Positions 1-64,000 of a stretch of DNA of 64,000 nucleotides are shown here, piece after piece. The position numbers and the translations under genes were made by a program. The notes under the pieces were generated by a model, which saw nothing but the letters and a program-made list of their open reading frames with translations, was not told the DNA's origin and did not search any database. Each line of letters opens with the position of its first letter. The stretch's first letter is position 1. This stretch comes from Lachnospiraceae bacterium (GTDB lineage: Bacteria; Bacillota; Clostridia; Lachnospirales; Lachnospiraceae). Where the stretch lies: positions 1 to 64,000 of the forward strand of contig JAFRYA010000037.1 of assembly GCA_017441295.1 (NCBI GenBank). Direction: 5' to 3'.

Positions 1-210
1 AGCGTTGGTCAGGAAATTGATATCAAGATCGTTGATTTCAAAGAAGATGAACGTAAGATTTCTTTGAGCCGTAAGGATTTCGAAGATGATCTGGTACCAG
101 ATGAGCCAGCAGAAGAGGCAGAAGAGGCTGTAGCTGAGACTGCCGAAGAAGCTGTAGAAGAAGTTGCAGCAGAAGCTGCTGAGGAAGCTACTAAAGCTGC
201 AGAGGAATAA
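1..210 (+). CDS. rpsA: 30S ribosomal protein S1, C-terminal end (partial)
   Basis: Open from base 1 to TAA at 208-210, 69 codons with no start inside the window, so this is the 3' end of a gene that begins upstream. The first 26 or so residues (VGQEIDIKIVDFKEDERKIS, then LSRKDF) are the last strands of an S1 RNA-binding fold. The rest is an alanine and glutamate-rich acidic tail, as seen at the end of clostridial S1 proteins. S1 binds mRNA on the 30S subunit. In many Clostridia this S1 is fused behind IspH, which cannot be judged here. Another S1-domain protein is possible. The rsmD start follows after 15 bases and its SD lies inside this tail. Confidence 0.7.
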   Translation, partial: SVGQEIDIKIVDFKEDERKISLSRKDFEDDLVPDEPAEEAEEAVAETAEEAVEEVAAEAAEEATKAAEE

Positions 211-225
211 TATTCCGCAATATTT

Positions 226-798
226 ATGAGAGTAATTGCAGGTAAGGCCCGGAGACTGTTACTTAAAACAGTCCCCGGGTTTGATACAAGACCAACAACA
301 GACAAGATCAAGGAGACTCTGTTCAATATACTGAATCCTTACATTCCGGGATGCAGATTTCTGGATCTGTTCAGCGGCAGCGGGAGCATCGGTATTGAAG
401 CTTTGAGCAGAGGCGCTTCTCAGGCTGTATTTGTTGAAAACAATCCCAGGGCCGCAGCCTGTATCAATGACAATCTCAGGACTACCAGGCTGGCAGATGA
501 CGCTGTTGTTTTCAAAAAGAACGTTATTGGAGCCATTAATGAGATGGCCCTCAAGAATTATTCCTTTGATCTGGTTTACATGGATCCTCCTTATGAGGCC
601 GGGCTGGAAGAAGAAACGCTGGCCTGTCTGGCCGCGTCCGGCATCATTAATGAAGATACCATCGTGATCATTGAAGCTGACAAACATAATGACCTGCCTT
701 TCATAGCTGAGTCGGCTTTTGAGATTACCAGAGAGAAGATCTACAAATCCAACAAACACTACTTTTTAAGGCTAAAGAATACAACCCCGGAGGCTTGA
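226..798 (+). CDS. rsmD: 16S rRNA (guanine(966)-N(2))-methyltransferase RsmD
   Basis: 190 residues, the usual length for the RsmD family, which methylates G966 of 16S rRNA in the assembled 30S subunit with S-adenosylmethionine. Visible motifs are the SAM-binding loop [14 protein letters not shown] at about 47-60 and the N6/N2-amino methyltransferase catalytic motif DPPY at 120-123. The N-terminal [10 protein letters not shown] stretch is typical of the family and supports the ATG at 226. The gene runs directly into coaD (stop at 796-798, coaD SD just upstream), the common rsmD-coaD pair of Firmicutes. Confidence 0.95.
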
Positions 799-800
799 GC

Positions 801-1286
801 ATGAAGAAAGCTGTTTACCCAGGCACATTTGATCCGGTAACTTTTGGACACATTGACGTTATCAGACGTTCAGCCAACATTGTTGACGAGCTGGTAATTG
901 GTGTTCTGGTTAACAATCAGAAGACTCCTCTTTTTACACCGGAGGAGAGGGTTGAAATGCTGAAAAGCGTTACAAAAGACATTCCGAACGTGACAATAGT
1001 CGCATTTAATGGGCTCCTTATTGATTTTGCCAAGAGCCAGAATGCGAATTTCGTTATCAGGGGTCTGCGAGCTGTTACAGACTTTGAGTATGAGCTCCAG
1101 ATGGCGCAGACTAACAGGATCATAGATCCGGACGTGGATACTATTTTCCTTACAACTTCCCTTGAATATGCTTATTTAAGCTCCAGTACAGTCAGGGAAG
1201 TGGCATCGTTCAGAGGAGATATTTCCAAATTTGTACCTGAACATATTGCCAGACTTGTAGAACAGAAAATTAATCAAATGAAATAG
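801..1286 (+). CDS. coaD: Phosphopantetheine adenylyltransferase
   Basis: 161 residues. CoaD transfers AMP from ATP to 4'-phosphopantetheine, the penultimate step of coenzyme A synthesis. The nucleotidyltransferase signature [12 protein letters not shown] sits at residues 6-17 and the second motif SSSTVRE lies near the C-terminus. An upstream in-frame TTG at 795 is possible, but the SD GGAGG at 789-793 is only one base from it and seven bases from the ATG at 801, so the ATG is preferred. It overlaps or abuts rsmD and is probably translated from the same transcript. Confidence 0.95.
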
Positions 1287-1299
1287 AGCGAGGTTAGAA

Positions 1300-2070
1300 A
1301 TGAGTAAGATCGAGCAAAGAATCGCTGAGTTGGAAGAATACATCGACAGCTGCAAACCATCAACTTTTTCCAGTACTAAGATCACCGTCAACAAAGACGA
1401 GATCCTGGAGCTTATCAATAATCTCAAGAGAAATGTTCCTGAAGAGATCAAGACCTATTCCAAGATCATAGCCAACAGGAACGCCATTCTCAAGGATGCT
1501 CAGGACAAGGCTGAGGAAATGATCAAGAAAGCCAACGAGATGACATCCACTCTGGTTTCAGAGCATGAGATCATGCAGCAGGCTTTCAAGGAAGCTAACG
1601 CAGTTATCGAGGACGCTACACGTAAGGCCGGCAATATCCTGGACAAGGCTACTGCTGAAGCCAATGAGATTAAGAGCGCAGCTATTTCCTACACAGACGA
1701 TTCACTTGCTAATATTCAGGATATACTTTCAACAGCTATCGAGGGCGTTTCCGTTAAATATGACGGACTGCTCAAGACTCTGGAGGCCAGTCTGGAGGTT
1801 ACAAACCAGAACCGTAAGTCACTTATTCCTGACCAGAACCTGCTGAATTCAGCTGCAGACCTGTATAAGCAGGACGACTTCGGCAGAGAGACCTATGATG
1901 ACAGTTTCACCGAGGCTGATTTCGCCGGCAACACCGGTGACATGACCCTTGAGGAAGCATTGAGTAAGGGAGAGGTTGACGTTTCAAACCTTGATGGTAC
2001 TGGCTATGCTTCATCCGGTTCAGTTGAAGAGATAACTGATTTTAATTTGGATGTAAACGATTTTAATTAA
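1300..2070 (+). CDS. Coiled-coil protein of unknown function (DivIVA/ATP-synthase-b-like)
   Basis: 256 residues. I do not recognise a characterised family. The central part, about residues 45-170, is a long amphipathic helix rich in Ala, Glu, Lys and Ile with heptad-like spacing, reminiscent of DivIVA or ATP synthase subunit b stalks. The C-terminal 70 residues are acidic (Asp, Glu, Gly, Ser) and look disordered. There is no signal peptide or membrane segment, so it should be cytoplasmic. The SD is weak (GCGAGG at 1288-1293). It ends an rsmD-coaD transcript, just before a hairpin terminator. A cell-division or scaffold role would be inference from composition only. Confidence 0.75.
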   Translation: MSKIEQRIAELEEYIDSCKPSTFSSTKITVNKDEILELINNLKRNVPEEIKTYSKIIANRNAILKDAQDKAEEMIKKANEMTSTLVSEHEIMQQAFKEANAVIEDATRKAGNILDKATAEANEIKSAAISYTDDSLANIQDILSTAIEGVSVKYDGLLKTLEASLEVTNQNRKSLIPDQNLLNSAADLYKQDDFGRETYDDSFTEADFAGNTGDMTLEEALSKGEVDVSNLDGTGYASSGSVEEITDFNLDVNDFN

Positions 2071-2078
2071 TAACCATA

Positions 2079-2103
2079 ACGCCAGGTTCACGCCTGGCGT
2101 TTA
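2079..2103 (+). terminator. Intrinsic terminator after the rsmD-coaD operon
   Basis: Perfect 8-bp stem ACGCCAGG (2079-2086) with CCTGGCGT (2093-2100), six-base loop, then only a short T stretch. The weak T-tract makes read-through into the next gene possible. Confidence 0.6.
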
Positions 2104-2112
2104 GCATTGTAT

Positions 2113-2910
2113 ATGAGGATAATGAACCTTGCCAGTGGAAGCACTGGCAATTCAACATATATTGGAACTGACGATACACACATTTTAGTCGACTCCGGAA
2201 TCAGCAGAAAACGGATAGTCGACGGATTAAATGAGGCTGATCTGACCCTTGAGGACATTGACGCCATATTTCTGACCCACGAGCATATTGATCATGTCAG
2301 CTCATTGGGTGTTATTGAACGTACGCGCAGGATTCCTGTTTATGCCACTTTGGGCACTATAAACGCTTTACTTGATTATGGCACGCTGGGGCATTTTGAC
2401 AGGAGTGTTTTCCATATTATCAGACCTGATACGAATTACAGGATCAAGGATCTGATATACAGACCGCTGGGTATATCGCATGACGCTAAGGAGCCGGTCT
2501 GCTTCAGATTTTCATCAGGAGGCAGCAGCGCTGCAATAGTGACTGATCTGGGCGATTATGATGATTATCTGGTGGAAAATTTAAGAGGTCTCGACGCGAT
2601 ACTGCTGGAGGCCAACCACGATGTGAGAATGCTGGAAGTAGGCCCGTATCCGTATCCTCTCAAGCGCAGGATACTGAGCAGGCTGGGACATCTGTCCAAC
2701 GAAAGATGCGGACAACTACTTTCCGAGATACTCCACGATAATATGCGTGAAATCATGCTCGGTCATTTGAGCCGGGAGAACAACACGAGAGAATTGGCCA
2801 AACTCGCTGTTGAAACAGAGATTCAGGCCGCAGATAATAATTACAAGTCCGGGGATTTCGACATCAAGATCGCCAGACATGAAATAGCTTCTAAAATATT
2901 GGAGGTGTAG
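2113..2910 (+). CDS. MBL-fold metallo-hydrolase, YycJ/WalJ type
   Basis: About 265 residues from ATG 2113. The metallo-beta-lactamase motif THEHIDH follows the MRIMNLASGSTGN start, the latter being the typical N-terminus of the YycJ/WalJ family. In Bacillus and Streptococcus this cytoplasmic family is linked to the WalRK cell-wall regulon and to DNA maintenance, with 5'-exonuclease activity reported for relatives. The substrate here is unknown. Starts at TTG 2107, ATG 2113 or ATG 2122 are all in frame; 2113 gives the family-like N-terminus. It is not next to walK/walR here but upstream of tmcAL, with one base between stop and next start. Confidence 0.85.
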   Translation: MRIMNLASGSTGNSTYIGTDDTHILVDSGISRKRIVDGLNEADLTLEDIDAIFLTHEHIDHVSSLGVIERTRRIPVYATLGTINALLDYGTLGHFDRSVFHIIRPDTNYRIKDLIYRPLGISHDAKEPVCFRFSSGGSSAAIVTDLGDYDDYLVENLRGLDAILLEANHDVRMLEVGPYPYPLKRRILSRLGHLSNERCGQLLSEILHDNMREIMLGHLSRENNTRELAKLAVETEIQAADNNYKSGDFDIKIARHEIASKILEV

Positions 2911-2911
2911 T

Positions 2912-4195
2912 ATGAAGGTTACCGGAATCATTGCTGAATATAATCCGTTCCATAACGGGCATGTCCATCACCTGACTCAGGCGAGGGAACGTCTCGGAAG
3001 CGATTATGTTGTCGTTGTAATGAGCGGCAATTATGTCCAGAGAGGTGCACCGACTATCATTGACAAATACTCCAGGGCTGAGATGGCGCTGAAATGCGGG
3101 GCAGACCTTGTTCTTGAACTGCCTTCATGCTTTTCAACTGCCAGCGCTGAATACTTCGCCTTTGGCGGAGTTGCCATCCTGGATAAGCTGGGAGTCGTAG
3201 ACAATCTCTGCTTTGGCACGGAGAGCCTGGACGTGGACGCAAACGAAGCTGAAGCAACCATCAAGGAAGCAGCCAGCGGACTTACTGACAAGTTTGAAAA
3301 GATAGCTGAGCTGCTGATCGAGGAACCTGAAGATTACCAGCGCATATTAAAGGAAGGCCTTAAGGAAGGTCTTTCACATGCAGCTGCTACTGCCAGGGCA
3401 GTGGATGAGATCCTGGGTTCAGATTATGTCAGAGTCATGGAGACATCCAATAACATCCTGGGCGTAGAGTATCTCAAGGCCATCAAGAGGCTCGAGAGTA
3501 ATATCAAGCCGGCGCCGATCCCGAGAATGATGACCAAGCATAATGACAAGGTCATTGCTGAGGGCTTTTCCAGCGCGTCAGCCATCAGAAACGCTATTTT
3601 CAACAAATATGATATGAACTCCATTGCGTCTACAGTCCCGCAGGAGGTATTTGATATACTGATGGACAAGTATCTGGTTTCATTCCCTGTATTCAGGGAT
3701 GACTTCTCAACCATACTTGGATCCAAGCTTATTGCTGCGCAGAAATCCAAAGATCTTACCAAATACTTCGGCGTATCTGAGGACCTGGCCAACAGACTCA
3801 TGAATCTCAAGAATGAGTACAAGTCATTCAACCAGTTCAGGGAGCTAATCTACGGCAGGAATATCACCAAGGCCACCGTTGGACGCGCGCTCATGCACAT
3901 AGCTCTGGGCATCCACGCGGACGACATGGAGAAACTGTATCACAAGGAAAACCTGACTGCTGTCAAGGTCCTGGGATTCAGGAAAAAGGCGGAGCCGCTC
4001 CTCAGCGAGATCAAGAAGAGAGGCACGATCAACATGGTTACCAAGCTGTCGGATTATGTTCCTGATACAGATGGTGACGGAGTGGATATGATCGTTCAGA
4101 CCACCAAGCATGACATGCTTTACAGAATGATCTGCATGAATAAGTTTGATGTTGAGCTGAAAACACCGTTTGAGCAAGAAATTATTATTGTTTAA
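2912..4195 (+). CDS. tmcAL: tRNA(Met) cytidine acetate ligase TmcAL (YlbM)
   Basis: 427 residues. TmcAL activates acetate with ATP and transfers it to C34 of elongator tRNA-Met, making ac4C. The nucleotidyltransferase head is clear: GIIAEYNPFHNGHVHHL at residues 5-21, then VVVMSGNYVQRG and the conserved DLVLELP stretch. Start ATG 2912 has a strong SD GGAGGTG immediately upstream, lying in the 3' end of the preceding gene, so the two are coupled. An acetate-using enzyme directly upstream of pta-ackA is a common Firmicute arrangement, although pta has its own promoter. Confidence 0.92.
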   Translation: MKVTGIIAEYNPFHNGHVHHLTQARERLGSDYVVVVMSGNYVQRGAPTIIDKYSRAEMALKCGADLVLELPSCFSTASAEYFAFGGVAILDKLGVVDNLCFGTESLDVDANEAEATIKEAASGLTDKFEKIAELLIEEPEDYQRILKEGLKEGLSHAAATARAVDEILGSDYVRVMETSNNILGVEYLKAIKRLESNIKPAPIPRMMTKHNDKVIAEGFSSASAIRNAIFNKYDMNSIASTVPQEVFDILMDKYLVSFPVFRDDFSTILGSKLIAAQKSKDLTKYFGVSEDLANRLMNLKNEYKSFNQFRELIYGRNITKATVGRALMHIALGIHADDMEKLYHKENLTAVKVLGFRKKAEPLLSEIKKRGTINMVTKLSDYVPDTDGDGVDMIVQTTKHDMLYRMICMNKFDVELKTPFEQEIIIV

Positions 4196-4198
4196 TGG

Positions 4199-4226
4199 TT
4201 GTATTTAATAGAAAAAATCGTATAAT
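4199..4226 (+). promoter_or_regulatory. Sigma-A promoter for pta
   Basis: TTGTAT at 4199-4204, 16-bp spacer, perfect TATAAT at 4221-4226. It lies in the only gap before pta, 37 bases upstream of the start codon. Confidence 0.75.
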
Positions 4227-4262
4227 AGTTGAGGAAAATTTCCCGAAAGGACGGAGGAGAAA

Positions 4263-5264
4263 ATGAAATTTATTGAGAAAATTTTTGAACAGGCTAAGGC
4301 TGACAAGAAGACTATCGTTCTGCCTGAGTCAATGGACAAGAGAACTTATGATGCTGCAGAGAAGATCCTTAAGATGGGTATCGCTAATCTGATCATCATC
4401 GGCACACCTGAAGAGATTGCTGAGTATGGCAAGGGCTATGACATTTCAGGTGCAGTGATCGTTGACCCGTTTAATGATCCTAATAAGCAGAAATATATTG
4501 ACATATTCGTTGAGTTAAGAGGCGCTAAGGGCGTTACTCCTGAGTCTGCAAAAGAGCAGATGGAGAAAGACTATATGTACTATGCATGCCTTATGTGCAA
4601 GTGCGGCGACGCAGACGGCGCTGTTTCAGGTGCATGCCATTCAACAGGCAACACCATCCGTCCTGCACTTCAGCTGCTTAAATGCAAACCGGGCATCAGT
4701 GGTGTTTCAGGCTTCTTCGTAATGGACGTTCCTAACTGTGAACTGGGCGAGAACGGCTTATTCGTATTCGCTGACTGCGCAGTTAATCCGGACAATGACG
4801 CAGACAAGATGGCTGAGACAGCAGGCCTTTCAGCAGAAAGCTTCAAGACCTTCATCGGCGCAGAGCCAAAGGTTGCTATGCTTTCATTCTCAACCAAGGG
4901 CTCAGCAAAGCATGAGCGCGTAGACATGGTTGCAGAAGCTACAGCAAAGGCTAAAGAGAGATTCCCACAGTACGAAATCGATGGCGAACTCCAGCTCGAC
5001 GCTGCACTCGTTCCTGAGGTTGGCGAGCTCAAGGCTCCGGACAGCAAGGTTGCAGGCCATGCCAATACACTGGTATTCCCAAGCCTCGAAGCAGGCAATA
5101 TCGGCTACAAGCTCGTACAGAGACTGGCTAAGGCAGAAGCATACGGCCCTATCCTTCAGGGACTTTCACTGCCGGTTAACGACCTTTCAAGAGGCTGCTA
5201 CGCTGACGACATCGTAGGTACAGTTGCGCTGACTGCGGTTCAAGCTCAGAACGCTGCTAAATAA
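4263..5264 (+). CDS. pta: Phosphate acetyltransferase
   Basis: 333 residues, the short single-domain form of the family. It converts acetyl-CoA and phosphate to acetyl phosphate and CoA, the first step of acetate fermentation. The start MKFIEKIFEQAKADKKTIVL, and the conserved stretches GAVSGACHST and VNPDNDADKMAETA, match Pta. SD GGAGG is seven or so bases before ATG 4263. AckA follows after 28 bases with its own SD and no terminator between, so the two form an operon. Codon use is strongly biased as in a highly expressed gene. Confidence 0.97.
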   Translation: MKFIEKIFEQAKADKKTIVLPESMDKRTYDAAEKILKMGIANLIIIGTPEEIAEYGKGYDISGAVIVDPFNDPNKQKYIDIFVELRGAKGVTPESAKEQMEKDYMYYACLMCKCGDADGAVSGACHSTGNTIRPALQLLKCKPGISGVSGFFVMDVPNCELGENGLFVFADCAVNPDNDADKMAETAGLSAESFKTFIGAEPKVAMLSFSTKGSAKHERVDMVAEATAKAKERFPQYEIDGELQLDAALVPEVGELKAPDSKVAGHANTLVFPSLEAGNIGYKLVQRLAKAEAYGPILQGLSLPVNDLSRGCYADDIVGTVALTAVQAQNAAK

Positions 5265-5292
5265 TTGATAATAATTTTTAAGGAGAAATATA

Positions 5293-6483
5293 ATGAAGAT
5301 TTTAGTTATCAACTGCGGAAGCTCATCACTTAAATATCAGTTAATCGATTCTGATACTGAGAAGGTTCTGGCTAAAGGACTTTGCGAAAGAATCGGTATT
5401 GACGGTATGTTCACATATCAGAAGGCCGGCTGCGACAAGCAGGTTTCTCAGATTGATCAGCCTGACCACAAGAAGAGCGTTCAGTTAGTTATTGATGCAT
5501 TAACAGACAAGGAAAACGGCGTTGTTGCTGACCTTTCCGAAATCGGTGCTGTTGGCCACAGAGTTGTTCATGGCGGCGAGAAGTTTGCTTCATCAGTTCT
5601 TATTACAGAAGAAGTTATCAAGGCTATCGAAGAGTGCAATGATCTGGCACCTCTTCACAATCCTGCAAACATTATCGGTATCAACGCTTGCAGAGAGTTA
5701 ATGCCTGGCGTTCCAATGGTAGCAGTATTCGATACAGCTTTCCATCAGACAATGCCTGCTGAAGCTTTCCTTTATGGTATTCCTTATGATTACTACAAGA
5801 AATACGGCGTAAGAAAGTACGGTTTCCACGGCACCAGCCATTCATATGTTTCCAAGAGAGTTATCGATATCTTAGGCCTTGAAGCAGAGAAGTCCAAAAT
5901 CGTTGTATGCCACCTTGGCAACGGTGCTTCAATCTGCGCAGTTGACGGCGGTAAGTCAGTTGAGACTTCAATGGGTCTGACACCTCTTATGGGCCTTATC
6001 ATGGGCACACGTTCAGGCGAGATCGATCCGGGAGCTATGGAATTCATCGCTAACAAAGAAGGCCTCAATCTTTCAGAAGTTATGACCATCTTAAATAAGC
6101 GTTCAGGTGTTCTGGGTCTGTCAGGCGTTTCATCAGACTTCCGTGATATCGAGAGTGCTATTGAGGATGGCAACGAGCAGGCTAAGGCTGCTATGGATGC
6201 TTTCGTTCACAGAGTAGTATCTTACGTTGGCGGATACATCGCAGTAATGGGCGGCGTTGACGCTATCGTATTTACAGCTGGTATCGGTGAGAACGACAAG
6301 GGCGTAAGAAAGGCTGTTATCGAGAAATTCGGTTACCTCGGAGTTAAACTTGATGAGGAAGCTAACAACAGCCGTGAGGATGAAGTGATCATTTCCACAC
6401 CTGATTCAAAGGTTAAAGTTCTGAAGGTTGCTACCAACGAAGAGCTTATGATCGCACGCGATACTCTGGCACTTGCAAAATAA
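5293..6483 (+). CDS. ackA: Acetate kinase
   Basis: 396 residues. AckA makes ATP and acetate from acetyl phosphate. The sugar-kinase/actin-fold phosphate loop [12 protein letters not shown] is at residues 5-16, followed by GHRVVHGGE and [10 protein letters not shown]. The ATP-binding stretch HLGNGAS is intact. AAGGAG lies before ATG 5293. Second gene of the pta operon. No clear terminator follows it, and the rpmF promoter starts 12 bases after its stop. Confidence 0.97.
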
Positions 6484-6495
6484 ATAAAAAACTGT

Positions 6496-6524
6496 TTGAC
6501 AAACTATATACTGATGAGTATAAT
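6496..6524 (+). promoter_or_regulatory. Consensus sigma-A promoter for rpmF
   Basis: Perfect TTGACA at 6496-6501, 17-bp spacer, perfect TATAAT at 6519-6524. It is the only exact consensus promoter seen in the window. The transcript should start near 6531, giving a leader of about 52 bases. Confidence 0.92.
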
Positions 6525-6563
6525 AGCAAAGTGCGACTGAGAAAGCCGCGTTGTTGATATGAA

Positions 6564-6579
6564 TTATAAGGAGGTGTAA
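6564..6579 (+). promoter_or_regulatory. Small hairpin presenting the rpmF Shine-Dalgarno in its loop
   Basis: TTATA (6564-6568) can pair with TGTAA (6575-6579; one G-U pair), leaving AGGAGG (6569-6574) as a six-base loop three bases before the start codon. It is weak by itself but resembles the stronger hairpins before rpsU and rpmB. Confidence 0.4.
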
Positions 6580-6582
6580 GCT

Positions 6583-6768
6583 ATGTCGATATGCCCAAAA
6601 AATAAAATGTCTAAGGCAAGAAGAGATAAGAGAAGAGCTAATTGGAAAATGACAGCTCCTTGTCTTGCTAAATGTTCAACATGTGGAGCATTAGTAATGC
6701 CGCACAGAGTATGCAAGAACTGTGGTTCATACAACAAGCGTACTATCGTTGCACAGGAAGCAGAATAA
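6583..6768 (+). CDS. rpmF: 50S ribosomal protein L32
   Basis: 61 residues. The core KMSKARRDKRRANWKM is the L32 signature. Four cysteines (PCLAKCSTCG and CKNCG) form a zinc ribbon, so this is the zinc-binding form. L32 sits at the 50S subunit near the exit tunnel. The N-terminus MSICPKNK departs from the usual MAVPKRK. ATG 6583 follows AAGGAGGTG. The usual upstream partner, a DUF177 (YceD) gene, is absent: rpmF directly follows ackA and has its own consensus promoter. A terminator follows. Confidence 0.96.
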   Translation: MSICPKNKMSKARRDKRRANWKMTAPCLAKCSTCGALVMPHRVCKNCGSYNKRTIVAQEAE

Positions 6769-6789
6769 TAATTGGTATTATTGCATTAA

Positions 6790-6820
6790 AAAAGGGACCG
6801 GTTAACGGTCCCTTTTCTGT
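6790..6820. terminator. Bidirectional terminator between rpmF and gdhA
   Basis: Perfect 11-bp stem AAAAGGGACCG (6790-6800) with CGGTCCCTTTT (6806-6816), loop GTTAA. The A and T runs on both sides let it serve rpmF on the plus strand and gdhA on the minus strand. Confidence 0.9.
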
Positions 6821-6829
6821 TATCTGATT

Positions 6830-8206
<1,377 letters not shown>

Positions 8207-8212
8207 TCATTT

Positions 8213-8241
8213 ATTATAAATCAGGGACTTTAATGATGCAA
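8213..8241 (-). promoter_or_regulatory. Promoter for gdhA
   Basis: On the minus strand TTGCAT (8241-8236), 17-bp spacer, perfect TATAAT (8218-8213), ending 37 bases before the gdhA start codon. Confidence 0.8.
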
Positions 8242-8264
8242 CTCGTTAAATTGGCAATTTTTTG

Positions 8265-8293
8265 TTGATTTACAGAATATCTTTTAGTAAAAT
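8265..8293 (+). promoter_or_regulatory. Promoter for the plsX-acpP-rnc-smc operon
   Basis: TTGATT at 8265-8270, 17-bp spacer, TAAAAT at 8288-8293. It is divergent from the gdhA promoter with about 25 bases between the two -35 boxes. Confidence 0.75.
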
Positions 8294-8325
8294 TACATAG
8301 TATTTAAAACGGAGGATTATGTACT

Positions 8326-9327
8326 TTGGCAGAAGAGAAAACAATAGTGGCGCTGGACGCCATGGGCGGCGACTTCGCACCGGCTGAGCAGATCAAAGGA
8401 ACAATAGCTGCAATTAATGATAATAGTAATATTATTGTCAAGCTGGTAGGACGCGAAGACGACATCAAAGCTGAACTTGCAAAGTATCAGTATAACGCAG
8501 ATCAGATTGAGATTGTAAATGCACCCACGGTGATCGAAACCAGTGAATCACCGGTTAAGGCGATCAAGACCAAGAAAGACTCATCAATGGTTACAGCACT
8601 GTATCTGGTCAAGAACGGCGAGGCTGACGCCATTATTTCCTGCGGCAACACAGGAGCGCTCCTAGTTGGCGGACAGGTTATCATCGGCAGGATAAAGGGC
8701 ATTGAGAGGCCTGCACTGGGCTTTGTAATGCCTTCACTTAAGGGACCGGTCATGATGATTGACTGCGGAGCCAATGTTGACGCACGCCCTGAGATGCTGG
8801 TACAGTTCGCTCAAATGGGCTCCATCTATCTGGAGAACATCATGAAGATAAAGAACCCGAGAGTAGGTATTGTCAATATCGGCGAGGAAGAAGAGAAGGG
8901 CAATACGCTTGTTAAAGATACATTCCCGCTTCTTAAGGAATGCTCAAGTATTAATTTCATCGGCAGCGTAGAGAGCCGCGGCATCACCGAAGGCGCAGCT
9001 GACCTGGTTGTATGCGATGCTTTTGTGGGTAATGTTATCCTTAAGATGTATGAGGGTGTAGCAGCTGCTCTGCTTACCAAGGTCAAGGGTGCCATGATGG
9101 CCAATCTCAAGACCAAGATAGGCGCGCTGCTTATTAAAAAAAGCATGAAATCCACACTGAAGGAGTTTTCTATCGAAGAGTATGGCGGAGCACCTATGCT
9201 GGGCCTTAAGTCTCTGGTAGTTAAGGCTCACGGCAGTTCCAAGGCTCCGGAGATCCGCAACGCGATCATCCAGTGCGAAGATTTCAAGAAAAACGATATC
9301 AGCGGCAAGATTGCTGAGAATTTATAG
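8326..9327 (+). CDS. plsX: Phosphate acyltransferase PlsX
   Basis: 333 residues. PlsX converts acyl-ACP to acyl phosphate, which PlsY uses to start phospholipid synthesis, and acts at the inner face of the membrane. The N-terminal ALDAMGGDFAP and later ISCGNTGALLVGG are family signatures. The start is TTG at 8326 with GGAGG at 8311-8315. An ATG at 8319 is in another frame. First gene of an operon with acpP, rnc and smc. No fapR gene is present in front of it. Confidence 0.95.
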   Translation: MAEEKTIVALDAMGGDFAPAEQIKGTIAAINDNSNIIVKLVGREDDIKAELAKYQYNADQIEIVNAPTVIETSESPVKAIKTKKDSSMVTALYLVKNGEADAIISCGNTGALLVGGQVIIGRIKGIERPALGFVMPSLKGPVMMIDCGANVDARPEMLVQFAQMGSIYLENIMKIKNPRVGIVNIGEEEEKGNTLVKDTFPLLKECSSINFIGSVESRGITEGAADLVVCDAFVGNVILKMYEGVAAALLTKVKGAMMANLKTKIGALLIKKSMKSTLKEFSIEEYGGAPMLGLKSLVVKAHGSSKAPEIRNAIIQCEDFKKNDISGKIAENL

Positions 9328-9337
9328 GAGATTTATT

Positions 9338-9571
9338 ATGGAATTTGAAAAATTAAAAGAAATCATTGCAGACGTATTAAACATTGATCCGGACACAATT
9401 ACTCTTGAGTCACAGTTTGTTGCAGATCTCGCAGCGGATTCACTCGATATTTTCCAGATCATTATCGGAGTTGAGGATGCATTCGAGATTACCATCAATG
9501 ACAGCGATGCCGAGAACATCGTTACTGTTGGCGATGCTTTAGAGGAGATTAAGAAAGCAATTAATGGATAA
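9338..9571 (+). CDS. acpP: Acyl carrier protein
   Basis: 77 residues, acidic, with the phosphopantetheine site ADSLD where Ser35 is the attachment residue. ACP carries acyl chains in fatty-acid synthesis and supplies PlsX next door. An open frame extends upstream to 9311, but AGGAG lies just before ATG 9338 and the upstream codons overlap plsX, so 9338 is the start. It overlaps rnc by eight bases. Confidence 0.95.
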   Translation: MEFEKLKEIIADVLNIDPDTITLESQFVADLAADSLDIFQIIIGVEDAFEITINDSDAENIVTVGDALEEIKKAING

Positions 9572-10259
9572 TAGAATAGCCGAGTTCGAAAACGCGATCG
9601 GCTATAGCTTCATCAACAAGTCATTGCTGAAATGCGCCCTGACGCATACGTCTTATGTTAATGAGAATAAGAATGAGGGACTTGAAGACAACGAACGTCT
9701 CGAATTTTTTGGTGACGCTATAATCGAGTTTCACGTTAGTGAATTTTTATTTAGAAAGTATAACAATTTTCCGGAAGGTGATCTGACCAGGATACGTGCC
9801 TCAATGGTATGTGAGCAGAGCCTCGCGCAGTGCGCCAAGGCCATTTCCCTGGGTTCATATCTGTACATGGGCAAGGGAGAGGAAGCCTCCGGAGGACGTG
9901 AGAGAGCCTCGATAACATCTGATGCATTTGAAGCTTTGGTAGCTGCTATCTATCTCGATTCGGGGAGAGAGAACACATTCAGGTTTATTCAGAGCCACTT
10001 ATTGGCGGTCCTTGATAATAAGGATCTGTTTTTTGATGCCAAAACCAGGCTGCAGGAGATAGTCCAGAAGAGGGGCGAGAATGCTCCTCATTATGAGCTG
10101 CTGTCCGAAGAAGGCCCTTCACATGACAGGACCTTTGAAGTGGCTGCATATATAAATGACAGGGAGATCAGCAGGGGCAAGGGCCATTCCAAGAAAGCTG
10201 CCCAGCAGGAGGCTGCGCTCCAGGCCATAAAAATATTATCGGGTGAGAATCCGGAATAA
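9564..10259 (+). CDS. rnc: Ribonuclease III
   Basis: 231 residues. RNase III cuts double-stranded RNA in rRNA processing and mRNA decay. The catalytic signature ERLEFFGDA is at 44-52, with the second acidic site in SDAFEALVAAIYLDSG. A double-stranded RNA-binding domain fills the last 75 residues (ending in KGHSKKAAQQEAALQAI). ATG 9564 overlaps the end of acpP, giving coupling. Followed after 11 bases by smc. Confidence 0.96.
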   Translation: MDNRIAEFENAIGYSFINKSLLKCALTHTSYVNENKNEGLEDNERLEFFGDAIIEFHVSEFLFRKYNNFPEGDLTRIRASMVCEQSLAQCAKAISLGSYLYMGKGEEASGGRERASITSDAFEALVAAIYLDSGRENTFRFIQSHLLAVLDNKDLFFDAKTRLQEIVQKRGENAPHYELLSEEGPSHDRTFEVAAYINDREISRGKGHSKKAAQQEAALQAIKILSGENPE

Positions 10260-10270
10260 CAGGGGATAAT

Positions 10271-13200
10271 ATGTACTTAAAGTCTATAGAAATTCAGGGA
10301 TTCAAATCCTTCGCAAAGAAAATAGTATTCGATTTTCCGAATGGCATCACCGGTATTGTTGGCCCGAATGGCAGCGGCAAAAGCAATGTCGCTGACGCAG
10401 TGCGCTGGGTTCTCGGTGAGCAGAGGATCAAACAACTCCGCGGCAGCAAGATGGAAGATGTTATTTTCGCAGGCACAGCCAGCAGAAAGCCGCTGGGTTT
10501 TGCCTATGTCGGCATCACTCTTGATAACTCAGACCACAAGCTCAGGATTGATTTTGACGAAGTCACGATCTCCAGGAAGGTATACCGTTCCGGAGAGAGT
10601 GAATATATGATCAATGGCTCCATCTGCAGGCTCAGGGATGTTCAGGAGCTGTTCTATGATACAGGTATAGGCAAGGAAGGCTATTCCATAATCGGACAGG
10701 GCCAGATCGACAAGATCCTGCAGGGCAAGCCTGAGGAGAGACGTGAGCTCTTCGACGAGGCTGCCGGCATCGTTAAATTCAAGAAACGCAAGATTATAGC
10801 TGTCCGCAAGCTGGAGAATGAACGCCTCAATCTTCAGAGAGTCACGGATATTTTAAGCGAGCTCAGCCGTCAGGTAGGGCCTCTTAAGAGACAGTCAGAG
10901 GCAGCAGAGAAGTTCGTTGCCTTAAGGCAGGAACAGAAAAACTACGATATCAACCTTTTCCTCATTGAGAACAGTGACATCAGGAACAAGATCAAAGATT
11001 ATGAGGAGAAAGAAAAAATAGCTTCCGAAGATCTGGAAGCATCCAGAAACGTTTTCGAGAACGCCAAGGCTGAATATGAAAGATTGAGCGAGAATATTCT
11101 GGAGATTGACTCTCAGATCGATGACGTCAAGAAGCAGATTTCTCAGTGCGAGATCATACGAGAGAACCTGGTCGGACAGATTAACGTCCTAAACGAGCAG
11201 ATCAATTCCGCCAGGGATTCCGAGAGCCGCCTTGAAGAACGCGTCAAAGAAATCGAAGAAACAATATCTTCAAAGGAAGCTGAAAAAGCTGCCCTGGAGA
11301 AGGATTTTGACGAAAACAAGGCTGCTCTTAAAGACAATGAAGAACGTCAGAAGGCGCAGGATCAGGCAGTTCTGGACGTTCAGAATGACATGGAAGAGCT
11401 CAGGCTTAAGAACGAAGAGCTCAAGGAAATGCTCATTGCGAACGTCAACGCCAAGGGTGAGATCAATGCCAGAATTGAAAGACTCAAGGCATTGATGGAG
11501 CAGATGGATAAGCGCAAGGCCGAGATTGAGGAGACACTGGGCAGGTTCACTTCTGATAAAGATGCTCAGGAGGAGAAGGTCAAAGAACTCACTGCTGAAT
11601 ATGATCTGGCCAAGGGCGATGTTGATAAACTGGAGAAGGCTCTGGCTGATAAGAATGCAGAGATCGAAAGCGCTGCCAAGGATATTAAGAGCCTTTCATC
11701 GCAGAAAGACCTCGCTGCGGCTTCAGCCATCCAGAACGCAGCCAAACTCGAATCAGTAAGGAACATTACCGAAAGATACGAGGGATATGGCAGCAGCATC
11801 AAAGAAGTCATGAAGCTTAAAGAGAAGAAGAGCGGCATTCATGGCGTAGTTGCTGACATTATCAAGACTGAGAAGAAATATGAGACCGCCATTGAGACAG
11901 CTCTGGGCGGCAGCATTCAGAATATAGTAACAGATACCGAAAACACTGCCAAAGAGGCGATTGAGTACCTCAAAGCGAATAAGCTGGGCAGGGCTACATT
12001 CCTTCCGCTGAGAGCCGTTACAGGCATCGGCGAATTCAAGAATGTGGAAGTGCTCGAAGAAAAGGGTGTTATCGGACTGGCCAGCTCACTGGTAGACGTT
12101 GACAAGAAATATCAGGGCGTTGCCAATTACCTGCTTGGCCGTATTGTTGTTGTGGACAATATCGACAATGCGCTGGCAATCGCCAGAAAATACAGATATT
12201 CGATCATTATCGTTACGCTGGACGGAGAACTCCTCAACAGGGGCGGATCCATTACCGGCGGTGCGTTCAAGAACAAGTCAAACCTGCTGGGCAGGAGACG
12301 TGAGATCGAAGAACTGGAGAATAAAATTGCCGAGAGCAGGAAGCAGCAGGAAGACTTTGACCGCAAGATCAAACTGCTCACTGACAAGAATGCCATTCTA
12401 GAAAGAGAAAGCAACGACCTGCAGGCAGAGCTCCAGGAAAACAGGATTTATCTGAATACAGTTACTGTTAATCTGGAGCAGGCAAAGGCGCGTCAGAACG
12501 AGCTGGAGTCTAATTATAATGCCAGTCTTGAGGAGAGCCAGAACATCACTGAGCAGTCTTCTGCCATGACAGGCGATAACTCCGGCCTTAAGAACGAGCT
12601 GGAGCAAAACGCTTTAGACAATGACAAGATCAAGAACCAGATCACTGATGCTGAGAAGCAGCAGGAAGAATACAAGCAGAAAGAGACAGAAGAGCTGGAG
12701 AAGAGCCATGAATTAAGGCTTGAGCATTCCAAACTGGTTGAGAAGAGCAGCTATCTGACCGAATCCTGCATCCGTGTGGAGGGTGAGATCGCCAAGCAGA
12801 AGGAAGATTTCGAAACCCTTAAGGCCGGCAGCGAGAAGAGCGGCGAAAGCATTGCACAGAAGCTCGGAGAAATCAACAGCATCAATGATTCCATTGATGA
12901 ATGCGACAAGCAGCATGCATCCCTTTCTGAGACTCTGGAAGGTCTGGAACACCAGAAGGAAGAACAGGCCGGCTCACATAAAGTCTTCATTGACCGCAGG
13001 GAAGAGTACGCTAACAGAGTCGCTGACCTGGACAAGGAAGTATTCAGGCTTTCACAGGCCAGGGAGAAGCTCGAAGAGAGATTTGAGAACCGCGCTTCAT
13101 ATATCTGGGAAGAATATGAGCTGACATATAACAGCGCACTGGCGCTCCGCGATGAGAGCCTGACCGATACCAAACTGATGCGTGAACATATCCAGGAACT

Positions 13201-13834
13201 CAAGAATGCTATCCGTTCCCTGGGCACCATCAATGTCGGCGCTATTGAAGAGTACAAAGACATCAAGGAAAGATATGATTTCCTGACTACGCAGCACGAG
13301 GACCTGGTAAAAGCTGAGGCTGACATTGTCAAGGGCATCAAAGACCTGGATAGGGAAATGCGCAAGCAGTTCAACCAGGAATTCAAGCGTATCAAGGCAG
13401 AATTCAGCAAGGTGTTCGTAGAAATGTTCGGCGGTGGATACGGCGACATCATCCTCGAGGAAGATGTGGACGTGCTGGATGCAGGCATTTCAATCATTGC
13501 GCAGCCGCCAGGCAAGAAACTGCAGAACATGATGCAGCTCTCCGGCGGAGAAAAGGCGCTGACAGCGATTGCTGTATTATTTGCCATCCAGAACCTCAAA
13601 CCTTCACCATTCTGTATACTTGATGAGATCGAGGCGGCACTGGATGATTCCAATATTGTGAGATTTGCAAGTTACCTGCACAAGCTCTCCGGTGAGATCC
13701 AGTTCATCGTTATCACTCACCGCAAGGGCACCATGGAGGCCGCGGACAGGCTCTACGGCATAACAATGCAGGAGAAGGGCGTTTCAACCCTCATTTCTGT
13801 AAATCTCGAAGACGTAACAGACGAAAAAGCATGA
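10271..13834 (+). CDS. smc: Chromosome segregation protein SMC
   Basis: 1187 residues, the normal length. SMC forms the condensin complex with ScpA and ScpB, which are not in this window. Walker A GPNGSGKS is at residues 31-38. The two long coiled coils flank a hinge at about 515-670 (including GVVADIIKT and GGSITGGAFK). Near the C-terminus are the ABC signature LSGGEKALTA and the Walker B stretch CILDEIEAALDD. The SD AGGGGAT precedes ATG 10271. Its last four bases overlap the rnhB start. The extreme coiled-coil composition gives many long shadow frames that are not genes. Confidence 0.97.
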   Translation: MYLKSIEIQGFKSFAKKIVFDFPNGITGIVGPNGSGKSNVADAVRWVLGEQRIKQLRGSKMEDVIFAGTASRKPLGFAYVGITLDNSDHKLRIDFDEVTISRKVYRSGESEYMINGSICRLRDVQELFYDTGIGKEGYSIIGQGQIDKILQGKPEERRELFDEAAGIVKFKKRKIIAVRKLENERLNLQRVTDILSELSRQVGPLKRQSEAAEKFVALRQEQKNYDINLFLIENSDIRNKIKDYEEKEKIASEDLEASRNVFENAKAEYERLSENILEIDSQIDDVKKQISQCEIIRENLVGQINVLNEQINSARDSESRLEERVKEIEETISSKEAEKAALEKDFDENKAALKDNEERQKAQDQAVLDVQNDMEELRLKNEELKEMLIANVNAKGEINARIERLKALMEQMDKRKAEIEETLGRFTSDKDAQEEKVKELTAEYDLAKGDVDKLEKALADKNAEIESAAKDIKSLSSQKDLAAASAIQNAAKLESVRNITERYEGYGSSIKEVMKLKEKKSGIHGVVADIIKTEKKYETAIETALGGSIQNIVTDTENTAKEAIEYLKANKLGRATFLPLRAVTGIGEFKNVEVLEEKGVIGLASSLVDVDKKYQGVANYLLGRIVVVDNIDNALAIARKYRYSIIIVTLDGELLNRGGSITGGAFKNKSNLLGRRREIEELENKIAESRKQQEDFDRKIKLLTDKNAILERESNDLQAELQENRIYLNTVTVNLEQAKARQNELESNYNASLEESQNITEQSSAMTGDNSGLKNELEQNALDNDKIKNQITDAEKQQEEYKQKETEELEKSHELRLEHSKLVEKSSYLTESCIRVEGEIAKQKEDFETLKAGSEKSGESIAQKLGEINSINDSIDECDKQHASLSETLEGLEHQKEEQAGSHKVFIDRREEYANRVADLDKEVFRLSQAREKLEERFENRASYIWEEYELTYNSALALRDESLTDTKLMREHIQELKNAIRSLGTINVGAIEEYKDIKERYDFLTTQHEDLVKAEADIVKGIKDLDREMRKQFNQEFKRIKAEFSKVFVEMFGGGYGDIILEEDVDVLDAGISIIAQPPGKKLQNMMQLSGGEKALTAIAVLFAIQNLKPSPFCILDEIEAALDDSNIVRFASYLHKLSGEIQFIVITHRKGTMEAADRLYGITMQEKGVSTLISVNLEDVTDEKA

Positions 13835-14487
13835 CAAAGAAAGAAGAAGCTGAACTGAAGAGAGCAGCCAGACTGCAGGCTGAGCGTGAGCGTATAGAAG
13901 GCATGAAGGAATATGAGAAAAAGCACTCCGACTGCCTCTATATCTGCGGAATTGATGAAGCCGGCAGGGGACCTTTCGCGGGACCTGTAGTGGCTGGCGC
14001 TGTCATTTTAGATAAAAATAAAGAGATTCTGTATCTGAATGATTCCAAGAAACTCTCTGAGAAAAAGAGAGAGGAACTCTATGATGTGATCATGGAGAAT
14101 GCCATTTCCGTAGGCGTGGGAGTCGTAGACAGCCGCATTATCGATGAGATAAATATACTCCAAGCCACATTTATGGCCATGCGGGAGGCTATCTCCAGGC
14201 TCGATCCCCAACCGGATTTCATTCTGGCGGACGCTGTGCATATACCGGATATCATTATCCCTCAGGAAGGAATAATAAAGGGCGATGCCAAGAGCGTTTC
14301 CATTGCAGCCGGCAGTATTATTGCCAAGGTTACCAGAGACAGGATGATGTATGAATATGATAAAATGTACCCTGAGTACGGTTTTGCTAAACACAAGGGA
14401 TACGGCACCGCGGCACATATTGAGGCAATCAGGAAATACGGCCCGCTGGATATCCACAGACGCAGCTTCATTCACAACTATATATAA
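13831..14487 (+). CDS. rnhB: Ribonuclease HII
   Basis: 218 residues. RNase HII removes single ribonucleotides and RNA from RNA-DNA hybrids. The catalytic signature GIDEAGRGPFAGPVVAGAV has Asp42 and Glu43, and further conserved acids lie in the DSKKLSEKKR and ILADAV segments. The N-terminal 37 residues before the catalytic fold form a charged helix, longer than in E. coli but common in Firmicutes. ATGA overlap with smc. Confidence 0.95.
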   Translation: MTKKEEAELKRAARLQAERERIEGMKEYEKKHSDCLYICGIDEAGRGPFAGPVVAGAVILDKNKEILYLNDSKKLSEKKREELYDVIMENAISVGVGVVDSRIIDEINILQATFMAMREAISRLDPQPDFILADAVHIPDIIIPQEGIIKGDAKSVSIAAGSIIAKVTRDRMMYEYDKMYPEYGFAKHKGYGTAAHIEAIRKYGPLDIHRRSFIHNYI

Positions 14488-14829
14488 ATGAACAAACGTG
14501 AGATCGGCACGGCATTTGAGCAGGAGGCATGCAGATTCCTGAGAGATAAAGGGATGGAAATCATCTGCACAAACTATACCTGCAAGGCCGGCGAGATAGA
14601 TATAATTGCCAGGGACGGGCAGTACCTGGTGTTCTGCGAAGTGAAATTCAGGAGTTCAGGCAAAGCCGGCGGCGCATTCTACGCTATTTCAAAGGCCAAG
14701 ATGGACAGGATCACAAAGGCCGCCCGGTGGTTCATGAACGAGCGGCATATTTCTCAGAATACGTTCTGCAGGTTCGACGCGGTGCTTATTGACGGCAATG
14801 AGATCAGCCATGTCGCAAATGCCTGGTAA
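14488..14829 (+). CDS. YraN family protein (UPF0102), endonuclease-like
   Basis: 113 residues, the usual length. The core AGEIDIIARDGQYLVFCEVKFR holds the D-ExK residues of a PD-(D/E)XK nuclease-like fold; the biological substrate is not established for the family. It starts at ATG 14488 directly after the rnhB stop, which is the frequent rnhB-yraN pairing. No SD of its own is visible, so translation is probably coupled. Confidence 0.9.
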   Translation: MNKREIGTAFEQEACRFLRDKGMEIICTNYTCKAGEIDIIARDGQYLVFCEVKFRSSGKAGGAFYAISKAKMDRITKAARWFMNERHISQNTFCRFDAVLIDGNEISHVANAW

Positions 14830-14846
14830 AAAAATAAATAAATAAA

Positions 14847-14874
14847 TTGACGAACGCAATTTTTGTGTTATAAT
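14847..14874 (+). promoter_or_regulatory. Promoter for rpsU
   Basis: TTGACG at 14847-14852, 16-bp spacer, perfect TATAAT at 14869-14874. The expected transcript start is near 14881. Confidence 0.85.
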
Positions 14875-14879
14875 ACTTC

Positions 14880-14936
14880 TGTTCGCTTGCGCGAACAATA
14901 AAGAGTAAGCTATGGAAGGGAGGTCAGTTCCAGCTT
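14880..14936 (+). promoter_or_regulatory. rpsU leader with two hairpins, the second carrying the Shine-Dalgarno in its loop
   Basis: First hairpin: TGTTCGC (14880-14886), loop TTGC, GCGAACA (14891-14897), at the predicted RNA 5' end. Second hairpin: AAGCT (14907-14911) and GGAA (14914-14917) pair with TTCC (14928-14931) and AGCTT (14932-14936), with a two-base bulge. The loop 14918-14927 contains GGGAGG, and the start codon follows at once. Confidence 0.65.
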
Positions 14937-15113
14937 ATGTCTAACGTAATAGTTAAAGAGAACGAGTCTTTAGACAGCGCACTTCGCCGTTTCAAGAGAA
15001 ACTGTGCTAAGGCAGGTATCCAGCAGGAGATCCGTAAGAGAGAGCACTATGAGAAGCCGAGCGTAAGACGCAAGAAGAAATCTGAAGCAGCTCGTAAGCG
15101 TAAATATAACTAA
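14937..15113 (+). CDS. rpsU: 30S ribosomal protein S21
   Basis: 58 residues: [20 protein letters not shown], then an arginine and lysine-rich tail with [14 protein letters not shown], typical of S21. S21 binds near the platform of the 30S subunit and influences initiation. It has its own promoter, a structured leader and a following terminator, so it is a single-gene unit. In many Firmicutes yqeY follows rpsU; here phoH comes next. Confidence 0.97.
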
Positions 15114-15118
15114 AGCTA

Positions 15119-15150
15119 AAAAGAACCGATTGTTAAATCGGTTCTTTCTA
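15119..15150 (+). terminator. Terminator after rpsU
   Basis: 10-bp stem AAGAACCGAT (15121-15130) with ATCGGTTCTT (15137-15146), six-base loop, then TTCT-type T-rich tail. Confidence 0.85.
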
Positions 15151-15195
15151 TGTTACAATAAAATTTAGAGATTTATCAAAGTAAGGGGATTTTCT

Positions 15196-16173
15196 GTGAG
15201 CACTATTGAATCAGTAATGGAATTATCAGCAGCGGACATTAAAGAGATTTTTGGCCAGCTGGATGAAAATGTTAAGAAGATCGAAAGGGCTCTCTTCGTT
15301 AAGATCATTGCTAGAGACGGCAGCATCAAAATTATTGGAGAACAGACGTGCGCAGACAGGGCGGCAGGTATCATCAGAGACCTGGCAGCTCTGGTACACA
15401 AGGGCGGTCAGATCACGCCTCAGAGCGTTGAGTACGCGCTCTCCATTGTTAAGGAGAATCCCTCTTTCAAAATCAGTTCACTGGATGATGAGATCATCTG
15501 CCGCACTGTTAACGGCAAGCCGATCAAGCCTAAGACTTTCAACCAGAAGACCTATGTTGAAAGCATCAGGAACAACATGATCGTCTTTGGCCTTGGCCCA
15601 GCCGGCACAGGTAAGACTTATCTGGCTATGGCCATGGCTATAGACGCATTCAGGAAGGGCGATGTGACCAGGATCATCCTGACCCGCCCGGCCATTGAAG
15701 CGGGCGAGAATCTGGGCTTCCTGCCAGGAGACCTTCAGAGCAAGGTTGACCCTTACCTGAGGCCTCTTTACGACGCTATTTACCAGATTATGGGCGCTGA
15801 GAGCTACCTCTCGAACTGCGAGAAGGGACTGATCGAAGTGGCGCCTCTGGCTTATATGAGAGGCCGTACGCTGGACAACGCATTTATTATTCTGGACGAG
15901 GCTCAGAACACGACTCCTGCTCAGATGAAGATGTTCCTGACCCGTATCGGATTCGGATCCAAAGTGGTTGTAACAGGTGACCAGACACAGAAAGACCTTC
16001 CGCACGGACAGATTTCAGGTCTGGACGTAGCCATCAGGGTTCTTGAGAATATTGAAGACATCGCGATGGTCAGACTGGATTCCAGGGACGTCGTCAGACA
16101 TCCGGTGGTTCAGAAGATTGTTGTGGCATACGAAGAATTTGAGAAGAAACAGGCATCCAGGAATAAGAAATAA
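15196..16173 (+). CDS. phoH: PhoH family ATPase
   Basis: 325 residues. Walker A GPAGTGKT at 134-141 and Walker B FIILDEAQN mark the PhoH ATPase core. The first 120 residues include a KH-like stretch. PhoH proteins are cytoplasmic ATPases tied to RNA metabolism and often encoded next to ybeY, as here. The start is GTG 15196 with AAGGGGAT at 15182-15189. The final base of its stop is the first base of the ybeY start. A possible promoter (TTGTTA, 18 bases, TACAAT at 15154-15159) overlaps the rpsU terminator and is weak. Confidence 0.93.
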   Translation: MSTIESVMELSAADIKEIFGQLDENVKKIERALFVKIIARDGSIKIIGEQTCADRAAGIIRDLAALVHKGGQITPQSVEYALSIVKENPSFKISSLDDEIICRTVNGKPIKPKTFNQKTYVESIRNNMIVFGLGPAGTGKTYLAMAMAIDAFRKGDVTRIILTRPAIEAGENLGFLPGDLQSKVDPYLRPLYDAIYQIMGAESYLSNCEKGLIEVAPLAYMRGRTLDNAFIILDEAQNTTPAQMKMFLTRIGFGSKVVVTGDQTQKDLPHGQISGLDVAIRVLENIEDIAMVRLDSRDVVRHPVVQKIVVAYEEFEKKQASRNKK

Positions 16174-16649
16174 TGTCAGTATATTTTGAGAACGAAACAG
16201 GCATAGAATTTGATTTCAACAATCCCGAAGAGATTGCTGAGACTGCTGTTTATACGGTCTTTGATGACAAAGAAATTCCGGAGGAACTGGATGTAAACAT
16301 CCTGGTCATATCTCCGGAAGATATACGTGAGATCAACAGGGAGAACAGGAACATAGACAGCGCAACGGACGTGCTCTCCTTCCCATATTATGACTATGAC
16401 GAGCCCGGTGTTTTCGAGGGCGAAATATATGAAGACGAGGAAAACATCCTCGGTGATATTATTCTCTGCGGTGAGAAGATAATCAGCCAGGCGGAGGAGT
16501 ATGGCCACAGCCAGAAGAGGGAATTCGCCTTCCTGATCGTTCACAGCTGCCTGCATCTGCTGGGATATGACCACATGGAAGCAGACGACGCGCAGATCAT
16601 GCAATCTGAAGAGAGAAGACTGATGGATTTGATCGATATCCATAGATAG
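16173..16649 (+). CDS. ybeY: Endoribonuclease YbeY, rRNA maturation factor
   Basis: 158 residues. YbeY is a zinc metalloprotein required for 16S rRNA 3'-end maturation and ribosome quality control. The metal site HSCLHLLGYDH supplies His124, His128 and His134. The second residue is Ser where Gly is usual, without loss of a ligand. The segment IDSATDVLSFPYYD before it is also typical. Start codon overlaps the phoH stop by one base. Confidence 0.95.
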   Translation: MSVYFENETGIEFDFNNPEEIAETAVYTVFDDKEIPEELDVNILVISPEDIREINRENRNIDSATDVLSFPYYDYDEPGVFEGEIYEDEENILGDIILCGEKIISQAEEYGHSQKREFAFLIVHSCLHLLGYDHMEADDAQIMQSEERRLMDLIDIHR

Positions 16650-16658
16650 AGGCTAGAT

Positions 16659-18317
16659 TTGGCAAAGAAAAAGAGCAGAAACAACTTTATGCTGCATGGA
16701 GCGATCCTTGGCGTATCTTCCATACTCGTCAGGGTCATCGGACTCATTTACAGGATCCCGCTCATCAATATACTTGGAGAGAAGGGCAATGCTTATTACA
16801 GCATTGCTTTTGATGTGTATTCCATTCTGCTGCTGCTGTCATCCTACAGCCTGCCTTTAGCCGTTTCTAAGATGGTATCTGCCCGCAACGCCAAGAATCA
16901 GTTCAAAAACCTGAAAAGAGTATTCTTCATGGCGATATCGTTCTCGATTTTAGTGGGCTTGATCGCTTTCTGCATCACTTTCTTTGGCGCGGATTTCTTC
17001 GCTAAGATCAATGACTGTCCGCAGTGCGTTATAGCGCTGAGGGTATTGTCACCGGCACTGGTAATACTGTCTGTTCTGGGCGTTCTGAGAGGCTTTTTCC
17101 AGGGCTTCGGAACGATGATCCCGACAGCTGTTTCAAATATTCTGGAGCAGATCGTGAATGCTGTTGTCAGCCTGGTAGCTGCTTCGCCGCTCTTCAAACA
17201 GGGCCAGCTGATTTCTGAATCACAATACGGTTTCACTAATATACCTGAGGCTTATGGAGCAGCAGGCGGCACCCTCGGTACAGTGATGGGAGCCCTGTTC
17301 GCTATGCTGTTCATGATCTTCCTCTTCATGACTTTCAGGAAGAGGCTGAACACTCTGGCCAGAAATGACAGAGGCCACAGGAAAGAATCCTTCGGCAGGA
17401 TTCTGAAAATCTTAGTTGCTACAGTTGTACCTGTAATCCTCAGTACACTGATCTATAATATCGGAGCACTTCTGGATACCGTTGTATTCAGGAATATCAT
17501 GGGCACGCTGGATTATGCTAAGGATTCCATCGACGTTATGACAGGTATGTACAGCGGTAATTACCGTATTCTTATTAACGTTCCGGTGGCATTGGCCAGC
17601 GCTCTGGCTTCATCCCTGATTCCGAGCATTGTCAGGTCCAGAACACTGGGCAACAGAGGAGAGGTCATCAATAAGATTGAATCAGCCATCAAGGTTACGA
17701 TGGTTGTTGCTATGCCATGCGCGGTAGGCATCGGTGTACTGGGCAAACCTATTGTCAACATGCTTTTCTCACACAGCGTTGATCCGGACAAAGTAGCGCT
17801 CATGTACGCGATAGGCTGCATCTCGGTTGTATTCTACAGCCTTTCAACAATTACTAATTCAATACTTCAGGGCATTGATAAAATGAATGTGCCTGTGCTG
17901 CATTCAGCCATTTCGCTGCTTATCCATCTGGCTTTCCTGGCAGGAATGCTGTTTATTCTGAGAATAGATATCTTCAGCGTGGTAATCGCCGACCTGATCT
18001 TCTCACTGCTGATGTGCATATTGAATCAACGTTCTCTGAAGCGGTTCCTGAATTTCAGGCAGGATCTGCTGAATACATATTTCAAGCCGGCCATCTGCTC
18101 AGTCTTAATGGGTATTATCGTGCTGGTTGTTAACAAACTTCTTATCAAGGTCATCCACAGCAATACAGTCTGTGTGCTTCTGTGCATCATTATCGCGTTC
18201 GTCGTTTACTTCCTGGCGCTGGTTTTTTTCAGAACAGTTGGTGAGGATGAACTCGCTATGATCCCGGGCGGCGGCAGGGTGACCCGCCTTCTCAGGAAAA
18301 TCAGATTAATTAGATAA
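16659..18317 (+). CDS. Polysaccharide/lipid flippase, SpoVB-YtgP (MurJ-like) family
   Basis: 552 residues with about 14 hydrophobic segments. The N-terminus LHGAILGVSSILVRVIGLIYRIP is the hallmark of the SpoVB/YtgP/MurJ branch of the MOP exporter superfamily. Members flip lipid-linked peptidoglycan precursors or polysaccharides across the membrane. YtgP can replace MurJ in Bacillus; SpoVB acts in spore cortex formation. Which role applies cannot be told from the sequence. The start is TTG 16659 with AGAGGC just upstream, nine bases after ybeY. Confidence 0.88.
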   Translation: MAKKKSRNNFMLHGAILGVSSILVRVIGLIYRIPLINILGEKGNAYYSIAFDVYSILLLLSSYSLPLAVSKMVSARNAKNQFKNLKRVFFMAISFSILVGLIAFCITFFGADFFAKINDCPQCVIALRVLSPALVILSVLGVLRGFFQGFGTMIPTAVSNILEQIVNAVVSLVAASPLFKQGQLISESQYGFTNIPEAYGAAGGTLGTVMGALFAMLFMIFLFMTFRKRLNTLARNDRGHRKESFGRILKILVATVVPVILSTLIYNIGALLDTVVFRNIMGTLDYAKDSIDVMTGMYSGNYRILINVPVALASALASSLIPSIVRSRTLGNRGEVINKIESAIKVTMVVAMPCAVGIGVLGKPIVNMLFSHSVDPDKVALMYAIGCISVVFYSLSTITNSILQGIDKMNVPVLHSAISLLIHLAFLAGMLFILRIDIFSVVIADLIFSLLMCILNQRSLKRFLNFRQDLLNTYFKPAICSVLMGIIVLVVNKLLIKVIHSNTVCVLLCIIIAFVVYFLALVFFRTVGEDELAMIPGGGRVTRLLRKIRLIR

Positions 18318-18322
18318 TAATA

Positions 18323-18351
18323 TTGTTCTAATATATAAATTGTGGTAAAAT
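18323..18351 (+). promoter_or_regulatory. Promoter for the small membrane protein at 18417
   Basis: TTGTTC at 18323-18328, 17-bp spacer, TAAAAT at 18346-18351. Confidence 0.6.
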
Positions 18352-18381
18352 ATCAAAAAAAATAGGGTTAAGCCCTTTTTA
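18352..18381 (+). terminator. Short A-tract/T-tract hairpin, terminator or attenuator
   Basis: AGGGT (18364-18368) with GCCCT (18372-18376; one G-T pair), preceded by an A-run and followed by TTTTT. It may end the flippase transcript, or, because it lies just past the predicted start of the next transcript, act as a 5'-end hairpin or attenuator. Confidence 0.4.
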
Positions 18382-18416
18382 TTGGTTTGTTAAAAATAAA
18401 AAAGAGAGGTGTTATT

Positions 18417-18824
18417 ATGACTACACAGAAAGTTTTATTCAGAATCGCCAGCATCCTTATGATCGTTGGTGGCGCAGCTAACATCATCAGTGGTATCATC
18501 GGCATGATCGGCGGCATCACATTAGCTCATTGGGGATATGGCAAAGCCGGTCTCATCATTGTTGGATTCATCATCACAATCCTGGCAGCTATTTACCAGC
18601 TGATCGTTGGTATTCAGGGAACCAAGAACGTTCATACACCTGGTGCAGGCGCTAAGCTGTTTGTTCCTGGCATCATTGTTCTTGTTGCTCAGTTCATTGG
18701 CTTCCTTCTGGCAGCTATCGGTGCTGGCTCAGGTGCTGGTTCAATCATCGTATCCGTCCTCTTCGGTCTTGGATGCCCGATCTTCTTCATCATCACCTGC
18801 GTACTTCGCAAGAAAGCAGAATAA
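18417..18824 (+). CDS. Small four-helix membrane protein of unknown function
   Basis: 135 residues from ATG 18417, which has GAGAGGTG upstream; an in-frame TTG at 18387 lacks an SD. Four hydrophobic stretches are visible (about 10-32, 42-62, 80-100 and 105-128), separated by short glycine-rich loops, so this is an integral membrane protein with few soluble parts. No known motif is recognisable. Its dedicated promoter, strong SD, strong terminator and even codon use suggest substantial expression. DUF4064-like or other small tetraspan families are possible. Confidence 0.8.
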   Translation: MTTQKVLFRIASILMIVGGAANIISGIIGMIGGITLAHWGYGKAGLIIVGFIITILAAIYQLIVGIQGTKNVHTPGAGAKLFVPGIIVLVAQFIGFLLAAIGAGSGAGSIIVSVLFGLGCPIFFIITCVLRKKAE

Positions 18825-18842
18825 TCATTATTGGTTATCACA

Positions 18843-18872
18843 GGGCCGCTGCTCATGCAGCGGCTCTTTTTT
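18843..18872 (+). terminator. Strong terminator after the small membrane protein
   Basis: 10-bp stem GGGCCGCTGC (18843-18852) with GCAGCGGCTC (18857-18866; one G-T pair), loop TCAT, followed by six T. Confidence 0.92.
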
Positions 18873-18889
18873 GCTTTTTCATATCTGCT

Positions 18890-19193
18890 TACAGACCAAA
18901 AGAGTTTTTTAGTTATATGAGTCTGTAATGTTTTCGTCTTTTTTGGGCAGCATGCAGACTAAAATCCAGTTTTTATAAAATGAGTCTGTAAAAAAGTCAG
19001 TTAAAAAATTATTTTAAGCAGACTCATTTTGCAATTATGATAATTGGGTCTGTATATATTCTTGCCTGATTGGAAAAAGATACAGACCTAAATAGAGTTT
19101 TTTGTATTTGAATCTGTATAATGGATTTCGTCAGTAACAAAAATGAAGTCAAAAAGCAGACTCATTTAATAGAATTCCTTCCAGGGTCTGTAT
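18890..19193. repeat. Array of five 34-bp imperfect palindromes (ten alternating CAGAC/GTCTG half-sites)
   Basis: In the 430-base gap 18825-19255 there is no gene. It holds ten copies of a half-site with consensus about WACAGACYCAWWT in alternating orientation. CAGAC starts at 18892, 18955, 19019, 19083 and 19157. Each is matched by GTCTG (once ATCTG) ending exactly 34 bases from its CAGAC start, at 18925, 18988, 19052, 19116 and 19190. The unit period is 63, 64, 64 and 74 bases. Unit interiors differ; units 1, 2 and 4 share AGTTTTT in the middle. Units 3 and 5 read best in the opposite orientation and share AAGCAGACTCATTT. Function is unknown. Confidence 0.85.
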
Positions 19194-19255
19194 TTTGGAT
19201 TTGCAAGAAAGCTTAATATGGAAGTAAGAAAAAGAATATGATAATATAACCATGT

Positions 19256-19561
19256 ATGAACTGGCATAAAAATATGTATTTCGGGGAAGAAGCCCGGAAG
19301 AAGAAAACGAAAATCATATATAATATCGACACGCATAAACTCCAGTTTGGGGTTTATGTGCTGACCTTTGCTGCCAACGGAACAGATCTCATTGATATCA
19401 TTCCGTCTTTTATGCTGGAAAAGGAAGGATACAAGGGCAGGGACATTGTGGTGATCGGTCTGGCGGCTTCCAAGGATGAGGCTTATGAAGTCGGACGTCA
19501 GATCATTACAGACGTTTATGAGCAGACAGGCGGGTTTGATGTAAGGAGCTATTTCGCATGA
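19256..19561 (+). CDS. Conserved small protein of unknown function upstream of DUF2953/gerW
   Basis: 101 residues, soluble, mixed alpha/beta composition, no signal peptide or membrane segment. The stretch DIVVIGLAASKDEAYEVGRQII and the end TGGFDVRSYF look like a conserved family often found before YtfI/YtfJ-type genes in Clostridia (my recollection of context, not a database result). It overlaps the next gene by ATGA, so it is translated with it. No clear SD; starts at 19256 or 19274 are both possible. A -10-like TATGAT lies at 19237-19242. It sits immediately downstream of the palindrome array. Confidence 0.7.
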   Translation: MNWHKNMYFGEEARKKKTKIIYNIDTHKLQFGVYVLTFAANGTDLIDIIPSFMLEKEGYKGRDIVVIGLAASKDEAYEVGRQIITDVYEQTGGFDVRSYFA

Positions 19562-20442
19562 TCGTACTTCAGATTTTGAAAATAATCGGAATAGTGCTGG
19601 CCTGCATTGTTGGACTGATCATTCTGCTGGTTTTATTGCTTTTGCTCACGCCTCTGAGATACAGGATAGCTGCGGAAGGGGAGAACGCTGACATCAAGGG
19701 TAGCGCCACGGCCAGGATGCTGCTGGGCCTGTTGTCATTCAAACTGACATATGAGGATAAAAAGGCTGAATACAAGGCCAGGGTGGCAGGCATTCCCGTC
19801 TTCAAGGGCAGCTTCGGGCAGGATGAAGCTGAGGCTGTCAAGGAAGTTATAGACGAGGAAACACAGCCCAAAGAAGCCCCACCGGAGAAAAAGCCCGAAG
19901 AGAAAAACGAGGTGAAAGAATCAGCACCTGAACCGGTTAAGGCTGAACATATATTTAAGACTGAAAAGACTGAAGAGAAAGAACCTGAGCCTGAGGAAAC
20001 AGACGAAGAAAAGCCGGGTAAACTGGAGAAACTTAAAGAAAAGGTTAGAGGCATAATCCGAAAGATAAAAGATATTTACGGTAAATATCAGAAAGCGAAA
20101 TATATTCTGGAGGCGCCTGTTACCAAGAGGGCATGGCAGTTTGTGAAGGCCAGACTCCTGGATCTTTTGAACCACATTAAGCCGAGAAGTGTCAAGGGAC
20201 ATATTAATTTTGGCCTGGATGACCCGGCCAATACAGCGATCATTTACGGCGCGGCGGGATCGGTCGCGTGCATGATTGATGAAAGGCTGATAATAGCACC
20301 TGATTTTGACAAAAAAGGAATTGATCTGGATATTGAAATAAAAGGAAGAATTTTTGTCGGATATGTGTTATTATTGTTTTTGAAAGTTTGGAGAAACAAA
20401 GACCTTAAGAGAGTAAGGAATTATATTAGGAGGAACTTTTAA
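19558..20442 (+). CDS. DUF2953 membrane protein (YtfI-like)
   Basis: 294 residues. One N-terminal membrane helix (about residues 5-31) is followed by the TPLRYRIAAEG stretch that opens the DUF2953 domain. A charged linker at about 95-165, rich in Glu, Lys and Pro, interrupts the domain; the C-terminal part (FGLDDPANTAIIYGAAG) resumes it. In Bacillus the homologue YtfI is encoded next to YtfJ (GerW), as here, and is linked to sporulation. The molecular role is unknown. It ends in the start codon of gerW. Confidence 0.85.
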   Translation: MIVLQILKIIGIVLACIVGLIILLVLLLLLTPLRYRIAAEGENADIKGSATARMLLGLLSFKLTYEDKKAEYKARVAGIPVFKGSFGQDEAEAVKEVIDEETQPKEAPPEKKPEEKNEVKESAPEPVKAEHIFKTEKTEEKEPEPEETDEEKPGKLEKLKEKVRGIIRKIKDIYGKYQKAKYILEAPVTKRAWQFVKARLLDLLNHIKPRSVKGHINFGLDDPANTAIIYGAAGSVACMIDERLIIAPDFDKKGIDLDIEIKGRIFVGYVLLLFLKVWRNKDLKRVRNYIRRNF

Positions 20443-20810
20443 TGGCAGAGAATTTTGAACAGACCGTAGAGGCTCTGGTGAACGGACTTGAGAGTCACCT
20501 TTCAACTAAAACCATTATAGGAGAACCGATTTATTGCGGCGATACTGTCATTTTCCCTATGGCAGATGTTTCGTTCGGAGTGGCTGCCGGATCCTTCGTG
20601 CAGGAGAAGAAGAACAATGGTGCCGGCGGCGTCGGTGCCAAGGTCACGCCTTCAGCTGTGCTGATCCTTAACAAAGGCACATCCAAGGTTGTGAATATAA
20701 AGGATAAGGATTCCATAAACAAGCTCATTGATATGCTGCCGGATCTGACGACGAAGCTGACTGAGCTTTTCAAGAAAGATGGACAGGGAACGACAGAGAT
20801 AGTTGAATAA
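20442..20810 (+). CDS. gerW: GerW family sporulation protein (YtfJ)
   Basis: 122 residues. The conserved centre TIIGEPIYCGDTVIFPMADVSFG, the glycine-rich GGVGAKVTPSAVL and the end with INKLIDMLPDLTTKL are typical of GerW/YtfJ. In Bacillus the protein is made in the forespore and affects spore germination. Its presence suggests a spore-forming ancestry, although the family also occurs in lineages not known to sporulate. It overlaps the DUF2953 gene by one base and is followed by a terminator. Confidence 0.92.
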   Translation: MAENFEQTVEALVNGLESHLSTKTIIGEPIYCGDTVIFPMADVSFGVAAGSFVQEKKNNGAGGVGAKVTPSAVLILNKGTSKVVNIKDKDSINKLIDMLPDLTTKLTELFKKDGQGTTEIVE

Positions 20811-20832
20811 CAGCAAATAATTGTTTTGAGCT

Positions 20833-20860
20833 GGCCCTCCCTCCGGGGAGGGCCTTTTAT
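20833..20860 (+). terminator. Terminator after gerW
   Basis: 8-bp GC-rich stem GGCCCTCC (20833-20840) with GGAGGGCC (20847-20854), then TTTTATAATT. Confidence 0.88.
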
Positions 20861-20901
20861 AATTAGTTATATAAATTTTTGAAAAATACAGTATTTTTTT
20901 C

Positions 20902-20930
20902 TTGCAAATAGTATTGCGGTTTGCTATAAT
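20902..20930 (+). promoter_or_regulatory. Promoter for rpmB
   Basis: TTGCAA at 20902-20907, 17-bp spacer, perfect TATAAT at 20925-20930. The expected start is near 20937. Confidence 0.88.
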
Positions 20931-20935
20931 ACCGT

Positions 20936-20975
20936 TCGTGCTATGCGCACGACTATTTTGCAAGGAGGTGCAAAA
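20936..20975 (+). promoter_or_regulatory. rpmB leader: 5'-end hairpin and SD-in-loop hairpin
   Basis: First hairpin TCGTGC (20936-20941) with GCACGA (20947-20952) at the predicted RNA 5' end. Second hairpin TTTTGCA (20956-20962) with TGCAAAA (20969-20975), a perfect 7-bp stem whose six-base loop is AGGAGG, the SD itself, two bases before the ATG. Confidence 0.7.
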
Positions 20976-20977
20976 GT

Positions 20978-21163
20978 ATGGCAAAATGTGATATTTGCGG
21001 CAAGGGCGTTCATTTCGGTAATGCTGTTTCCCATTCTCATAGAAGATCAAACAAGATTTGGAAGTCCAACATCAAATCAGTACGTGTTAAGACTGCTGGC
21101 GGTGCTCAGACAATGCATGTTTGTACTTCCTGCTTAAGATCAGGCAAAGTAGAAAGAGCTTAA
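20978..21163 (+). CDS. rpmB: 50S ribosomal protein L28
   Basis: 61 residues. MAKCDICGKGVHFGNAVSHS and the following arginine-rich stretch are L28. Two CxxC pairs (CDIC and CTSC) make this the zinc-binding form. L28 is a late-assembling 50S protein. It is a single-gene unit with its own promoter, structured leader and strong terminator. The Asp23-FakA genes downstream are the usual neighbours. Confidence 0.97.
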   Translation: MAKCDICGKGVHFGNAVSHSHRRSNKIWKSNIKSVRVKTAGGAQTMHVCTSCLRSGKVERA

Positions 21164-21183
21164 TCTAAGAAATGAATTTCTTG

Positions 21184-21210
21184 CGACGCGGATTTCCGCG
21201 TCGTTTTTTT
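21184..21210 (+). terminator. Terminator after rpmB
   Basis: Perfect 8-bp stem CGACGCGG (21184-21191) with CCGCGTCG (21196-21203), loop ATTT, then seven T. Confidence 0.95.
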
Positions 21211-21264
21211 ATGTGCCTGGACAGGTTTTGCAGCCTGGGTGGGGACATGACATAAAATATCTGC

Positions 21265-21293
21265 TTTTATTTTATACAATAATAGTTTATAAT
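21265..21293 (+). promoter_or_regulatory. Probable promoter for the Asp23-fakA-recG operon
   Basis: Perfect TATAAT at 21288-21293, but the -35 position (TTTTAT, 21265-21270, 17-bp spacer) is poor. Confidence 0.5.
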
Positions 21294-21325
21294 ACTTTGA
21301 ACGTTTAAAGAATGGAGGCCTTTTT

Positions 21326-21682
21326 ATGAAGGGTAATTTCAATACTGACTACGGAAAAGTTGTAATTGAAAATAACGTCATAGCCAGACTGGCCGGAATG
21401 ACGGCTGTCGGATGCTTTGGCATTGTCGGAATGGCAGCCCTGAGCAAGAGAGACGGCATTGTCAAACTCCTCACCAGGAACAGCCTGACCAAGGGCATCA
21501 AGGTTACTGTCGAGAATAATGACATTACCATTGATTTCCATGTTATCGTGGCCTTTGGAGTCGCTATTTCCGCAGTTGCTGAGAACCTGATCTCCAATGT
21601 TAAATATCAGGTTGAGAGTATTACGGGCTTTAACGTTAAGAAAATAAACATCTATGTTGAAGGTGTTAGGGTAATTGATTAA
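21326..21682 (+). CDS. Asp23/Gls24 family protein (YloU-like)
   Basis: 118 residues. The pattern YGKVVIENNVIARLAG at the start, then DFHVIVAFG and the end SITGFNVKKINIYVEGVRVI, is the Asp23/Gls24 (DUF322) fold. Members are small cytoplasmic or membrane-associated proteins linked to envelope stress and lipid metabolism. The YloU type sits directly before the fatty-acid kinase gene yloV/fakA, exactly as here (14-base gap). SD GGAGG precedes ATG 21326. A second, unlinked family member is at 41799. Confidence 0.92.
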   Translation: MKGNFNTDYGKVVIENNVIARLAGMTAVGCFGIVGMAALSKRDGIVKLLTRNSLTKGIKVTVENNDITIDFHVIVAFGVAISAVAENLISNVKYQVESITGFNVKKINIYVEGVRVID

Positions 21683-21696
21683 GGAGGACACTTAAA

Positions 21697-23418
21697 GTGC
21701 TTGAATATATTGATGCCAAAACACTGAAGAAGATGTTTTTGGCGGGCGTTGCAAACTTGAGCGCCAATAAAGAATGGATCAATGAACTGAATGTTTTCCC
21801 GGTTCCTGACGGTGATACAGGTACGAATATGACATTGACTGTCATGACTGCTGCTAAAGTGCTTGTGGATGCGCCGGATAGCGCTTCTATTACTGATATC
21901 GGCAAGATTATCGCCACAGGTACACTGAAGGGTGCCAGAGGCAATTCAGGCGTTATCATGTCCCAGCTCTGCCGCGGTTTCACTAAAGAAACAGAAGGCG
22001 CGTCCAAACTTGATAAGAGGACTATCGCTTCTGCTATGGACAGAGCTGTTAATTCAGCATACAAAGCTGTTATGAAGCCTAAGGAAGGCACCATCCTCAC
22101 AGTTGCCAAGGCAGCCGCTGCCAAGGCTGCTGAGCTTATGAGCGAAGGCATCTCAATGGAGGAATATTTCTCTGAGATCATCGCGTATTCTGAATTTATT
22201 CTGGAGAAGACTCCTGACATGCTGCCGGTTCTTAAAGAGGCCGGAGTAGTCGATTCAGGAGGACAGGGATTGGTTATGTTTTTGAAGGGCGCTTTTGAAG
22301 CATTTAAGGGAAATGAACTGAAACTGGATCTCACATCAGGTCATTCAGAGACCAGTGCTGCACCTAAGGGCATTGACACCTCCAACATTTCCACAGCAGA
22401 CATCAAATTCGGCTATTGTACAGAGTTTTTAGTAAATCTGGAAAAACCGTACACTGACAAGGATGAGCAGGAATTTAAGGCATTTTTGAGCTCTATAGGC
22501 GATTCCATCGTCTGCGTTCATATGGATGATATTATTAAGGTGCATGTTCACACCAATCATCCGGGACAGGCTTTTGAGAAGGGCCTGACATATGGTTCAC
22601 TCACCAGCATGAAGGTTGACAACATGCGTGAGGAACACAATGAGAAGCTCGTTACTGAAGAAGAAAAGAGAGCTGCTGCAGCTGAAGAAAACGCCATGAA
22701 ATCAGAAGCAGCAGAAGTGGCTGCTACTGTTGCTAAGGCAGAGCCTGCAGGACCCCATAAAGACGTTGGATTTGTTGCAGTATGTGCCGGCGACGGCCTG
22801 AGCAAGATTTTCAAGGATCTGTCAGTAGACGCTGTCATCGAAGGCGGACAGACCATGAACCCGAGCACTGAAGACATCGTCAGCGCCATTGACACTGTTA
22901 ATGCTGACAATGTATTTGTGCTTCCAAATAACGGCAATATCATAATGACTGCTGATCAGGCAAGATATCTGTGCGATGGCAAGAACATCGTAGTTATCCC
23001 GACCAAGACTGTAACACAGGGTATTACCGCTGTTATTAATTATGTTCCGGCTCTGTCTGTTGATGAGAATACCGAACATATGAAGAAAGCCATCAGCGAG
23101 ATCAAGTCAGCTGAGATCACATACGCTATCCGTGATACCGAGATTGACGGCATGGCTATCGAAGTAGGCGATTACATGGGCATCGGCGACGGACATATGC
23201 TGGCTGTCAGCAAGGACATGAAGGAGACTGCCATCGAGACTATTAAGGCTATGATGGATGAGGACTCTGAGATCGTAACCATTTATTATGGCGCTGATGT
23301 TACTGAAGATGACGCTCAGGAAATCGCTGATACGATCGAAGAAGAATACGAAGACGCCGAAATCGACGTAGCTTACGGCGGACAGCCTGTATATTATTTC
23401 ATAATTTCAGTCGAATAA
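21697..23418 (+). CDS. fakA: DAK2-domain fatty acid kinase FakA-like (YloV)
   Basis: 573 residues. The N-terminal DhaL/DAK2 ATP-binding domain carries NVFPVPDGDTGTNM and the GARGNSGVIMSQ stretch. The middle and C-terminal domains match YloV/FakA, including PSTEDIVSAID and the final TIYYG segment. FakA with a FakB fatty-acid-binding partner phosphorylates exogenous fatty acids; no FakB gene is in the window. A linker of Ala, Glu and Lys at about 320-350 is variable. The start is GTG 21697 with AAGGAGGA at 21681-21688. Confidence 0.9.
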   Translation: MLEYIDAKTLKKMFLAGVANLSANKEWINELNVFPVPDGDTGTNMTLTVMTAAKVLVDAPDSASITDIGKIIATGTLKGARGNSGVIMSQLCRGFTKETEGASKLDKRTIASAMDRAVNSAYKAVMKPKEGTILTVAKAAAAKAAELMSEGISMEEYFSEIIAYSEFILEKTPDMLPVLKEAGVVDSGGQGLVMFLKGAFEAFKGNELKLDLTSGHSETSAAPKGIDTSNISTADIKFGYCTEFLVNLEKPYTDKDEQEFKAFLSSIGDSIVCVHMDDIIKVHVHTNHPGQAFEKGLTYGSLTSMKVDNMREEHNEKLVTEEEKRAAAAEENAMKSEAAEVAATVAKAEPAGPHKDVGFVAVCAGDGLSKIFKDLSVDAVIEGGQTMNPSTEDIVSAIDTVNADNVFVLPNNGNIIMTADQARYLCDGKNIVVIPTKTVTQGITAVINYVPALSVDENTEHMKKAISEIKSAEITYAIRDTEIDGMAIEVGDYMGIGDGHMLAVSKDMKETAIETIKAMMDEDSEIVTIYYGADVTEDDAQEIADTIEEEYEDAEIDVAYGGQPVYYFIISVE

Positions 23419-23419
23419 T

Positions 23420-25459
23420 ATGAGATTAACCGCGCTTAAAGGTATAGGCGAGAAAACTGAAGAATTATTCATCAAATTAGGAGTTCATAACCAGGAGGAA
23501 CTGTTAGAGTTTTTCCCTCGTGATTATGAACTCTTTTTTGCGCCGGGCAGCATAGGCGAGATCGGATACAAAACATTCGGTACTATCAAAGGCTGCTTTA
23601 TGGAGCCGGTCCTCCAGAGGCGTGTCAAGAAGCTGGTTATCACATCCGGCATTTTTAAGGATGAAATAGGCGCCTCCATTAAGGTCGTCTGGTTCAATGC
23701 ACCTTATCTGAAAGACCTGATCAAGACCGGTCAGCCTTATGTGCTGAAGGGCAGGATCAGCCGTAAATACAACGTAATGCAGATGGATCAGCCGCGCATC
23801 TTTTCACCTGAAGACTATGCTGAGAAGATGGGCACTATGCAGCCGATCTATCCGCTCACAAAAGGCCTCACAGATACACTCATCAAGAAGGCTATCAGCC
23901 AGGTGCTGGATTCAGGCCTGATGAATGATATAAATGAGAACGATATTGTTCCCGAGTGCGTTGCAGATGAAATGGGGCTCTGCAGCAGGGAATTCGCGTT
24001 CAGAAACATACATTTCCCGGGCAGCAGGGAAGACCTGATAAAAGCATCAGCCAGGATGGCCTTTGAGGAGATATTCCTGTTCATAATGACAATGAAAATG
24101 AACAGTGAATCCCTCAGGCAGGAAAGCAGCGTCATTGTCCGTCCGAACGAGCAGACAGACGCCTTCCTTAAAGGGCTGCCTTTTAAGCTGACCGATTCTC
24201 AGGAAAAGGTTATTAATGATATCAGGACAGATCTGGGTTCAGGATTTGTCATGAACAGACTGATCCAGGGAGACGTAGGCTCAGGCAAGACCATGGTAGC
24301 TTTGGCAGCACTGATGGACTGCGCGTTCGCAGGATATCAGGGAGCGTTTATGGCACCTACGGAAGTACTGGCCAGACAGCATTATGAAAATATCACAGGT
24401 CTCTTCAAAGAACACGGCATCAATCTGAATGCCGCGCTGCTTATAGGCTCACAGACTGCGCTGGAAAAACGCGTGATCTATGATGCTCTGGAAGACGGCC
24501 GTATCAATATCATTATCGGAACACATGCTTTATTCCAGGAGAAAGTGAAATACAAAAACTTAGGAATAGTCATTACTGACGAGCAGCATAGGTTCGGACT
24601 CAAACAGAGGCAGGCCCTGGCTGAGAAGGGTGCTATGCCTCATATGATGGTAATGAGCGCCACGCCGGTCCCGAGGACGCTGGGACTCATTATTTACGGA
24701 GATATGGATGTATCAACCATTGACCATGTCCCGGTAAACCGTAAGCCTATCAAGACCGCAGTCGTGGATGATTCTTATAAACCGAATGCTTACAGGTTCA
24801 TTGAGAAAGAAGTGGCCAAAGGACATCAGGTCTATATTATCTGCCCGATGGTGGAATATTCTGAAGGACTCGAAGCCGCCAACGTTGTGGACTACACAGA
24901 CATGCTTAAGGATGTGCTGGACGAAAGCATTGTTATAGGCATGCTGCACGGCCAGATGAATACAGCCCAGAAGAATGAGATCATGGAGAAGTTCGCTGCG
25001 GGCAAGATTGATGTGCTGGTATCCACAACGGTTGTCGAAGTCGGAGTGGATGTTCCGAACGCAACTGTCATGATGATAGAAGACGCCAACAGATTCGGCC
25101 TTGCGTCTCTTCATCAGTTAAGGGGCAGGGTAGGCAGAGGAGCCGACCAGAGCTACTGCATACTGGTTTCAAATAACAGCTCAAAAGAAGCGATGGAAAG
25201 GCTTGATATCCTTAAGACTTCAACGGATGGATTTGAGATCGCGGCCAAGGATCTGGAGATGCGCGGACCGGGAGAATTCATGGGTGTAAGGCAGAGCGGA
25301 ACAATAGCTTTCAAGTGCTTTGATATGTTCAGGGACGCTGATCTGGCAGTTAAAGCATCCGAGGCTGCAGGCAGGATTCTCTCAGGAGAGATTGCCCTGA
25401 CGTCGCGCCAGAAAGAAGCACTGGACATTAAAGCCGGCAGCAAGTTTTTTATTCTGTAA
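23420..25459 (+). CDS. recG: ATP-dependent DNA helicase RecG
   Basis: 679 residues, full length. RecG remodels stalled forks and Holliday junctions. The N-terminal OB-fold wedge domain covers about 1-150. Helicase motifs follow: LIQGDVGSGKTMVALAAL (Walker A), TDEQHRFG (DEQH box), MSATPVPRTL (motif III) and the QLRGRVGRG motif VI. The start ATG 23420 lies one base after the fakA stop without an SD of its own, indicating translational coupling. This Asp23-fakA-recG order is widespread in Firmicutes. Confidence 0.96.
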   Translation: MRLTALKGIGEKTEELFIKLGVHNQEELLEFFPRDYELFFAPGSIGEIGYKTFGTIKGCFMEPVLQRRVKKLVITSGIFKDEIGASIKVVWFNAPYLKDLIKTGQPYVLKGRISRKYNVMQMDQPRIFSPEDYAEKMGTMQPIYPLTKGLTDTLIKKAISQVLDSGLMNDINENDIVPECVADEMGLCSREFAFRNIHFPGSREDLIKASARMAFEEIFLFIMTMKMNSESLRQESSVIVRPNEQTDAFLKGLPFKLTDSQEKVINDIRTDLGSGFVMNRLIQGDVGSGKTMVALAALMDCAFAGYQGAFMAPTEVLARQHYENITGLFKEHGINLNAALLIGSQTALEKRVIYDALEDGRINIIIGTHALFQEKVKYKNLGIVITDEQHRFGLKQRQALAEKGAMPHMMVMSATPVPRTLGLIIYGDMDVSTIDHVPVNRKPIKTAVVDDSYKPNAYRFIEKEVAKGHQVYIICPMVEYSEGLEAANVVDYTDMLKDVLDESIVIGMLHGQMNTAQKNEIMEKFAAGKIDVLVSTTVVEVGVDVPNATVMMIEDANRFGLASLHQLRGRVGRGADQSYCILVSNNSSKEAMERLDILKTSTDGFEIAAKDLEMRGPGEFMGVRQSGTIAFKCFDMFRDADLAVKASEAAGRILSGEIALTSRQKEALDIKAGSKFFIL

Positions 25460-25474
25460 TTCCCAATTAAAATA

Positions 25475-25504
25475 TGGACTTATAGTCCTAAATAGTTTTA
25501 TAAT
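25475..25504 (+). promoter_or_regulatory. Probable promoter before ddl with a small palindrome
   Basis: TGGACT at 25475-25480, 18-bp spacer, perfect TATAAT at 25499-25504. The inverted repeat GGACT-TAT-AGTCC (25476-25488) overlaps the -35 region and could be an operator. Confidence 0.5.
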
Positions 25505-25535
25505 AACGTCAGACGTTCTCTGACGTTTTATTTTA
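25505..25535 (+). terminator. Terminator after recG, or 5'-end hairpin before ddl
   Basis: Perfect 9-bp stem AACGTCAGA (25505-25513) with TCTGACGTT (25519-25527), then TTATTTT. It follows directly after the TATAAT box, so it could also lie at the 5' end of the ddl transcript. Confidence 0.75.
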
Positions 25536-25559
25536 GTATGCAAAAAGGACAGAAATATT

Positions 25560-26567
25560 ATGAAAATCGTAGTTTTGTGCGGCGGCACCAGTTCTGAAAG
25601 AACAGTGTCATTAAGCACATCTGAAAAGGTTGGCAAGGCACTTCAGGGCAAAGGACATGACGTTATTTTGATCGATGTTTTCTTCGGCTCTGAGAAAGAA
25701 CTTTCATTTGATGAGAAACAGGACATCACAGCGGCAGCTGACGCTTACCGCGCGATGACAGATAAGCTCGATGAAGAGCTGGCCAAGGACAGACCGTTCT
25801 TCGGCAAAAATGTAGTTAATGTATGCAGCAAGGCAGATATTGTCTTCCTTGGACTGCACGGAGCAAATGGCGAGGATGGACGAGTTCAGGCAGCTTTTGA
25901 CCTGCTCGGCATCAAATATACCGGTTCAGGTTACCTGAGCAGCGCCATTGCAATGAGCAAAACCCATACCAAATATGTTCTGAATCATTTCATCCCTATG
26001 CCTAAAGGCTATGTTCTGACCAAGGAGGATCCTCACGCCAGAAAGCTCCCGGCACCATGCGTTATGAAACCTAGCAACGGCGGCTCCAGTCTGGGCGTAT
26101 TCATTATCAATGATGACGCTGTTTATGAATCAGCGCTTGAGAAAGTATTCCAGTATGACGATACCATCCTTTTAGAGGAATTTGTTAAGGGCAGAGAGCT
26201 GACCCAGGGCGTTCTGAACGGCGTGGCACTGCCTCCTGTTGAGATATGTCCGAAGGAAGGATTCTACGATTACCTGAAGAAATATAACGGTGAAACCGTT
26301 GAGATATGTCCGGCGCCTATCGATGAGAAGGTACTGGAGGAAATGTCTAATTATTCTGTACTGGCCGGCAGGCTCCTGGGTCTTTCGGTTTATTACAGGG
26401 TTGATTACCTGCTGGACGATGAAGGCAAGCTGTTCTGTCTGGAAGTTAACTCACTGCCTGGCATGACGAGCACTTCACTTGTTCCTCAGGAAGCAGCAGC
26501 AGTAGGCATCGAATATCCTGAGCTCTGCGAGAAAATTATCGAGTATTCACTTAAGAAATATGAGTAG
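25560..26567 (+). CDS. ddl: D-alanine--D-alanine ligase
   Basis: 335 residues, ATP-grasp fold. Ddl joins two D-alanines for the peptidoglycan stem peptide. The N-terminal LCGGTSSERTVSLST, the FLGLHGANGEDGRVQ loop, KPSNGGSSLGV and the metal-binding end CLEVNSLPGMT are all present. A D-Ala-D-lactate ligase cannot be excluded from these motifs alone. AAGGACAG provides a modest SD before ATG 25560. Nine bases separate it from murF, which uses its product. Confidence 0.93.
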   Translation: MKIVVLCGGTSSERTVSLSTSEKVGKALQGKGHDVILIDVFFGSEKELSFDEKQDITAAADAYRAMTDKLDEELAKDRPFFGKNVVNVCSKADIVFLGLHGANGEDGRVQAAFDLLGIKYTGSGYLSSAIAMSKTHTKYVLNHFIPMPKGYVLTKEDPHARKLPAPCVMKPSNGGSSLGVFIINDDAVYESALEKVFQYDDTILLEEFVKGRELTQGVLNGVALPPVEICPKEGFYDYLKKYNGETVEICPAPIDEKVLEEMSNYSVLAGRLLGLSVYYRVDYLLDDEGKLFCLEVNSLPGMTSTSLVPQEAAAVGIEYPELCEKIIEYSLKKYE

Positions 26568-26575
26568 GTGAGAAA

Positions 26576-27958
26576 ATGAAAAATTTAACCCTTAAAAACC
26601 TTCAAACAGTTACCGGAGGCAAGCTCTGCAATGCCAAGGAAGTGCTGAATACAGAGATTACATCAGTTGTTTCAGACAGCCGTAAGATCCGTGAGGACTG
26701 CCTCTTCCTCTGCATTAAAGGAGAGAAAGCAGACGGTCATGATTTCGCAGCCAAGGCTGTTGAAGACGGCGCTCTGGCAGTCGTTTGTGAGCGCAAGATC
26801 GAGAAATACAATGGGCCTTATCTGCTGGTAGAATCTGTACTCAAGGCTACTCAGGAGATTGCTGAATTTTACAGAATGGGCCTGACCACGACCAAGGTGG
26901 TAGGCATCACCGGCAGCGTAGGCAAGACCAGCACCAAGGAGTTTGTTTCAGCGGTACTTTCCAAAAAATACCGTGTCAGAAAGACCAAGGGCAACCTGAA
27001 CAACCAGTGGGGCGTTCCTTTCACTATCTTCGATATTAAAGAGAGTGACGAAGTAGCTGTTATTGAGATGGGTATCGGCGATTTCGGCGAAATGGATCAT
27101 CTGGCCAAGATGGTCAGACCTGACATCGCTGTTATTACCAATATAGGACAGAGCCACCTGGAGTTCTTTAAGACCAGGGACGGCATCCTGAAAGAGAAAA
27201 GCCAGATCTTTAATTATATGACCCCGGACGGATCGATCATCCTGAATGGTGATGATGATAAACTCTCTAAAGTAGGCACAACCAAGGGCATCCGCCCAAG
27301 ATTTTACGGACTCAGCCGCAAATGTGATATCTGCGCAGAGAACATCGTGGACAATGGTTTCAAGGGTGTGGATTTCGACGTGGTAATGCGTGACGGCGGA
27401 GGCAAGATGTCTCTGCATGTAAGCATGCCTATCCCGGGCAAGCAGATGGTATATAATGCGCTGGCAGCGACACTGGTCGGCTTGGAGATGGACGTAGCTC
27501 CGCTCCTTATCAAGAACGCATTGGAGCATCTTGAGGGCACCAGCGGGCGTAATAATGTCATTAAGACAGACAGGTTTACGATTATTGACGACTGCTACAA
27601 TGCGTCACCTGCGTCCATGGAATCAGCTCTCGATCTCTTAAAGACTGCTGAAGGCAGGAAAGTAGCAGTTCTTGGAGATATGTTTGAGCTTGGAGAAGAC
27701 TCAGATAAATATCATTTCCAGATCGGCAAGAAGGCCGGCGAGAATGACATCGATCTGATAATCTGCGTAGGCGATAACAGCGAGAAAACCTTCATGGGAG
27801 CCAAGATGAGCACAGACAAGCAGGTTGAGTTTTACAGGACTGTGGATGAGTGCCTGGATATGCTGAAATTCCTGCTTAAAGATGGTGATACAGTGCTCGT
27901 GAAGGCTTCAAATGGAATGAACTTTTCAAGAATTGTTGAAAGTGTCAAATTGTATTGA
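26576..27958 (+). CDS. murF: UDP-N-acetylmuramoyl-tripeptide--D-alanyl-D-alanine ligase
   Basis: 460 residues. MurF adds the D-Ala-D-Ala dipeptide to UDP-MurNAc-tripeptide in the cytoplasm. The Mur ligase ATP site GSVGKTSTKEFV is near residue 110. The segments KTKGNLNNQWGVPFT and DDCYNASPASM are MurF-specific. ATG 26576 follows GTAGGTGAG. Together with ddl it forms a two-gene cell-wall unit. An AT-rich 9-bp inverted repeat spans its stop codon (27947-27972). Confidence 0.95.
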   Translation: MKNLTLKNLQTVTGGKLCNAKEVLNTEITSVVSDSRKIREDCLFLCIKGEKADGHDFAAKAVEDGALAVVCERKIEKYNGPYLLVESVLKATQEIAEFYRMGLTTTKVVGITGSVGKTSTKEFVSAVLSKKYRVRKTKGNLNNQWGVPFTIFDIKESDEVAVIEMGIGDFGEMDHLAKMVRPDIAVITNIGQSHLEFFKTRDGILKEKSQIFNYMTPDGSIILNGDDDKLSKVGTTKGIRPRFYGLSRKCDICAENIVDNGFKGVDFDVVMRDGGGKMSLHVSMPIPGKQMVYNALAATLVGLEMDVAPLLIKNALEHLEGTSGRNNVIKTDRFTIIDDCYNASPASMESALDLLKTAEGRKVAVLGDMFELGEDSDKYHFQIGKKAGENDIDLIICVGDNSEKTFMGAKMSTDKQVEFYRTVDECLDMLKFLLKDGDTVLVKASNGMNFSRIVESVKLY

Positions 27959-28047
27959 TTTTCATACAATTTAATTTGTAGAAATTGGGTATTGTTATTT
28001 GTTTATCAAAGTAGTAAATTGTACAAATATAAATACAATTCGGCTAA

Positions 28048-29109
28048 ATGAAGATAATTGACAGAAGGGTTGACCTGATACCCGAATATGATTTTAATAA
28101 CAGATTCAGATTTGAAGACGTGCTGCTCTTTGATATTGAGACCACAGGTCTTTCCAAAGCGCAGTCCCAGCTGTACCTGATCGGCTGTGCTTATCTGTCA
28201 GATGACGGATGGCATATCAGGCAGTGGCTGACCGCTTCAGCATCTGATGAGCTCAGGGCACTGGAGGATTTTCTTCAGTTCGCATCCGGTTACAAGGTGC
28301 TGGTGCATTTCAACGGGGATGGCTTTGATATCCCGTATCTGGCATATAAGGCTGATTACTACTTCTTGGATAATCCGCTGGCTGAAATGGAGAGCTTTGA
28401 CATATACAAAGAAGCCAAGCATCTGAAGAAACTCTGCGGGCTGGACAGGATGGGGCAGCGCAGTATCGAGGAATTCCTGGGCATTGACAGGGAAGACGAA
28501 CTGAACGGAGGACTGCTGATCCCTTATTATTTCCGGTATGAGACGACAGGCTCAGCAGAGGATGAGAAGTACCTGCTCCTGCACAACTTTGACGACATCC
28601 AGGGCATGTTCCGGATATTAAGAATTTTCAGATTCAATCAGATCCCTGAAGGCAGATATGAATTTGAATCATTCGATGAATGTCAGGGCACGGCGATTTT
28701 CAATTACAGGCTGGAAGAAGAGCTGCCGGCTGAGATTGAGATCAATAACAGATTCGCGAGGATCAGTGCTTCCGGGGACCTCCTGCAGATCAACATTCCG
28801 ATAACAGAAGGCATCGGCATGCTGCCGATAACAGATGTTGAGAATTACTTCTATCTTCCTGAGGAAGACATAGTAATACATAAAGATGTGGCACAGTTCG
28901 TCGACAGGCAGTACAGAAAGAAAGCTACTAAGAAGAACTGTTTCATCAAGAAAGAAGGAAGGTTCCTTCCGCAGCCGTCACCGGTTTTCGAGCCGGGTTA
29001 TGTGATGGATGATGCCGGCAGGAATAAGTACTTCGTAATTACAGACGATATATTGGCAGATAAATCCAGATTAAAGATTTATGCTGATGATATTATAAAT
29101 TGCAAATAG
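28048..29109 (+). CDS. Ribonuclease H-like exonuclease domain protein (YprB-like)
   Basis: 353 residues. The first 210 residues are a DnaQ/RNase H-like exonuclease fold: LFDIETTGLS (motif I), HFNGDGFDIPYLAYK (motif II) and LLHNFDDIQGM (motif III). This matches the YprB N-terminal domain family; activity is presumed. The C-terminal 140 residues are unrecognised. No SD is visible before ATG 28048. A possible promoter is TTGTTA (27992-27997), 17 bases, TAAATT (28015-28020). It is followed by rnfC after 17 bases. Confidence 0.85.
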   Translation: MKIIDRRVDLIPEYDFNNRFRFEDVLLFDIETTGLSKAQSQLYLIGCAYLSDDGWHIRQWLTASASDELRALEDFLQFASGYKVLVHFNGDGFDIPYLAYKADYYFLDNPLAEMESFDIYKEAKHLKKLCGLDRMGQRSIEEFLGIDREDELNGGLLIPYYFRYETTGSAEDEKYLLLHNFDDIQGMFRILRIFRFNQIPEGRYEFESFDECQGTAIFNYRLEEELPAEIEINNRFARISASGDLLQINIPITEGIGMLPITDVENYFYLPEEDIVIHKDVAQFVDRQYRKKATKKNCFIKKEGRFLPQPSPVFEPGYVMDDAGRNKYFVITDDILADKSRLKIYADDIINCK

Positions 29110-29126
29110 TGAAGAAGGAGATTGTA

Positions 29127-30449
29127 ATGGCTGTTTTTACATTCAAAGGCGGTGTGCATCCCTTTGATGGCAAAGACATATCCAAGACCAAGCCGATCGT
29201 AGACTTTATCCCTAAGGGAGAAATGGTCTTCCCTGTATCACAGCACATTGGTGCTCCGGCAGAACCGGTTGTTGAAGTAGGGGACAGAGTCAAGGCAGGC
29301 ACTCTTATTGCCAAAGCGGGCGGCTTCGTATCTTCTAATATCTACTCCAGTTGTTCCGGTACGGTTAAGGCCATAGAACCCAGACAGGTAGTCATGGGCA
29401 ATATGGTCAAATCCATTATCATCGAGAACGATGGACTGTATGAAGCAGAAGAGCCTTGGGATGTCAAACCATATGAGGAATTAACGCCTGAAGAAATCAA
29501 AGAGCTGGTACTTAGAGCCGGTGTTGTTGGCATGGGAGGTGCTACATTCCCGACTCATGTTAAACTGGCGCCGAAGGATCCGGACAAGATTGATTATATC
29601 ATCGTGAACGGAGCTGAATGCGAGCCGTATCTTACCAGTGACTACAGAAGGCTGATGGAAAGGCCTGAGAAAGTTATCCTGGGTCTTAAGATCGTTCTGA
29701 GAATATTCCCTAACGCCAAAGGCGTGATCGCTGTGGAGGACAACAAGAAGGACGCCATAGCCAAGTTAAGGGAACTGGTCAAAAATGAGCCGCGCATCAG
29801 CGTATGCCAGCTTAAGACCAAATATCCGCAGGGTTCAGAAAGACACCTGATCTATGCGGTTACCAAACGCCAGATTAATTCATCACTTCTTCCGGCGGAC
29901 GCAGGATGCATCGTCGATAACGTAGACACTATTTATTCTATCCAGAGAGCTGTTGTTGACGGAAAGCCTCTTATGCACAGGATCGTTACCGTTACAGGTG
30001 ATGCCATCAAGGATCCAAGGAACTTCCGCGTTCCTATCGGCACCAATATGATGGACCTGGTAGAAGCTGCAGGAGGATTCGTTCAGGAGCCGGAGAAGAT
30101 TATCGTTGGCGGACCAATGATGGGAAATCCGGTATATCACCTGAATCTCCCTATTATGAAGGGCACTTCTGCCATTACTTGCTTTAAGACTGACGAAGTT
30201 GCTAAGGCAAAGAAGCATGAGACACACTGCATCAGCTGTGGCAAGTGCATAGATGTCTGCCCGAGCAGACTGATCCCGACCAAGCTGGCTGACTGCTCAG
30301 CAACCAGGGATCTTGAAACATTTAATAAGTTTAACGGTGTAGAGTGCGTTGAATGCGGATCATGTTCATTCATCTGTCCTGCAAAACGTAATCTGGCACA
30401 GTCGATCAAGACCATGCGTAAAGAAGCGCTGGCTGCAAGAAGAAAGTGA
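29127..30449 (+). CDS. rnfC: Rnf electron transport complex subunit C
   Basis: 440 residues from ATG 29127, which has AAGGAGA upstream; the frame extends to TTG 29100 without support. RnfC is the peripheral NADH-interacting subunit of the ferredoxin:NAD+ oxidoreductase that pumps Na+ or H+. The N-terminal FKGGVHPFDGK, the flavin/NADH loop VLRAGVVGMGGATFPTHVK and two C-terminal [4Fe-4S] motifs, CISCGKCIDVCP and CVECGSCSFICP, are intact. First gene of a complete rnfCDGEAB operon in the order usual for Clostridia. Confidence 0.96.
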   Translation: MAVFTFKGGVHPFDGKDISKTKPIVDFIPKGEMVFPVSQHIGAPAEPVVEVGDRVKAGTLIAKAGGFVSSNIYSSCSGTVKAIEPRQVVMGNMVKSIIIENDGLYEAEEPWDVKPYEELTPEEIKELVLRAGVVGMGGATFPTHVKLAPKDPDKIDYIIVNGAECEPYLTSDYRRLMERPEKVILGLKIVLRIFPNAKGVIAVEDNKKDAIAKLRELVKNEPRISVCQLKTKYPQGSERHLIYAVTKRQINSSLLPADAGCIVDNVDTIYSIQRAVVDGKPLMHRIVTVTGDAIKDPRNFRVPIGTNMMDLVEAAGGFVQEPEKIIVGGPMMGNPVYHLNLPIMKGTSAITCFKTDEVAKAKKHETHCISCGKCIDVCPSRLIPTKLADCSATRDLETFNKFNGVECVECGSCSFICPAKRNLAQSIKTMRKEALAARRK

Positions 30450-30457
30450 GGGTGACA

Positions 30458-31405
30458 ATGGAAGAGAAGAAATTACTCAATATATCATCGAACCCTCATG
30501 TCAGGAGTAATTCCACGACGCAGAAGATAATGCTCGAGGTTATCATCGCGCTTATGCCTGCGACCATCTTTGGAATTATCAAATTCGGCTGGTATGCGCT
30601 GGTTCTGGTTTTAGTAACAATAATCGCGGCTGTACTTACAGAGTTCATTTATGAGAAATGCATGAAGAAACCTGTAACTATCGGTGACCTGAGCGCTGTC
30701 CTTACCGGACTGCTGCTGGGCATCAACCTGCCGCCTACATTCCCGATCTGGATGGCCATCCTGGGAGCTATCTTCGCAATACTGGTAGTTAAGATGCTGT
30801 TCGGCGGACTGGGTCAGAACTTCATGAACCCGGCCCTTGCAGCCAGATGCTTCCTGGTCATTTCCTTTGCGGGCAAGATGACAACATTTGTTTATGACGG
30901 AGTTGTATCCGCCACACCGCTGGCAGCCCTTAAGGCAGGAGAGAGCGTTGACGTTCTCAAGATGTTCCTGGGACAGTCAGGCGGTACGATCGGTGAGACA
31001 TGTACGCTGGCTCTGCTGGTTGGCGGCATTTACCTGATCATCAGAAAGATAATAGATTTCCGTATTCCGCTGTTCTACATTCTGACAGTGGCAGTTTTCG
31101 TCTGCATTTACTCACTGGCAGCCAGAGGCGGATTTGACGGACAGTTCATCCTCGCGCATCTGTGCGGCGGCGGACTGGCGCTCGGCGCTTTCTTCATGGC
31201 AACTGACTATGTTACCAGCCCGATCACTCATACGGGCAGGATCATTTATGCTGTATTTATCGGATGCCTTACATGCGTATTCAGACTGTTTGGCCCATCA
31301 GCAGAAGGTGTTTCCTACGCGATCATCATTGGTAACATCTTAGTTCCTCTTATCGAGAAGATCACCGTTCCTAAATTCTTCGGAAAGGGGGCGCAGGCTA
31401 AATGA
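30458..31405 (+). CDS. rnfD: Rnf electron transport complex subunit D
   Basis: 315 residues from ATG 30458 (SD GAGGG); an in-frame GTG at 30446 overlaps rnfC. An integral membrane subunit related to NqrB, with about nine helices. The covalent FMN site lies in DGVVSATPL, where the threonine is the expected attachment residue by family knowledge. It overlaps rnfG by ATGA. Confidence 0.95.
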   Translation: MEEKKLLNISSNPHVRSNSTTQKIMLEVIIALMPATIFGIIKFGWYALVLVLVTIIAAVLTEFIYEKCMKKPVTIGDLSAVLTGLLLGINLPPTFPIWMAILGAIFAILVVKMLFGGLGQNFMNPALAARCFLVISFAGKMTTFVYDGVVSATPLAALKAGESVDVLKMFLGQSGGTIGETCTLALLVGGIYLIIRKIIDFRIPLFYILTVAVFVCIYSLAARGGFDGQFILAHLCGGGLALGAFFMATDYVTSPITHTGRIIYAVFIGCLTCVFRLFGPSAEGVSYAIIIGNILVPLIEKITVPKFFGKGAQAK

Positions 31406-32022
31406 AAAATATTGTAAAGAATACCATTATTTTGCTCTGCATCACCCTTGTAGTTGGCGTACTTCTCGGACTGATCTATGAAGTTACTGCCAAGCCGAGA
31501 GCAGAGCAGGCAGAGAAGGCGAAACAGGCAGCTTACCAGGCTGTATTCGCTGACGCTGTTTCATTCGAAGAAATTGAGGGATTTGATTATGACGCGCTCG
31601 CAGGCATCGTTGCGGAAAAGGGCGTAACCCCTGACGTTGCCAAGGTTACAGAGATTGTTGAAGCATATGATGCTTCCGGCAACAAGCTGGGCGAGGTCTT
31701 CACTGTTGAAACATACAAAGGCTATGACGGCCTGATCAAATTCACTGTTGGTATCCAGTCCGACGGAACAGTTAACGGTTATTCCATTCTGGACATTTCC
31801 GAGACTGCAGGTCTGGGTATGAAAGCCAAGACCAGCGACTGGGGCAAGCAGTTTGAAGGCAAGAACGTTGACCACTTTGAATATACTAAATCCGGAGCTT
31901 CAGCAGATTATGAAGTTGATGCTATAGCCGGAGCCACCAGAACTACCCGCGCAATGGTTAACGGCATTAACGCTGCAGTTTATGCGGCCGGATATCTTAA
32001 CGGAGAGGGGGGACAGCAATGA
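31402..32022 (+). CDS. rnfG: Rnf electron transport complex subunit G
   Basis: 206 residues. One N-terminal membrane helix is followed by an extracytoplasmic FMN-binding domain. The motif AIAGATRTTRAMVNGI matches the SGAT-T site where FMN is bound to threonine through phosphate. Overlaps both rnfD and rnfE by four bases. Confidence 0.95.
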   Translation: MKNIVKNTIILLCITLVVGVLLGLIYEVTAKPRAEQAEKAKQAAYQAVFADAVSFEEIEGFDYDALAGIVAEKGVTPDVAKVTEIVEAYDASGNKLGEVFTVETYKGYDGLIKFTVGIQSDGTVNGYSILDISETAGLGMKAKTSDWGKQFEGKNVDHFEYTKSGASADYEVDAIAGATRTTRAMVNGINAAVYAAGYLNGEGGQQ

Positions 32023-32714
32023 AGCCTAATACTCCATTAGAACGTATTTATAACGGTATTATCAAAGAGAATCCTACGTTTGTACTGCTCCTTGGTATGT
32101 GTCCTACACTGGCTATCACTACCTCAGCATCAAACGGTATAGGAATGGGTCTGACCACCACAGTCGTTCTGATCTTCTCGAACCTGTTTATTTCACTCCT
32201 TCGCAAGATCATTCCTGACAAGGTGCGTATACCTGCATTCATTGTTATTGTTGCCAGCTTCGTAACAATAGTACAGCTCCTTCTGGAAGCATATATACCA
32301 AGCCTCAACGAATCGCTGGGCATTTACATCCCGCTGATCGTTGTTAACTGCATCATCCTGGGCCGTGCCGAGGCATATGCATACAAGAACACGGTAATAG
32401 CCTCAGTCTTCGACGGTTTCGGAATGGGCATCGGCTTCACTATAGCAATCACCATTCTGGGCGCGATCAGAGAGCTGCTCGGAGCAGGCTGTATCTTCGG
32501 ATACAGACTTATTCCGGAAGATTACAACATCACCATCCTGGTTCTGGCACCTGGCGCATTCTTCGTGCTTGCATGCCTGGTAGCTATTATGAACAAGGTT
32601 AAAATGAAAAAAGGCAAACCGACCATCGATACAGATGCCTGCAAGAGCTGCGGCCTGTGCGATCATTGCCTTGTAGCTTCTGAGAAAGGAGGAGACAGAC
32701 CATGCAGTCGTTAA
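32019..32714 (+). CDS. rnfE: Rnf electron transport complex subunit E, with C-terminal cysteine motif
   Basis: 231 residues. The first 195 or so are the six-helix NqrD/RnfE membrane core (NPTFVLLLGMCPTLAIT, GRAEAYA). The tail after the last helix carries ACKSCGLCDHC, four cysteines spaced C-x2-C-x2-C-x2-C, and a further Cys near the end. That spacing looks like an iron-sulfur or zinc site on the cytoplasmic side. I cannot say how common this tail is in relatives. The gene overlaps rnfA by 13 bases and carries the rnfA SD. Confidence 0.94.
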   Translation: MKPNTPLERIYNGIIKENPTFVLLLGMCPTLAITTSASNGIGMGLTTTVVLIFSNLFISLLRKIIPDKVRIPAFIVIVASFVTIVQLLLEAYIPSLNESLGIYIPLIVVNCIILGRAEAYAYKNTVIASVFDGFGMGIGFTIAITILGAIRELLGAGCIFGYRLIPEDYNITILVLAPGAFFVLACLVAIMNKVKMKKGKPTIDTDACKSCGLCDHCLVASEKGGDRPCSR

Positions 32715-33277
32715 TACTTATTGCAATCGGCTCGGCTTTCGTTAATAACGTTGTCCTCAGCCAGTTCCTGGGTCTGTGTCCATTCCTGGGAGTATCTAAA
32801 AAGATCAATACAGCAGCAGGCATGGGCGTTGCGGTTATCTTCGTAATCACCCTTTCCTCCATGGTTACTTGGGTTATCAACAGATTTGTCCTTATTTCTT
32901 TAGGACTTACATATCTGCAGACCATCGTATTCATCCTGGTTATTGCCTGCCTGGTTCAGATCGTTGAGACAGTACTGAAGAAGTTCTCACCTGCGCTGTA
33001 CAAGGCACTGGGTGTTTACCTGCCGCTCATCACAACTAACTGCGCGGTTCTCGGTGTAGCACTTACCAACGTACAGTCAGACTATAACTTCATTACCAGT
33101 ACAGTTAACGGTTTCTCCATCGCTGTAGGATTTACTGTAGCAATCATTATTCTTGCCGGTATCAGGGAGAAAACAGAGAAGAACGACATTCCTAAACCTT
33201 TCAGGGGAATGCCTATCACTCTGACCACTGCCGGACTGATGGCCATTGCATTCTTTGGCTTCTCAGGACTTATATAG
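32702..33277 (+). CDS. rnfA: Rnf electron transport complex subunit A
   Basis: 191 residues, six membrane helices, homologous to RnfE and NqrE. The segments FVNNVVLSQFLGLCPFLGVS and TTNCAVLGVAL contain the cysteines that family knowledge assigns to an intramembrane iron-sulfur centre with RnfE. SD GGAGGAGA lies within the end of rnfE. Confidence 0.96.
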   Translation: MQSLILIAIGSAFVNNVVLSQFLGLCPFLGVSKKINTAAGMGVAVIFVITLSSMVTWVINRFVLISLGLTYLQTIVFILVIACLVQIVETVLKKFSPALYKALGVYLPLITTNCAVLGVALTNVQSDYNFITSTVNGFSIAVGFTVAIIILAGIREKTEKNDIPKPFRGMPITLTTAGLMAIAFFGFSGLI

Positions 33278-33287
33278 GAGGTAGCAT

Positions 33288-34085
33288 ATGGATATTAACG
33301 CGATCATTATTGCTGCCGCTATAGTGGCAGGTCTGGGATTACTGATCGGTATCCTGCTGGGTATCGTCGGCAAGGTATTTGAAGTTCAGGTTGATGAAAA
33401 GGAAGTAGCCATCCGTGAAGTTCTGCCGGGCAATAACTGCGGCGGATGCGGATTCGCCGGCTGTGACGCGCTGGCAGCTGCCATCGCCAAAGGCGAAGCC
33501 AAGCCTGGCTCATGCCCTGTAGGCGGAGCTGCTGTTGCTGCTCAGATAGCTGAGATTACAGGCGGCAGCGCAGAAATCGAGCGCAAAGTTGCATTTGTAA
33601 AATGTGCCGGCATCAATGAAAAGACCACGGATAAATATATCTACAGCGGCAACATGAACTGCCGTGAGGCAGCTAACCTGGTATCAGGCGGAGCAAAAGG
33701 CTGCGCAAATGGATGCCTGGGCTATGGCAGCTGTGTACAGGTCTGTGAGTTCGGAGGCATTTCAATCCGCAACGGAGTAGCATTTATTGACCGGGAAGCC
33801 TGCAAAGGCTGCGGCCACTGCGTTGAAATCTGCCCGCGCGGAGTCATTGAACTGGTTCCTTATGAAGCAACTGTCAGAGTCAGATGTAACTCAACTTCCA
33901 AGGGCAAAGATGTCAAGGCAGTCTGCCAGGTCGGCTGTATCGGCTGCGGCCTGTGCATGAAGAACTGCGCATCAGAAGCCATTACTCTCGAAAACAACCT
34001 CGCGCACATCGATTATTCGAAGTGCATCGGCTGCGGAGTATGTGTTGAAAAGTGCCCGGTCAAGATCATCAAAATGGAAGCTTAA
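33288..34085 (+). CDS. rnfB: Rnf electron transport complex subunit B
   Basis: 265 residues. RnfB takes electrons from ferredoxin. An N-terminal membrane helix is followed by the four-Cys cluster NNCGGCGFAGCDALA with CPVGG, a middle set GCANGCLGYGSC, and ferredoxin motifs CKGCGHCVEICP, CIGCGLCMKNC and CIGCGVCVEKCP. All cysteines needed for several [4Fe-4S] centres are present. Last gene of the operon, ending at a strong terminator. GGAGGTAG precedes ATG 33288. Confidence 0.96.
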   Translation: MDINAIIIAAAIVAGLGLLIGILLGIVGKVFEVQVDEKEVAIREVLPGNNCGGCGFAGCDALAAAIAKGEAKPGSCPVGGAAVAAQIAEITGGSAEIERKVAFVKCAGINEKTTDKYIYSGNMNCREAANLVSGGAKGCANGCLGYGSCVQVCEFGGISIRNGVAFIDREACKGCGHCVEICPRGVIELVPYEATVRVRCNSTSKGKDVKAVCQVGCIGCGLCMKNCASEAITLENNLAHIDYSKCIGCGVCVEKCPVKIIKMEA

Positions 34086-34102
34086 ATCGGCTTAGAATCG
34101 CG

Positions 34103-34136
34103 AAACTGCCTGTCTTTTGTGACAGGCAGTTTTTTA
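34103..34136 (+). terminator. Terminator of the rnf operon
   Basis: 12-bp stem AAACTGCCTGTC (34103-34114) with GACAGGCAGTTT (34121-34132), loop TTTTGT, followed by a T run. Confidence 0.95.
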
Positions 34137-34149
34137 TTTATCATTTCTC

Positions 34150-34177
34150 TTGAATTGTAAGTAAATAAGTGTATAAT
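34150..34177 (+). promoter_or_regulatory. Promoter for the MATE gene, very close to its start codon
   Basis: TTGAAT at 34150-34155, 16-bp spacer, perfect TATAAT at 34172-34177. The start codon is at 34188, so the predicted transcript would begin within about four bases of the ATG. Confidence 0.75.
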
Positions 34178-34187
34178 TCATCAAGTT

Positions 34188-35549
34188 ATGAGTAAAACAA
34201 AAGTATTAAAATCAAATACAACCGATCTTACTACAGGAGTCATCTGGAAGAAGCTGCTTCTGTATTTTCTGCCCATTGCTGCCGGCACACTTTTCCAGCA
34301 GCTTTATAATGCAGTAGACGCAATAGTCGTAGGACGTTTCGTTGGTACAGAAGCCCTGGCAGCGGTAGGAGGTACGCCTGCTACGCTGACTCAGCTGATT
34401 ATCGGATTTTTTGTAGCGCTGTCAGGCGGTGCAGCTGTTGTAATTGCCCAATATTGCGGCGCCAAAGAAGAAGCCAGGGTTTCAGCGGCTGTCAGCACAT
34501 CCATGATCTTCTGCTTTATCATCGGCGTTTTGCTTGCTGTTGCCATGTTTTTCGCTGCGCCGGCCCTGTTAGGAATATTCAACACACCTGAAGATACAAT
34601 GGCCGGAGCAACGCTCTATACACGCGTTTTCTTTTCGGGAAGCGCCTTTTTGCTGCTCTTTAATATGGGTTCAGGCATACTCAGATCAGTCGGAGACTCC
34701 AAGCGTCCGTTCATTTATCTGATGATCAGCTGCCTGCTGAACATTATCCTGGACCTTCTCTTTGTAATCGTTTTCAAAATGGGCGTCGCAGGAGTTGCCT
34801 GGGCAACGGTGATCGCCCAGGGAATCAGCTGCATACTGATCATCATTAAACTGATAACTGTCAAGGACTATTACAGACTCCCGATCAGGAAAATGAAGTT
34901 TAATTTCCAGATTCTTGGCAAGATGATGGCAATAGGCATTCCGTCAGGTGTACAGTCAGCCATGTACGGCATTTCCAACCTGATACTTCAGGCAGCCGTA
35001 AATACACTGGGCACCGTAGTTGTTGCTTCATGGGCCATGTCAGGCAAACTGGACGGAGTTTACTGGGCTCTTGCCAGTGCCTTTGGTGTGGCTGTTACTA
35101 CATTTGTCGCGCAGAACTACGGAGCAGGCAAACTAGGCAGGATCAGGGAATGCGCCAAGATCGGTATGCTTATTTATGGAGCGGGCACTATTGTTATGAG
35201 CGGGCTTTTGCTGCTGCTTGCAAGGCCGCTGCTCCATATATTCACAACCGACACGGCAGTTATGGACAGCACATGGATCGTCCTGATATACATTGTGCCG
35301 GCATACGTTATCTGGTCTGTAATTGAGATGTTTTCAGGAGTACTGAGAGGAATGGGAGACGCCACCAGGCCTACAGTCATAGTGGCGCTGGGCGTTTGTG
35401 TGCTCAGAATCGTTTGGACGTATACAATGTTCCGCTTTGTACACACGCTGCCTATCCTGTGCCTGAGTTATCCGCTGTCCTGGTTCGTGACAGCAATTCT
35501 GCTGCTCATTTATTACAAGTTCAGAAGAAAAAAACTATATCAGCTTTAG
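34188..35549 (+). CDS. MATE family efflux transporter
   Basis: 453 residues, about 12 membrane helices in two six-helix bundles. The start DLTTGVIWKKLLLYFLPIA, then LFQQLYNAVDAIVVGRFVG, is typical of the DinF/NorM-like MATE branch. These antiporters export cationic compounds against Na+ or H+; the substrate is unknown. No SD precedes ATG 34188 and the promoter lies just upstream, so it may be translated from a leaderless mRNA. Single-gene unit after the rnf terminator. Confidence 0.92.
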   Translation: MSKTKVLKSNTTDLTTGVIWKKLLLYFLPIAAGTLFQQLYNAVDAIVVGRFVGTEALAAVGGTPATLTQLIIGFFVALSGGAAVVIAQYCGAKEEARVSAAVSTSMIFCFIIGVLLAVAMFFAAPALLGIFNTPEDTMAGATLYTRVFFSGSAFLLLFNMGSGILRSVGDSKRPFIYLMISCLLNIILDLLFVIVFKMGVAGVAWATVIAQGISCILIIIKLITVKDYYRLPIRKMKFNFQILGKMMAIGIPSGVQSAMYGISNLILQAAVNTLGTVVVASWAMSGKLDGVYWALASAFGVAVTTFVAQNYGAGKLGRIRECAKIGMLIYGAGTIVMSGLLLLLARPLLHIFTTDTAVMDSTWIVLIYIVPAYVIWSVIEMFSGVLRGMGDATRPTVIVALGVCVLRIVWTYTMFRFVHTLPILCLSYPLSWFVTAILLLIYYKFRRKKLYQL

Positions 35550-35550
35550 G

Positions 35551-35579
35551 TTGTTTATTTGTTTATTATAATATATAAT
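35551..35579 (+). promoter_or_regulatory. Promoter for the CBS protein and tyrS
   Basis: TTGTTT at 35551-35556, 17-bp spacer, perfect TATAAT at 35574-35579. Confidence 0.75.
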
Positions 35580-35634
35580 ATTCTGGCATCATTCTGCGAT
35601 GTTTTGATTTTTGTGCAATAAAGGAGGAACGGGT

Positions 35635-36057
35635 ATGAACATTCTCTTCTGTCTTACACCGAAAAGTGATGTGGATTTTGTAACAGAGGATGCTTCGCTA
35701 TTTAAGACATTACAAACAATGGAGCGCAGAAATCATGCAGCCATTCCGATCGTCAGCAGGAAGGGCAGATATATCGGAACAATAACGGCAAGTGATATTC
35801 TGGGGTGTATAAAGACAAATTTTAACTTATCACTTAAAGACTCAGCCGATTTTCCGGTTACGAATATACAGAGGGTCAGAGACAATCAGGCGGTCAGCGT
35901 TAACGCCAAGATGGAGGACATCGTAGATATTATCCTTACCCAGAACTTTGTACCGGTAGTCGACGACGACGAGAATTTTATAGGAATTATTACAAGAAAA
36001 GAAATCATCATGTGGCTGAACGACAGGCTGCAGGATAACGATTCAGATATCAAATAG
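35635..36057 (+). CDS. CBS-domain pair protein
   Basis: 140 residues from ATG 35635 (AAGGAGGA six bases upstream; the frame runs back to 35611). Two CBS domains fill the protein: the first around AAIPIVSRKGRYIGTITASD, the second around FVPVVDDDENFIGIITRKEI. Paired CBS modules bind adenosine nucleotides such as AMP, ATP or c-di-AMP and usually regulate something else; the partner is not evident. Similar stand-alone CBS proteins occur in Firmicutes. It shares a transcript with tyrS, 19 bases downstream. Confidence 0.88.
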   Translation: MNILFCLTPKSDVDFVTEDASLFKTLQTMERRNHAAIPIVSRKGRYIGTITASDILGCIKTNFNLSLKDSADFPVTNIQRVRDNQAVSVNAKMEDIVDIILTQNFVPVVDDDENFIGIITRKEIIMWLNDRLQDNDSDIK

Positions 36058-36076
36058 GTTTTAGGAGGAAGAAACA

Positions 36077-37303
36077 GTGTCACGTAATATATATGACGTA
36101 TTGGAAGAGAGAGGCTTTATAGCCCAGTGTACCCACCCTGAAGAGCTGAGAGAACTGCTCGGTAAGGAGAAGGTTAAATTCTATATCGGTTTTGACGCAA
36201 CTGCAGATTCTCTTACAGTAGGTCATTTCCTGACCATTATGGCAATGAAGCATATGCAGGAAGCAGGACATGTTCCGGTTGCTTTAATGGGCGGTGGAAC
36301 CACAATGGTAGGCGATCCATCAGGTAAATCCGACATGAGGAAGATGCTTACCAAGGAAACCATTGATTACAATATTTCCAGATTCAAGGAGCAGATCAGC
36401 AAATATCTTGATATTTCAGAAGGCAAGATGATATTCGAAAACAACGCTGACTGGCTTCTGGACCTTAACTATGTAGAACTGCTCAGGGAAGTCGGCATCC
36501 ATTTCTCAGTTAACAGGATGCTTGCTGCTGAATGCTACAAGCAGAGAATGGAGAGAGGCCTCACCTTCTTTGAGTTTAACTATATGATCATGCAGTCATA
36601 CGACTTCTGGAAGCTCCACGAGAAGGACGGGGTAGTCCTTGAAATGGGCGGAGACGACCAGTGGTCCAACATCATCGGCGGCGTTGAACTGATCAGAAAG
36701 AAAGAGCAGAAGCCTGCATATGGCCTGACATTCACTCTGCTGACAACATCTGACGGCGTTAAGATGGGCAAGACTGTCAAGGGCGCTCTGTGGCTTGATC
36801 CTGCCAAGACAACTCCTTATGAGTTCTACCAGTACTGGAGAAACATCGAGGACGTTAAGGTAGAGCAGTGCCTGGGCCTTCTCACATTCCTTCCGATGGA
36901 CGAAGTCAGAAGACTGGGCAGCCTCAAAGACGCTGAAATCAACAAAGCAAAAGAAGTTCTGGCATTCGAAGTTACCAAGATCATCCACGGCGAAGAGGAA
37001 GCTATCAAGGCGCAGAACGCCGCCCGTGAAGTATTTGGCGGCTCAGGCATCAGCCAGGACATGCCGACACATGAATATACCAGAGATGAGTTTGCTGGGG
37101 CGGATGTCATCCAGGCACTGGTAGATACAGGCCTGGCGCCTACACGTTCAGAAGGCAGACGCCTGATCGAAGGTGGCGGTGTATTAGTCAATAATGACAA
37201 GGTGACAGACGTTAAGAGGACTTTAATGGATTCAGATCTTACAGACGGCACTCTTGTTCTCAAGAAGGGCAAAAAGAAATCCGTTAAAATAGTTGTTAAA
37301 TAA
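36077..37303 (+). CDS. tyrS: Tyrosyl-tRNA synthetase
   Basis: 408 residues. A class I synthetase: [16 protein letters not shown] carries the HIGH-like signature and KMGKT the KMSKS-like one. An S4 RNA-binding domain closes the protein ([18 protein letters not shown]). The start is GTG 36077 after AGGAGGAAG. No T-box leader is present: only 19 bases separate it from the CBS gene. alaS follows after 16 bases. Confidence 0.96.
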
Positions 37304-37319
37304 TTGGAGGCGCAAACTC

Positions 37320-39941
37320 ATGCATAAATCATACGGCTTAAATGAGCTGAGAAAAATGTTTTTAGAATTCTTCGAATCCAAGGGACACCTGGTAATGAAG
37401 AGCTTTTCACTAGTTCCGCACAATGACAAGAGCTTATTGCTCATCAATGCGGGCATGGCACCACTTAAACCATATTTTACCGGTCAGGAGATTCCACCCC
37501 GCAGGAGAGTGGCTACCTGCCAGAAATGTATCCGTACAGGCGACATCGAGAATGTAGGCAAGACCGCGCGTCACGGCACATTCTTTGAGATGCTGGGTAA
37601 CTTCTCATTTGGAGATTATTTCAAACTGGAGGCCCTGCAGTGGACATGGGAGTTCCTGACAGAGTGGGTAGGCCTGGAGCCTGACCGCTTATATCCTTCA
37701 GTATATCTGGATGATGATGAGGCTTTTGAAATCTGGAATAAGGTCATAGGCGTTCCGGCTGAGAGGATTTTCAGATTCGGCAAGGAAGACAACTTCTGGG
37801 AGCATGGCGCAGGTCCGTGCGGCCCATGTTCAGAAGTATATTATGACAGAGGCGAGAAGTATGGCTGCGGCAAGCCGGACTGCACAGTTGGATGTGACTG
37901 TGACAGATATATGGAAGTATGGAACGACGTATTCACACAGTTCGACGGCGACGGCAAGGGCGGCTATACCGAACTGGAGAATAAGAACATTGATACAGGC
38001 ATGGGCCTTGAGCGTTTAGCTGTTGTATCACAGGGCGTTGATTCAATCTTCGACGTTGATACGATCTGCGCTATCCGCGACAAGGTTTGTGAAGCTGCAA
38101 ATGTTGTATATCATACTGATGAAAAGAAAGACGTTTCCATCAGACTTATTACTGACCATATCCGTTCAGCCACATTCATGATCTCTGACGGCATTAATGC
38201 TTCAAACGAAGGCAGGGGATATGTCCTCAGAAGACTTATCAGAAGAGCTGCACGTCATATCAGAATGCTGGGCATCCAGGATCATTTTATGCCGATCCTC
38301 AGCGAGACAGTTATCGAATGCTCCAAGGACGCATATCCTGAACTCGAAGAGAAGAAGAGCATGATCCTTAAGACCCTGGCTGACGAAGAAGACAGATTCT
38401 ACAAGACCCTGGATCAGGGAATGAAGAAACTGAACGAGATGCTTGAGGCTGCTAAGGCAGAGGGCAGGACAGTTCTGGCCGGCAGCGATGCATTCAAGCT
38501 TTATGACACCTTCGGATTCCCTCTGGATATCACCAGGGACGTTCTGGAAGACGCAGGTATGTCAGTAGATGAGGAAGGCTTCGAGAAAGAAATGCAGAAT
38601 CAGAGAGAGACTGCACGTAAGGCCCGCAAGACTACCAACTACATGGGTGCTGACGCTACAGTTTACGAAGAACTGCCTCAGGATCTTACAACTGAGTTTA
38701 CAGGCTATTCAGTTCTGAAGGATGAGTCTGTAGTAACAGCGCTCACCACAGAAGATGCTATTGTTGAGACACTGGCTGAAGGCGATATGGGCACCATCAT
38801 CGTTCAGAAGACTCCTTTCTACGCTACTAAAGGCGGTCAGGAAGCTGATAAAGGTCTCATTTATACAGATAATGCTGAATTTGAAGTTAAAGACGTTATC
38901 GCTCTGGCTAATGGTGTGACAGGACATGTCGGCGTTGTAACCAAGGGCCAGTTCGTAAAGGGCGACAAGGTTACTCTGGAGATCAACGAGGCACTCAGAA
39001 GCCAGACAGCCAAGAACCACAGCGCGACACATCTGCTTCAGGCAGCTCTCAGACAGGTCCTCGGCGATCATGTTGAGCAGGCAGGCTCACATGTCAACGC
39101 TGACAGACTCAGATTTGACTTTACACATTTCTCAGCTCTTTCATCTGATGAGATCAGACAGGTAGAGCAGATTGTAAACGAAGAGATAGAAGCAGCCCTT
39201 CCGGTTGTAACAGATATCATGTCACTGGAGGAGGCCAGAAAGTCCGGCGCTATGGCTCTGTTCGGAGAGAAGTACGGCGACAGCGTCAGAGTTGTCAAGA
39301 TGGGTGACTTCTCCAAGGAACTCTGCGGCGGAACACATGTATCCAATACAGGTACCATCGGATGCTTCAAGATCGTATCAGAAGGCTCTGTTGCCAGCGG
39401 CGTCAGAAGAATTGAAGCCCTGACAGGCATCGGTGTTCTAGGTTACTTCAACAAGATGGAAGCTTCCTACAATGAAGCAGCGCTCAAAGCCAAGACCGAG
39501 CCTGCTAATCTGACCAAGAAGATCGAAGACATGCAGTCTCAGATCAAGGAACTCCAGGCAGAAATCGCCAAGATGAAGAGTGCCAACGCCAAGGATGCCC
39601 TGGGTGATATTTCCATTGAAGAAGTTAACGGGGTTAAGCTCATCACTCAGAAGCTTTCAGGCGTAGGCATGAACGAACTGAGAGAACTCGGCGACCAGCT
39701 TAAGGGCCAGATCGGTGAAGGCGTTATTGCCCTCGCTTCAGAAGCTGACGGCAAGGTTAATCTGATGGTTATGGCTACTGACGGTGCTATGCAGCACGGA
39801 GCACATGCAGGTAACATTATCAAGGCTATCGCTCCTATGGTTGGCGGTGGCGGCGGCGGCCGTCCAAACATGGCTCAGGCAGGCGGCAAGGATCCTTCAG
39901 GCATCGAAGCTGCGTTAAATAAAGTTAAAGAGTTATTGTAA
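37320..39941 (+). CDS. alaS: Alanyl-tRNA synthetase
   Basis: 873 residues from ATG 37320, with GGAGG nine bases upstream; the frame is open from 37293 without an SD. Class II catalytic core (AGMAPLKPYFTG; RRVATCQKCIRTGD), editing domain with zinc ligands in HSATHLLQAAL and CGGTHV, and a C-terminal C-Ala domain with GGGGGGRPNMAQAGG. No T-box leader is visible. Probably cotranscribed with tyrS and the zinc-ribbon gene that follows. Confidence 0.97.
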   Translation: MHKSYGLNELRKMFLEFFESKGHLVMKSFSLVPHNDKSLLLINAGMAPLKPYFTGQEIPPRRRVATCQKCIRTGDIENVGKTARHGTFFEMLGNFSFGDYFKLEALQWTWEFLTEWVGLEPDRLYPSVYLDDDEAFEIWNKVIGVPAERIFRFGKEDNFWEHGAGPCGPCSEVYYDRGEKYGCGKPDCTVGCDCDRYMEVWNDVFTQFDGDGKGGYTELENKNIDTGMGLERLAVVSQGVDSIFDVDTICAIRDKVCEAANVVYHTDEKKDVSIRLITDHIRSATFMISDGINASNEGRGYVLRRLIRRAARHIRMLGIQDHFMPILSETVIECSKDAYPELEEKKSMILKTLADEEDRFYKTLDQGMKKLNEMLEAAKAEGRTVLAGSDAFKLYDTFGFPLDITRDVLEDAGMSVDEEGFEKEMQNQRETARKARKTTNYMGADATVYEELPQDLTTEFTGYSVLKDESVVTALTTEDAIVETLAEGDMGTIIVQKTPFYATKGGQEADKGLIYTDNAEFEVKDVIALANGVTGHVGVVTKGQFVKGDKVTLEINEALRSQTAKNHSATHLLQAALRQVLGDHVEQAGSHVNADRLRFDFTHFSALSSDEIRQVEQIVNEEIEAALPVVTDIMSLEEARKSGAMALFGEKYGDSVRVVKMGDFSKELCGGTHVSNTGTIGCFKIVSEGSVASGVRRIEALTGIGVLGYFNKMEASYNEAALKAKTEPANLTKKIEDMQSQIKELQAEIAKMKSANAKDALGDISIEEVNGVKLITQKLSGVGMNELRELGDQLKGQIGEGVIALASEADGKVNLMVMATDGAMQHGAHAGNIIKAIAPMVGGGGGGRPNMAQAGGKDPSGIEAALNKVKELL

Positions 39942-39956
39942 TAGAGGTGTTGACAC

Positions 39957-41285
39957 TTGCGTTGTCCTAAATGCGGTTCAGAAGTTAATAATGACATGGT
40001 CTTTTGCCCTGTCTGCGATAATCCTCTCAAAGTAACGGCAGACTACGACTACATCCAGGCCCAGATCGGCGGCAAGGTCGATCAGCTGCTTAACGCGGAT
40101 AAAAATCCGGACAGCGTCAACCTTGACGATGGTGTGGATATTAAAGACGGCAAGATGGATGTTGAAAGTACTGTCTCAAACACAGTTACCAGGGATATTT
40201 TCCAAAGGGACAGTGTTTTTGACGAGCATGGAAATACCATAGACCAGCCTGCTGATTTATACGGAGTCAATCCGGAACCATATGAAGATGAGGATTATGA
40301 CAACGATGAATACTATGATGACTATGATGACGAAGAGCAGGGAACTGCCGGAGGCGGCGGAAACGGCCGTAAAACCGGCCTGATCATAGGTATCCTGGCT
40401 GCAGTTGTTGTTATTGTTGCGCTGGCTCTTTGCTTCGTACTTGGAGTTTTCAATAAAAAAGAAGAACCCATAGAAACACAGACCGACGCAGCGGATGTGA
40501 TCACATCCAATCTTGAAGAGGGCGGTGAATATTCACTGCCGCTCAAGATAATCCTCCAGTCAGAGCTGGGCAATCGTATGTATTATACTCTTGATGGATC
40601 AGATCCTTCTGTTTCATCAGATATGTATACAGGTTCTCTGGTATTAAATGAATCGACTATCACCGGGGACAAACAGACTATAGAGCTGAAGGTAGTTTCA
40701 TATACCAACAACTCTATGAAATCAGGCGATTATTCTGTTAAGTTTACGATAGTAAGATCTGAGATAGAAATGCCATATATCAGCCCAAGCAGCGGCAATT
40801 ATGACACTATCAGCGAGATAACGATCAGCGCGCGGAAAGGCGCAACTATTTATTACACATATGACGGAACCACCCCGACCAGGGATTCCGAAGTATATAC
40901 AGGACCGATCAAGATGAAGCGCGGCAACTATATCCTTTCAGCCATTGCAGTGCTGGGAGATATGGAAAGCGGCGTGGCATCCAGCGTATTTAATGTTGAG
41001 CTGAAGCCGGTATTTAACTACAACCAGGCCGAATCGATCGTTATCAGACATCTGATCGACAAAGGACTAGTAATGGACGAAAGCGGCGTGTTAGAAGATG
41101 GTACTTCCAGACATCTGTTTTCAGTTACCTCATTTATGACAGATACTGAAAACTATTATGTGATCGAAGTTGATCACTTCGATACTGACGGAACAGTAAT
41201 CGACACGATCCTGTATGGAGTAAATGATCAGAACGGCGAACTGGTTGAGCTGGGCAATGACGGAGATTCATTCTATATCAAATGA
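39957..41285 (+). CDS. Zinc-ribbon, single-pass membrane protein with chitobiase-like repeats
   Basis: 442 residues. An N-terminal zinc ribbon has Cys3, Cys6, Cys17 and Cys20. An acidic linker (residues 107-128, mostly Asp, Glu and Tyr) precedes one membrane helix at 141-165. Outside are two copies of the chitobiase/hexosaminidase C-terminal-type repeat ([10 protein letters not shown] and [10 protein letters not shown], each followed by YTG), then an unrecognised C-terminal domain. The topology would be zinc ribbon inside, repeats outside. The start is TTG 39957 with AGAGGTG at 39943-39949. The function is unknown; a cell-surface or envelope role is inference. Confidence 0.85.
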
Positions 41286-41758
41286 TCAGGATCATAGCTG
41301 TCGGAATAATAAAAGAATCATATTTAACAGCTGCCATCCAGGAGTATTCCAAGAGACTGTCCGCATATACTAATCTGGAGATAATCCAGGTTCAGGACGA
41401 GAAATGCGGCGAGAGGATTTCTGACAAGGAAGCAGATCAGGTCAGACGCAGGGAAGGCGAGAGGATTCTTAAAAATATTAAAGACAATGACTATGTGATC
41501 ACGCTGGAAATCGGCGGCAGACAGCTGTCTTCTGAGGAATTATCCGGATTCCTCGGTAATCTGGAAAGCAGCGGCAGATCAAACATTGTTTTCGTAATAG
41601 GCGGATCAATAGGACTTCATAATGACGTATGTTCCAGGAGTGATTACCGGCTGAGTTTTTCTAAAATGACATTCCCGCACCAGCTGATGAGGGTCATCCT
41701 GCTGGAGCAGATATACAGGGCATATAAAATCATGAAAGGTGAGCCCTACCACAAATAG
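41282..41758 (+). CDS. rlmH: 23S rRNA (pseudouridine(1915)-N(3))-methyltransferase RlmH
   Basis: 158 residues, SPOUT fold, usual length. RlmH methylates pseudouridine 1915 in helix 69 of 23S rRNA on the 70S ribosome. The SAM-binding knot FVIGGSIG and the C-terminal [20 protein letters not shown] plus ending GEPYHK are highly conserved. ATGA overlap with the previous gene. Confidence 0.97.
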
Positions 41759-41798
41759 ATCTTTGACAAAAGCATTTTTATTTACGGAGGTAAAAAAA

Positions 41799-42167
41799 AT
41801 GGAAGATAATACATTAAAAATCTATGATACCGAAGGAATCGGCGAAGTTCAGGTAACTGAGGACGTTCTCGCTATCATTGCAGGCCTTGCGGCAACTGAA
41901 GTTGAAGGCGTGGAATCCATGGCAGGCGGAATCACCAATGAAATCGTTGCGAAACTGGGCAAAAAGAACCTTGCTGCAGGCGTAAAGATCTTATACCAGG
42001 AGGGTAAAGTATTCGTTAATGTATCCCTGGTTATTAAGATGGGCTACAACCTGCCGGAAGTATCAAAGAATGTTCAGGAAAAAGTCAAGTCAGCTATTGA
42101 GAATATGACAGGGCTTACTGTTGAAACTGTTGATGTAAGAGTTTCAAACGTTAAGATTGATGACTAA
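41799..42167 (+). CDS. Asp23/Gls24 family envelope stress response protein
   Basis: 122 residues from ATG 41799; ACGGAGGT precedes it, while the longer frame from 41739 overlaps rlmH. The pattern EVQVTEDVLAIIAGLAATEVEGV is the Asp23 family N-terminus, and the end ENMTGLTVETVDVRVSNV is typical. In Clostridia a copy regularly stands before nusB, as here. The SD is flanked by TTTAC (41781-41785) and GTAAA (41790-41794), which could place it in a small hairpin loop. Confidence 0.92.
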   Translation: MEDNTLKIYDTEGIGEVQVTEDVLAIIAGLAATEVEGVESMAGGITNEIVAKLGKKNLAAGVKILYQEGKVFVNVSLVIKMGYNLPEVSKNVQEKVKSAIENMTGLTVETVDVRVSNVKIDD

Positions 42168-42175
42168 AGAAAATT

Positions 42176-42205
42176 AGGTGTCTTATTTTGACACCTGATT
42201 TTTTT
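42176..42205 (+). terminator. Terminator after the Asp23 gene
   Basis: 7-bp stem AGGTGTC (42176-42182) with GACACCT (42190-42196), seven-base loop, then a run of seven T. Confidence 0.8.
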
Positions 42206-42224
42206 CGAAATGAAAAGGTGGTTT

Positions 42225-42647
42225 ATGGACAAAATTGACAGACGTTCTGAATTAAGAGAAGCCGCTTTCCTGATCCTTTTCAGGGCTGATTTCTATCCTC
42301 CTGAGGAGCTTGCTTCCCAGGTCAAGGATTTCTTTGAGGGCGAGGAGGAGTTCACCGAAAAGGAAAGACAGCAGATTGCCGACAAGGTAGTAGCTGTTGC
42401 ACAGATGATCCCCGAGATTGACCGCGCTCTGGATGAGATCAGTGTTGGCTGGAAGACCAGACGAATGACTAAGGTAGACCTTACCATTCTCAGGCTTGCT
42501 TATTATGAAATTAAATACGACGATAAGGTCCCTGTTTCTTCTGCCATTAACGAAGCAGTAGAACTGGCCAAGAATTACGGAACCGAAAACAGCGGTTCAT
42601 TTGTCAACGGTATTCTGGCCAAGGTGGCAAAGGATGAATCAAAATAA
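42225..42647 (+). CDS. nusB: Transcription antitermination protein NusB
   Basis: 140 residues from ATG 42225 (AAGGTGG upstream); an in-frame ATG at 42210 is less well placed. NusB with NusE binds boxA RNA in rRNA antitermination. The helical core RRSELREAAFLILF, LRLAYYEI and VPVSSAINEAVELAKNYG with FVNGIL is diagnostic. First gene of a long operon with xseA, xseB, ispA, dxs, tlyA, nadK and gpmI. Confidence 0.95.
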   Translation: MDKIDRRSELREAAFLILFRADFYPPEELASQVKDFFEGEEEFTEKERQQIADKVVAVAQMIPEIDRALDEISVGWKTRRMTKVDLTILRLAYYEIKYDDKVPVSSAINEAVELAKNYGTENSGSFVNGILAKVAKDESK

Positions 42648-43851
42648 CAATATTTACAGCGTCAGGCAGGTAAATTCATATATTAAACGCACGCTCGACA
42701 GCGACTTTATCCTTAAGGATATTTTCGTGCGGGGCGAAATATCGAATTGCAAATACCATAGCTCCGGGCATATTTATTTCTCACTTAAGGATGAGTCCGG
42801 AGTGTTAGGTGCTGTAATGTTTGCATCCAACGCAGCCAGACTCCGCTCCAGGCTGGAGGACGGAGCCAAGGTGGTCGTCCGCGGCAATGTTACCGTGTAC
42901 GAAAGGGACGGCAGATGCCAGCTGTATGCCAGAAGCATTGAGGCAGAAGGCGAGGGAGACCTCTACAGACGTTTCGAGGAGCTTAAGACCAGACTGGCTG
43001 AGGCAGGCATGTTTGCGCAGGAATATAAGAGGCCTATCCCGCCTTTTTCCATGCGCATCGGAGTGGTTACCGCAGAAACGGGAGCCGTGATCAGGGATAT
43101 ATATAATGTGGCTTCCAGACGCAATCCTTACTGCCAGATAATACTTTATCCGGCGCAGGTTCAGGGGGAAGGTGCCGCAGCGACAATATGCGCAGGTCTG
43201 GCAGCGCTTGACCGAATGAATCTGGACGTCATCATAGTAGGCCGTGGAGGAGGATCCATAGAGGACCTCTGGGCTTTCAACGAAGAAAGTGTGGCCAGGG
43301 CTATATTTAATTCCAAAACGCCGGTTATTTCGGCAGTTGGACATGAAACGGACTTTACAATAGCTGATTTCGTAGCAGATTTAAGAGCTCCGACGCCTTC
43401 AGCGGCCGCTGAACTTGCGGTATTTGACTACAGCCAGTTCTGCCAGGATCTCCTGAATAAAAAAAACGCGCTCGGACTTCACATGAAGAGTGTGCTGGAC
43501 AGTTACAAAAGCAGGGTTAAGCAGTATTCGCTTACCGTGGATAATCTGTCCCCGAGAAGCAGACTGATGCAGAAAGCACAGTATCTGCAGGATCTTTCCA
43601 ATCAGTTAGAAGCACTGATGGACAGAAAACTGAGATTCTCCAAAGAACAGCTGGGAATTAAATCCGAAAGATTGGAAGGACTGTCACCGCTGTCCAGGCT
43701 TTCCGCCGGATTCGCGTATATTACGGATGGGGACGGCAAGGCAGTTAAAAGCATCAGAGACGCTGAAGTAGGCGAAACGATCAGCATTAATATGAAAGAC
43801 GGCGTCCTTGATGCCGGTATCACATCAAAAAGGGAGGTTAAATATGAGTGA
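42634..43851 (+). CDS. xseA: Exodeoxyribonuclease VII large subunit
   Basis: 405 residues from ATG 42634 (AAGGTGG six bases upstream); the frame is open from 42601 inside nusB. XseA with XseB degrades single-stranded DNA from both ends. An N-terminal OB fold (IFVRGEISNCKYHSSGHIYF) is followed by the catalytic region with VGRGGGSIEDLWAFN and SAVGHETDFTIADFVAD, and a coiled coil. Overlaps nusB by 14 bases and xseB by 8. Confidence 0.96.
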   Translation: MNQNNNIYSVRQVNSYIKRTLDSDFILKDIFVRGEISNCKYHSSGHIYFSLKDESGVLGAVMFASNAARLRSRLEDGAKVVVRGNVTVYERDGRCQLYARSIEAEGEGDLYRRFEELKTRLAEAGMFAQEYKRPIPPFSMRIGVVTAETGAVIRDIYNVASRRNPYCQIILYPAQVQGEGAAATICAGLAALDRMNLDVIIVGRGGGSIEDLWAFNEESVARAIFNSKTPVISAVGHETDFTIADFVADLRAPTPSAAAELAVFDYSQFCQDLLNKKNALGLHMKSVLDSYKSRVKQYSLTVDNLSPRSRLMQKAQYLQDLSNQLEALMDRKLRFSKEQLGIKSERLEGLSPLSRLSAGFAYITDGDGKAVKSIRDAEVGETISINMKDGVLDAGITSKREVKYE

Positions 43852-44038
43852 AGAAAGAACATTAGAAGAATCCTTCAAGGAACTGGATGAGCTTATAGAA
43901 AAAATGCAGACCGAAGACCTTCCTTTAGAGGAGGCTTTCACGCTGTACAAAAGAGGCATAGAGCTGGTGCAGCAGTGCAATGACAGGATCCAGAAGGTTG
44001 AATGCGACATTCAGAAGCTGAATCCTGCCGGAGAATAA
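43844..44038 (+). CDS. xseB: Exodeoxyribonuclease VII small subunit
   Basis: 64 residues from ATG 43844, with AAGGGAGG upstream. The helical hairpin SFKELDELIEKMQTEDLPLE and LYKRGIELVQQCN is the XseB signature. It binds several copies per XseA. Overlaps the end of xseA, and ispA begins one base after its stop. Confidence 0.95.
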   Translation: MSEERTLEESFKELDELIEKMQTEDLPLEEAFTLYKRGIELVQQCNDRIQKVECDIQKLNPAGE

Positions 44039-44039
44039 A

Positions 44040-44951
44040 ATGGACAAAAAGATATTAGCTGACAAGGTCAGCAATATTAACTATATAATTTACAGTTTTC
44101 TGCCTGAAGATGACAGATACCGTGAACTGATATGCGATGCGGCATCTTATTCAGTCAAGGCCGGAGGCAAGAGGCTGAGGCCGATGATCATGCAGGAGAC
44201 TTACCGCATGTTTGCGGAAGGGGCACCTGAGACTGAAATGCTCCACGCGTTCATGGCTGCCATTGAATTCATTCATACATATTCACTGGTGCATGACGAT
44301 CTGCCTGCTATGGATAACGACATGTACAGAAGGGGACAACTGACAACCCATGCCAAATACGGCGAGGCTTTCGGCATTCTGGCAGGAGACGCGCTGCTGA
44401 ATCTGGCGTATGAAACTATAGCCGCAGCCCTGATGAAAGCTAAGGACGAACAAGAACTCAGTCGCGGAGTGAAAGCTTTCAGTGTACTGGCACGTAAGGC
44501 CGGAATTTATGGAATGGTTGGCGGCCAGGTGCTGGACGTTTATTCTGAGAAGACCGAAGGCTTTAAGAGCCGTATGGATGAGATAGAGTTCATCTATGAG
44601 AATAAAACAGGAGCCCTTTTAGAGGCCTCAATCATGGCAGGAGCCCTTTTGGCGGGCGCATCTGATAAAGATGTCGACCAATTAGAAATAATCGCTAAAA
44701 ACGTCGGTTATGCCTTCCAGATAAGGGATGACATACTGGATGTGACCTCATCTCTGGAAGTCTTGGGCAAACCGACAGGCAGCGATGCCCAGAATGACAA
44801 AGCGACATATGTAACATATGCCGGACTCGATGAGTCACAGAAAGCAGTTGAGCGATTTACAAATGAAGCTCTCAGCGCCTTTAATGAATTTGATAATAAA
44901 AACGAATTTCTGGGCGAGCTGTTCATTTATCTTATTAACCGGGAAAATTAG
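44040..44951 (+). CDS. ispA: Polyprenyl synthetase (farnesyl diphosphate synthase type)
   Basis: 303 residues. IspA condenses IPP with allylic diphosphates to geranyl/farnesyl diphosphate. The first Asp-rich motif is in LVHDDLPAMDND (DDxxxxD form, with two extra residues as usual for bacterial type II FPP synthases) and the second is DDILD. The product length cannot be fixed from sequence alone. Its position between xseB and dxs is the classical one. Confidence 0.94.
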   Translation: MDKKILADKVSNINYIIYSFLPEDDRYRELICDAASYSVKAGGKRLRPMIMQETYRMFAEGAPETEMLHAFMAAIEFIHTYSLVHDDLPAMDNDMYRRGQLTTHAKYGEAFGILAGDALLNLAYETIAAALMKAKDEQELSRGVKAFSVLARKAGIYGMVGGQVLDVYSEKTEGFKSRMDEIEFIYENKTGALLEASIMAGALLAGASDKDVDQLEIIAKNVGYAFQIRDDILDVTSSLEVLGKPTGSDAQNDKATYVTYAGLDESQKAVERFTNEALSAFNEFDNKNEFLGELFIYLINREN

Positions 44952-44956
44952 ACAAA

Positions 44957-46819
44957 ATGTATCTTGAAAAGATTAACCAAGCAAACGACATAAAGAAGAT
45001 CAAGCCGGAAGAACTGAAACCTCTTGCCAGGGAAATCAGAAGATTCCTGGTGAAGAAAGTAAGCAAAACAGGCGGCCATCTGGCATCCAACCTGGGCGCT
45101 GTTGAGCTGACAATGGCTCTGCATCTGTCACTCACACTCCCTAAAGACAAAATTGTCTGGGATGTGGGTCATCAGTCATATGTACATAAGATCCTCACCG
45201 GCAGAAAGCAGGACTTTGACAATTTAAGACAATATGGCGGCTTGAGCGGTTTCCCAAAAAGAAGGGAAAGCGAATATGACGCATTCAATACAGGGCATTC
45301 ATCGACGTCTATTTCCGCGGCTTTAGGCATGGCCAAGGCAGCAGAACTGAAGGGTGATGATAAGTCCACTATCGTAGCCGTTATCGGAGATGGTTCCCTG
45401 ACAGGCGGACTGGCTTTTGAAGCCCTGAACAACGCTTCCAAACTCAGAAGGAACTTAATAATCATTCTAAACGATAACAACATGTCGATATCCGAGAATG
45501 TCGGAGGCATGTCCACATATCTGTCAGGCCTCAGGGCAGCCAAAACATACAATGACATCAAGCGGGGCGTGGTCAAGACTTTCCAGAAGATTCCTGTTTT
45601 AGGTGAAAAACTTGTTCAGGACATCAGGGAGATCAAGAGCAGTATCAAGCAGCTCATTGTCCCGGGAATGCTCTTTGAGAACATGGGTATTACATATCTG
45701 GGACCTATTGACGGACATAATATCTTTGACATGTGCAGGATAATCAAAGAGGCCAAGAACATTGACCACACTGTAGTTATTCATGTATGCACCAAAAAGG
45801 GCAAGGGATACCGTCCGGCTGAGGAGAACCCGAGCCTCTTCCACGGAGTAGGACCGTTTGATCCAAAGACAGGCAAGGTACTTAAAGATAAGTCAGTGCC
45901 TGATTATACTGATATTTTCTCTGAGACAATTGTCGAAGAAGCAGAGAAGAATAATAAAATCGTTGCTATCACGGCGGCAATGTCAGACGGCACAGGCCTG
46001 TGTCCGTTCAAGAAGAAATTCCCTGACAGGTTCTTTGACGTAGGCATAGCTGAGGGGCATGCAGCCACATTTGCTGCAGGTCTGGCAACTGCGGGGCTCA
46101 AGCCTTTTGTAGCTGTTTATTCATCATTCCTTCAGAGGGCATATGATGAAATAATGGAGGATGTCTGCATTCAGAATCTGCCTGTAACATTCTGCATAGA
46201 CCGTGCCGGACTGGTAGGCAATGACGGAGAAACACATCACGGTTCATTTGACCTGTCATATCTGAATACCATACCTAACATGAATGTGTTCGCGCCGAAG
46301 AACGCCGCTGAGCTGAAGGCTGCCATCAAGTTTGCGGTTGATTTTAACGCGCCTCTGGCCATCAGATATCCGAGAGGCCAGGCGTTTACAGGACTGGAAG
46401 AGTTCAATGAGCCTATCACATTCGGAAAGAGCGAAATTCTGTACCTTGAGAAGGGTATTCTGTTCCTGGCAGCAGGCTCAATGGTGAAAACAGCTGACGA
46501 AGTAAGAAATCTGCTCAAAGGCAACGGTTATAATGTTTCCCTGATCAATGCCAGATTTGTTAAGCCTATTGATGAAGAGACCTTAAGACGCGTCGTTGAT
46601 AACCATAAATATGTTGTTACATTCGAGGAAAACCATGTTAATACCGGATACGGCATGTCTGTACTGAGATTCCTTAACAATATCGGTTCAAAAGCGAAAG
46701 TTATAAATATCGGTCTGCCTAACTCTTATGTGGAACAGGGCAGTACTGAAAGACTTATTAAAGAATGCGGCCTGGACAAAGGTTCAATATTTGAAAAGCT
46801 GATCAAGGAACTGAGATGA
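44957..46819 (+). CDS. dxs: 1-deoxy-D-xylulose-5-phosphate synthase
   Basis: 620 residues. DXS starts the MEP isoprenoid pathway from pyruvate and glyceraldehyde 3-phosphate with thiamine diphosphate. ThDP motif GDGSLTGGLAFEALNNA with LNDNNMSI, the N-terminal GGHLASNLGAVELT and the transketolase-type segment DRAGLVGNDGETHHG are intact. Starts five bases after ispA without a strong SD; overlaps tlyA by ATGA. Confidence 0.96.
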   Translation: MYLEKINQANDIKKIKPEELKPLAREIRRFLVKKVSKTGGHLASNLGAVELTMALHLSLTLPKDKIVWDVGHQSYVHKILTGRKQDFDNLRQYGGLSGFPKRRESEYDAFNTGHSSTSISAALGMAKAAELKGDDKSTIVAVIGDGSLTGGLAFEALNNASKLRRNLIIILNDNNMSISENVGGMSTYLSGLRAAKTYNDIKRGVVKTFQKIPVLGEKLVQDIREIKSSIKQLIVPGMLFENMGITYLGPIDGHNIFDMCRIIKEAKNIDHTVVIHVCTKKGKGYRPAEENPSLFHGVGPFDPKTGKVLKDKSVPDYTDIFSETIVEEAEKNNKIVAITAAMSDGTGLCPFKKKFPDRFFDVGIAEGHAATFAAGLATAGLKPFVAVYSSFLQRAYDEIMEDVCIQNLPVTFCIDRAGLVGNDGETHHGSFDLSYLNTIPNMNVFAPKNAAELKAAIKFAVDFNAPLAIRYPRGQAFTGLEEFNEPITFGKSEILYLEKGILFLAAGSMVKTADEVRNLLKGNGYNVSLINARFVKPIDEETLRRVVDNHKYVVTFEENHVNTGYGMSVLRFLNNIGSKAKVINIGLPNSYVEQGSTERLIKECGLDKGSIFEKLIKELR

Positions 46820-47616
46820 AAAAGAGACTGGATGTTTTACTTTGCGAACAGAATCCGGAACTGACCAGGAGCAAGGCCCAGACCATTATCATGAGCGGCG
46901 TTGTTTTCGTTAACAACCAGAAGGAACTGAAGTGCGGAACCATGTTTCCTGAGGACGTTACTGTTGAGATCAGAGGTGAGACACAGAAGTATGTCAGCCG
47001 CGGCGGACTGAAACTGGAAAAGGCCATGGCCGAATTCCCGATAGATCTGAACGGCAAGGTCTGCATGGACATTGGCTCATCTACAGGAGGTTTTACAGAC
47101 TGCATGCTCCAGAACGGCGCTTCCAAAGTTTATGCCGTTGACGTGGGCAAAGGCCAGCTGGATTACAAACTCCGCACTGACAGCCGCGTCGTTGTAATGG
47201 AGAAGACCAATATCCGCTACGTCACGCCAGATATGATTGAAGATGTACTGGATTTCGCTTCTGTAGACGTTTCATTTATTTCACTGACGCTGGTTATTCC
47301 TGTGGCTCTGACTCTGCTGAACGAGAAGAAAGAAATGGTCATGCTGATCAAACCACAGTTTGAGGCCGGCAGGGAAAAGGTCGGCAAGAAAGGCGTTGTC
47401 AGAGAGCGTTCAACACACGAGGAAGTAATTGAGAAAATTACAGACTTTGTTTTAGATAAAGGCCTGGCTGTGGCTGGACTGACATTTTCACCGGTTAAGG
47501 GGCCTGAGGGAAATATAGAATATCTGATATACGTTAATTCTTTCTCGGACAAGGCATTTGATAAAGGCCGTATTAAAGAGGTGGTGGATGCCGCCCATGA
47601 GGAGCTTGATAAATGA
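46816..47616 (+). CDS. tlyA: TlyA family rRNA methyltransferase (YqxC)
   Basis: 266 residues. An N-terminal S4 RNA-binding domain (KRLDVLLCEQ to IRGE) precedes an FtsJ-like methyltransferase: MDIGSSTGGFTDCMLQ is the SAM site and VDVSFISL the following strand. Family members 2'-O-methylate rRNA; the old label hemolysin is not supported. It is in its normal place between dxs and nadK, overlapping both by four bases. Confidence 0.93.
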   Translation: MKKRLDVLLCEQNPELTRSKAQTIIMSGVVFVNNQKELKCGTMFPEDVTVEIRGETQKYVSRGGLKLEKAMAEFPIDLNGKVCMDIGSSTGGFTDCMLQNGASKVYAVDVGKGQLDYKLRTDSRVVVMEKTNIRYVTPDMIEDVLDFASVDVSFISLTLVIPVALTLLNEKKEMVMLIKPQFEAGREKVGKKGVVRERSTHEEVIEKITDFVLDKGLAVAGLTFSPVKGPEGNIEYLIYVNSFSDKAFDKGRIKEVVDAAHEELDK

Positions 47617-48470
47617 GAGATTTTTTGCTTGTAACGAACTCAGTAAAGGAAGAAGGCATTGAGTATTCCAAGAAACTGATTGAAATACTTGAAAGAAAGG
47701 GATGCAGATGCACAGCCAACCTTTTTACCAAGGAGCATCATGGCGGCGGATATCTGTTTACCGATCCCGGATTAGTGCCTGCTGAAACAGACGCGGTGCT
47801 GGTGCTTGGAGGAGATGGTACCTTTATCCATGCTGCCAAGGACCTGATCAGTCTGGACCTGCCGATTATGGGCATAAACTTTGGCACATTGGGCTATCTG
47901 ACCGAGGTCAAAGCTGATGAATTTGAAGATGCCCTGGATATAATCCTGAACAATGAGCATTATATTGAGAAGAGAATGCTCCTGGCCGGAGATATAATCC
48001 GCGACAGAGAAGTAATACACAGCGATATCGCGCTGAATGATATAGTTTTGAACAGAAGCCTGAGCACCGGTGTTATTAACTATGACGTTGTAGTCAATGC
48101 TGATCTGCTGTACAGTTATTCAGCTGACGGAATCATTATTTCGACGCCTACCGGCTCAACAGGATACAACCTGTCCGCAGGAGGCCCTGTAGTGCAGCCT
48201 ACTGCAGAGATCATCCTGGCAACCCCGATCGCCGCGCATACGCTGAACTCCAGAAGCATTGCTTTTTCAGCGGATGTGGAGATCAATCTGATCGTTAAAA
48301 AACGCGTCACCGAAAGGGAACAGAGAAGAGTTGTTTCATTCGACGGTGAGAGAGAAATAATCCTTGAGGATGGCGATATCATCAGGATACGCAAAGCCGA
48401 CAGGGTCACAAAAGTAATTAAAGTTAATAAAATGAGCTTCGTAGAACAGCTTGGAAAGAAGATGAGATAA
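47613..48470 (+). CDS. nadK: NAD kinase
   Basis: 285 residues. NadK phosphorylates NAD to NADP. The GGDGTFIHAAK loop carries the catalytic Asp, and STPTGSTGYNLSAGGPVV is the second signature. In many Firmicutes argR and recN follow; here gpmI starts on the last base of the nadK stop instead. Confidence 0.95.
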   Translation: MRDFLLVTNSVKEEGIEYSKKLIEILERKGCRCTANLFTKEHHGGGYLFTDPGLVPAETDAVLVLGGDGTFIHAAKDLISLDLPIMGINFGTLGYLTEVKADEFEDALDIILNNEHYIEKRMLLAGDIIRDREVIHSDIALNDIVLNRSLSTGVINYDVVVNADLLYSYSADGIIISTPTGSTGYNLSAGGPVVQPTAEIILATPIAAHTLNSRSIAFSADVEINLIVKKRVTEREQRRVVSFDGEREIILEDGDIIRIRKADRVTKVIKVNKMSFVEQLGKKMR

Positions 48471-50002
48471 TGAAAAAACCTGTATTATTACTGATTTTAG
48501 ATGGATATGGATTATCAGAGAATCCTGAAGGAAATGCTATTATGGCGGCTAAAACGCCTGTTATGGACCGTTTAATGAAGGAGTACCCATTTGTACAGGG
48601 TGCTGCGTCAGGACTGGCTGTAGGCCTTCCTGAGGGCCAGATGGGCAATTCTGAGGTAGGACACCTGAACATGGGCGCAGGCCGTGTAGTTTACCAGGAC
48701 CTGACCAGGATTACCAAGTCAATTGAGGATGGGGACTTTTACGAAAAACCTGAGCTGAGAGCAGCTGTTCAGAACTGCATCGACAAAGGCTCTGACCTGC
48801 ATATTTACGGACTGCTTTCAGACGGAGGCGTCCACAGCATGAATACGCATCTTTACGCTGTCATCAGACTGGCAAAGAAGATGGGTCTGGACAGGGTATA
48901 TATTCATGCGTTTATGGATGGCAGGGACACATCTCCTACTTCAGGCATCGAATACATCAGACAGCTCACAGAAGTCTGCGCTCAGGAGACCGGCAGAATA
49001 GCTACTATTTCCGGCAGATACTGGGCTATGGACAGAGATAACCGCTGGGAGCGTGTAGAGAAGGCATACAAGGCGCTTGTTTATGGAGAAGGCGTTCAGG
49101 AGACTGATCCGGTTCAGGCAATGCAGAACTCATATGACAAGGGTGTAACAGACGAGTTCATTGAGCCTACAGTTATCATGGACGGCGGCCGCCCGGTTGC
49201 TACTATCAAGAATGATGACTCGATCATATTCTTTGATTTCAGACCTGACAGGGCCAGGGAAATAACCAGGACATTCTGCTGCGATGATTTCACAGGCTTT
49301 GAGCGCGGTGAGAGAATTAAGACATTTTATGTATGCTTCACAGAGTATGACATCACAATTCCTAATAAATATATCGTTTTCAAGGAAGAAGAGATTGAGA
49401 ATACATTCGGCAAATATATCAGTGACGCAGGCAAAAAGCAGGCACGTATCGCTGAGACAGAGAAGTACGCGCATGTAACATTCTTCTTTAATGGCGGAGT
49501 TGAGGCTCCTAACGCTAACGAGGACCGTTTCCTGATCCCGTCACCAAAGGTTGCCACATACGACCTTCAGCCTGAAATGAGCATTTACCAGGTATGCGAC
49601 AAGCTGGTAGAGGCTATTGATTCCGGAGAATATGATTTCATTATCTCCAACTTCGCTAATCCGGACATGGTCGGACATACAGGAGTTTTTGACGCTGTTG
49701 TCAAGGCTATCGGCGCAGTAGATGAGTGCGTAGGCAAAGTAGTTGGGGCAATCAAGAGAAACGACGGAGCAATGTTCCTGTGCGCTGATCATGGAAACGC
49801 TGAGGAGCTCATTAACCATGAGACCGGCGAACCTTGGACAGCCCACACAACCAATCCGGTTCCGTTTATTCTCATCAACGCTCCTGAAGGAATGAAGCTG
49901 AGAGAGGGCGGAAAGCTCTGTGATATAGCTCCTACGCTGCTTGAACTGGCAGGAATGGCCAAGCCTGCAGAAATGACAGGCGAAAGTCTCATAATTAAGT
50001 AA
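48470..50002 (+). CDS. gpmI: 2,3-bisphosphoglycerate-independent phosphoglycerate mutase
   Basis: 510 residues, the usual length. It interconverts 3- and 2-phosphoglycerate in glycolysis using two manganese ions. LILDGYGLSE and GNSEVGHLNMGAG (with the phosphoserine residue) at the N-terminus, and FLCADHGNAEELI with the C-terminal metal ligands, are present. More often gpmI lies with gapA-pgk-tpiA; here it is at the end of the nusB-nadK run. secG follows with its own promoter. Confidence 0.97.
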   Translation: MKKPVLLLILDGYGLSENPEGNAIMAAKTPVMDRLMKEYPFVQGAASGLAVGLPEGQMGNSEVGHLNMGAGRVVYQDLTRITKSIEDGDFYEKPELRAAVQNCIDKGSDLHIYGLLSDGGVHSMNTHLYAVIRLAKKMGLDRVYIHAFMDGRDTSPTSGIEYIRQLTEVCAQETGRIATISGRYWAMDRDNRWERVEKAYKALVYGEGVQETDPVQAMQNSYDKGVTDEFIEPTVIMDGGRPVATIKNDDSIIFFDFRPDRAREITRTFCCDDFTGFERGERIKTFYVCFTEYDITIPNKYIVFKEEEIENTFGKYISDAGKKQARIAETEKYAHVTFFFNGGVEAPNANEDRFLIPSPKVATYDLQPEMSIYQVCDKLVEAIDSGEYDFIISNFANPDMVGHTGVFDAVVKAIGAVDECVGKVVGAIKRNDGAMFLCADHGNAEELINHETGEPWTAHTTNPVPFILINAPEGMKLREGGKLCDIAPTLLELAGMAKPAEMTGESLIIK

Positions 50003-50010
50003 AAAAATAC

Positions 50011-50039
50011 TTGCTATAGTAAATTTGTTGTGTTAATAT
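50011..50039 (+). promoter_or_regulatory. Promoter for secG
   Basis: TTGCTA at 50011-50016, 17-bp spacer, TAATAT at 50034-50039. Confidence 0.65.
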
Positions 50040-50071
50040 GTAATCCGTTGATTTGATAAGGAGGAATGGCT

Positions 50072-50317
50072 TTGTTATACATGATAGCAACTATTGTTAT
50101 TACAATAGTGAGTATAATTTTGATAATTGCAATTGTAGTCCAGCAGAGTAAATCATCAGGTCTTTCAGGATCTCTGAGCGGTGGATCTGATACTTACTGG
50201 AGCAGGAACAGAGGCAGATCCAAAGAAGGCAAGCTTGAAAGGATCACCCTGATAGCCGGCATCGTATTCATGGTACTGGCCGTCATCCTGAACATAGGAC
50301 TTTTCAAGAATATGTAA
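50072..50317 (+). CDS. secG: Preprotein translocase subunit SecG
   Basis: About 81 residues. Two membrane helices flank a glycine and serine-rich loop (VVQQSKSSGLSGSLSGGSD), the classical SecG pattern; it associates with SecYE. The ATG at 50066 is directly abutting AAGGAGGA and too close for initiation. TTG 50072 has ideal spacing, and ATG 50081 is also possible, so the start is chosen as 50072. Usually rnr lies between secG and smpB; here smpB follows directly. Confidence 0.92.
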   Translation: MLYMIATIVITIVSIILIIAIVVQQSKSSGLSGSLSGGSDTYWSRNRGRSKEGKLERITLIAGIVFMVLAVILNIGLFKNM

Positions 50318-50322
50318 TTATC

Positions 50323-50350
50323 AAAACACTCTCACATGAGAGTGTTTTTT
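50323..50350 (+). terminator. Terminator after secG
   Basis: 11-bp stem AAAACACTCTC (50323-50333) with GAGAGTGTTTT (50338-50348), loop ACAT, extended T run. Confidence 0.9.
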
Positions 50351-50363
50351 ACAGCCTGATATA

Positions 50364-50834
50364 ATGGGAAAAGACGACATTAAATTAATTGCGAATAATA
50401 AGAAGGCATACCACGACTACTTCGTGGACGAGACTTACGAGGCCGGCATCGAGCTGGTAGGCACAGAGGTCAAGTCCTTGAGAATGGGCAAATGCAGCAT
50501 CAAGGAGTCTTTCGTCAGGATCAAAGACGGAGAGGTACTCGTTTATGGTATGAATATTTCCCCATATGAGAAGGGGAATATCTTCAACAGGGATCCCTTG
50601 AGGATCAGGAAACTTCTGCTGCACAAGAACGAGATCAGGAAGATGAATTCAGTTGTATCCCAGCAGGGAGTAACGATTGTTCCTCTCAAGGTTTATTTCA
50701 AAGGCAGCCTGTGCAAGGTTGAGATCGGCCTGTGCAGAGGAAAGAAACTCTACGACAAGAGAGAGGACATTGCCAAGAAAGATCAGCAGAGGGAAGCACA
50801 GAGAGATCTGAAAATCAGAAGTTTTAAGGCATAA
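50364..50834 (+). CDS. smpB: SsrA-binding protein SmpB
   Basis: 156 residues. SmpB delivers tmRNA to stalled ribosomes. [15 protein letters not shown], then [13 protein letters not shown] and the basic C-terminal tail [15 protein letters not shown] are conserved. It lies seven bases before the ssrA gene. ATG 50364 has no SD and overlaps a TATAAT-like hexamer (50360-50365); homology still supports this start. With a terminator just upstream, how it is transcribed is unclear. Confidence 0.95.
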
Positions 50835-50840
50835 AACCAC

Positions 50841-51186
50841 GGGGTTGTAAAGGTTTCGACGGGGTTTTAGAAGCTGGATAAGCCACTGGTGGCGGACACC
50901 ACCTAAAAAGTCCAAATTAAAAATAAACGCTAAGAATAATAAATTAGCTTTAGCTGCCTAAGTTGCGGCTCGTCGGGTTATAGAGGCCCGCTGCTATAAT
51001 TCCGGCGTCATCCTTGCGGGGAACTCTGCATCCTAAGCTTTGCAGATGCAGAACATTCATGAAGCTACCTTGCCCGAAAGTCTGTCATTGGGGATTCGGG
51101 TAAGGGAAATAAAATTTCAATGACTATAGTGGAAGAAAGTCGAGTGGAAGAAATTTCGGACGCGGGTTCGATTCCCGCCAGCTCCA
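50841..51186 (+). ncRNA. ssrA: Transfer-messenger RNA (tmRNA)
   Basis: 346 bases. The 5' end GGGGTTG (50841-50847) pairs with CAGCTCC (51179-51185) to form the tRNA-like acceptor stem. The conserved AGGTTTCGACGGGG follows near the 5' end and the T-arm GCGGGTTCGATTCCCGC lies at 51162-51178. CCA is not encoded. The tag reading frame starts at GCT 50929-50931 and ends at TAA 50959-50961, encoding AKNNKLALAA, with the degradation-signal end ALAA. Adjacent to smpB, with which it is probably cotranscribed. Confidence 0.97.
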
Positions 51187-51230
51187 GACGAAGTAAAAGG
51201 ACCGGTAAAAGCCGGTCCTTTTCTTCGTCT
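51187..51230 (+). terminator. Terminator after ssrA
   Basis: 11-bp stem AAAAGGACCGG (51195-51205) with CCGGTCCTTTT (51212-51222), extended after a one-base bulge by GACGAAG (51187-51193) with CTTCGTC (51223-51229). Confidence 0.9.
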
Positions 51231-51234
51231 CGGA

Positions 51235-51409
51235 GAGCTGGCGGGAATCGAACCAGGAGGGAGCGAACGCAGTGAGCGGAAGGAGACGGTCCGGTGGACC
51301 GTCGACGCCGACGCGGCCTGAAAGGCGCCTGAGGCGCCGGTGGGATTCCCGCCAGTTTCTCGTTTTTTGTGTGTCTGGGCTGGCGGGAATCGAACCAGGA
51401 GGGAGCGAA
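51235..51409. repeat. Fragments of the ssrA 3' end, two inverted and one direct, around GC-rich hairpins
   Basis: The last 20 bases of the tmRNA T-arm and acceptor (51165-51184) recur in inverse orientation at 51235-51254. An 18-base inverse copy is at 51379-51396, and a direct, two-mismatch copy at 51339-51354. The two inverse copies are part of a 31-bp identical repeat (51237-51267 and 51379-51409). Between them are GC-rich palindromes: GACGGTCC/GGACCGTC and GGCGCC-TGA-GGCGCC. None can form a full T-arm, so these are not tRNA genes. The 317-base gap after ssrA holds no gene. Remnants of integration at the ssrA 3' end are one explanation. Confidence 0.8.
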
Positions 51410-51442
51410 TAAGCCGCTATGAAAAACCCGCCGCTTTTCAAA

Positions 51443-51472
51443 TTGAAAAGGCATAACTGAACCTGCTAATAT
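51443..51472 (+). promoter_or_regulatory. Probable promoter for the HTH gene at 51504
   Basis: TTGAAA at 51443-51448, 18-bp spacer, TAATAT at 51467-51472. Confidence 0.55.
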
Positions 51473-51503
51473 TTAGACAGAAAAACAAACCGGGAGGGCT
51501 ATT

Positions 51504-51935
51504 ATGGATAGAACATATAATCTTAACGAAGTTGCATTAATGACTGGCTTTACTACAAGGACCCTGCGCAACTACCTGAATCAGGGCCTTTTGAAGGGTG
51601 AGAAAGTGGACGGCATTTGGCAGTTTTCTGCTGAGGAACTGGACGGATTCTTCAATGAACCTTTTGTAAAAGAGGGGCTGCGCATCAAACGGAGCAGTGC
51701 GGTATTTGATTTCATGTCTGACTTAAATAAGAAATCCGGCAGAGCCTGTGTTGTTCTGGATCTGCCTGTGTCTGTGAAGGAAGGTAATGAGATATCTAAA
51801 TTTTTCTGTGATCAGATGCAGGACGCCAGGGATGCAGTATTTAACTTTGGTTGGAATAATGGGGTGGCACGTATCATCCTTACGGGTGATGAAACACAGG
51901 TCGCAAATATAATGAAGGCATATTATTCCAGATAG
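51504..51935 (+). CDS. MerR/excisionase-type helix-turn-helix protein
   Basis: 143 residues. The first 50 (YNLNEVALMTGFTTRTLRNY, then LNQGLL and the wing WQFSAEELDGFF) are a winged helix-turn-helix of the MerR or excisionase type. The C-terminal part (ACVVLDLPVSVKEGNEISKF and GVARIILTGDE) is a separate alpha/beta domain that I do not recognise. There is no effector cysteine pattern of metal-sensing MerR proteins. The SD GGGAGGG precedes ATG 51504. It is the first gene downstream of ssrA, a common insertion hot spot, and ends one base from the convergent AraC gene. Confidence 0.82.
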   Translation: MDRTYNLNEVALMTGFTTRTLRNYLNQGLLKGEKVDGIWQFSAEELDGFFNEPFVKEGLRIKRSSAVFDFMSDLNKKSGRACVVLDLPVSVKEGNEISKFFCDQMQDARDAVFNFGWNNGVARIILTGDETQVANIMKAYYSR

Positions 51936-51936
51936 A

Positions 51937-52992
51937 TCACGACCTTATATTCTGGCGGTATTCCAGAGGGTTCATTCCGAACTCTTTTCTGAAAACACTG
52001 TAGAAATAGCTGCGGTTGGTTATACCCAGATGGTCGGCTATACGGCTGACACTCCAGTCAGTTTCTTTCAAAAGCTGCTGGACCTCATTGAGCAATATCT
52101 GCTGACGCAGACCGGAAAATGTCATTCCGGTCTGTTCTTTTATTATTCTGTTGAGATGGTCCTCGTTGTAATACAGTTGCTCAGCCAGTTCGCTGCGAGT
52201 GATCTTTCCATGCCTGGTCTCCATTACGTGGTGGATTTTTTTCATCAGGAAATCATGCTTGGACAGGTCAGAACTCATTTCAGTAATGCTATACAGTCCG
52301 GTATCACAGAGTAAGGCTAAAAACTGCTGCAGACAGCTCTTGATCATATATAGAGAGCCAGGTTTTAAGTCTTTTGAATGCTTAATAATATTATTGATGA
52401 GAGGGACTGCTTTGCCTGATACGATTTTCTGGGGCACTGCCGGCAGGCAGTCGTAATAAATCTTTTTGAATCGTGAATCGTCATCTCCTGCGCTCAGGAG
52501 CATGCTGATCAGTTGTGATCGGATGTATTTACGGTATCCGGGCGAAGCTTCTTTGAACATTGTTTCTTCTTCAGATATCAGAGACTTGATAAAATCCTCC
52601 TGCAGGTCTATAAACGCCACACTGAATTTGCCGGTAAGGTCTTCTTTATGGCTGACGTTTCTGTTCATCACAGTGCATTCTCCCTGATGGTATACAAAGG
52701 TCTGACTGCCCACATGATCAGTGACAGCACCGGACAGCACATACATTATTTCGATAAAAGTGTGCTGATGCTGATTCCGTTTGATAAATCTGCTGTATTC
52801 TTCCGGCCCCAGATTATGCATATGATCATATCCAAGAGAAATCTGGTTAAAAGAGAAGCGCATGCTTTCTTCATCGCAATCCTCCAGAATGATCAGAAAG
52901 GGAGTGTCTTTGTTTAATTGGTTTTCTGAAAAGTATTCGTGATCACTGATGGATAATCTGGATGACAAATTATTATCATGTCGGTTTTTCAT
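51937..52992 (-). CDS. AraC family transcriptional regulator
   Basis: 351 residues. The C-terminal 100 residues are the double HTH DNA-binding domain (YYNEDHLNRIIKEQTGM and SVSRIADHLGITNRSYFYSVFRKEFG, ending in NPLEYR). The N-terminal region contains a cupin-like effector domain (HQHTFIEIMYVLSGAVTDHV). Such proteins often sense sugars. It is transcribed divergently from the esterase and glycoside hydrolase genes, so it probably controls them. AGGGGT lies before its ATG at 52992. A TATAAT box on the minus strand with a poor -35 sits in the divergent region. Confidence 0.9.
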   Translation of the reverse strand: MKNRHDNNLSSRLSISDHEYFSENQLNKDTPFLIILEDCDEESMRFSFNQISLGYDHMHNLGPEEYSRFIKRNQHQHTFIEIMYVLSGAVTDHVGSQTFVYHQGECTVMNRNVSHKEDLTGKFSVAFIDLQEDFIKSLISEEETMFKEASPGYRKYIRSQLISMLLSAGDDDSRFKKIYYDCLPAVPQKIVSGKAVPLINNIIKHSKDLKPGSLYMIKSCLQQFLALLCDTGLYSITEMSSDLSKHDFLMKKIHHVMETRHGKITRSELAEQLYYNEDHLNRIIKEQTGMTFSGLRQQILLNEVQQLLKETDWSVSRIADHLGITNRSYFYSVFRKEFGMNPLEYRQNIRS

Positions 52993-53148
52993 AAAAATAC
53001 CCCTGAATTTTAAAAATTATTATAAAAATGTCGGATTTTGTTACAGTTGGAACAAAATAATAAAAAGATTTGTTATTGATATATTATATATGGGAACCTA
53101 TGCTTTTTCTATAGGCAAATGTAAATCAGCTTAAAAAGGAGAAAAGGT
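52993..53148. promoter_or_regulatory. Divergent control region between the AraC gene and the esterase gene
   Basis: Plus strand: TTGATA (53076-53081), 17-bp spacer, TATGCT (53099-53104). Palindromes: ATATAT-T-ATATAT (53079-53091) inside the spacer and CCTAT-N9-ATAGG (53097-53115) across the -10 box and predicted start. These are candidate binding sites for the AraC protein. Confidence 0.5.
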
Positions 53149-54066
53149 ATGTTAATTAAAACATTAAAGCTTTGGGAAGGCCGTGACGATGTTGAACTGA
53201 CAACATTTATTGCCATGCCGGATCCGGTGTTTCCTGATAATAAAAAGAGGCCTGCTGTAATTGTCTGCGCCGGTGGATCATACATGACATGTACCAGACA
53301 TAGTCCAGAAGGCGATAATGTTGCTGCTGTTTTTGCTGCGGATGGTTATCAGGCTTTTGTGCTTGAATACAGTATTCATGACCGCGCTCCGGAGGGGAAA
53401 GCATTATTCCCTGCGCAGATACTGGATTATGGTAAGGCAATCCTTACGATCCGTGAGCATGCGGACGAGTGGAATGTGGATGTTAACCGCATATCAATTA
53501 TAGGCTTTTCTGCCGGCGCACATCTGTGCGGTATGATTGCGACCACATGGCATGAAAAGCTGCTTACAGATTATTTTCATACTGATAGTGAAGTTTTTAA
53601 GCCATTATGCGCCATGCTGATCTATCCGATCACAGATTTCCACATTCAGAATGAACATCTGAAGAAAGTAAACATACCGGTTTATCCGAAAGAATCAAAT
53701 ATAGCAGTATTTGGCTGTCTGGATCCCTCAGAAGAACAGGAGAGGGAATACAGCCCTGTATGCCACGTGTCAGAAAAGACATGCCCGGTATTCATTGCAG
53801 CTGCTGCAAATGACAGTCTGGTACCTGCTATCCAGTCGATAAAAATGGCTGAGGCTTTGAATAACGCAGGCGTATCATATGAACTGCATTTATTCGAACT
53901 GGGAGATCATGGATTCGCCCTGGGAAGATATATTCCTGAGCCATACCGTGAAGATAAAAAACATGCTGATTCAAAATGGCTGGAAATGTCCAAAAAGTTC
54001 CTTATGCATCAGGTGGCTGAAGAGACAACACATTACGAAAAACATCCATTCGGAGATTTTATCTAA
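53149..54066 (+). CDS. Alpha/beta hydrolase, acetyl-esterase-like
   Basis: 305 residues, no signal peptide, so cytoplasmic. The nucleophile elbow GFSAGAH gives Ser121. Asp222 (NDSLVP) and His254 (GDHGFALG) complete a catalytic triad, and CAGGSY at 40-45 resembles the oxyanion HGG motif. This is the BD-FAE/acetyl-xylan-esterase-like branch that removes acetyl groups from imported oligosaccharides; the exact substrate is inference. AAGGAG precedes ATG 53149. It is followed by a family 2 glycoside hydrolase after 21 bases. Confidence 0.88.
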   Translation: MLIKTLKLWEGRDDVELTTFIAMPDPVFPDNKKRPAVIVCAGGSYMTCTRHSPEGDNVAAVFAADGYQAFVLEYSIHDRAPEGKALFPAQILDYGKAILTIREHADEWNVDVNRISIIGFSAGAHLCGMIATTWHEKLLTDYFHTDSEVFKPLCAMLIYPITDFHIQNEHLKKVNIPVYPKESNIAVFGCLDPSEEQEREYSPVCHVSEKTCPVFIAAAANDSLVPAIQSIKMAEALNNAGVSYELHLFELGDHGFALGRYIPEPYREDKKHADSKWLEMSKKFLMHQVAEETTHYEKHPFGDFI

Positions 54067-54087
54067 TATTTGTGAAAGGGGTTTGCA

Positions 54088-56487
54088 ATGAAAATACAGA
54101 AATGGAATGACAACTGGAAATTCTGGGAAATAGGCGATGCTTTCGCGCTTATGTGGCGCGCTCCGGAAAATGAAGCGCTCGTCAATCTGCCGCATGACGG
54201 CATGCTGGCTCATGAAGCGCACGCTCAGTCTGCAATCGGAGGACGCTCCGGATACAGGGACGGCGGACACTTCGGATATTCCAAGAATCTTTTTGTAAAT
54301 GATATTAGGGGAAGATACTATCTGACTTTCGATGGTGTTTATGAGAATGCTGCGCTGTTTGTTAATGCCCAGCTGGTTTGCAGACATCCTTACGGCTACA
54401 CACAGTTTTACGCGGATATTACGGATTATCTCAAGGAAAATGCCGAAAATGAAATCAGGATCGTTACAAACAATACAGCCGCCAGCTGCAGATGGTATCC
54501 GGGCGGAGGAATATACAGAGACGTTTATCTGAACACATCAGAAGGCGACGTATTCATTATTCCTGATGGTATTGCGGTAAAGACATTAAGCATTGATGGC
54601 AAAGCTGAACTGGAGGTTAAAACAACAGTTAAAAATGCTTCATCCGAAGCTAAGAATATAGAACTGAAAGCCTGCATCAGAGGGACAGAGAGCACTGCAT
54701 CAAAATTTACTGTGATGGCTCCGGGAGAAGAGCAGACAGTAATCCAGAACCTGATCGTTGACAATCCAAGATTATGGAGCGAGAACACTCCTGAGTTATA
54801 TTACTGCGACTGCACATTAGGTGATGAGGGCAGGGAGATTGATTCAGATTCAGCCAGATTCGGCATCAGAATGCTGAAATTGGATCCTTCAAGCGGCCTG
54901 AGCGTAAATGGCGTATCAGTTAAACTCAGAGGCGCATGCATCCATCATGACAATGGCCTGCTTGGCTCAGCGGAATATAAGGACGCTGAGCTCAGAAGAG
55001 TAAAAATAATGAAAGAAGCAGGTTTTAATGCAATCCGTACATCACATAATCCTGCATCCAGAATGCTGCTCGAGGCCTGTGATGAACTGGGAATGTATAT
55101 CATGGACGAAGCATTCGACATGTGGACCAGAAATAAAACTGACTATGATTATGCTAATTATTTCCCGGATTGGTGGGAGCGCGATATCGAGGCAATGGTG
55201 CAGAGCGCATATAATCATCCGTCAGTAGTTATTTATTCTCTTGGAAATGAGATCCCAGAGCTCGGAACACCGGCAGGTGTGGAAGTATGCAGGATGCTGG
55301 CAGATAAGGTAAAAGAACTGGATGATACCAGGTTTACAACTGTCGGTATCAACGCGGTATTTGCAGCAGGAGATGAACTCATTGACATAGTGATCGATCT
55401 GCTGGGTCCTGAAGAAGTTGAGGAGAAAACTAAAGGAAACGTAAACCAGTTCCTTACACTGATGGATAAGAATAACGGCAGGATTGTAACTCATGACAGG
55501 ATTTCAAAGCTCCTTGAAAGAGCAACTGCTCCGACTGATATCTGCGGATATAATTATCTGGCCCCAAGATATCTTGGCGACGTTGAGAAGTATCCTGACA
55601 GGATCATTGTAGGCTCAGAAACATATCCTCCTGAAATCGCAGCTAACTGGAATAAAGTGATGAGCTCCCCGCAGTTAATAGGTGATTTCACCTGGACAGG
55701 ATGGGATTATATCGGTGAGGCAGGCGTTGGCATCCCGGGTTATAAGTTCGGCGAAGGCGGATTTGGCGCACAGTTCCCCTGCCAGCTGGCATATGTCGGC
55801 GACATTGATATTACAGGCTTCAGAAGGCCGGCATCATATTACAGAGAAATCGCGTTCAGACTGAGGAAGGATCCATATATTGCTGTTCAGGATCCGCATC
55901 ATTACGGAGAAAGACTCTTCGCCACACCATGGGTGGTTACTCCGGGAGTATGCAGCTGGAACCATCCGGGAATGGAAGGAAGGCCTGTATGCATCGACGT
56001 ATTTTCGCCTGGTAGTGAAGTGGAACTTTTCCTTAACGGACAGTCACTTGGCAGAAAGACTGTTGACAAAGACTTTCCGAAGGTGACATTTGAAACACAG
56101 TATGAGAAAGGCACTTTGAAAGCAGTATCTTACGATAATGGCAGTCAGATAGGAGAGTTTGAACTGAGCACTCCTAAGGATGAAGCTCATCTGACTGTGT
56201 TACCTGAAGAAAATGCAGGAAGCGAGCTGATATATGTAAACATCGAATACAGAGACGTGGACGGCATATTGTATCAGACATGTGATAAGGAAATATCTGT
56301 AAGCGTTTCGGGTGAAAGGGAATTCCGCATAGGTTCCGGAAATCCAAAGCCTGATACAAATTATATTGGAACCACAACCAAGGTATGGAATGGAAGGGCA
56401 CAGCTCATTATCCGAAAAGCGGCTCCGGATGATAAGGTTGATATCACCGTAAATGATTCAAATGAAACTGTAAACATCCAATTGTAA
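54088..56487 (+). CDS. Glycoside hydrolase family 2 protein
   Basis: 799 residues. Order of parts: sugar-binding jelly roll (about 1-150, with FDGVYENAALFVN and SCRWYPGGGIYRDV), an Ig-like domain, the TIM barrel (about 265-590, with RTSHNPASR), then C-terminal beta domains. The acid/base is Glu388 in SLGNEIP and the nucleophile Glu511 in GSETYPPE. GH2 includes beta-galactosidases, beta-glucuronidases and beta-mannosidases; this sequence alone does not fix the sugar. No signal peptide, so it acts on imported sugars. A terminator follows. Confidence 0.92.
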   Translation: MKIQKWNDNWKFWEIGDAFALMWRAPENEALVNLPHDGMLAHEAHAQSAIGGRSGYRDGGHFGYSKNLFVNDIRGRYYLTFDGVYENAALFVNAQLVCRHPYGYTQFYADITDYLKENAENEIRIVTNNTAASCRWYPGGGIYRDVYLNTSEGDVFIIPDGIAVKTLSIDGKAELEVKTTVKNASSEAKNIELKACIRGTESTASKFTVMAPGEEQTVIQNLIVDNPRLWSENTPELYYCDCTLGDEGREIDSDSARFGIRMLKLDPSSGLSVNGVSVKLRGACIHHDNGLLGSAEYKDAELRRVKIMKEAGFNAIRTSHNPASRMLLEACDELGMYIMDEAFDMWTRNKTDYDYANYFPDWWERDIEAMVQSAYNHPSVVIYSLGNEIPELGTPAGVEVCRMLADKVKELDDTRFTTVGINAVFAAGDELIDIVIDLLGPEEVEEKTKGNVNQFLTLMDKNNGRIVTHDRISKLLERATAPTDICGYNYLAPRYLGDVEKYPDRIIVGSETYPPEIAANWNKVMSSPQLIGDFTWTGWDYIGEAGVGIPGYKFGEGGFGAQFPCQLAYVGDIDITGFRRPASYYREIAFRLRKDPYIAVQDPHHYGERLFATPWVVTPGVCSWNHPGMEGRPVCIDVFSPGSEVELFLNGQSLGRKTVDKDFPKVTFETQYEKGTLKAVSYDNGSQIGEFELSTPKDEAHLTVLPEENAGSELIYVNIEYRDVDGILYQTCDKEISVSVSGEREFRIGSGNPKPDTNYIGTTTKVWNGRAQLIIRKAAPDDKVDITVNDSNETVNIQL

Positions 56488-56493
56488 AAAATA

Positions 56494-56524
56494 AAAACCG
56501 TGGGCTCAGGCTCACGGTTTTTTG
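56494..56524 (+). terminator. Terminator after the glycoside hydrolase gene
   Basis: 12-bp stem AAAACCGTGGGC (56494-56505) with GCTCACGGTTTT (56510-56521; one G-T pair), loop TCAG, T run. Confidence 0.92.
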
Positions 56525-56600
56525 TTGCATAAAGAAATAACTTGCCCTAAATAAAAGATTGCTATAAAATCATTTTATATTTTTGTATGAGGTAATCAGT

Positions 56601-57137
56601 ATGAAAAAAATGGCAGTTATAAATTTATGTCTGTGCGGAGTAATGATAGCGCTTCATATAGTGCTGGAGTTGTTCTGCGCGATCAGAATCGGCAATGATT
56701 ACAAGATTACTTTCGCGACACTGCCGTTTATTATCATTGCGCTTCTGTGCGGCCCTGTTGAAGGATTGGCAACAGGCCTTTTGGGTACTTTGCTGAGTCA
56801 GCTTCTGACATTTGGCTGGACGCAGTCCACACCGTTCTGGATCATTCCTGGCGCGCTGTGCGGACTGGTAGCCGGCCTGGTTTATAAGATCTTCAAGAGG
56901 AAACCTAATTTCGTCCCGATAATGGTCAGCGTTGTCATATCGATGTTTGTTTTCATTGTCTTCAACTGGATAGCCAGCTACTTCGATGGAGTAGTTATCT
57001 ATAAGTATATGACAATGGAAGCTCTGCTTGCGCTGATACCTGTCAGGGTATTAATAGGCGTAGGTCTGATGATCATCTATACTGCGGTGTCCATACCGCT
57101 ATGCAAGGCACTGCGGGGCAGGATCAAAGGTATCTAA
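56601..57137 (+). CDS. ECF transporter S component
   Basis: 178 residues from ATG 56601 (SD GAGGT); a TTG at 56583 is less likely. Six hydrophobic segments. The pattern FATLPFIIIALLCGPVEGL and the following glycine-rich GLLGTLLSQ resemble FolT-type substrate-binding (S) subunits of energy-coupling-factor transporters for vitamins. The ligand is uncertain; folate, a queuosine precursor or pantothenate types look alike at this level. The shared EcfA/A'/T module is not in the window. A perfect palindrome ATAAAAT-C-ATTTTAT lies about 30 bases upstream. Confidence 0.82.
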   Translation: MKKMAVINLCLCGVMIALHIVLELFCAIRIGNDYKITFATLPFIIIALLCGPVEGLATGLLGTLLSQLLTFGWTQSTPFWIIPGALCGLVAGLVYKIFKRKPNFVPIMVSVVISMFVFIVFNWIASYFDGVVIYKYMTMEALLALIPVRVLIGVGLMIIYTAVSIPLCKALRGRIKGI

Positions 57138-57141
57138 AAAT

Positions 57142-57173
57142 AAGGCTGTGTGAATGATCACACAGCCTTTTTT
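57142..57173. terminator. Bidirectional terminator
   Basis: 12-bp stem AAGGCTGTGTGA (57142-57153) with TCACACAGCCTT (57158-57169), loop ATGA, followed by T on the plus strand and by AT-rich sequence on the minus strand. Serves the ECF gene and the oxidoreductase gene that converge here. Confidence 0.92.
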
Positions 57174-57178
57174 ATCTC

Positions 57179-58192
57179 TTACAGTATATCCATCGCGGCA
57201 TTAAATCCATCTTTGATAGCCGGGCCGATCTGGCCGACTTCCTTGCAGTCACCGATGATGTAAACCTTTGTCCCTGCGAGAGCGTCTTCATATTCCTTAG
57301 TCGGATTAGACTCCATACCTAAAGCGAATACTACTGTGTCAGCAGGAATCTTCTCTACAGAACCATCCTGATGCTTAACCGTTACACCGTCCTTCTCAAT
57401 CCTGGTGCAGAGGGTGTTGATATGACTCTTAATGCCTGCAGCTTCAACATGCTCGAGCATTTCTCGTCTTTCACGTCCGCAGCCTTCATGCGCCAGTCTG
57501 ATGCCCATTTCAATGATTGTGACGTTATGTCCGGTATTTGCCAGATGCAGGCCGGTCTCGGTGCCTACCAGACCGCCTCCGACCATGACGATGTTCTTGC
57601 CGAGCTGTGTCTCAGGCTGATAAACATCCAGTGCAGGAACAGCGTTCTCCAGGCCCTCAATCGGGATTCTCTTCTCATGTGATCCGATAGCCAGAATAAC
57701 TACATCCGCACCGAGAGCCTTGACTTCTTCAGGGCTCAGTCTCTTGCCGAAATGGAAGGTTACTCCCTTGCGCTCAGCTTCGATAGCCAGCGTCTTAGTA
57801 AGCAGCGAAATATCGCCCTTATTTACATCTATATCAGCGAAGAGGAGAGTGCCGCCCGCTTTATCGTGGTCATCGTACAAATCGACTTTATGGCCCCTTT
57901 CCGCGGCTGTAATGGCAGCCTGCAGTCCTGCAGGGCCTCCGCCTATTATTGCGACCTTTCTGGCAGCCTCAGGCTTTGGATATTCAGACAGGGTCTTTTC
58001 GAGATTAGCCAATGGGTTGATAGTGCAGTTGCCTACCTTGAGCCATGGCATAATGCCGTCAAATGGTACGTTCTGCTCAGGGTCAGGGAACGTAATGCAT
58101 TTGCCGCAGCCGATGCACTGGCGGATTTCATCCTCACGTCCGGTTGCCAGTTTATTAATGAATTCAGGATCGGCTATCTGCTGGCGGCCCAT
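57179..58192 (-). CDS. FAD/NAD oxidoreductase, C-terminal half of a gene split by an in-frame stop
   Basis: 337 codons from the ATG at 58192. It holds the C-terminal half of an Old-Yellow-Enzyme/2,4-dienoyl-CoA-reductase-like flavoprotein: the iron-sulfur motif CIGCGKC with a fourth Cys in GNCTINP, then FAD site IIGGGPAGLQAA and NAD site MVGGGLVGTETG. The frame is continuous with the upstream half (58229-59290) through 12 sense codons, QFLAEGKCDYIV, and a single TAA at 58229-58231. The intact paralogue at 59355-61463 reads straight through. Either this half is untranslated or it is made by reinitiation; no well-placed SD is seen. Confidence 0.8.
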   Translation of the reverse strand: MGRQQIADPEFINKLATGREDEIRQCIGCGKCITFPDPEQNVPFDGIMPWLKVGNCTINPLANLEKTLSEYPKPEAARKVAIIGGGPAGLQAAITAAERGHKVDLYDDHDKAGGTLLFADIDVNKGDISLLTKTLAIEAERKGVTFHFGKRLSPEEVKALGADVVILAIGSHEKRIPIEGLENAVPALDVYQPETQLGKNIVMVGGGLVGTETGLHLANTGHNVTIIEMGIRLAHEGCGRERREMLEHVEAAGIKSHINTLCTRIEKDGVTVKHQDGSVEKIPADTVVFALGMESNPTKEYEDALAGTKVYIIGDCKEVGQIGPAIKDGFNAAMDIL

Positions 58193-58228
58193 TACGATAT
58201 AGTCGCATTTTCCTTCAGCCAGGAATTG

Positions 58229-59290
58229 TTAAGCCATTTCAGGGCTGGTGATATGGCCGATGATGCCGACCTTGATGCCCTTTGTGTGCTGTTTGACATA
58301 CTCAACCATTTTGATGTTGTAGCCCTTAGGCCCGAAAATGCCGTGGCTGACAGCTGACTCACTTGTTACACCGCCATAAGTACCGGATGAGATATGAACG
58401 GCATTAATAATGCCTTCGCATCTTTTAAGGAACTCGGTTGTTTCTTCAATCTCAACACCGCCTTCAGTGCCTTCACGGCCGCTGACACGGATCTCAATAA
58501 TGAAATCAGGTCCTACAGCCTCACGCATTTCCCTGAGGATTCTTACAGGGAACTTGCATCTGTTCTCGATGCTGCCGCCGTATTCATCAGTTCTCTTGTT
58601 GAAGTTAGGTGAGAGGAACTGTGTGAACAGGAAACCATGTCCGGCGTGAATGCACACACCATCAAATCCTGCTTCTTTCATATAAAGCGCGGCAGTGGCG
58701 AAGTCGTTGCAGATTGAGTCCATCATGCTCTCATCAATCTCGATGATCGTGCCGCCTTCTGGCGTTGTGCCTGCGCTCGGTCCCCAGATCTCAGTGCCCG
58801 GGATAGGTGGCTTGACTGAGCCCGGATGGCAGAGCTCGTGCAGGGCGATGGCACCGTGACGCTTGATCCTCCATGCGTATTCGCTGATAGCATTGAATGC
58901 TTCGCCTTCAGTAACTGTGAAATCCACCTCCGGCAGAGGCATTCTCTTGGCATCCAGGTTATTGATGTCTATTTCACCGACACTGACCATGGCAGTGCCG
59001 CCGGCTGCAGGCATCTCCAGTTTGGAATATTTGCCGGGAGCGTATGCCGCATTGCCGTATTCATTGCCAACAACAGCGGAACCAAATACCATTGGCGCGC
59101 ACATTATCCTGTTTTTCATTGTATATTTCTCGGTCAGTTTAAGAGGGGAAAAGATGTGCGGATATTTAGCGCATGTCTGAGGGATTTCAGCCTTAGGCTG
59201 CGGTTTGGGACTTCTGTGAGTCCTGACTTCGGCACCCTGAATATCGTCAAATAATTCAGAACGGATGCCGCCTAACTCTCTTTTCTGCAT
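58229..59290 (-). CDS. NADH:flavin oxidoreductase (OYE-like), N-terminal half of a gene split by an in-frame stop
   Basis: 353 residues from ATG at 59290, with GGAGGT upstream. It is the FMN-binding TIM barrel: MCAPMV, HGAIALHELCHPG, CIHAGHGFLFTQFLSP and TDEYGGSIENRCKFP, up to GHITSPEMA and a TAA stop. Aligning with the paralogue, the TAA replaces a Glu codon (GAA to TAA would be one change). Together both halves would give 703 residues against 702 for the neighbour. The truncated barrel lacks its last strand, so the gene is probably a fresh pseudogene unless the stop is an assembly error. The family includes dienoyl-CoA, enoate, bile-acid (BaiCD/BaiH) and bilirubin reductases. Confidence 0.82.
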   Translation of the reverse strand: MQKRELGGIRSELFDDIQGAEVRTHRSPKPQPKAEIPQTCAKYPHIFSPLKLTEKYTMKNRIMCAPMVFGSAVVGNEYGNAAYAPGKYSKLEMPAAGGTAMVSVGEIDINNLDAKRMPLPEVDFTVTEGEAFNAISEYAWRIKRHGAIALHELCHPGSVKPPIPGTEIWGPSAGTTPEGGTIIEIDESMMDSICNDFATAALYMKEAGFDGVCIHAGHGFLFTQFLSPNFNKRTDEYGGSIENRCKFPVRILREMREAVGPDFIIEIRVSGREGTEGGVEIEETTEFLKRCEGIINAVHISSGTYGGVTSESAVSHGIFGPKGYNIKMVEYVKQHTKGIKVGIIGHITSPEMA

Positions 59291-59310
59291 AATAATACCT
59301 CCAAATTTTT

Positions 59311-59344
59311 AAAATAAAACGGGCAGCATATTTTATGCTGCCCG
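59311..59344 (-). terminator. Terminator after the intact oxidoreductase gene
   Basis: 11-bp stem CGGGCAGCATA (59320-59330) with TATGCTGCCCG (59334-59344), loop of three. On the minus strand it is followed by TTTTATTTT. It lies between the two paralogues, so the second gene may be read only by leak-through. Confidence 0.88.
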
Positions 59345-59354
59345 AGTTTGTTGA

Positions 59355-61463
59355 TTATAAAATGTTCATTGCAGTCTTGAAGCCTTCTTTAACAGCAGGT
59401 CCGATGGTTGCAACTTTCTCGCAGTCACCGATTACATAAACCGGAGTGTCGCCGAGTGCAGCCTTGAATTCTTCAGTGCTGTTGGACTCGAGGCCAAGAG
59501 CAAAGATAACTGTATCAGCCGGAAGCTTTTCAACAGAGCCGTCCTGATGCTTAACTGTTACGCCGTCTTTCTCAATCTTGGTGCAGAGTGTGTTAACGTG
59601 CATCTTGACGTTGTTTGTCTCAAGGAAGAGGATAAGCTCACGCCTGTATGAACCACATGCTTCATGAGCGATTCTGATGCCCATCTCAACGAGTGTAACG
59701 TCGTGACCTGTCTTTGCCAGATGCAGACCAACTTCTGCGCCAACTAAGCCGCCGCCGACCATAACGATTTTCTTGCCGAGCTTGGTGTCTGGCTGGTAAA
59801 CATCCATAGCCGGGATAGCATTCTCAAGGCCTTCAATCGGGAATCTCTTCTCATGTGCGCCAACAGCCAGGATGACATCGTCAGCGCCCATAGCCTTAAC
59901 TTCTTCAGGAGTAACCTTCTTGCCAAGGTGGAACTTAACGCCCAGTCTGGTAGCCTCTGTGATAAGAGCATCCTTGAAGTTCTTGATGTCTGTCTTGTCA
60001 ACGTCAACTTCAGTGAAGAGCAGAGTGCCGCCCAGTTTTTCATGATCGTCATAGAGGTCAACCTGATGTCCTCTTTCAGCTGCAGTGATAGCTGCCTGCA
60101 GGCCTGCAGGGCCGCCGCCCACGATAACAACCTTTCTGGAGCCTTCAGGTACCGGATACTCGTCATCAGTCATGCATTCATTAGCTCGTGGGTTGATGGA
60201 GCAGTTACCTGCCTTAAGCCATGGCATTACGCCGTCGAATGGAACCTTCTGCTCAGGATCCGGGAACTCGAGGCATTTGCTGCATCCGATGCACTGACGG
60301 ATTTCTTTCTCACGTCCGGTCATGAGCTTGTTGATATATTCAGGATCAGCAATCTGCTGACGTCCCATAACTACGTAGTCAACCATTCCCTTTGCAATGA
60401 TTTCTTCTACCATGTCAGGGCTGGTGATGTGGCCGAGAACACCAACGATAAGGTTGGTATGTTTCTTAACATATTCAGCCATCTTGATATTGTAGCCGTG
60501 CTGTGCCAGAACGCATGTGGCCATATCTGTGCTGTTGAAGATAGCGCCGTATGTTCCCCTGGAAATATGAACGCTGGTGATGATGCCTTCGCACATCTTA
60601 AGGAATTCAGTGGTTTCTTCGATCTCAATGCCGCCTTCTGATCCTTCGCGTCCAGATACACGGAGCTCGATAATGAAGTCAGGTCCTACAGCTTCACGGA
60701 TCTCTCTGAGGATACGAACAGGGAATTTGCTTCTGTTCTCAATGCTGCCGCCGTATTCATCAGTTCTCTTGTTGAAGTTAGGTGAGAGGAACTGTGTGAA
60801 CAGGAAGCCGTGGCCGCCGTGGATGCATACGCCGTCAAAGCCTGCAGCCTTGCAGTACAGAGCTGCGTTGACGAAGTCGTTGCAGATGGAGTCCATCATG
60901 CTCTCATCAATCTCAAGGATTGGAGCGCCTTCAGGTGTTGTACCTGCTGAAGGTCCCCATACTTCGGTGCCAGGGATCGGAGGCTTAGCTGTACCGCAAT
61001 GGCAGAGCTCCTGAAGAGCGATAGCGCCATGACGTTTGATCCTCCATGCGTACTCACTGATAGCGTTGAAAGCTTCACCTGAACGAACGTTGAAATCAAC
61101 ATCCGGAAGAGGCAGTCTCTTGGAATCCAGCATGTTAACGTTTAACTCGCCAACTGTAACCATAGCAGTGCCGCCTTTGGCAGGTGCTTCAATCTTGTTA
61201 TACTTTGCTGGTGCATGTGCAGCGTTATTGTACTGATTTCCTACAACTGCTGTACAGAAAACCATAGGTGCGCACATGATACGGTTCTTCATGGTAAACT
61301 TATCATTAAGCTTTAATGGGCTTAAGATATGTGGGTATCTGTCAGATGTCTGAACAACTTCTTTAAGAGGTTCAGGCTTCGGGCTCCTGTGGGTACGGAC
61401 TTCACTATGCCCCATGCTGTCAAGCAATTCGGATGATACTCCAAGTAATTGTCTTTTTGCCAT
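59355..61463 (-). CDS. NADH:flavin oxidoreductase / FAD-dependent oxidoreductase, OYE plus FAD/NAD domains
   Basis: 702 residues. Residues 45-380 are an FMN TIM barrel (CAPMVFCTAVVG; FTQFLSPNFNKRTDEYGGS at 223-240). Cys391, Cys394, Cys397 and Cys421 make an iron-sulfur site, with a 23-residue gap before the last Cys where dienoyl-CoA reductases have about 11 or 12. The FAD site GGGPAG is at 449-454 and an NAD(P) site VMVGGGLVGAEVG near 565. This is the architecture of 2,4-dienoyl-CoA reductase, BaiCD/BaiH and related enoate reductases. The substrate is unknown. AAGGAGGAT precedes the start. Its tandem copy downstream is broken. Confidence 0.88.
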   Translation of the reverse strand: MAKRQLLGVSSELLDSMGHSEVRTHRSPKPEPLKEVVQTSDRYPHILSPLKLNDKFTMKNRIMCAPMVFCTAVVGNQYNNAAHAPAKYNKIEAPAKGGTAMVTVGELNVNMLDSKRLPLPDVDFNVRSGEAFNAISEYAWRIKRHGAIALQELCHCGTAKPPIPGTEVWGPSAGTTPEGAPILEIDESMMDSICNDFVNAALYCKAAGFDGVCIHGGHGFLFTQFLSPNFNKRTDEYGGSIENRSKFPVRILREIREAVGPDFIIELRVSGREGSEGGIEIEETTEFLKMCEGIITSVHISRGTYGAIFNSTDMATCVLAQHGYNIKMAEYVKKHTNLIVGVLGHITSPDMVEEIIAKGMVDYVVMGRQQIADPEYINKLMTGREKEIRQCIGCSKCLEFPDPEQKVPFDGVMPWLKAGNCSINPRANECMTDDEYPVPEGSRKVVIVGGGPAGLQAAITAAERGHQVDLYDDHEKLGGTLLFTEVDVDKTDIKNFKDALITEATRLGVKFHLGKKVTPEEVKAMGADDVILAVGAHEKRFPIEGLENAIPAMDVYQPDTKLGKKIVMVGGGLVGAEVGLHLAKTGHDVTLVEMGIRIAHEACGSYRRELILFLETNNVKMHVNTLCTKIEKDGVTVKHQDGSVEKLPADTVIFALGLESNSTEEFKAALGDTPVYVIGDCEKVATIGPAVKEGFKTAMNIL

Positions 61464-61576
61464 TATAATCCTCCTTCAAAATCGGGTAAGTTAATTAGTT
61501 GCCTTAACTATAAAAAATCGTAGGATTCAAGTCTATCGCTCAAAATGACAAAAATAAAAAAAATCGTTCAATACAT

Positions 61577-61605
61577 TTGTGCATTGGTGTAAAATCGTTT
61601 ATTAT
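61577..61605 (+). promoter_or_regulatory. Possible promoter for the O-acetylhomoserine sulfhydrylase gene
   Basis: TTGTGC at 61577-61582, 17-bp spacer, TATTAT at 61600-61605. An overlapping alternative is TTCAAT, 17 bases, TAAAAT (61590-61595). No SAM riboswitch or T-box structure is visible in the leader. Confidence 0.45.
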
Positions 61606-61644
61606 TGATTTTTAAGTAAACAAAGACAGATAAGAGGTATGTCT

Positions 61645-62922
61645 ATGGAGAAAAATATAGAAACAAAATGCGTTCAGGCAGGCTATACTCCGAAGAATGG
61701 AGAACCGCGTCAGATCCCGATAATTCAGAGCACTACTTTCAAGTATGACAACAGCGAGTTCATGGGCAAGCTGTTTGATCTGGAAGAGAGCGGATACTTT
61801 TACAGCAGACTGCAGAATCCAACCTGTGACGCTGTAGCGGAGAAGATATGCCGGATGGAAGGCGGAGAGGCTGCAGTACTGACCGGTTCAGGACAGGCAG
61901 CGAACTTTTACGCAATATTTAATATCTGCGAAGCCGGTGATCATTTTATTGCGTCATCGTCTATTTACGGAGGCACATACAACCTGTTCGGTGTCACCAT
62001 GAAGAAGATGGGCATCGAGTGCACCTTCGTGGATCAGACACTGCCGAAAGAAGAGCTGGCTAAATTCTTCAGGCCTAACACCAAATGCTTATTTGGAGAG
62101 ACGCTGACCAATCCGAATGTAAATGTTCTGGATTTTGAAAAGTTCGCGTCACTGGCTCATGAGCACGGCGTTCCTTTTATCGTAGACAATACCTTTGCGA
62201 CCCCGATCAACTGCAGACCTTTCGAGTTCGGAGCGGACATAGTTGTCCATTCAACCACTAAGTATATGGATGGACACGCTGCCACAATAGGAGGTGTTAT
62301 TGTGGACAGCGGCAATTTTGACTGGATGGCCCATAAGGATAAATATCCGGGCCTTTGCACACCGGACGAATCTTATCATGGAATTATCTACGCCGAGCGT
62401 TTTGGCAGGAAGGCATATATTACCAAAGCAGTTGCCCAGCTTATGAGAGACCTGGGCAGCGTCCAGTCACCTCAGAACGCCTTCTACCTGAATCTGGGGC
62501 TGGAATCACTTCATGTCCGCATGCCTAAACACTGCGAAAACGCGCTTAAAGTGGCCAAATATTTAAGAGATCATGAGAAAATAGCATGGGTTAAATATCC
62601 GGGGCTTGAAACTGACCCTGAACATGCTATGGCAATGAAATATATGCCGAACGGCACCACAGGAGTACTGTGCTTTGGCATAAAAGGCGACAGAGAAGAT
62701 GCGGAAAAGTTCATGGACAATCTGAAACTGGCATTTATTGAGACACACGTTTCTGATTCACACACATGTCTTTTGCATCCTGCCAGCCATACACACAGGC
62801 AGATGAGCGATGAACAGCTGAAGGCTGCAGGTGTTGCGCCTGACCTTATCAGGTTCTCATGCGGCCTGGAAAACGCAGAAGACATAATCGCTGATCTGGA
62901 GCAGGCACTGGCTCTTATTTAA
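61645..62922 (+). CDS. O-acetylhomoserine aminocarboxypropyltransferase (sulfhydrylase), PLP enzyme
   Basis: 425 residues from ATG 61645 (AGAGG seven bases upstream; ATG 61639 is too close). A Cys/Met-metabolism PLP enzyme: the phosphate-binding SGQAANF, the aromatic YGGTYNLF, the FIVDNTFATP loop and the Schiff-base lysine in HSTTKYMDGH are present. The length of about 425 favours MetY-type O-acetylhomoserine sulfhydrylase over cystathionine lyases, but methionine gamma-lyase is a possible alternative. A GcvH-like gene follows after 75 bases without a terminator. Confidence 0.88.
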   Translation: MEKNIETKCVQAGYTPKNGEPRQIPIIQSTTFKYDNSEFMGKLFDLEESGYFYSRLQNPTCDAVAEKICRMEGGEAAVLTGSGQAANFYAIFNICEAGDHFIASSSIYGGTYNLFGVTMKKMGIECTFVDQTLPKEELAKFFRPNTKCLFGETLTNPNVNVLDFEKFASLAHEHGVPFIVDNTFATPINCRPFEFGADIVVHSTTKYMDGHAATIGGVIVDSGNFDWMAHKDKYPGLCTPDESYHGIIYAERFGRKAYITKAVAQLMRDLGSVQSPQNAFYLNLGLESLHVRMPKHCENALKVAKYLRDHEKIAWVKYPGLETDPEHAMAMKYMPNGTTGVLCFGIKGDREDAEKFMDNLKLAFIETHVSDSHTCLLHPASHTHRQMSDEQLKAAGVAPDLIRFSCGLENAEDIIADLEQALALI

Positions 62923-62925
62923 GGG

Positions 62926-62954
62926 TTGCAAATAGTCTTAATATGATTTAAATT
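62926..62954 (+). promoter_or_regulatory. Possible promoter for the GcvH-like gene
   Basis: TTGCAA at 62926-62931, 17-bp spacer, TAAATT at 62949-62954, just after the stop of the preceding gene. Confidence 0.45.
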
Positions 62955-62997
62955 CTGTAATGTAATTAAAAGCTGCATACTAAAAGGAGACTTGATC

Positions 62998-63372
62998 ATG
63001 TATTATCCGGATGACGTTAAGTACAGCAGTGAGCATACATGGGCTCAGATTGAAGGAGATACAGCCAGGATAGGCATCACAGACTTCGGTCAGGAACAGA
63101 TGGGAGATGTGTTATATATTGATTTTCCGAATGTCGGCGTCAATATAGGCGCGGGTGAAGTCCTGCTGGAGATTGAAACATCAGACACCGGCCAGACGGT
63201 ATATAGTCCGCTCAGCGGCGAGATAACCGCAATAAACAGAGACGTGGACGATTCTCCTGAACTTATCAATGAAGATCCCTATGGAGCATGGATAGTTGAA
63301 ATGCTTCTGTCGGATCCTGATGAGGAAGAGGATCTGATGGATGCGGACGAGTATGAAGAATATGTTGAATGA
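62998..63372 (+). CDS. Glycine cleavage H-protein-like, lipoyl lysine missing
   Basis: 124 residues from ATG 62998 (AAGGAGA upstream). The whole fold matches GcvH: KYSSEHTWAQIEGDTARIGI, then FGQEQMGD and SPELINEDPYGAW. The lipoyl hairpin, normally ESVKAASDIY, reads ETSDTGQTVY without a gap, so the lysine that carries lipoate is Asp. The only lysine in the protein is Lys8. The C-terminal tail is extremely acidic. It therefore cannot be a normal lipoylated H protein. No gcvT or gcvP genes are near; the neighbour is a sulfur-transfer PLP enzyme. Its role is unknown. Confidence 0.88.
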   Translation: MYYPDDVKYSSEHTWAQIEGDTARIGITDFGQEQMGDVLYIDFPNVGVNIGAGEVLLEIETSDTGQTVYSPLSGEITAINRDVDDSPELINEDPYGAWIVEMLLSDPDEEEDLMDADEYEEYVE

Positions 63373-63391
63373 TATGTCTTAATAAAAACAG

Positions 63392-63419
63392 AGCCGCCTC
63401 GTTATGAGGCGGCTTTTTC
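63392..63419. terminator. Bidirectional terminator
   Basis: Perfect 9-bp stem AGCCGCCTC (63392-63400) with GAGGCGGCT (63406-63414), loop GTTAT, T run on the plus strand and T-rich tail on the minus strand. Serves the GcvH-like gene and the convergent YdcF-like gene. Confidence 0.93.
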
Positions 63420-63421
63420 TT

Positions 63422-64000
63422 TTATAACATCTCTCCGAAATACGAGAACAGGAACAGCAAAACTGTAACAATAAACGCGGCAATGCAGAACCTTATATGA
63501 GGCTTCATGCTGCGTTTCATCAGCGCGATGTATTCTCTGATAAATGCGTTCGGCCAGAAATACCATTTGGTCTTTGCACCCATTCCGTCGGCTTTCAGCT
63601 CAACTTTATTAGCATATATTCCGCTCCTCAGTACATGGTAGTTGGTGGTTGAAAATGCCACATTTGAGTATGGGTCGATTTCCTGGATAATATGTTTGGA
63701 ATTCATCAGATTCTGGAAAGTGTTCGCTGACTGATCCTCTATTATTATCTGTTCTTCAGGTACGCCTTTTGAAATGAGATAGTTGGTCATGGCCTGCGCT
63801 TCTGAGATAGCCTCATCGCTTCCTTTGCCGCCGGATGGTATATAAATGGCGGATTTGCCAGTCAGGAGTTTCTGTTTGGTGTTGAACTCAATGGCTCTGT
63901 CAACCCTGCCGCGGATGAGCGGAAGGAGTGAACCGTCTTTAGCTATGGAGCAGCCAAGGATGATGATGAAATCTTTATTATATGTCGGCACATGTCTGGC
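63422..64000 (-). CDS. YdcF family (ElyC/SanA/YdcF-like) protein, 3' part
   Basis: At least 192 codons, open past the window edge; the GTG at 63991 is an internal codon rather than a convincing start, since relatives have membrane helices before this point. The DUF218 domain is visible: FIIILGCSIAKDG, RGRVDRAIEF, IPSGGKGSDE, EDQSANTFQNL and STTNYHVLRSG. One membrane helix closes the protein (FCIAAFIVTVLLFLFSYFG). Family members are linked to envelope polysaccharide or peptidoglycan metabolism; no activity can be assigned here. Confidence 0.85.
   Translation of the reverse strand, partial: ARHVPTYNKDFIIILGCSIAKDGSLLPLIRGRVDRAIEFNTKQKLLTGKSAIYIPSGGKGSDEAISEAQAMTNYLISKGVPEEQIIIEDQSANTFQNLMNSKHIIQEIDPYSNVAFSTTNYHVLRSGIYANKVELKADGMGAKTKWYFWPNAFIREYIALMKRSMKPHIRFCIAAFIVTVLLFLFSYFGEML

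Follow-up and report, generated by a model that had tools for sequence, protein, structure and literature searches.

A lysine-less relative of acetogen methyl-branch H proteins beside metY in a Lachnospiraceae genome

Introduction

It is established biochemistry that the role of H proteins as lipoyl carriers needs the lysine of the lipoyl hairpin. H homologues also occur in genomes that are devoid of the remaining glycine cleavage system, an example being not_gcvH (TIGR03077), a chlamydial GcvH-like family. GcvH-L, which is encoded in the SirTM operon of Streptococcus and Staphylococcus (structure 5a35), likewise has an H-fold outside glycine cleavage, and it is lipoylated by LplA2 and ADP-ribosylated (PMC5049849). 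LbpA of sulfur oxidation is derived from GcvH and has a strictly conserved lysine and, in most cases, two cysteines (PMC6067878). In acetogens GcvH and LpdA are encoded in Wood-Ljungdahl gene clusters. The role of GcvH in these clusters has been called unclear (PMC5039349), and in Clostridium autoethanogenum both proteins are synthesized at very high levels with unknown function (PMC9040625). Deletion strains of C. autoethanogenum exist for gcvH (together with acsV) and for lpdA (PMC12723745). The literature was searched for an H protein devoid of the lysine, and no description was found.

Here, such a protein is described from a Lachnospiraceae bacterium (genome G000). The window, i.e., the whole stretch of 64,000 nucleotides that was analyzed, corresponds to C19:1-64000; the draft genome comprises 1.99 Mb in 46 contigs and is 90.5% complete. 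Statements about whole genomes rest on targeted searches.

Results

An H-fold protein with aspartate at the lipoyl position

The gene starts with an ATG at position 62998 and ends with a stop codon at 63370-63372. The following features were assigned to it:

62998..63372, + strand: H-like gene (GcvH-like, 124 aa, Asp63 in place of the lipoyl lysine), from open reading frame, profile and structure
62984..62991, + strand: ribosome-binding site AAAGGAGA of the H-like gene, from sequence
63166..63201, + strand: former lipoyl hairpin LEIETSDTGQTV, residues 57-68, from residue comparison
63390..63416, + strand: strong intrinsic terminator with a 12-bp stem, 3' of the H-like gene, from motif search

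The original prediction of a full-length GcvH-like protein containing the motif SPELINEDPYG was borne out by four approaches. The protein matched Pfam GCV_H over its full length (E=1e-34) and scored 127.8 bits with NCBIfam TIGR00527 gcvH (cut-off 115.9), its AF2 model had a pLDDT of 93.3, and the best PDB match of the predicted structure in Foldseek was 1onl with a TM of 0.94. Both the H-protein fold and the family HMM thus place it among the H proteins. The canonical H proteins of Escherichia coli (3ab9) and pea (1htp) matched over the full length as well (TM 0.92-0.94 including 1onl). In contrast to these, the H-like protein has no lipoyl lysine, and no P protein, clear canonical T protein or L protein was found with it.

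The hairpin EIETSDTGQTVYSP (E60-T-S-D63-T-G-Q-T-V-Y) aligns without gaps to the consensus ES(V/S)K(A/T)xSxxY, and therefore D63 (codon GAC, 63184-63186) occupies the place of the lipoylated lysine, as had been predicted. Lys8 was also correctly recognized as the sole lysine, and the protein contains no cysteine. An acidic tail had been pointed out in addition; the protein indeed has 33 acidic residues and a pI of about 4, but these values are usual for the GCV_H family, and unusual acidity was rejected as a special feature.

Across 140 distinct hairpin regions, the lipoyl position was occupied by lysine in 138, by aspartate in the H-like protein and by glutamate in one congener (G009). No further lysine-less member was found among 397 genomes of the family, 392 genomes of the order and the best 80 loci obtained when about 85,000 species genomes were scanned, whereby in all three scans loci were fetched and the residue was read for the best-scoring matches only. 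Residues were regarded as never seen when they were absent from all 122 lysine-bearing homologues compared. The H-like protein contains nine of these, five of them within residues 57-68 (p=0.0004), and the G009 homologue ten, four of them within this region (p=0.008). None of the 122 lysine-bearing proteins has more than two there, the range for those related to the methyl branch being 0-2. Judged from these residues, the lipoyl hairpin of both lysine-less proteins has drifted while the barrel stayed constrained.

Lipoylation and glycine cleavage machinery

The H-like gene is the only GCV_H gene of the source genome, and the search for a second, canonical gcvH, which had been proposed as a check, found none in this 90.5% complete assembly. 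The P protein domain PF02347 had no match in the source genome (90% complete), and no GDC-P scored above the cut-off in the genus. A single protein with a GCV_T domain is encoded on contig C29, adjoining LysR and TRAP-type genes and without gcv neighbors. With these neighbors it was judged unlikely to be a true T protein, and it may be a demethylase.

An LplA-, LipB- or LipM-type ligase was not found in the source genome (90% complete). Its single PF03099 match (C19:65029) lies 1 kb past the window, at a distance of about 1.7 kb from the H-like gene. This match was rejected as a hidden LplA, because it is a BirA-type biotin ligase gene, which is located upstream of a pyruvate carboxylase gene. 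PF03099 had no match in G009. An acetogen LplA query yielded nothing in G000, G009 and G087, and it matched in G008 and in all four lysine-bearing owners of a methyl-branch cluster. Full-length Lpd was found neither in G000 nor in G009, and a cluster-type LpdA query yielded only partial matches to other flavoproteins in G000. The cofactor machinery thus appears to be gone together with the lysine. As the protein has no lysine at this position and no ligase, Lpd or GcvP was detected, it cannot be a lipoyl carrier.

Kinship with H proteins of the methyl branch

The H-like gene occurs in two of the 14 species of the genus. Among 13 congeners a homologue was found only in G009; it is 49.6% identical and has a glutamate at the lysine place. 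Close relatives with a retained lysine would have pointed to a local mutation or error, an explanation that was rejected, as the sole congener homologue has glutamate and hairpin changes of its own. The nearest kin outside the genus, which are about 44-52% identical, were found in G408, G388 (two copies), G330, G331 and two Eubacteriaceae MAGs. They have kept the lysine in a motif E-S-(S/T)-K-T, and, with one exception, the genes are located within fchA-folD-metV-metF-lpdA clusters or at their end, in most cases together with fhs. A lipoate ligase is present in G408, G388, G330 and G331 (4/4).

In the phylogenetic tree the H-like protein and its G009 homologue were placed inside the Wood-Ljungdahl-type clade with a support of 95/91, and of 94/86 when the hairpin columns were omitted. 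The glycine-cleavage-type H proteins found in gut Clostridia fall outside this clade. By this tree and the gene neighborhoods, the nearest relatives are H proteins encoded in the acetogen methyl-branch cluster (fhs-fchA-folD-metV-metF-lpdA-gcvH) and not those of glycine cleavage, an ancestry that the original prediction had missed. Its guess of a one-carbon function gained support, because the kin reside in Wood-Ljungdahl methyl-branch clusters and folT and DHFR genes flank the gene in both carriers.

The protein therefore has to be compared foremost with the acetogen GcvH/LpdA pair (PMC5039349, PMC9040625), with whose methyl-branch-cluster GcvH it shares a tree branch. No GcvP above the cut-off was found in the four cluster-bearing genomes tested, as in the source genome. 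The acetogen GcvH has a hairpin of the type E-x-S-K-T, from which E60, S62 and T64 are retained in the H-like protein. In contrast to the pair, it has an aspartate instead of the lysine, its gene lies outside a methyl-branch cluster with none of lpdA, metVF, fchA and fhs beside it, and neither a lipoate ligase nor an Lpd was found in the genome.

GcvH-L has 25% identity with the H-like protein, and no sirtuin, macrodomain or LplA2 gene was recognized among the neighbors, whose ORFs were read by eye. LbpA is a GcvH-derived protein with a link to sulfur metabolism; without a cysteine and a hairpin lysine the H-like protein does not belong to that family. With TIGR03077 it scored 64.1 bits at a cut-off of 144.05 and is not a member.

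Two observations were made on other genomes. G388 has two Wood-Ljungdahl-type gcvH genes, one in a full methyl-branch cluster and the other after fhs-fchA only. G087, a 97% complete genome, encodes a Wood-Ljungdahl-type GcvH with the lysine (L141:7022-7396) downstream of nifB-like and homocitrate-synthase-like genes, and neither a ligase nor a full-length Lpd was detected. By its gene content, G087 resembles an intermediate stage of loss.

Selection on the barrel

We give about an even chance to the explanation that the H-like protein is a cofactor-free descendant of a Wood-Ljungdahl-type H protein, which would act in folate/one-carbon metabolism as a subunit for docking or regulation. The main rival, which is possible but clearly less probable, is a relic: after the loss of ligase and lipoamide dehydrogenase the gene would be functionless and decaying, and it would be intact by chance. 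The gene was not found in 12 of the 14 genomes of the genus (several of which are less than 90% complete), and lysine, ligase and dehydrogenase are all missing. In addition, G087 has the lysine and no ligase, as if the loss were stepwise. Nonsense codons are already present in two nearby genes (see below), and therefore the region tolerates decay. Judged by sequence identity the gene evolves fast, as expected for a relic: the H-like proteins of the two carriers are 49.6% identical, the MetV and MetF proteins 83-93%; folT and DHFR are as divergent as the H-like gene.

Several results argue against a relic. The open reading frame is intact in both species and is accompanied by a good ribosome-binding site and a terminator in one of them, and the new residues cluster in the hairpin and not in the barrel. 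The differences between the two lysine-less genes amount to 0.32/0.21/0.69 per codon position, a strong excess at the third position (p=5e-15), and their pN/pS is 0.33, compared to 0.23-0.30 for lysine-bearing pairs. Outside the hairpin the barrel is nearly normal: both proteins have kept 22 of the 30 highly conserved columns, compared to 25-27 in the cluster relatives and 21 in G087. These values are in line with a lost lipoyl arm and a barrel that is still under selection, albeit slightly relaxed. They do not prove selection after the loss of the lysine: the sister relation of the two genes is weak (support of 67/81), so that some of the constraint could be older than the loss, and synonymous sites approach saturation.

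The folate/methionine locus

Two further genes were assigned in the surroundings of the H-like gene:

61639..62922, + strand: metY, O-acetylhomoserine aminocarboxypropyltransferase (TIGR01326), upstream neighbor, linkage not conserved, from profile and synteny
56601..57137, + strand: folT-family ECF transporter S component, bounding the folT-metY-DHFR locus of the genus on the left, from profile and synteny

The order folT-metY-DHFR-trpS-gyrB-gyrA-asd, all in one direction, was found in G001, G006 and G012, and in G013 the locus reads folT-metY-DHFR, trpS being located at a greater distance. The H-like gene of the source genome comes after metY; folT lies upstream, and a DHFR gene is located 12 kb downstream, where the contig ends. 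Its counterpart in G009 is found between an inverted folT and DHFR-trpS-gyrB, i.e., in the slot that is occupied by metY elsewhere. Because the folT/DHFR surroundings are shared, the H-like gene is part of one folate/methionine locus in both species, and metY is not its constant companion.

The original prediction had suggested a link to the adjoining sulfhydrylase gene, and the H-like protein as a partner of MetY in sulfur transfer or as a scaffold was considered. A gap of 75 bases separates the two genes, which are on the same strand; a search of this gap for promoter and terminator motifs on the + strand was negative, so that cotranscription is plausible, and both belong to one ancestral locus. 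However, metY is present in 12 of the 14 genomes of the genus, including 11 congeners without the H-like gene, and this synteny led to the rejection of a conserved partnership; the H-like gene lies beside metY only in the source genome. The lysine-less pair does not keep a MetY-type neighbor, for which a check had been proposed, since the G009 gene is flanked by folT and DHFR, and no metY was found in this 66% complete genome. Without a cysteine the protein also has no thiol for sulfur transfer. A partnership with MetY is thus improbable. From the idea of a repurposed H-fold, the part that stands is an H-fold unable to carry lipoate, and a special tie to the sulfhydrylase is not supported.

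It is very unlikely that lipoate or another group is attached to a different residue, or that a ligase which escaped detection attaches lipoate. A ligase gene could sit in a gap of the 90% complete genome, but two independent ligase searches were negative, the single lysine, Lys8, is distant from the hairpin in sequence, and both carriers have an acidic residue at position 63. A sequencing, assembly or binning artefact is hardly credible in spite of the 46 contigs and isolated TAA codons in two other contig genes, because G009 has a lysine-less homologue with different hairpin changes at a matching locus and the folT-metY synteny of the contig is typical for the genus.

The two interrupted genes are the following. 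A BaiCD-like Fe-S flavoenzyme gene (57182-59290, - strand) contains one in-frame TAA at 58229-58231, and it is 72% identical to an intact tandem copy at 59358-61463. Beyond the window lie three tandem methyltransferase-like genes (uroporphyrinogen-decarboxylase type, by eye); the middle one (C19:70305-71303, L207:10306-11304) has an in-frame TAA, and its neighbors are intact.

Discussion

For the cofactor-free descendant, the data support the following history. The ancestor was an H protein of the fhs-fchA-folD-metV-metF-lpdA-gcvH cluster kind with the lipoyl lysine present. In this genus, in the carriers of which neither ligase nor lipoamide dehydrogenase was found, the lysine was replaced by an acidic residue. 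The hairpin, which is read by lipoate ligase and lipoyl partners, drifted, and the beta-barrel was kept by purifying selection. The protein cannot serve as a lipoamide shuttle, be it for an aminomethyl group or for electrons. It would act by shape and charge only, as a small subunit for docking or regulation. Because of kinship and locus, the candidate partner is one that was formerly bound by the lipoylated form, most likely a folate/methyl-branch enzyme, either the MetVF methylene-THF reductase or one of the enzymes encoded in the folT-metY-DHFR locus.

It is tempting to speculate, though tentatively, that the methyl-branch H protein of acetogens itself has a lipoate-independent function in docking or regulating a folate/methyl-branch enzyme, and that only this function survives in this genus, in a natural version with an acidic residue for the lysine and with neither ligase nor dehydrogenase. 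As the role of GcvH and LpdA from acetogen clusters is itself unknown, a natural lysine-less variant is useful. With a relative whose lysine is lost and whose barrel is retained, in a genome in which no ligase or dehydrogenase was found, a role that depends on lipoate could be told from one that does not, and the H-like gene is suited to complementation of an acetogen gcvH deletion.

Both carriers have a three-gene cluster that encodes a 652-aa protein with a MetV-like N-terminus, MetV and MetF. Five congeners without the H-like gene have MetV genes of this cluster type, and therefore the H-like gene is not needed there. The cluster is located at G000:C13 (L235:7744-11240), G009:C41 (L236:7457-10975) and G087:C41 (L237:6958-10490), and MetV genes of this type were found in 8 of the genomes searched. 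The long MetV protein is possibly an unusual subunit of methylene-THF reductase.
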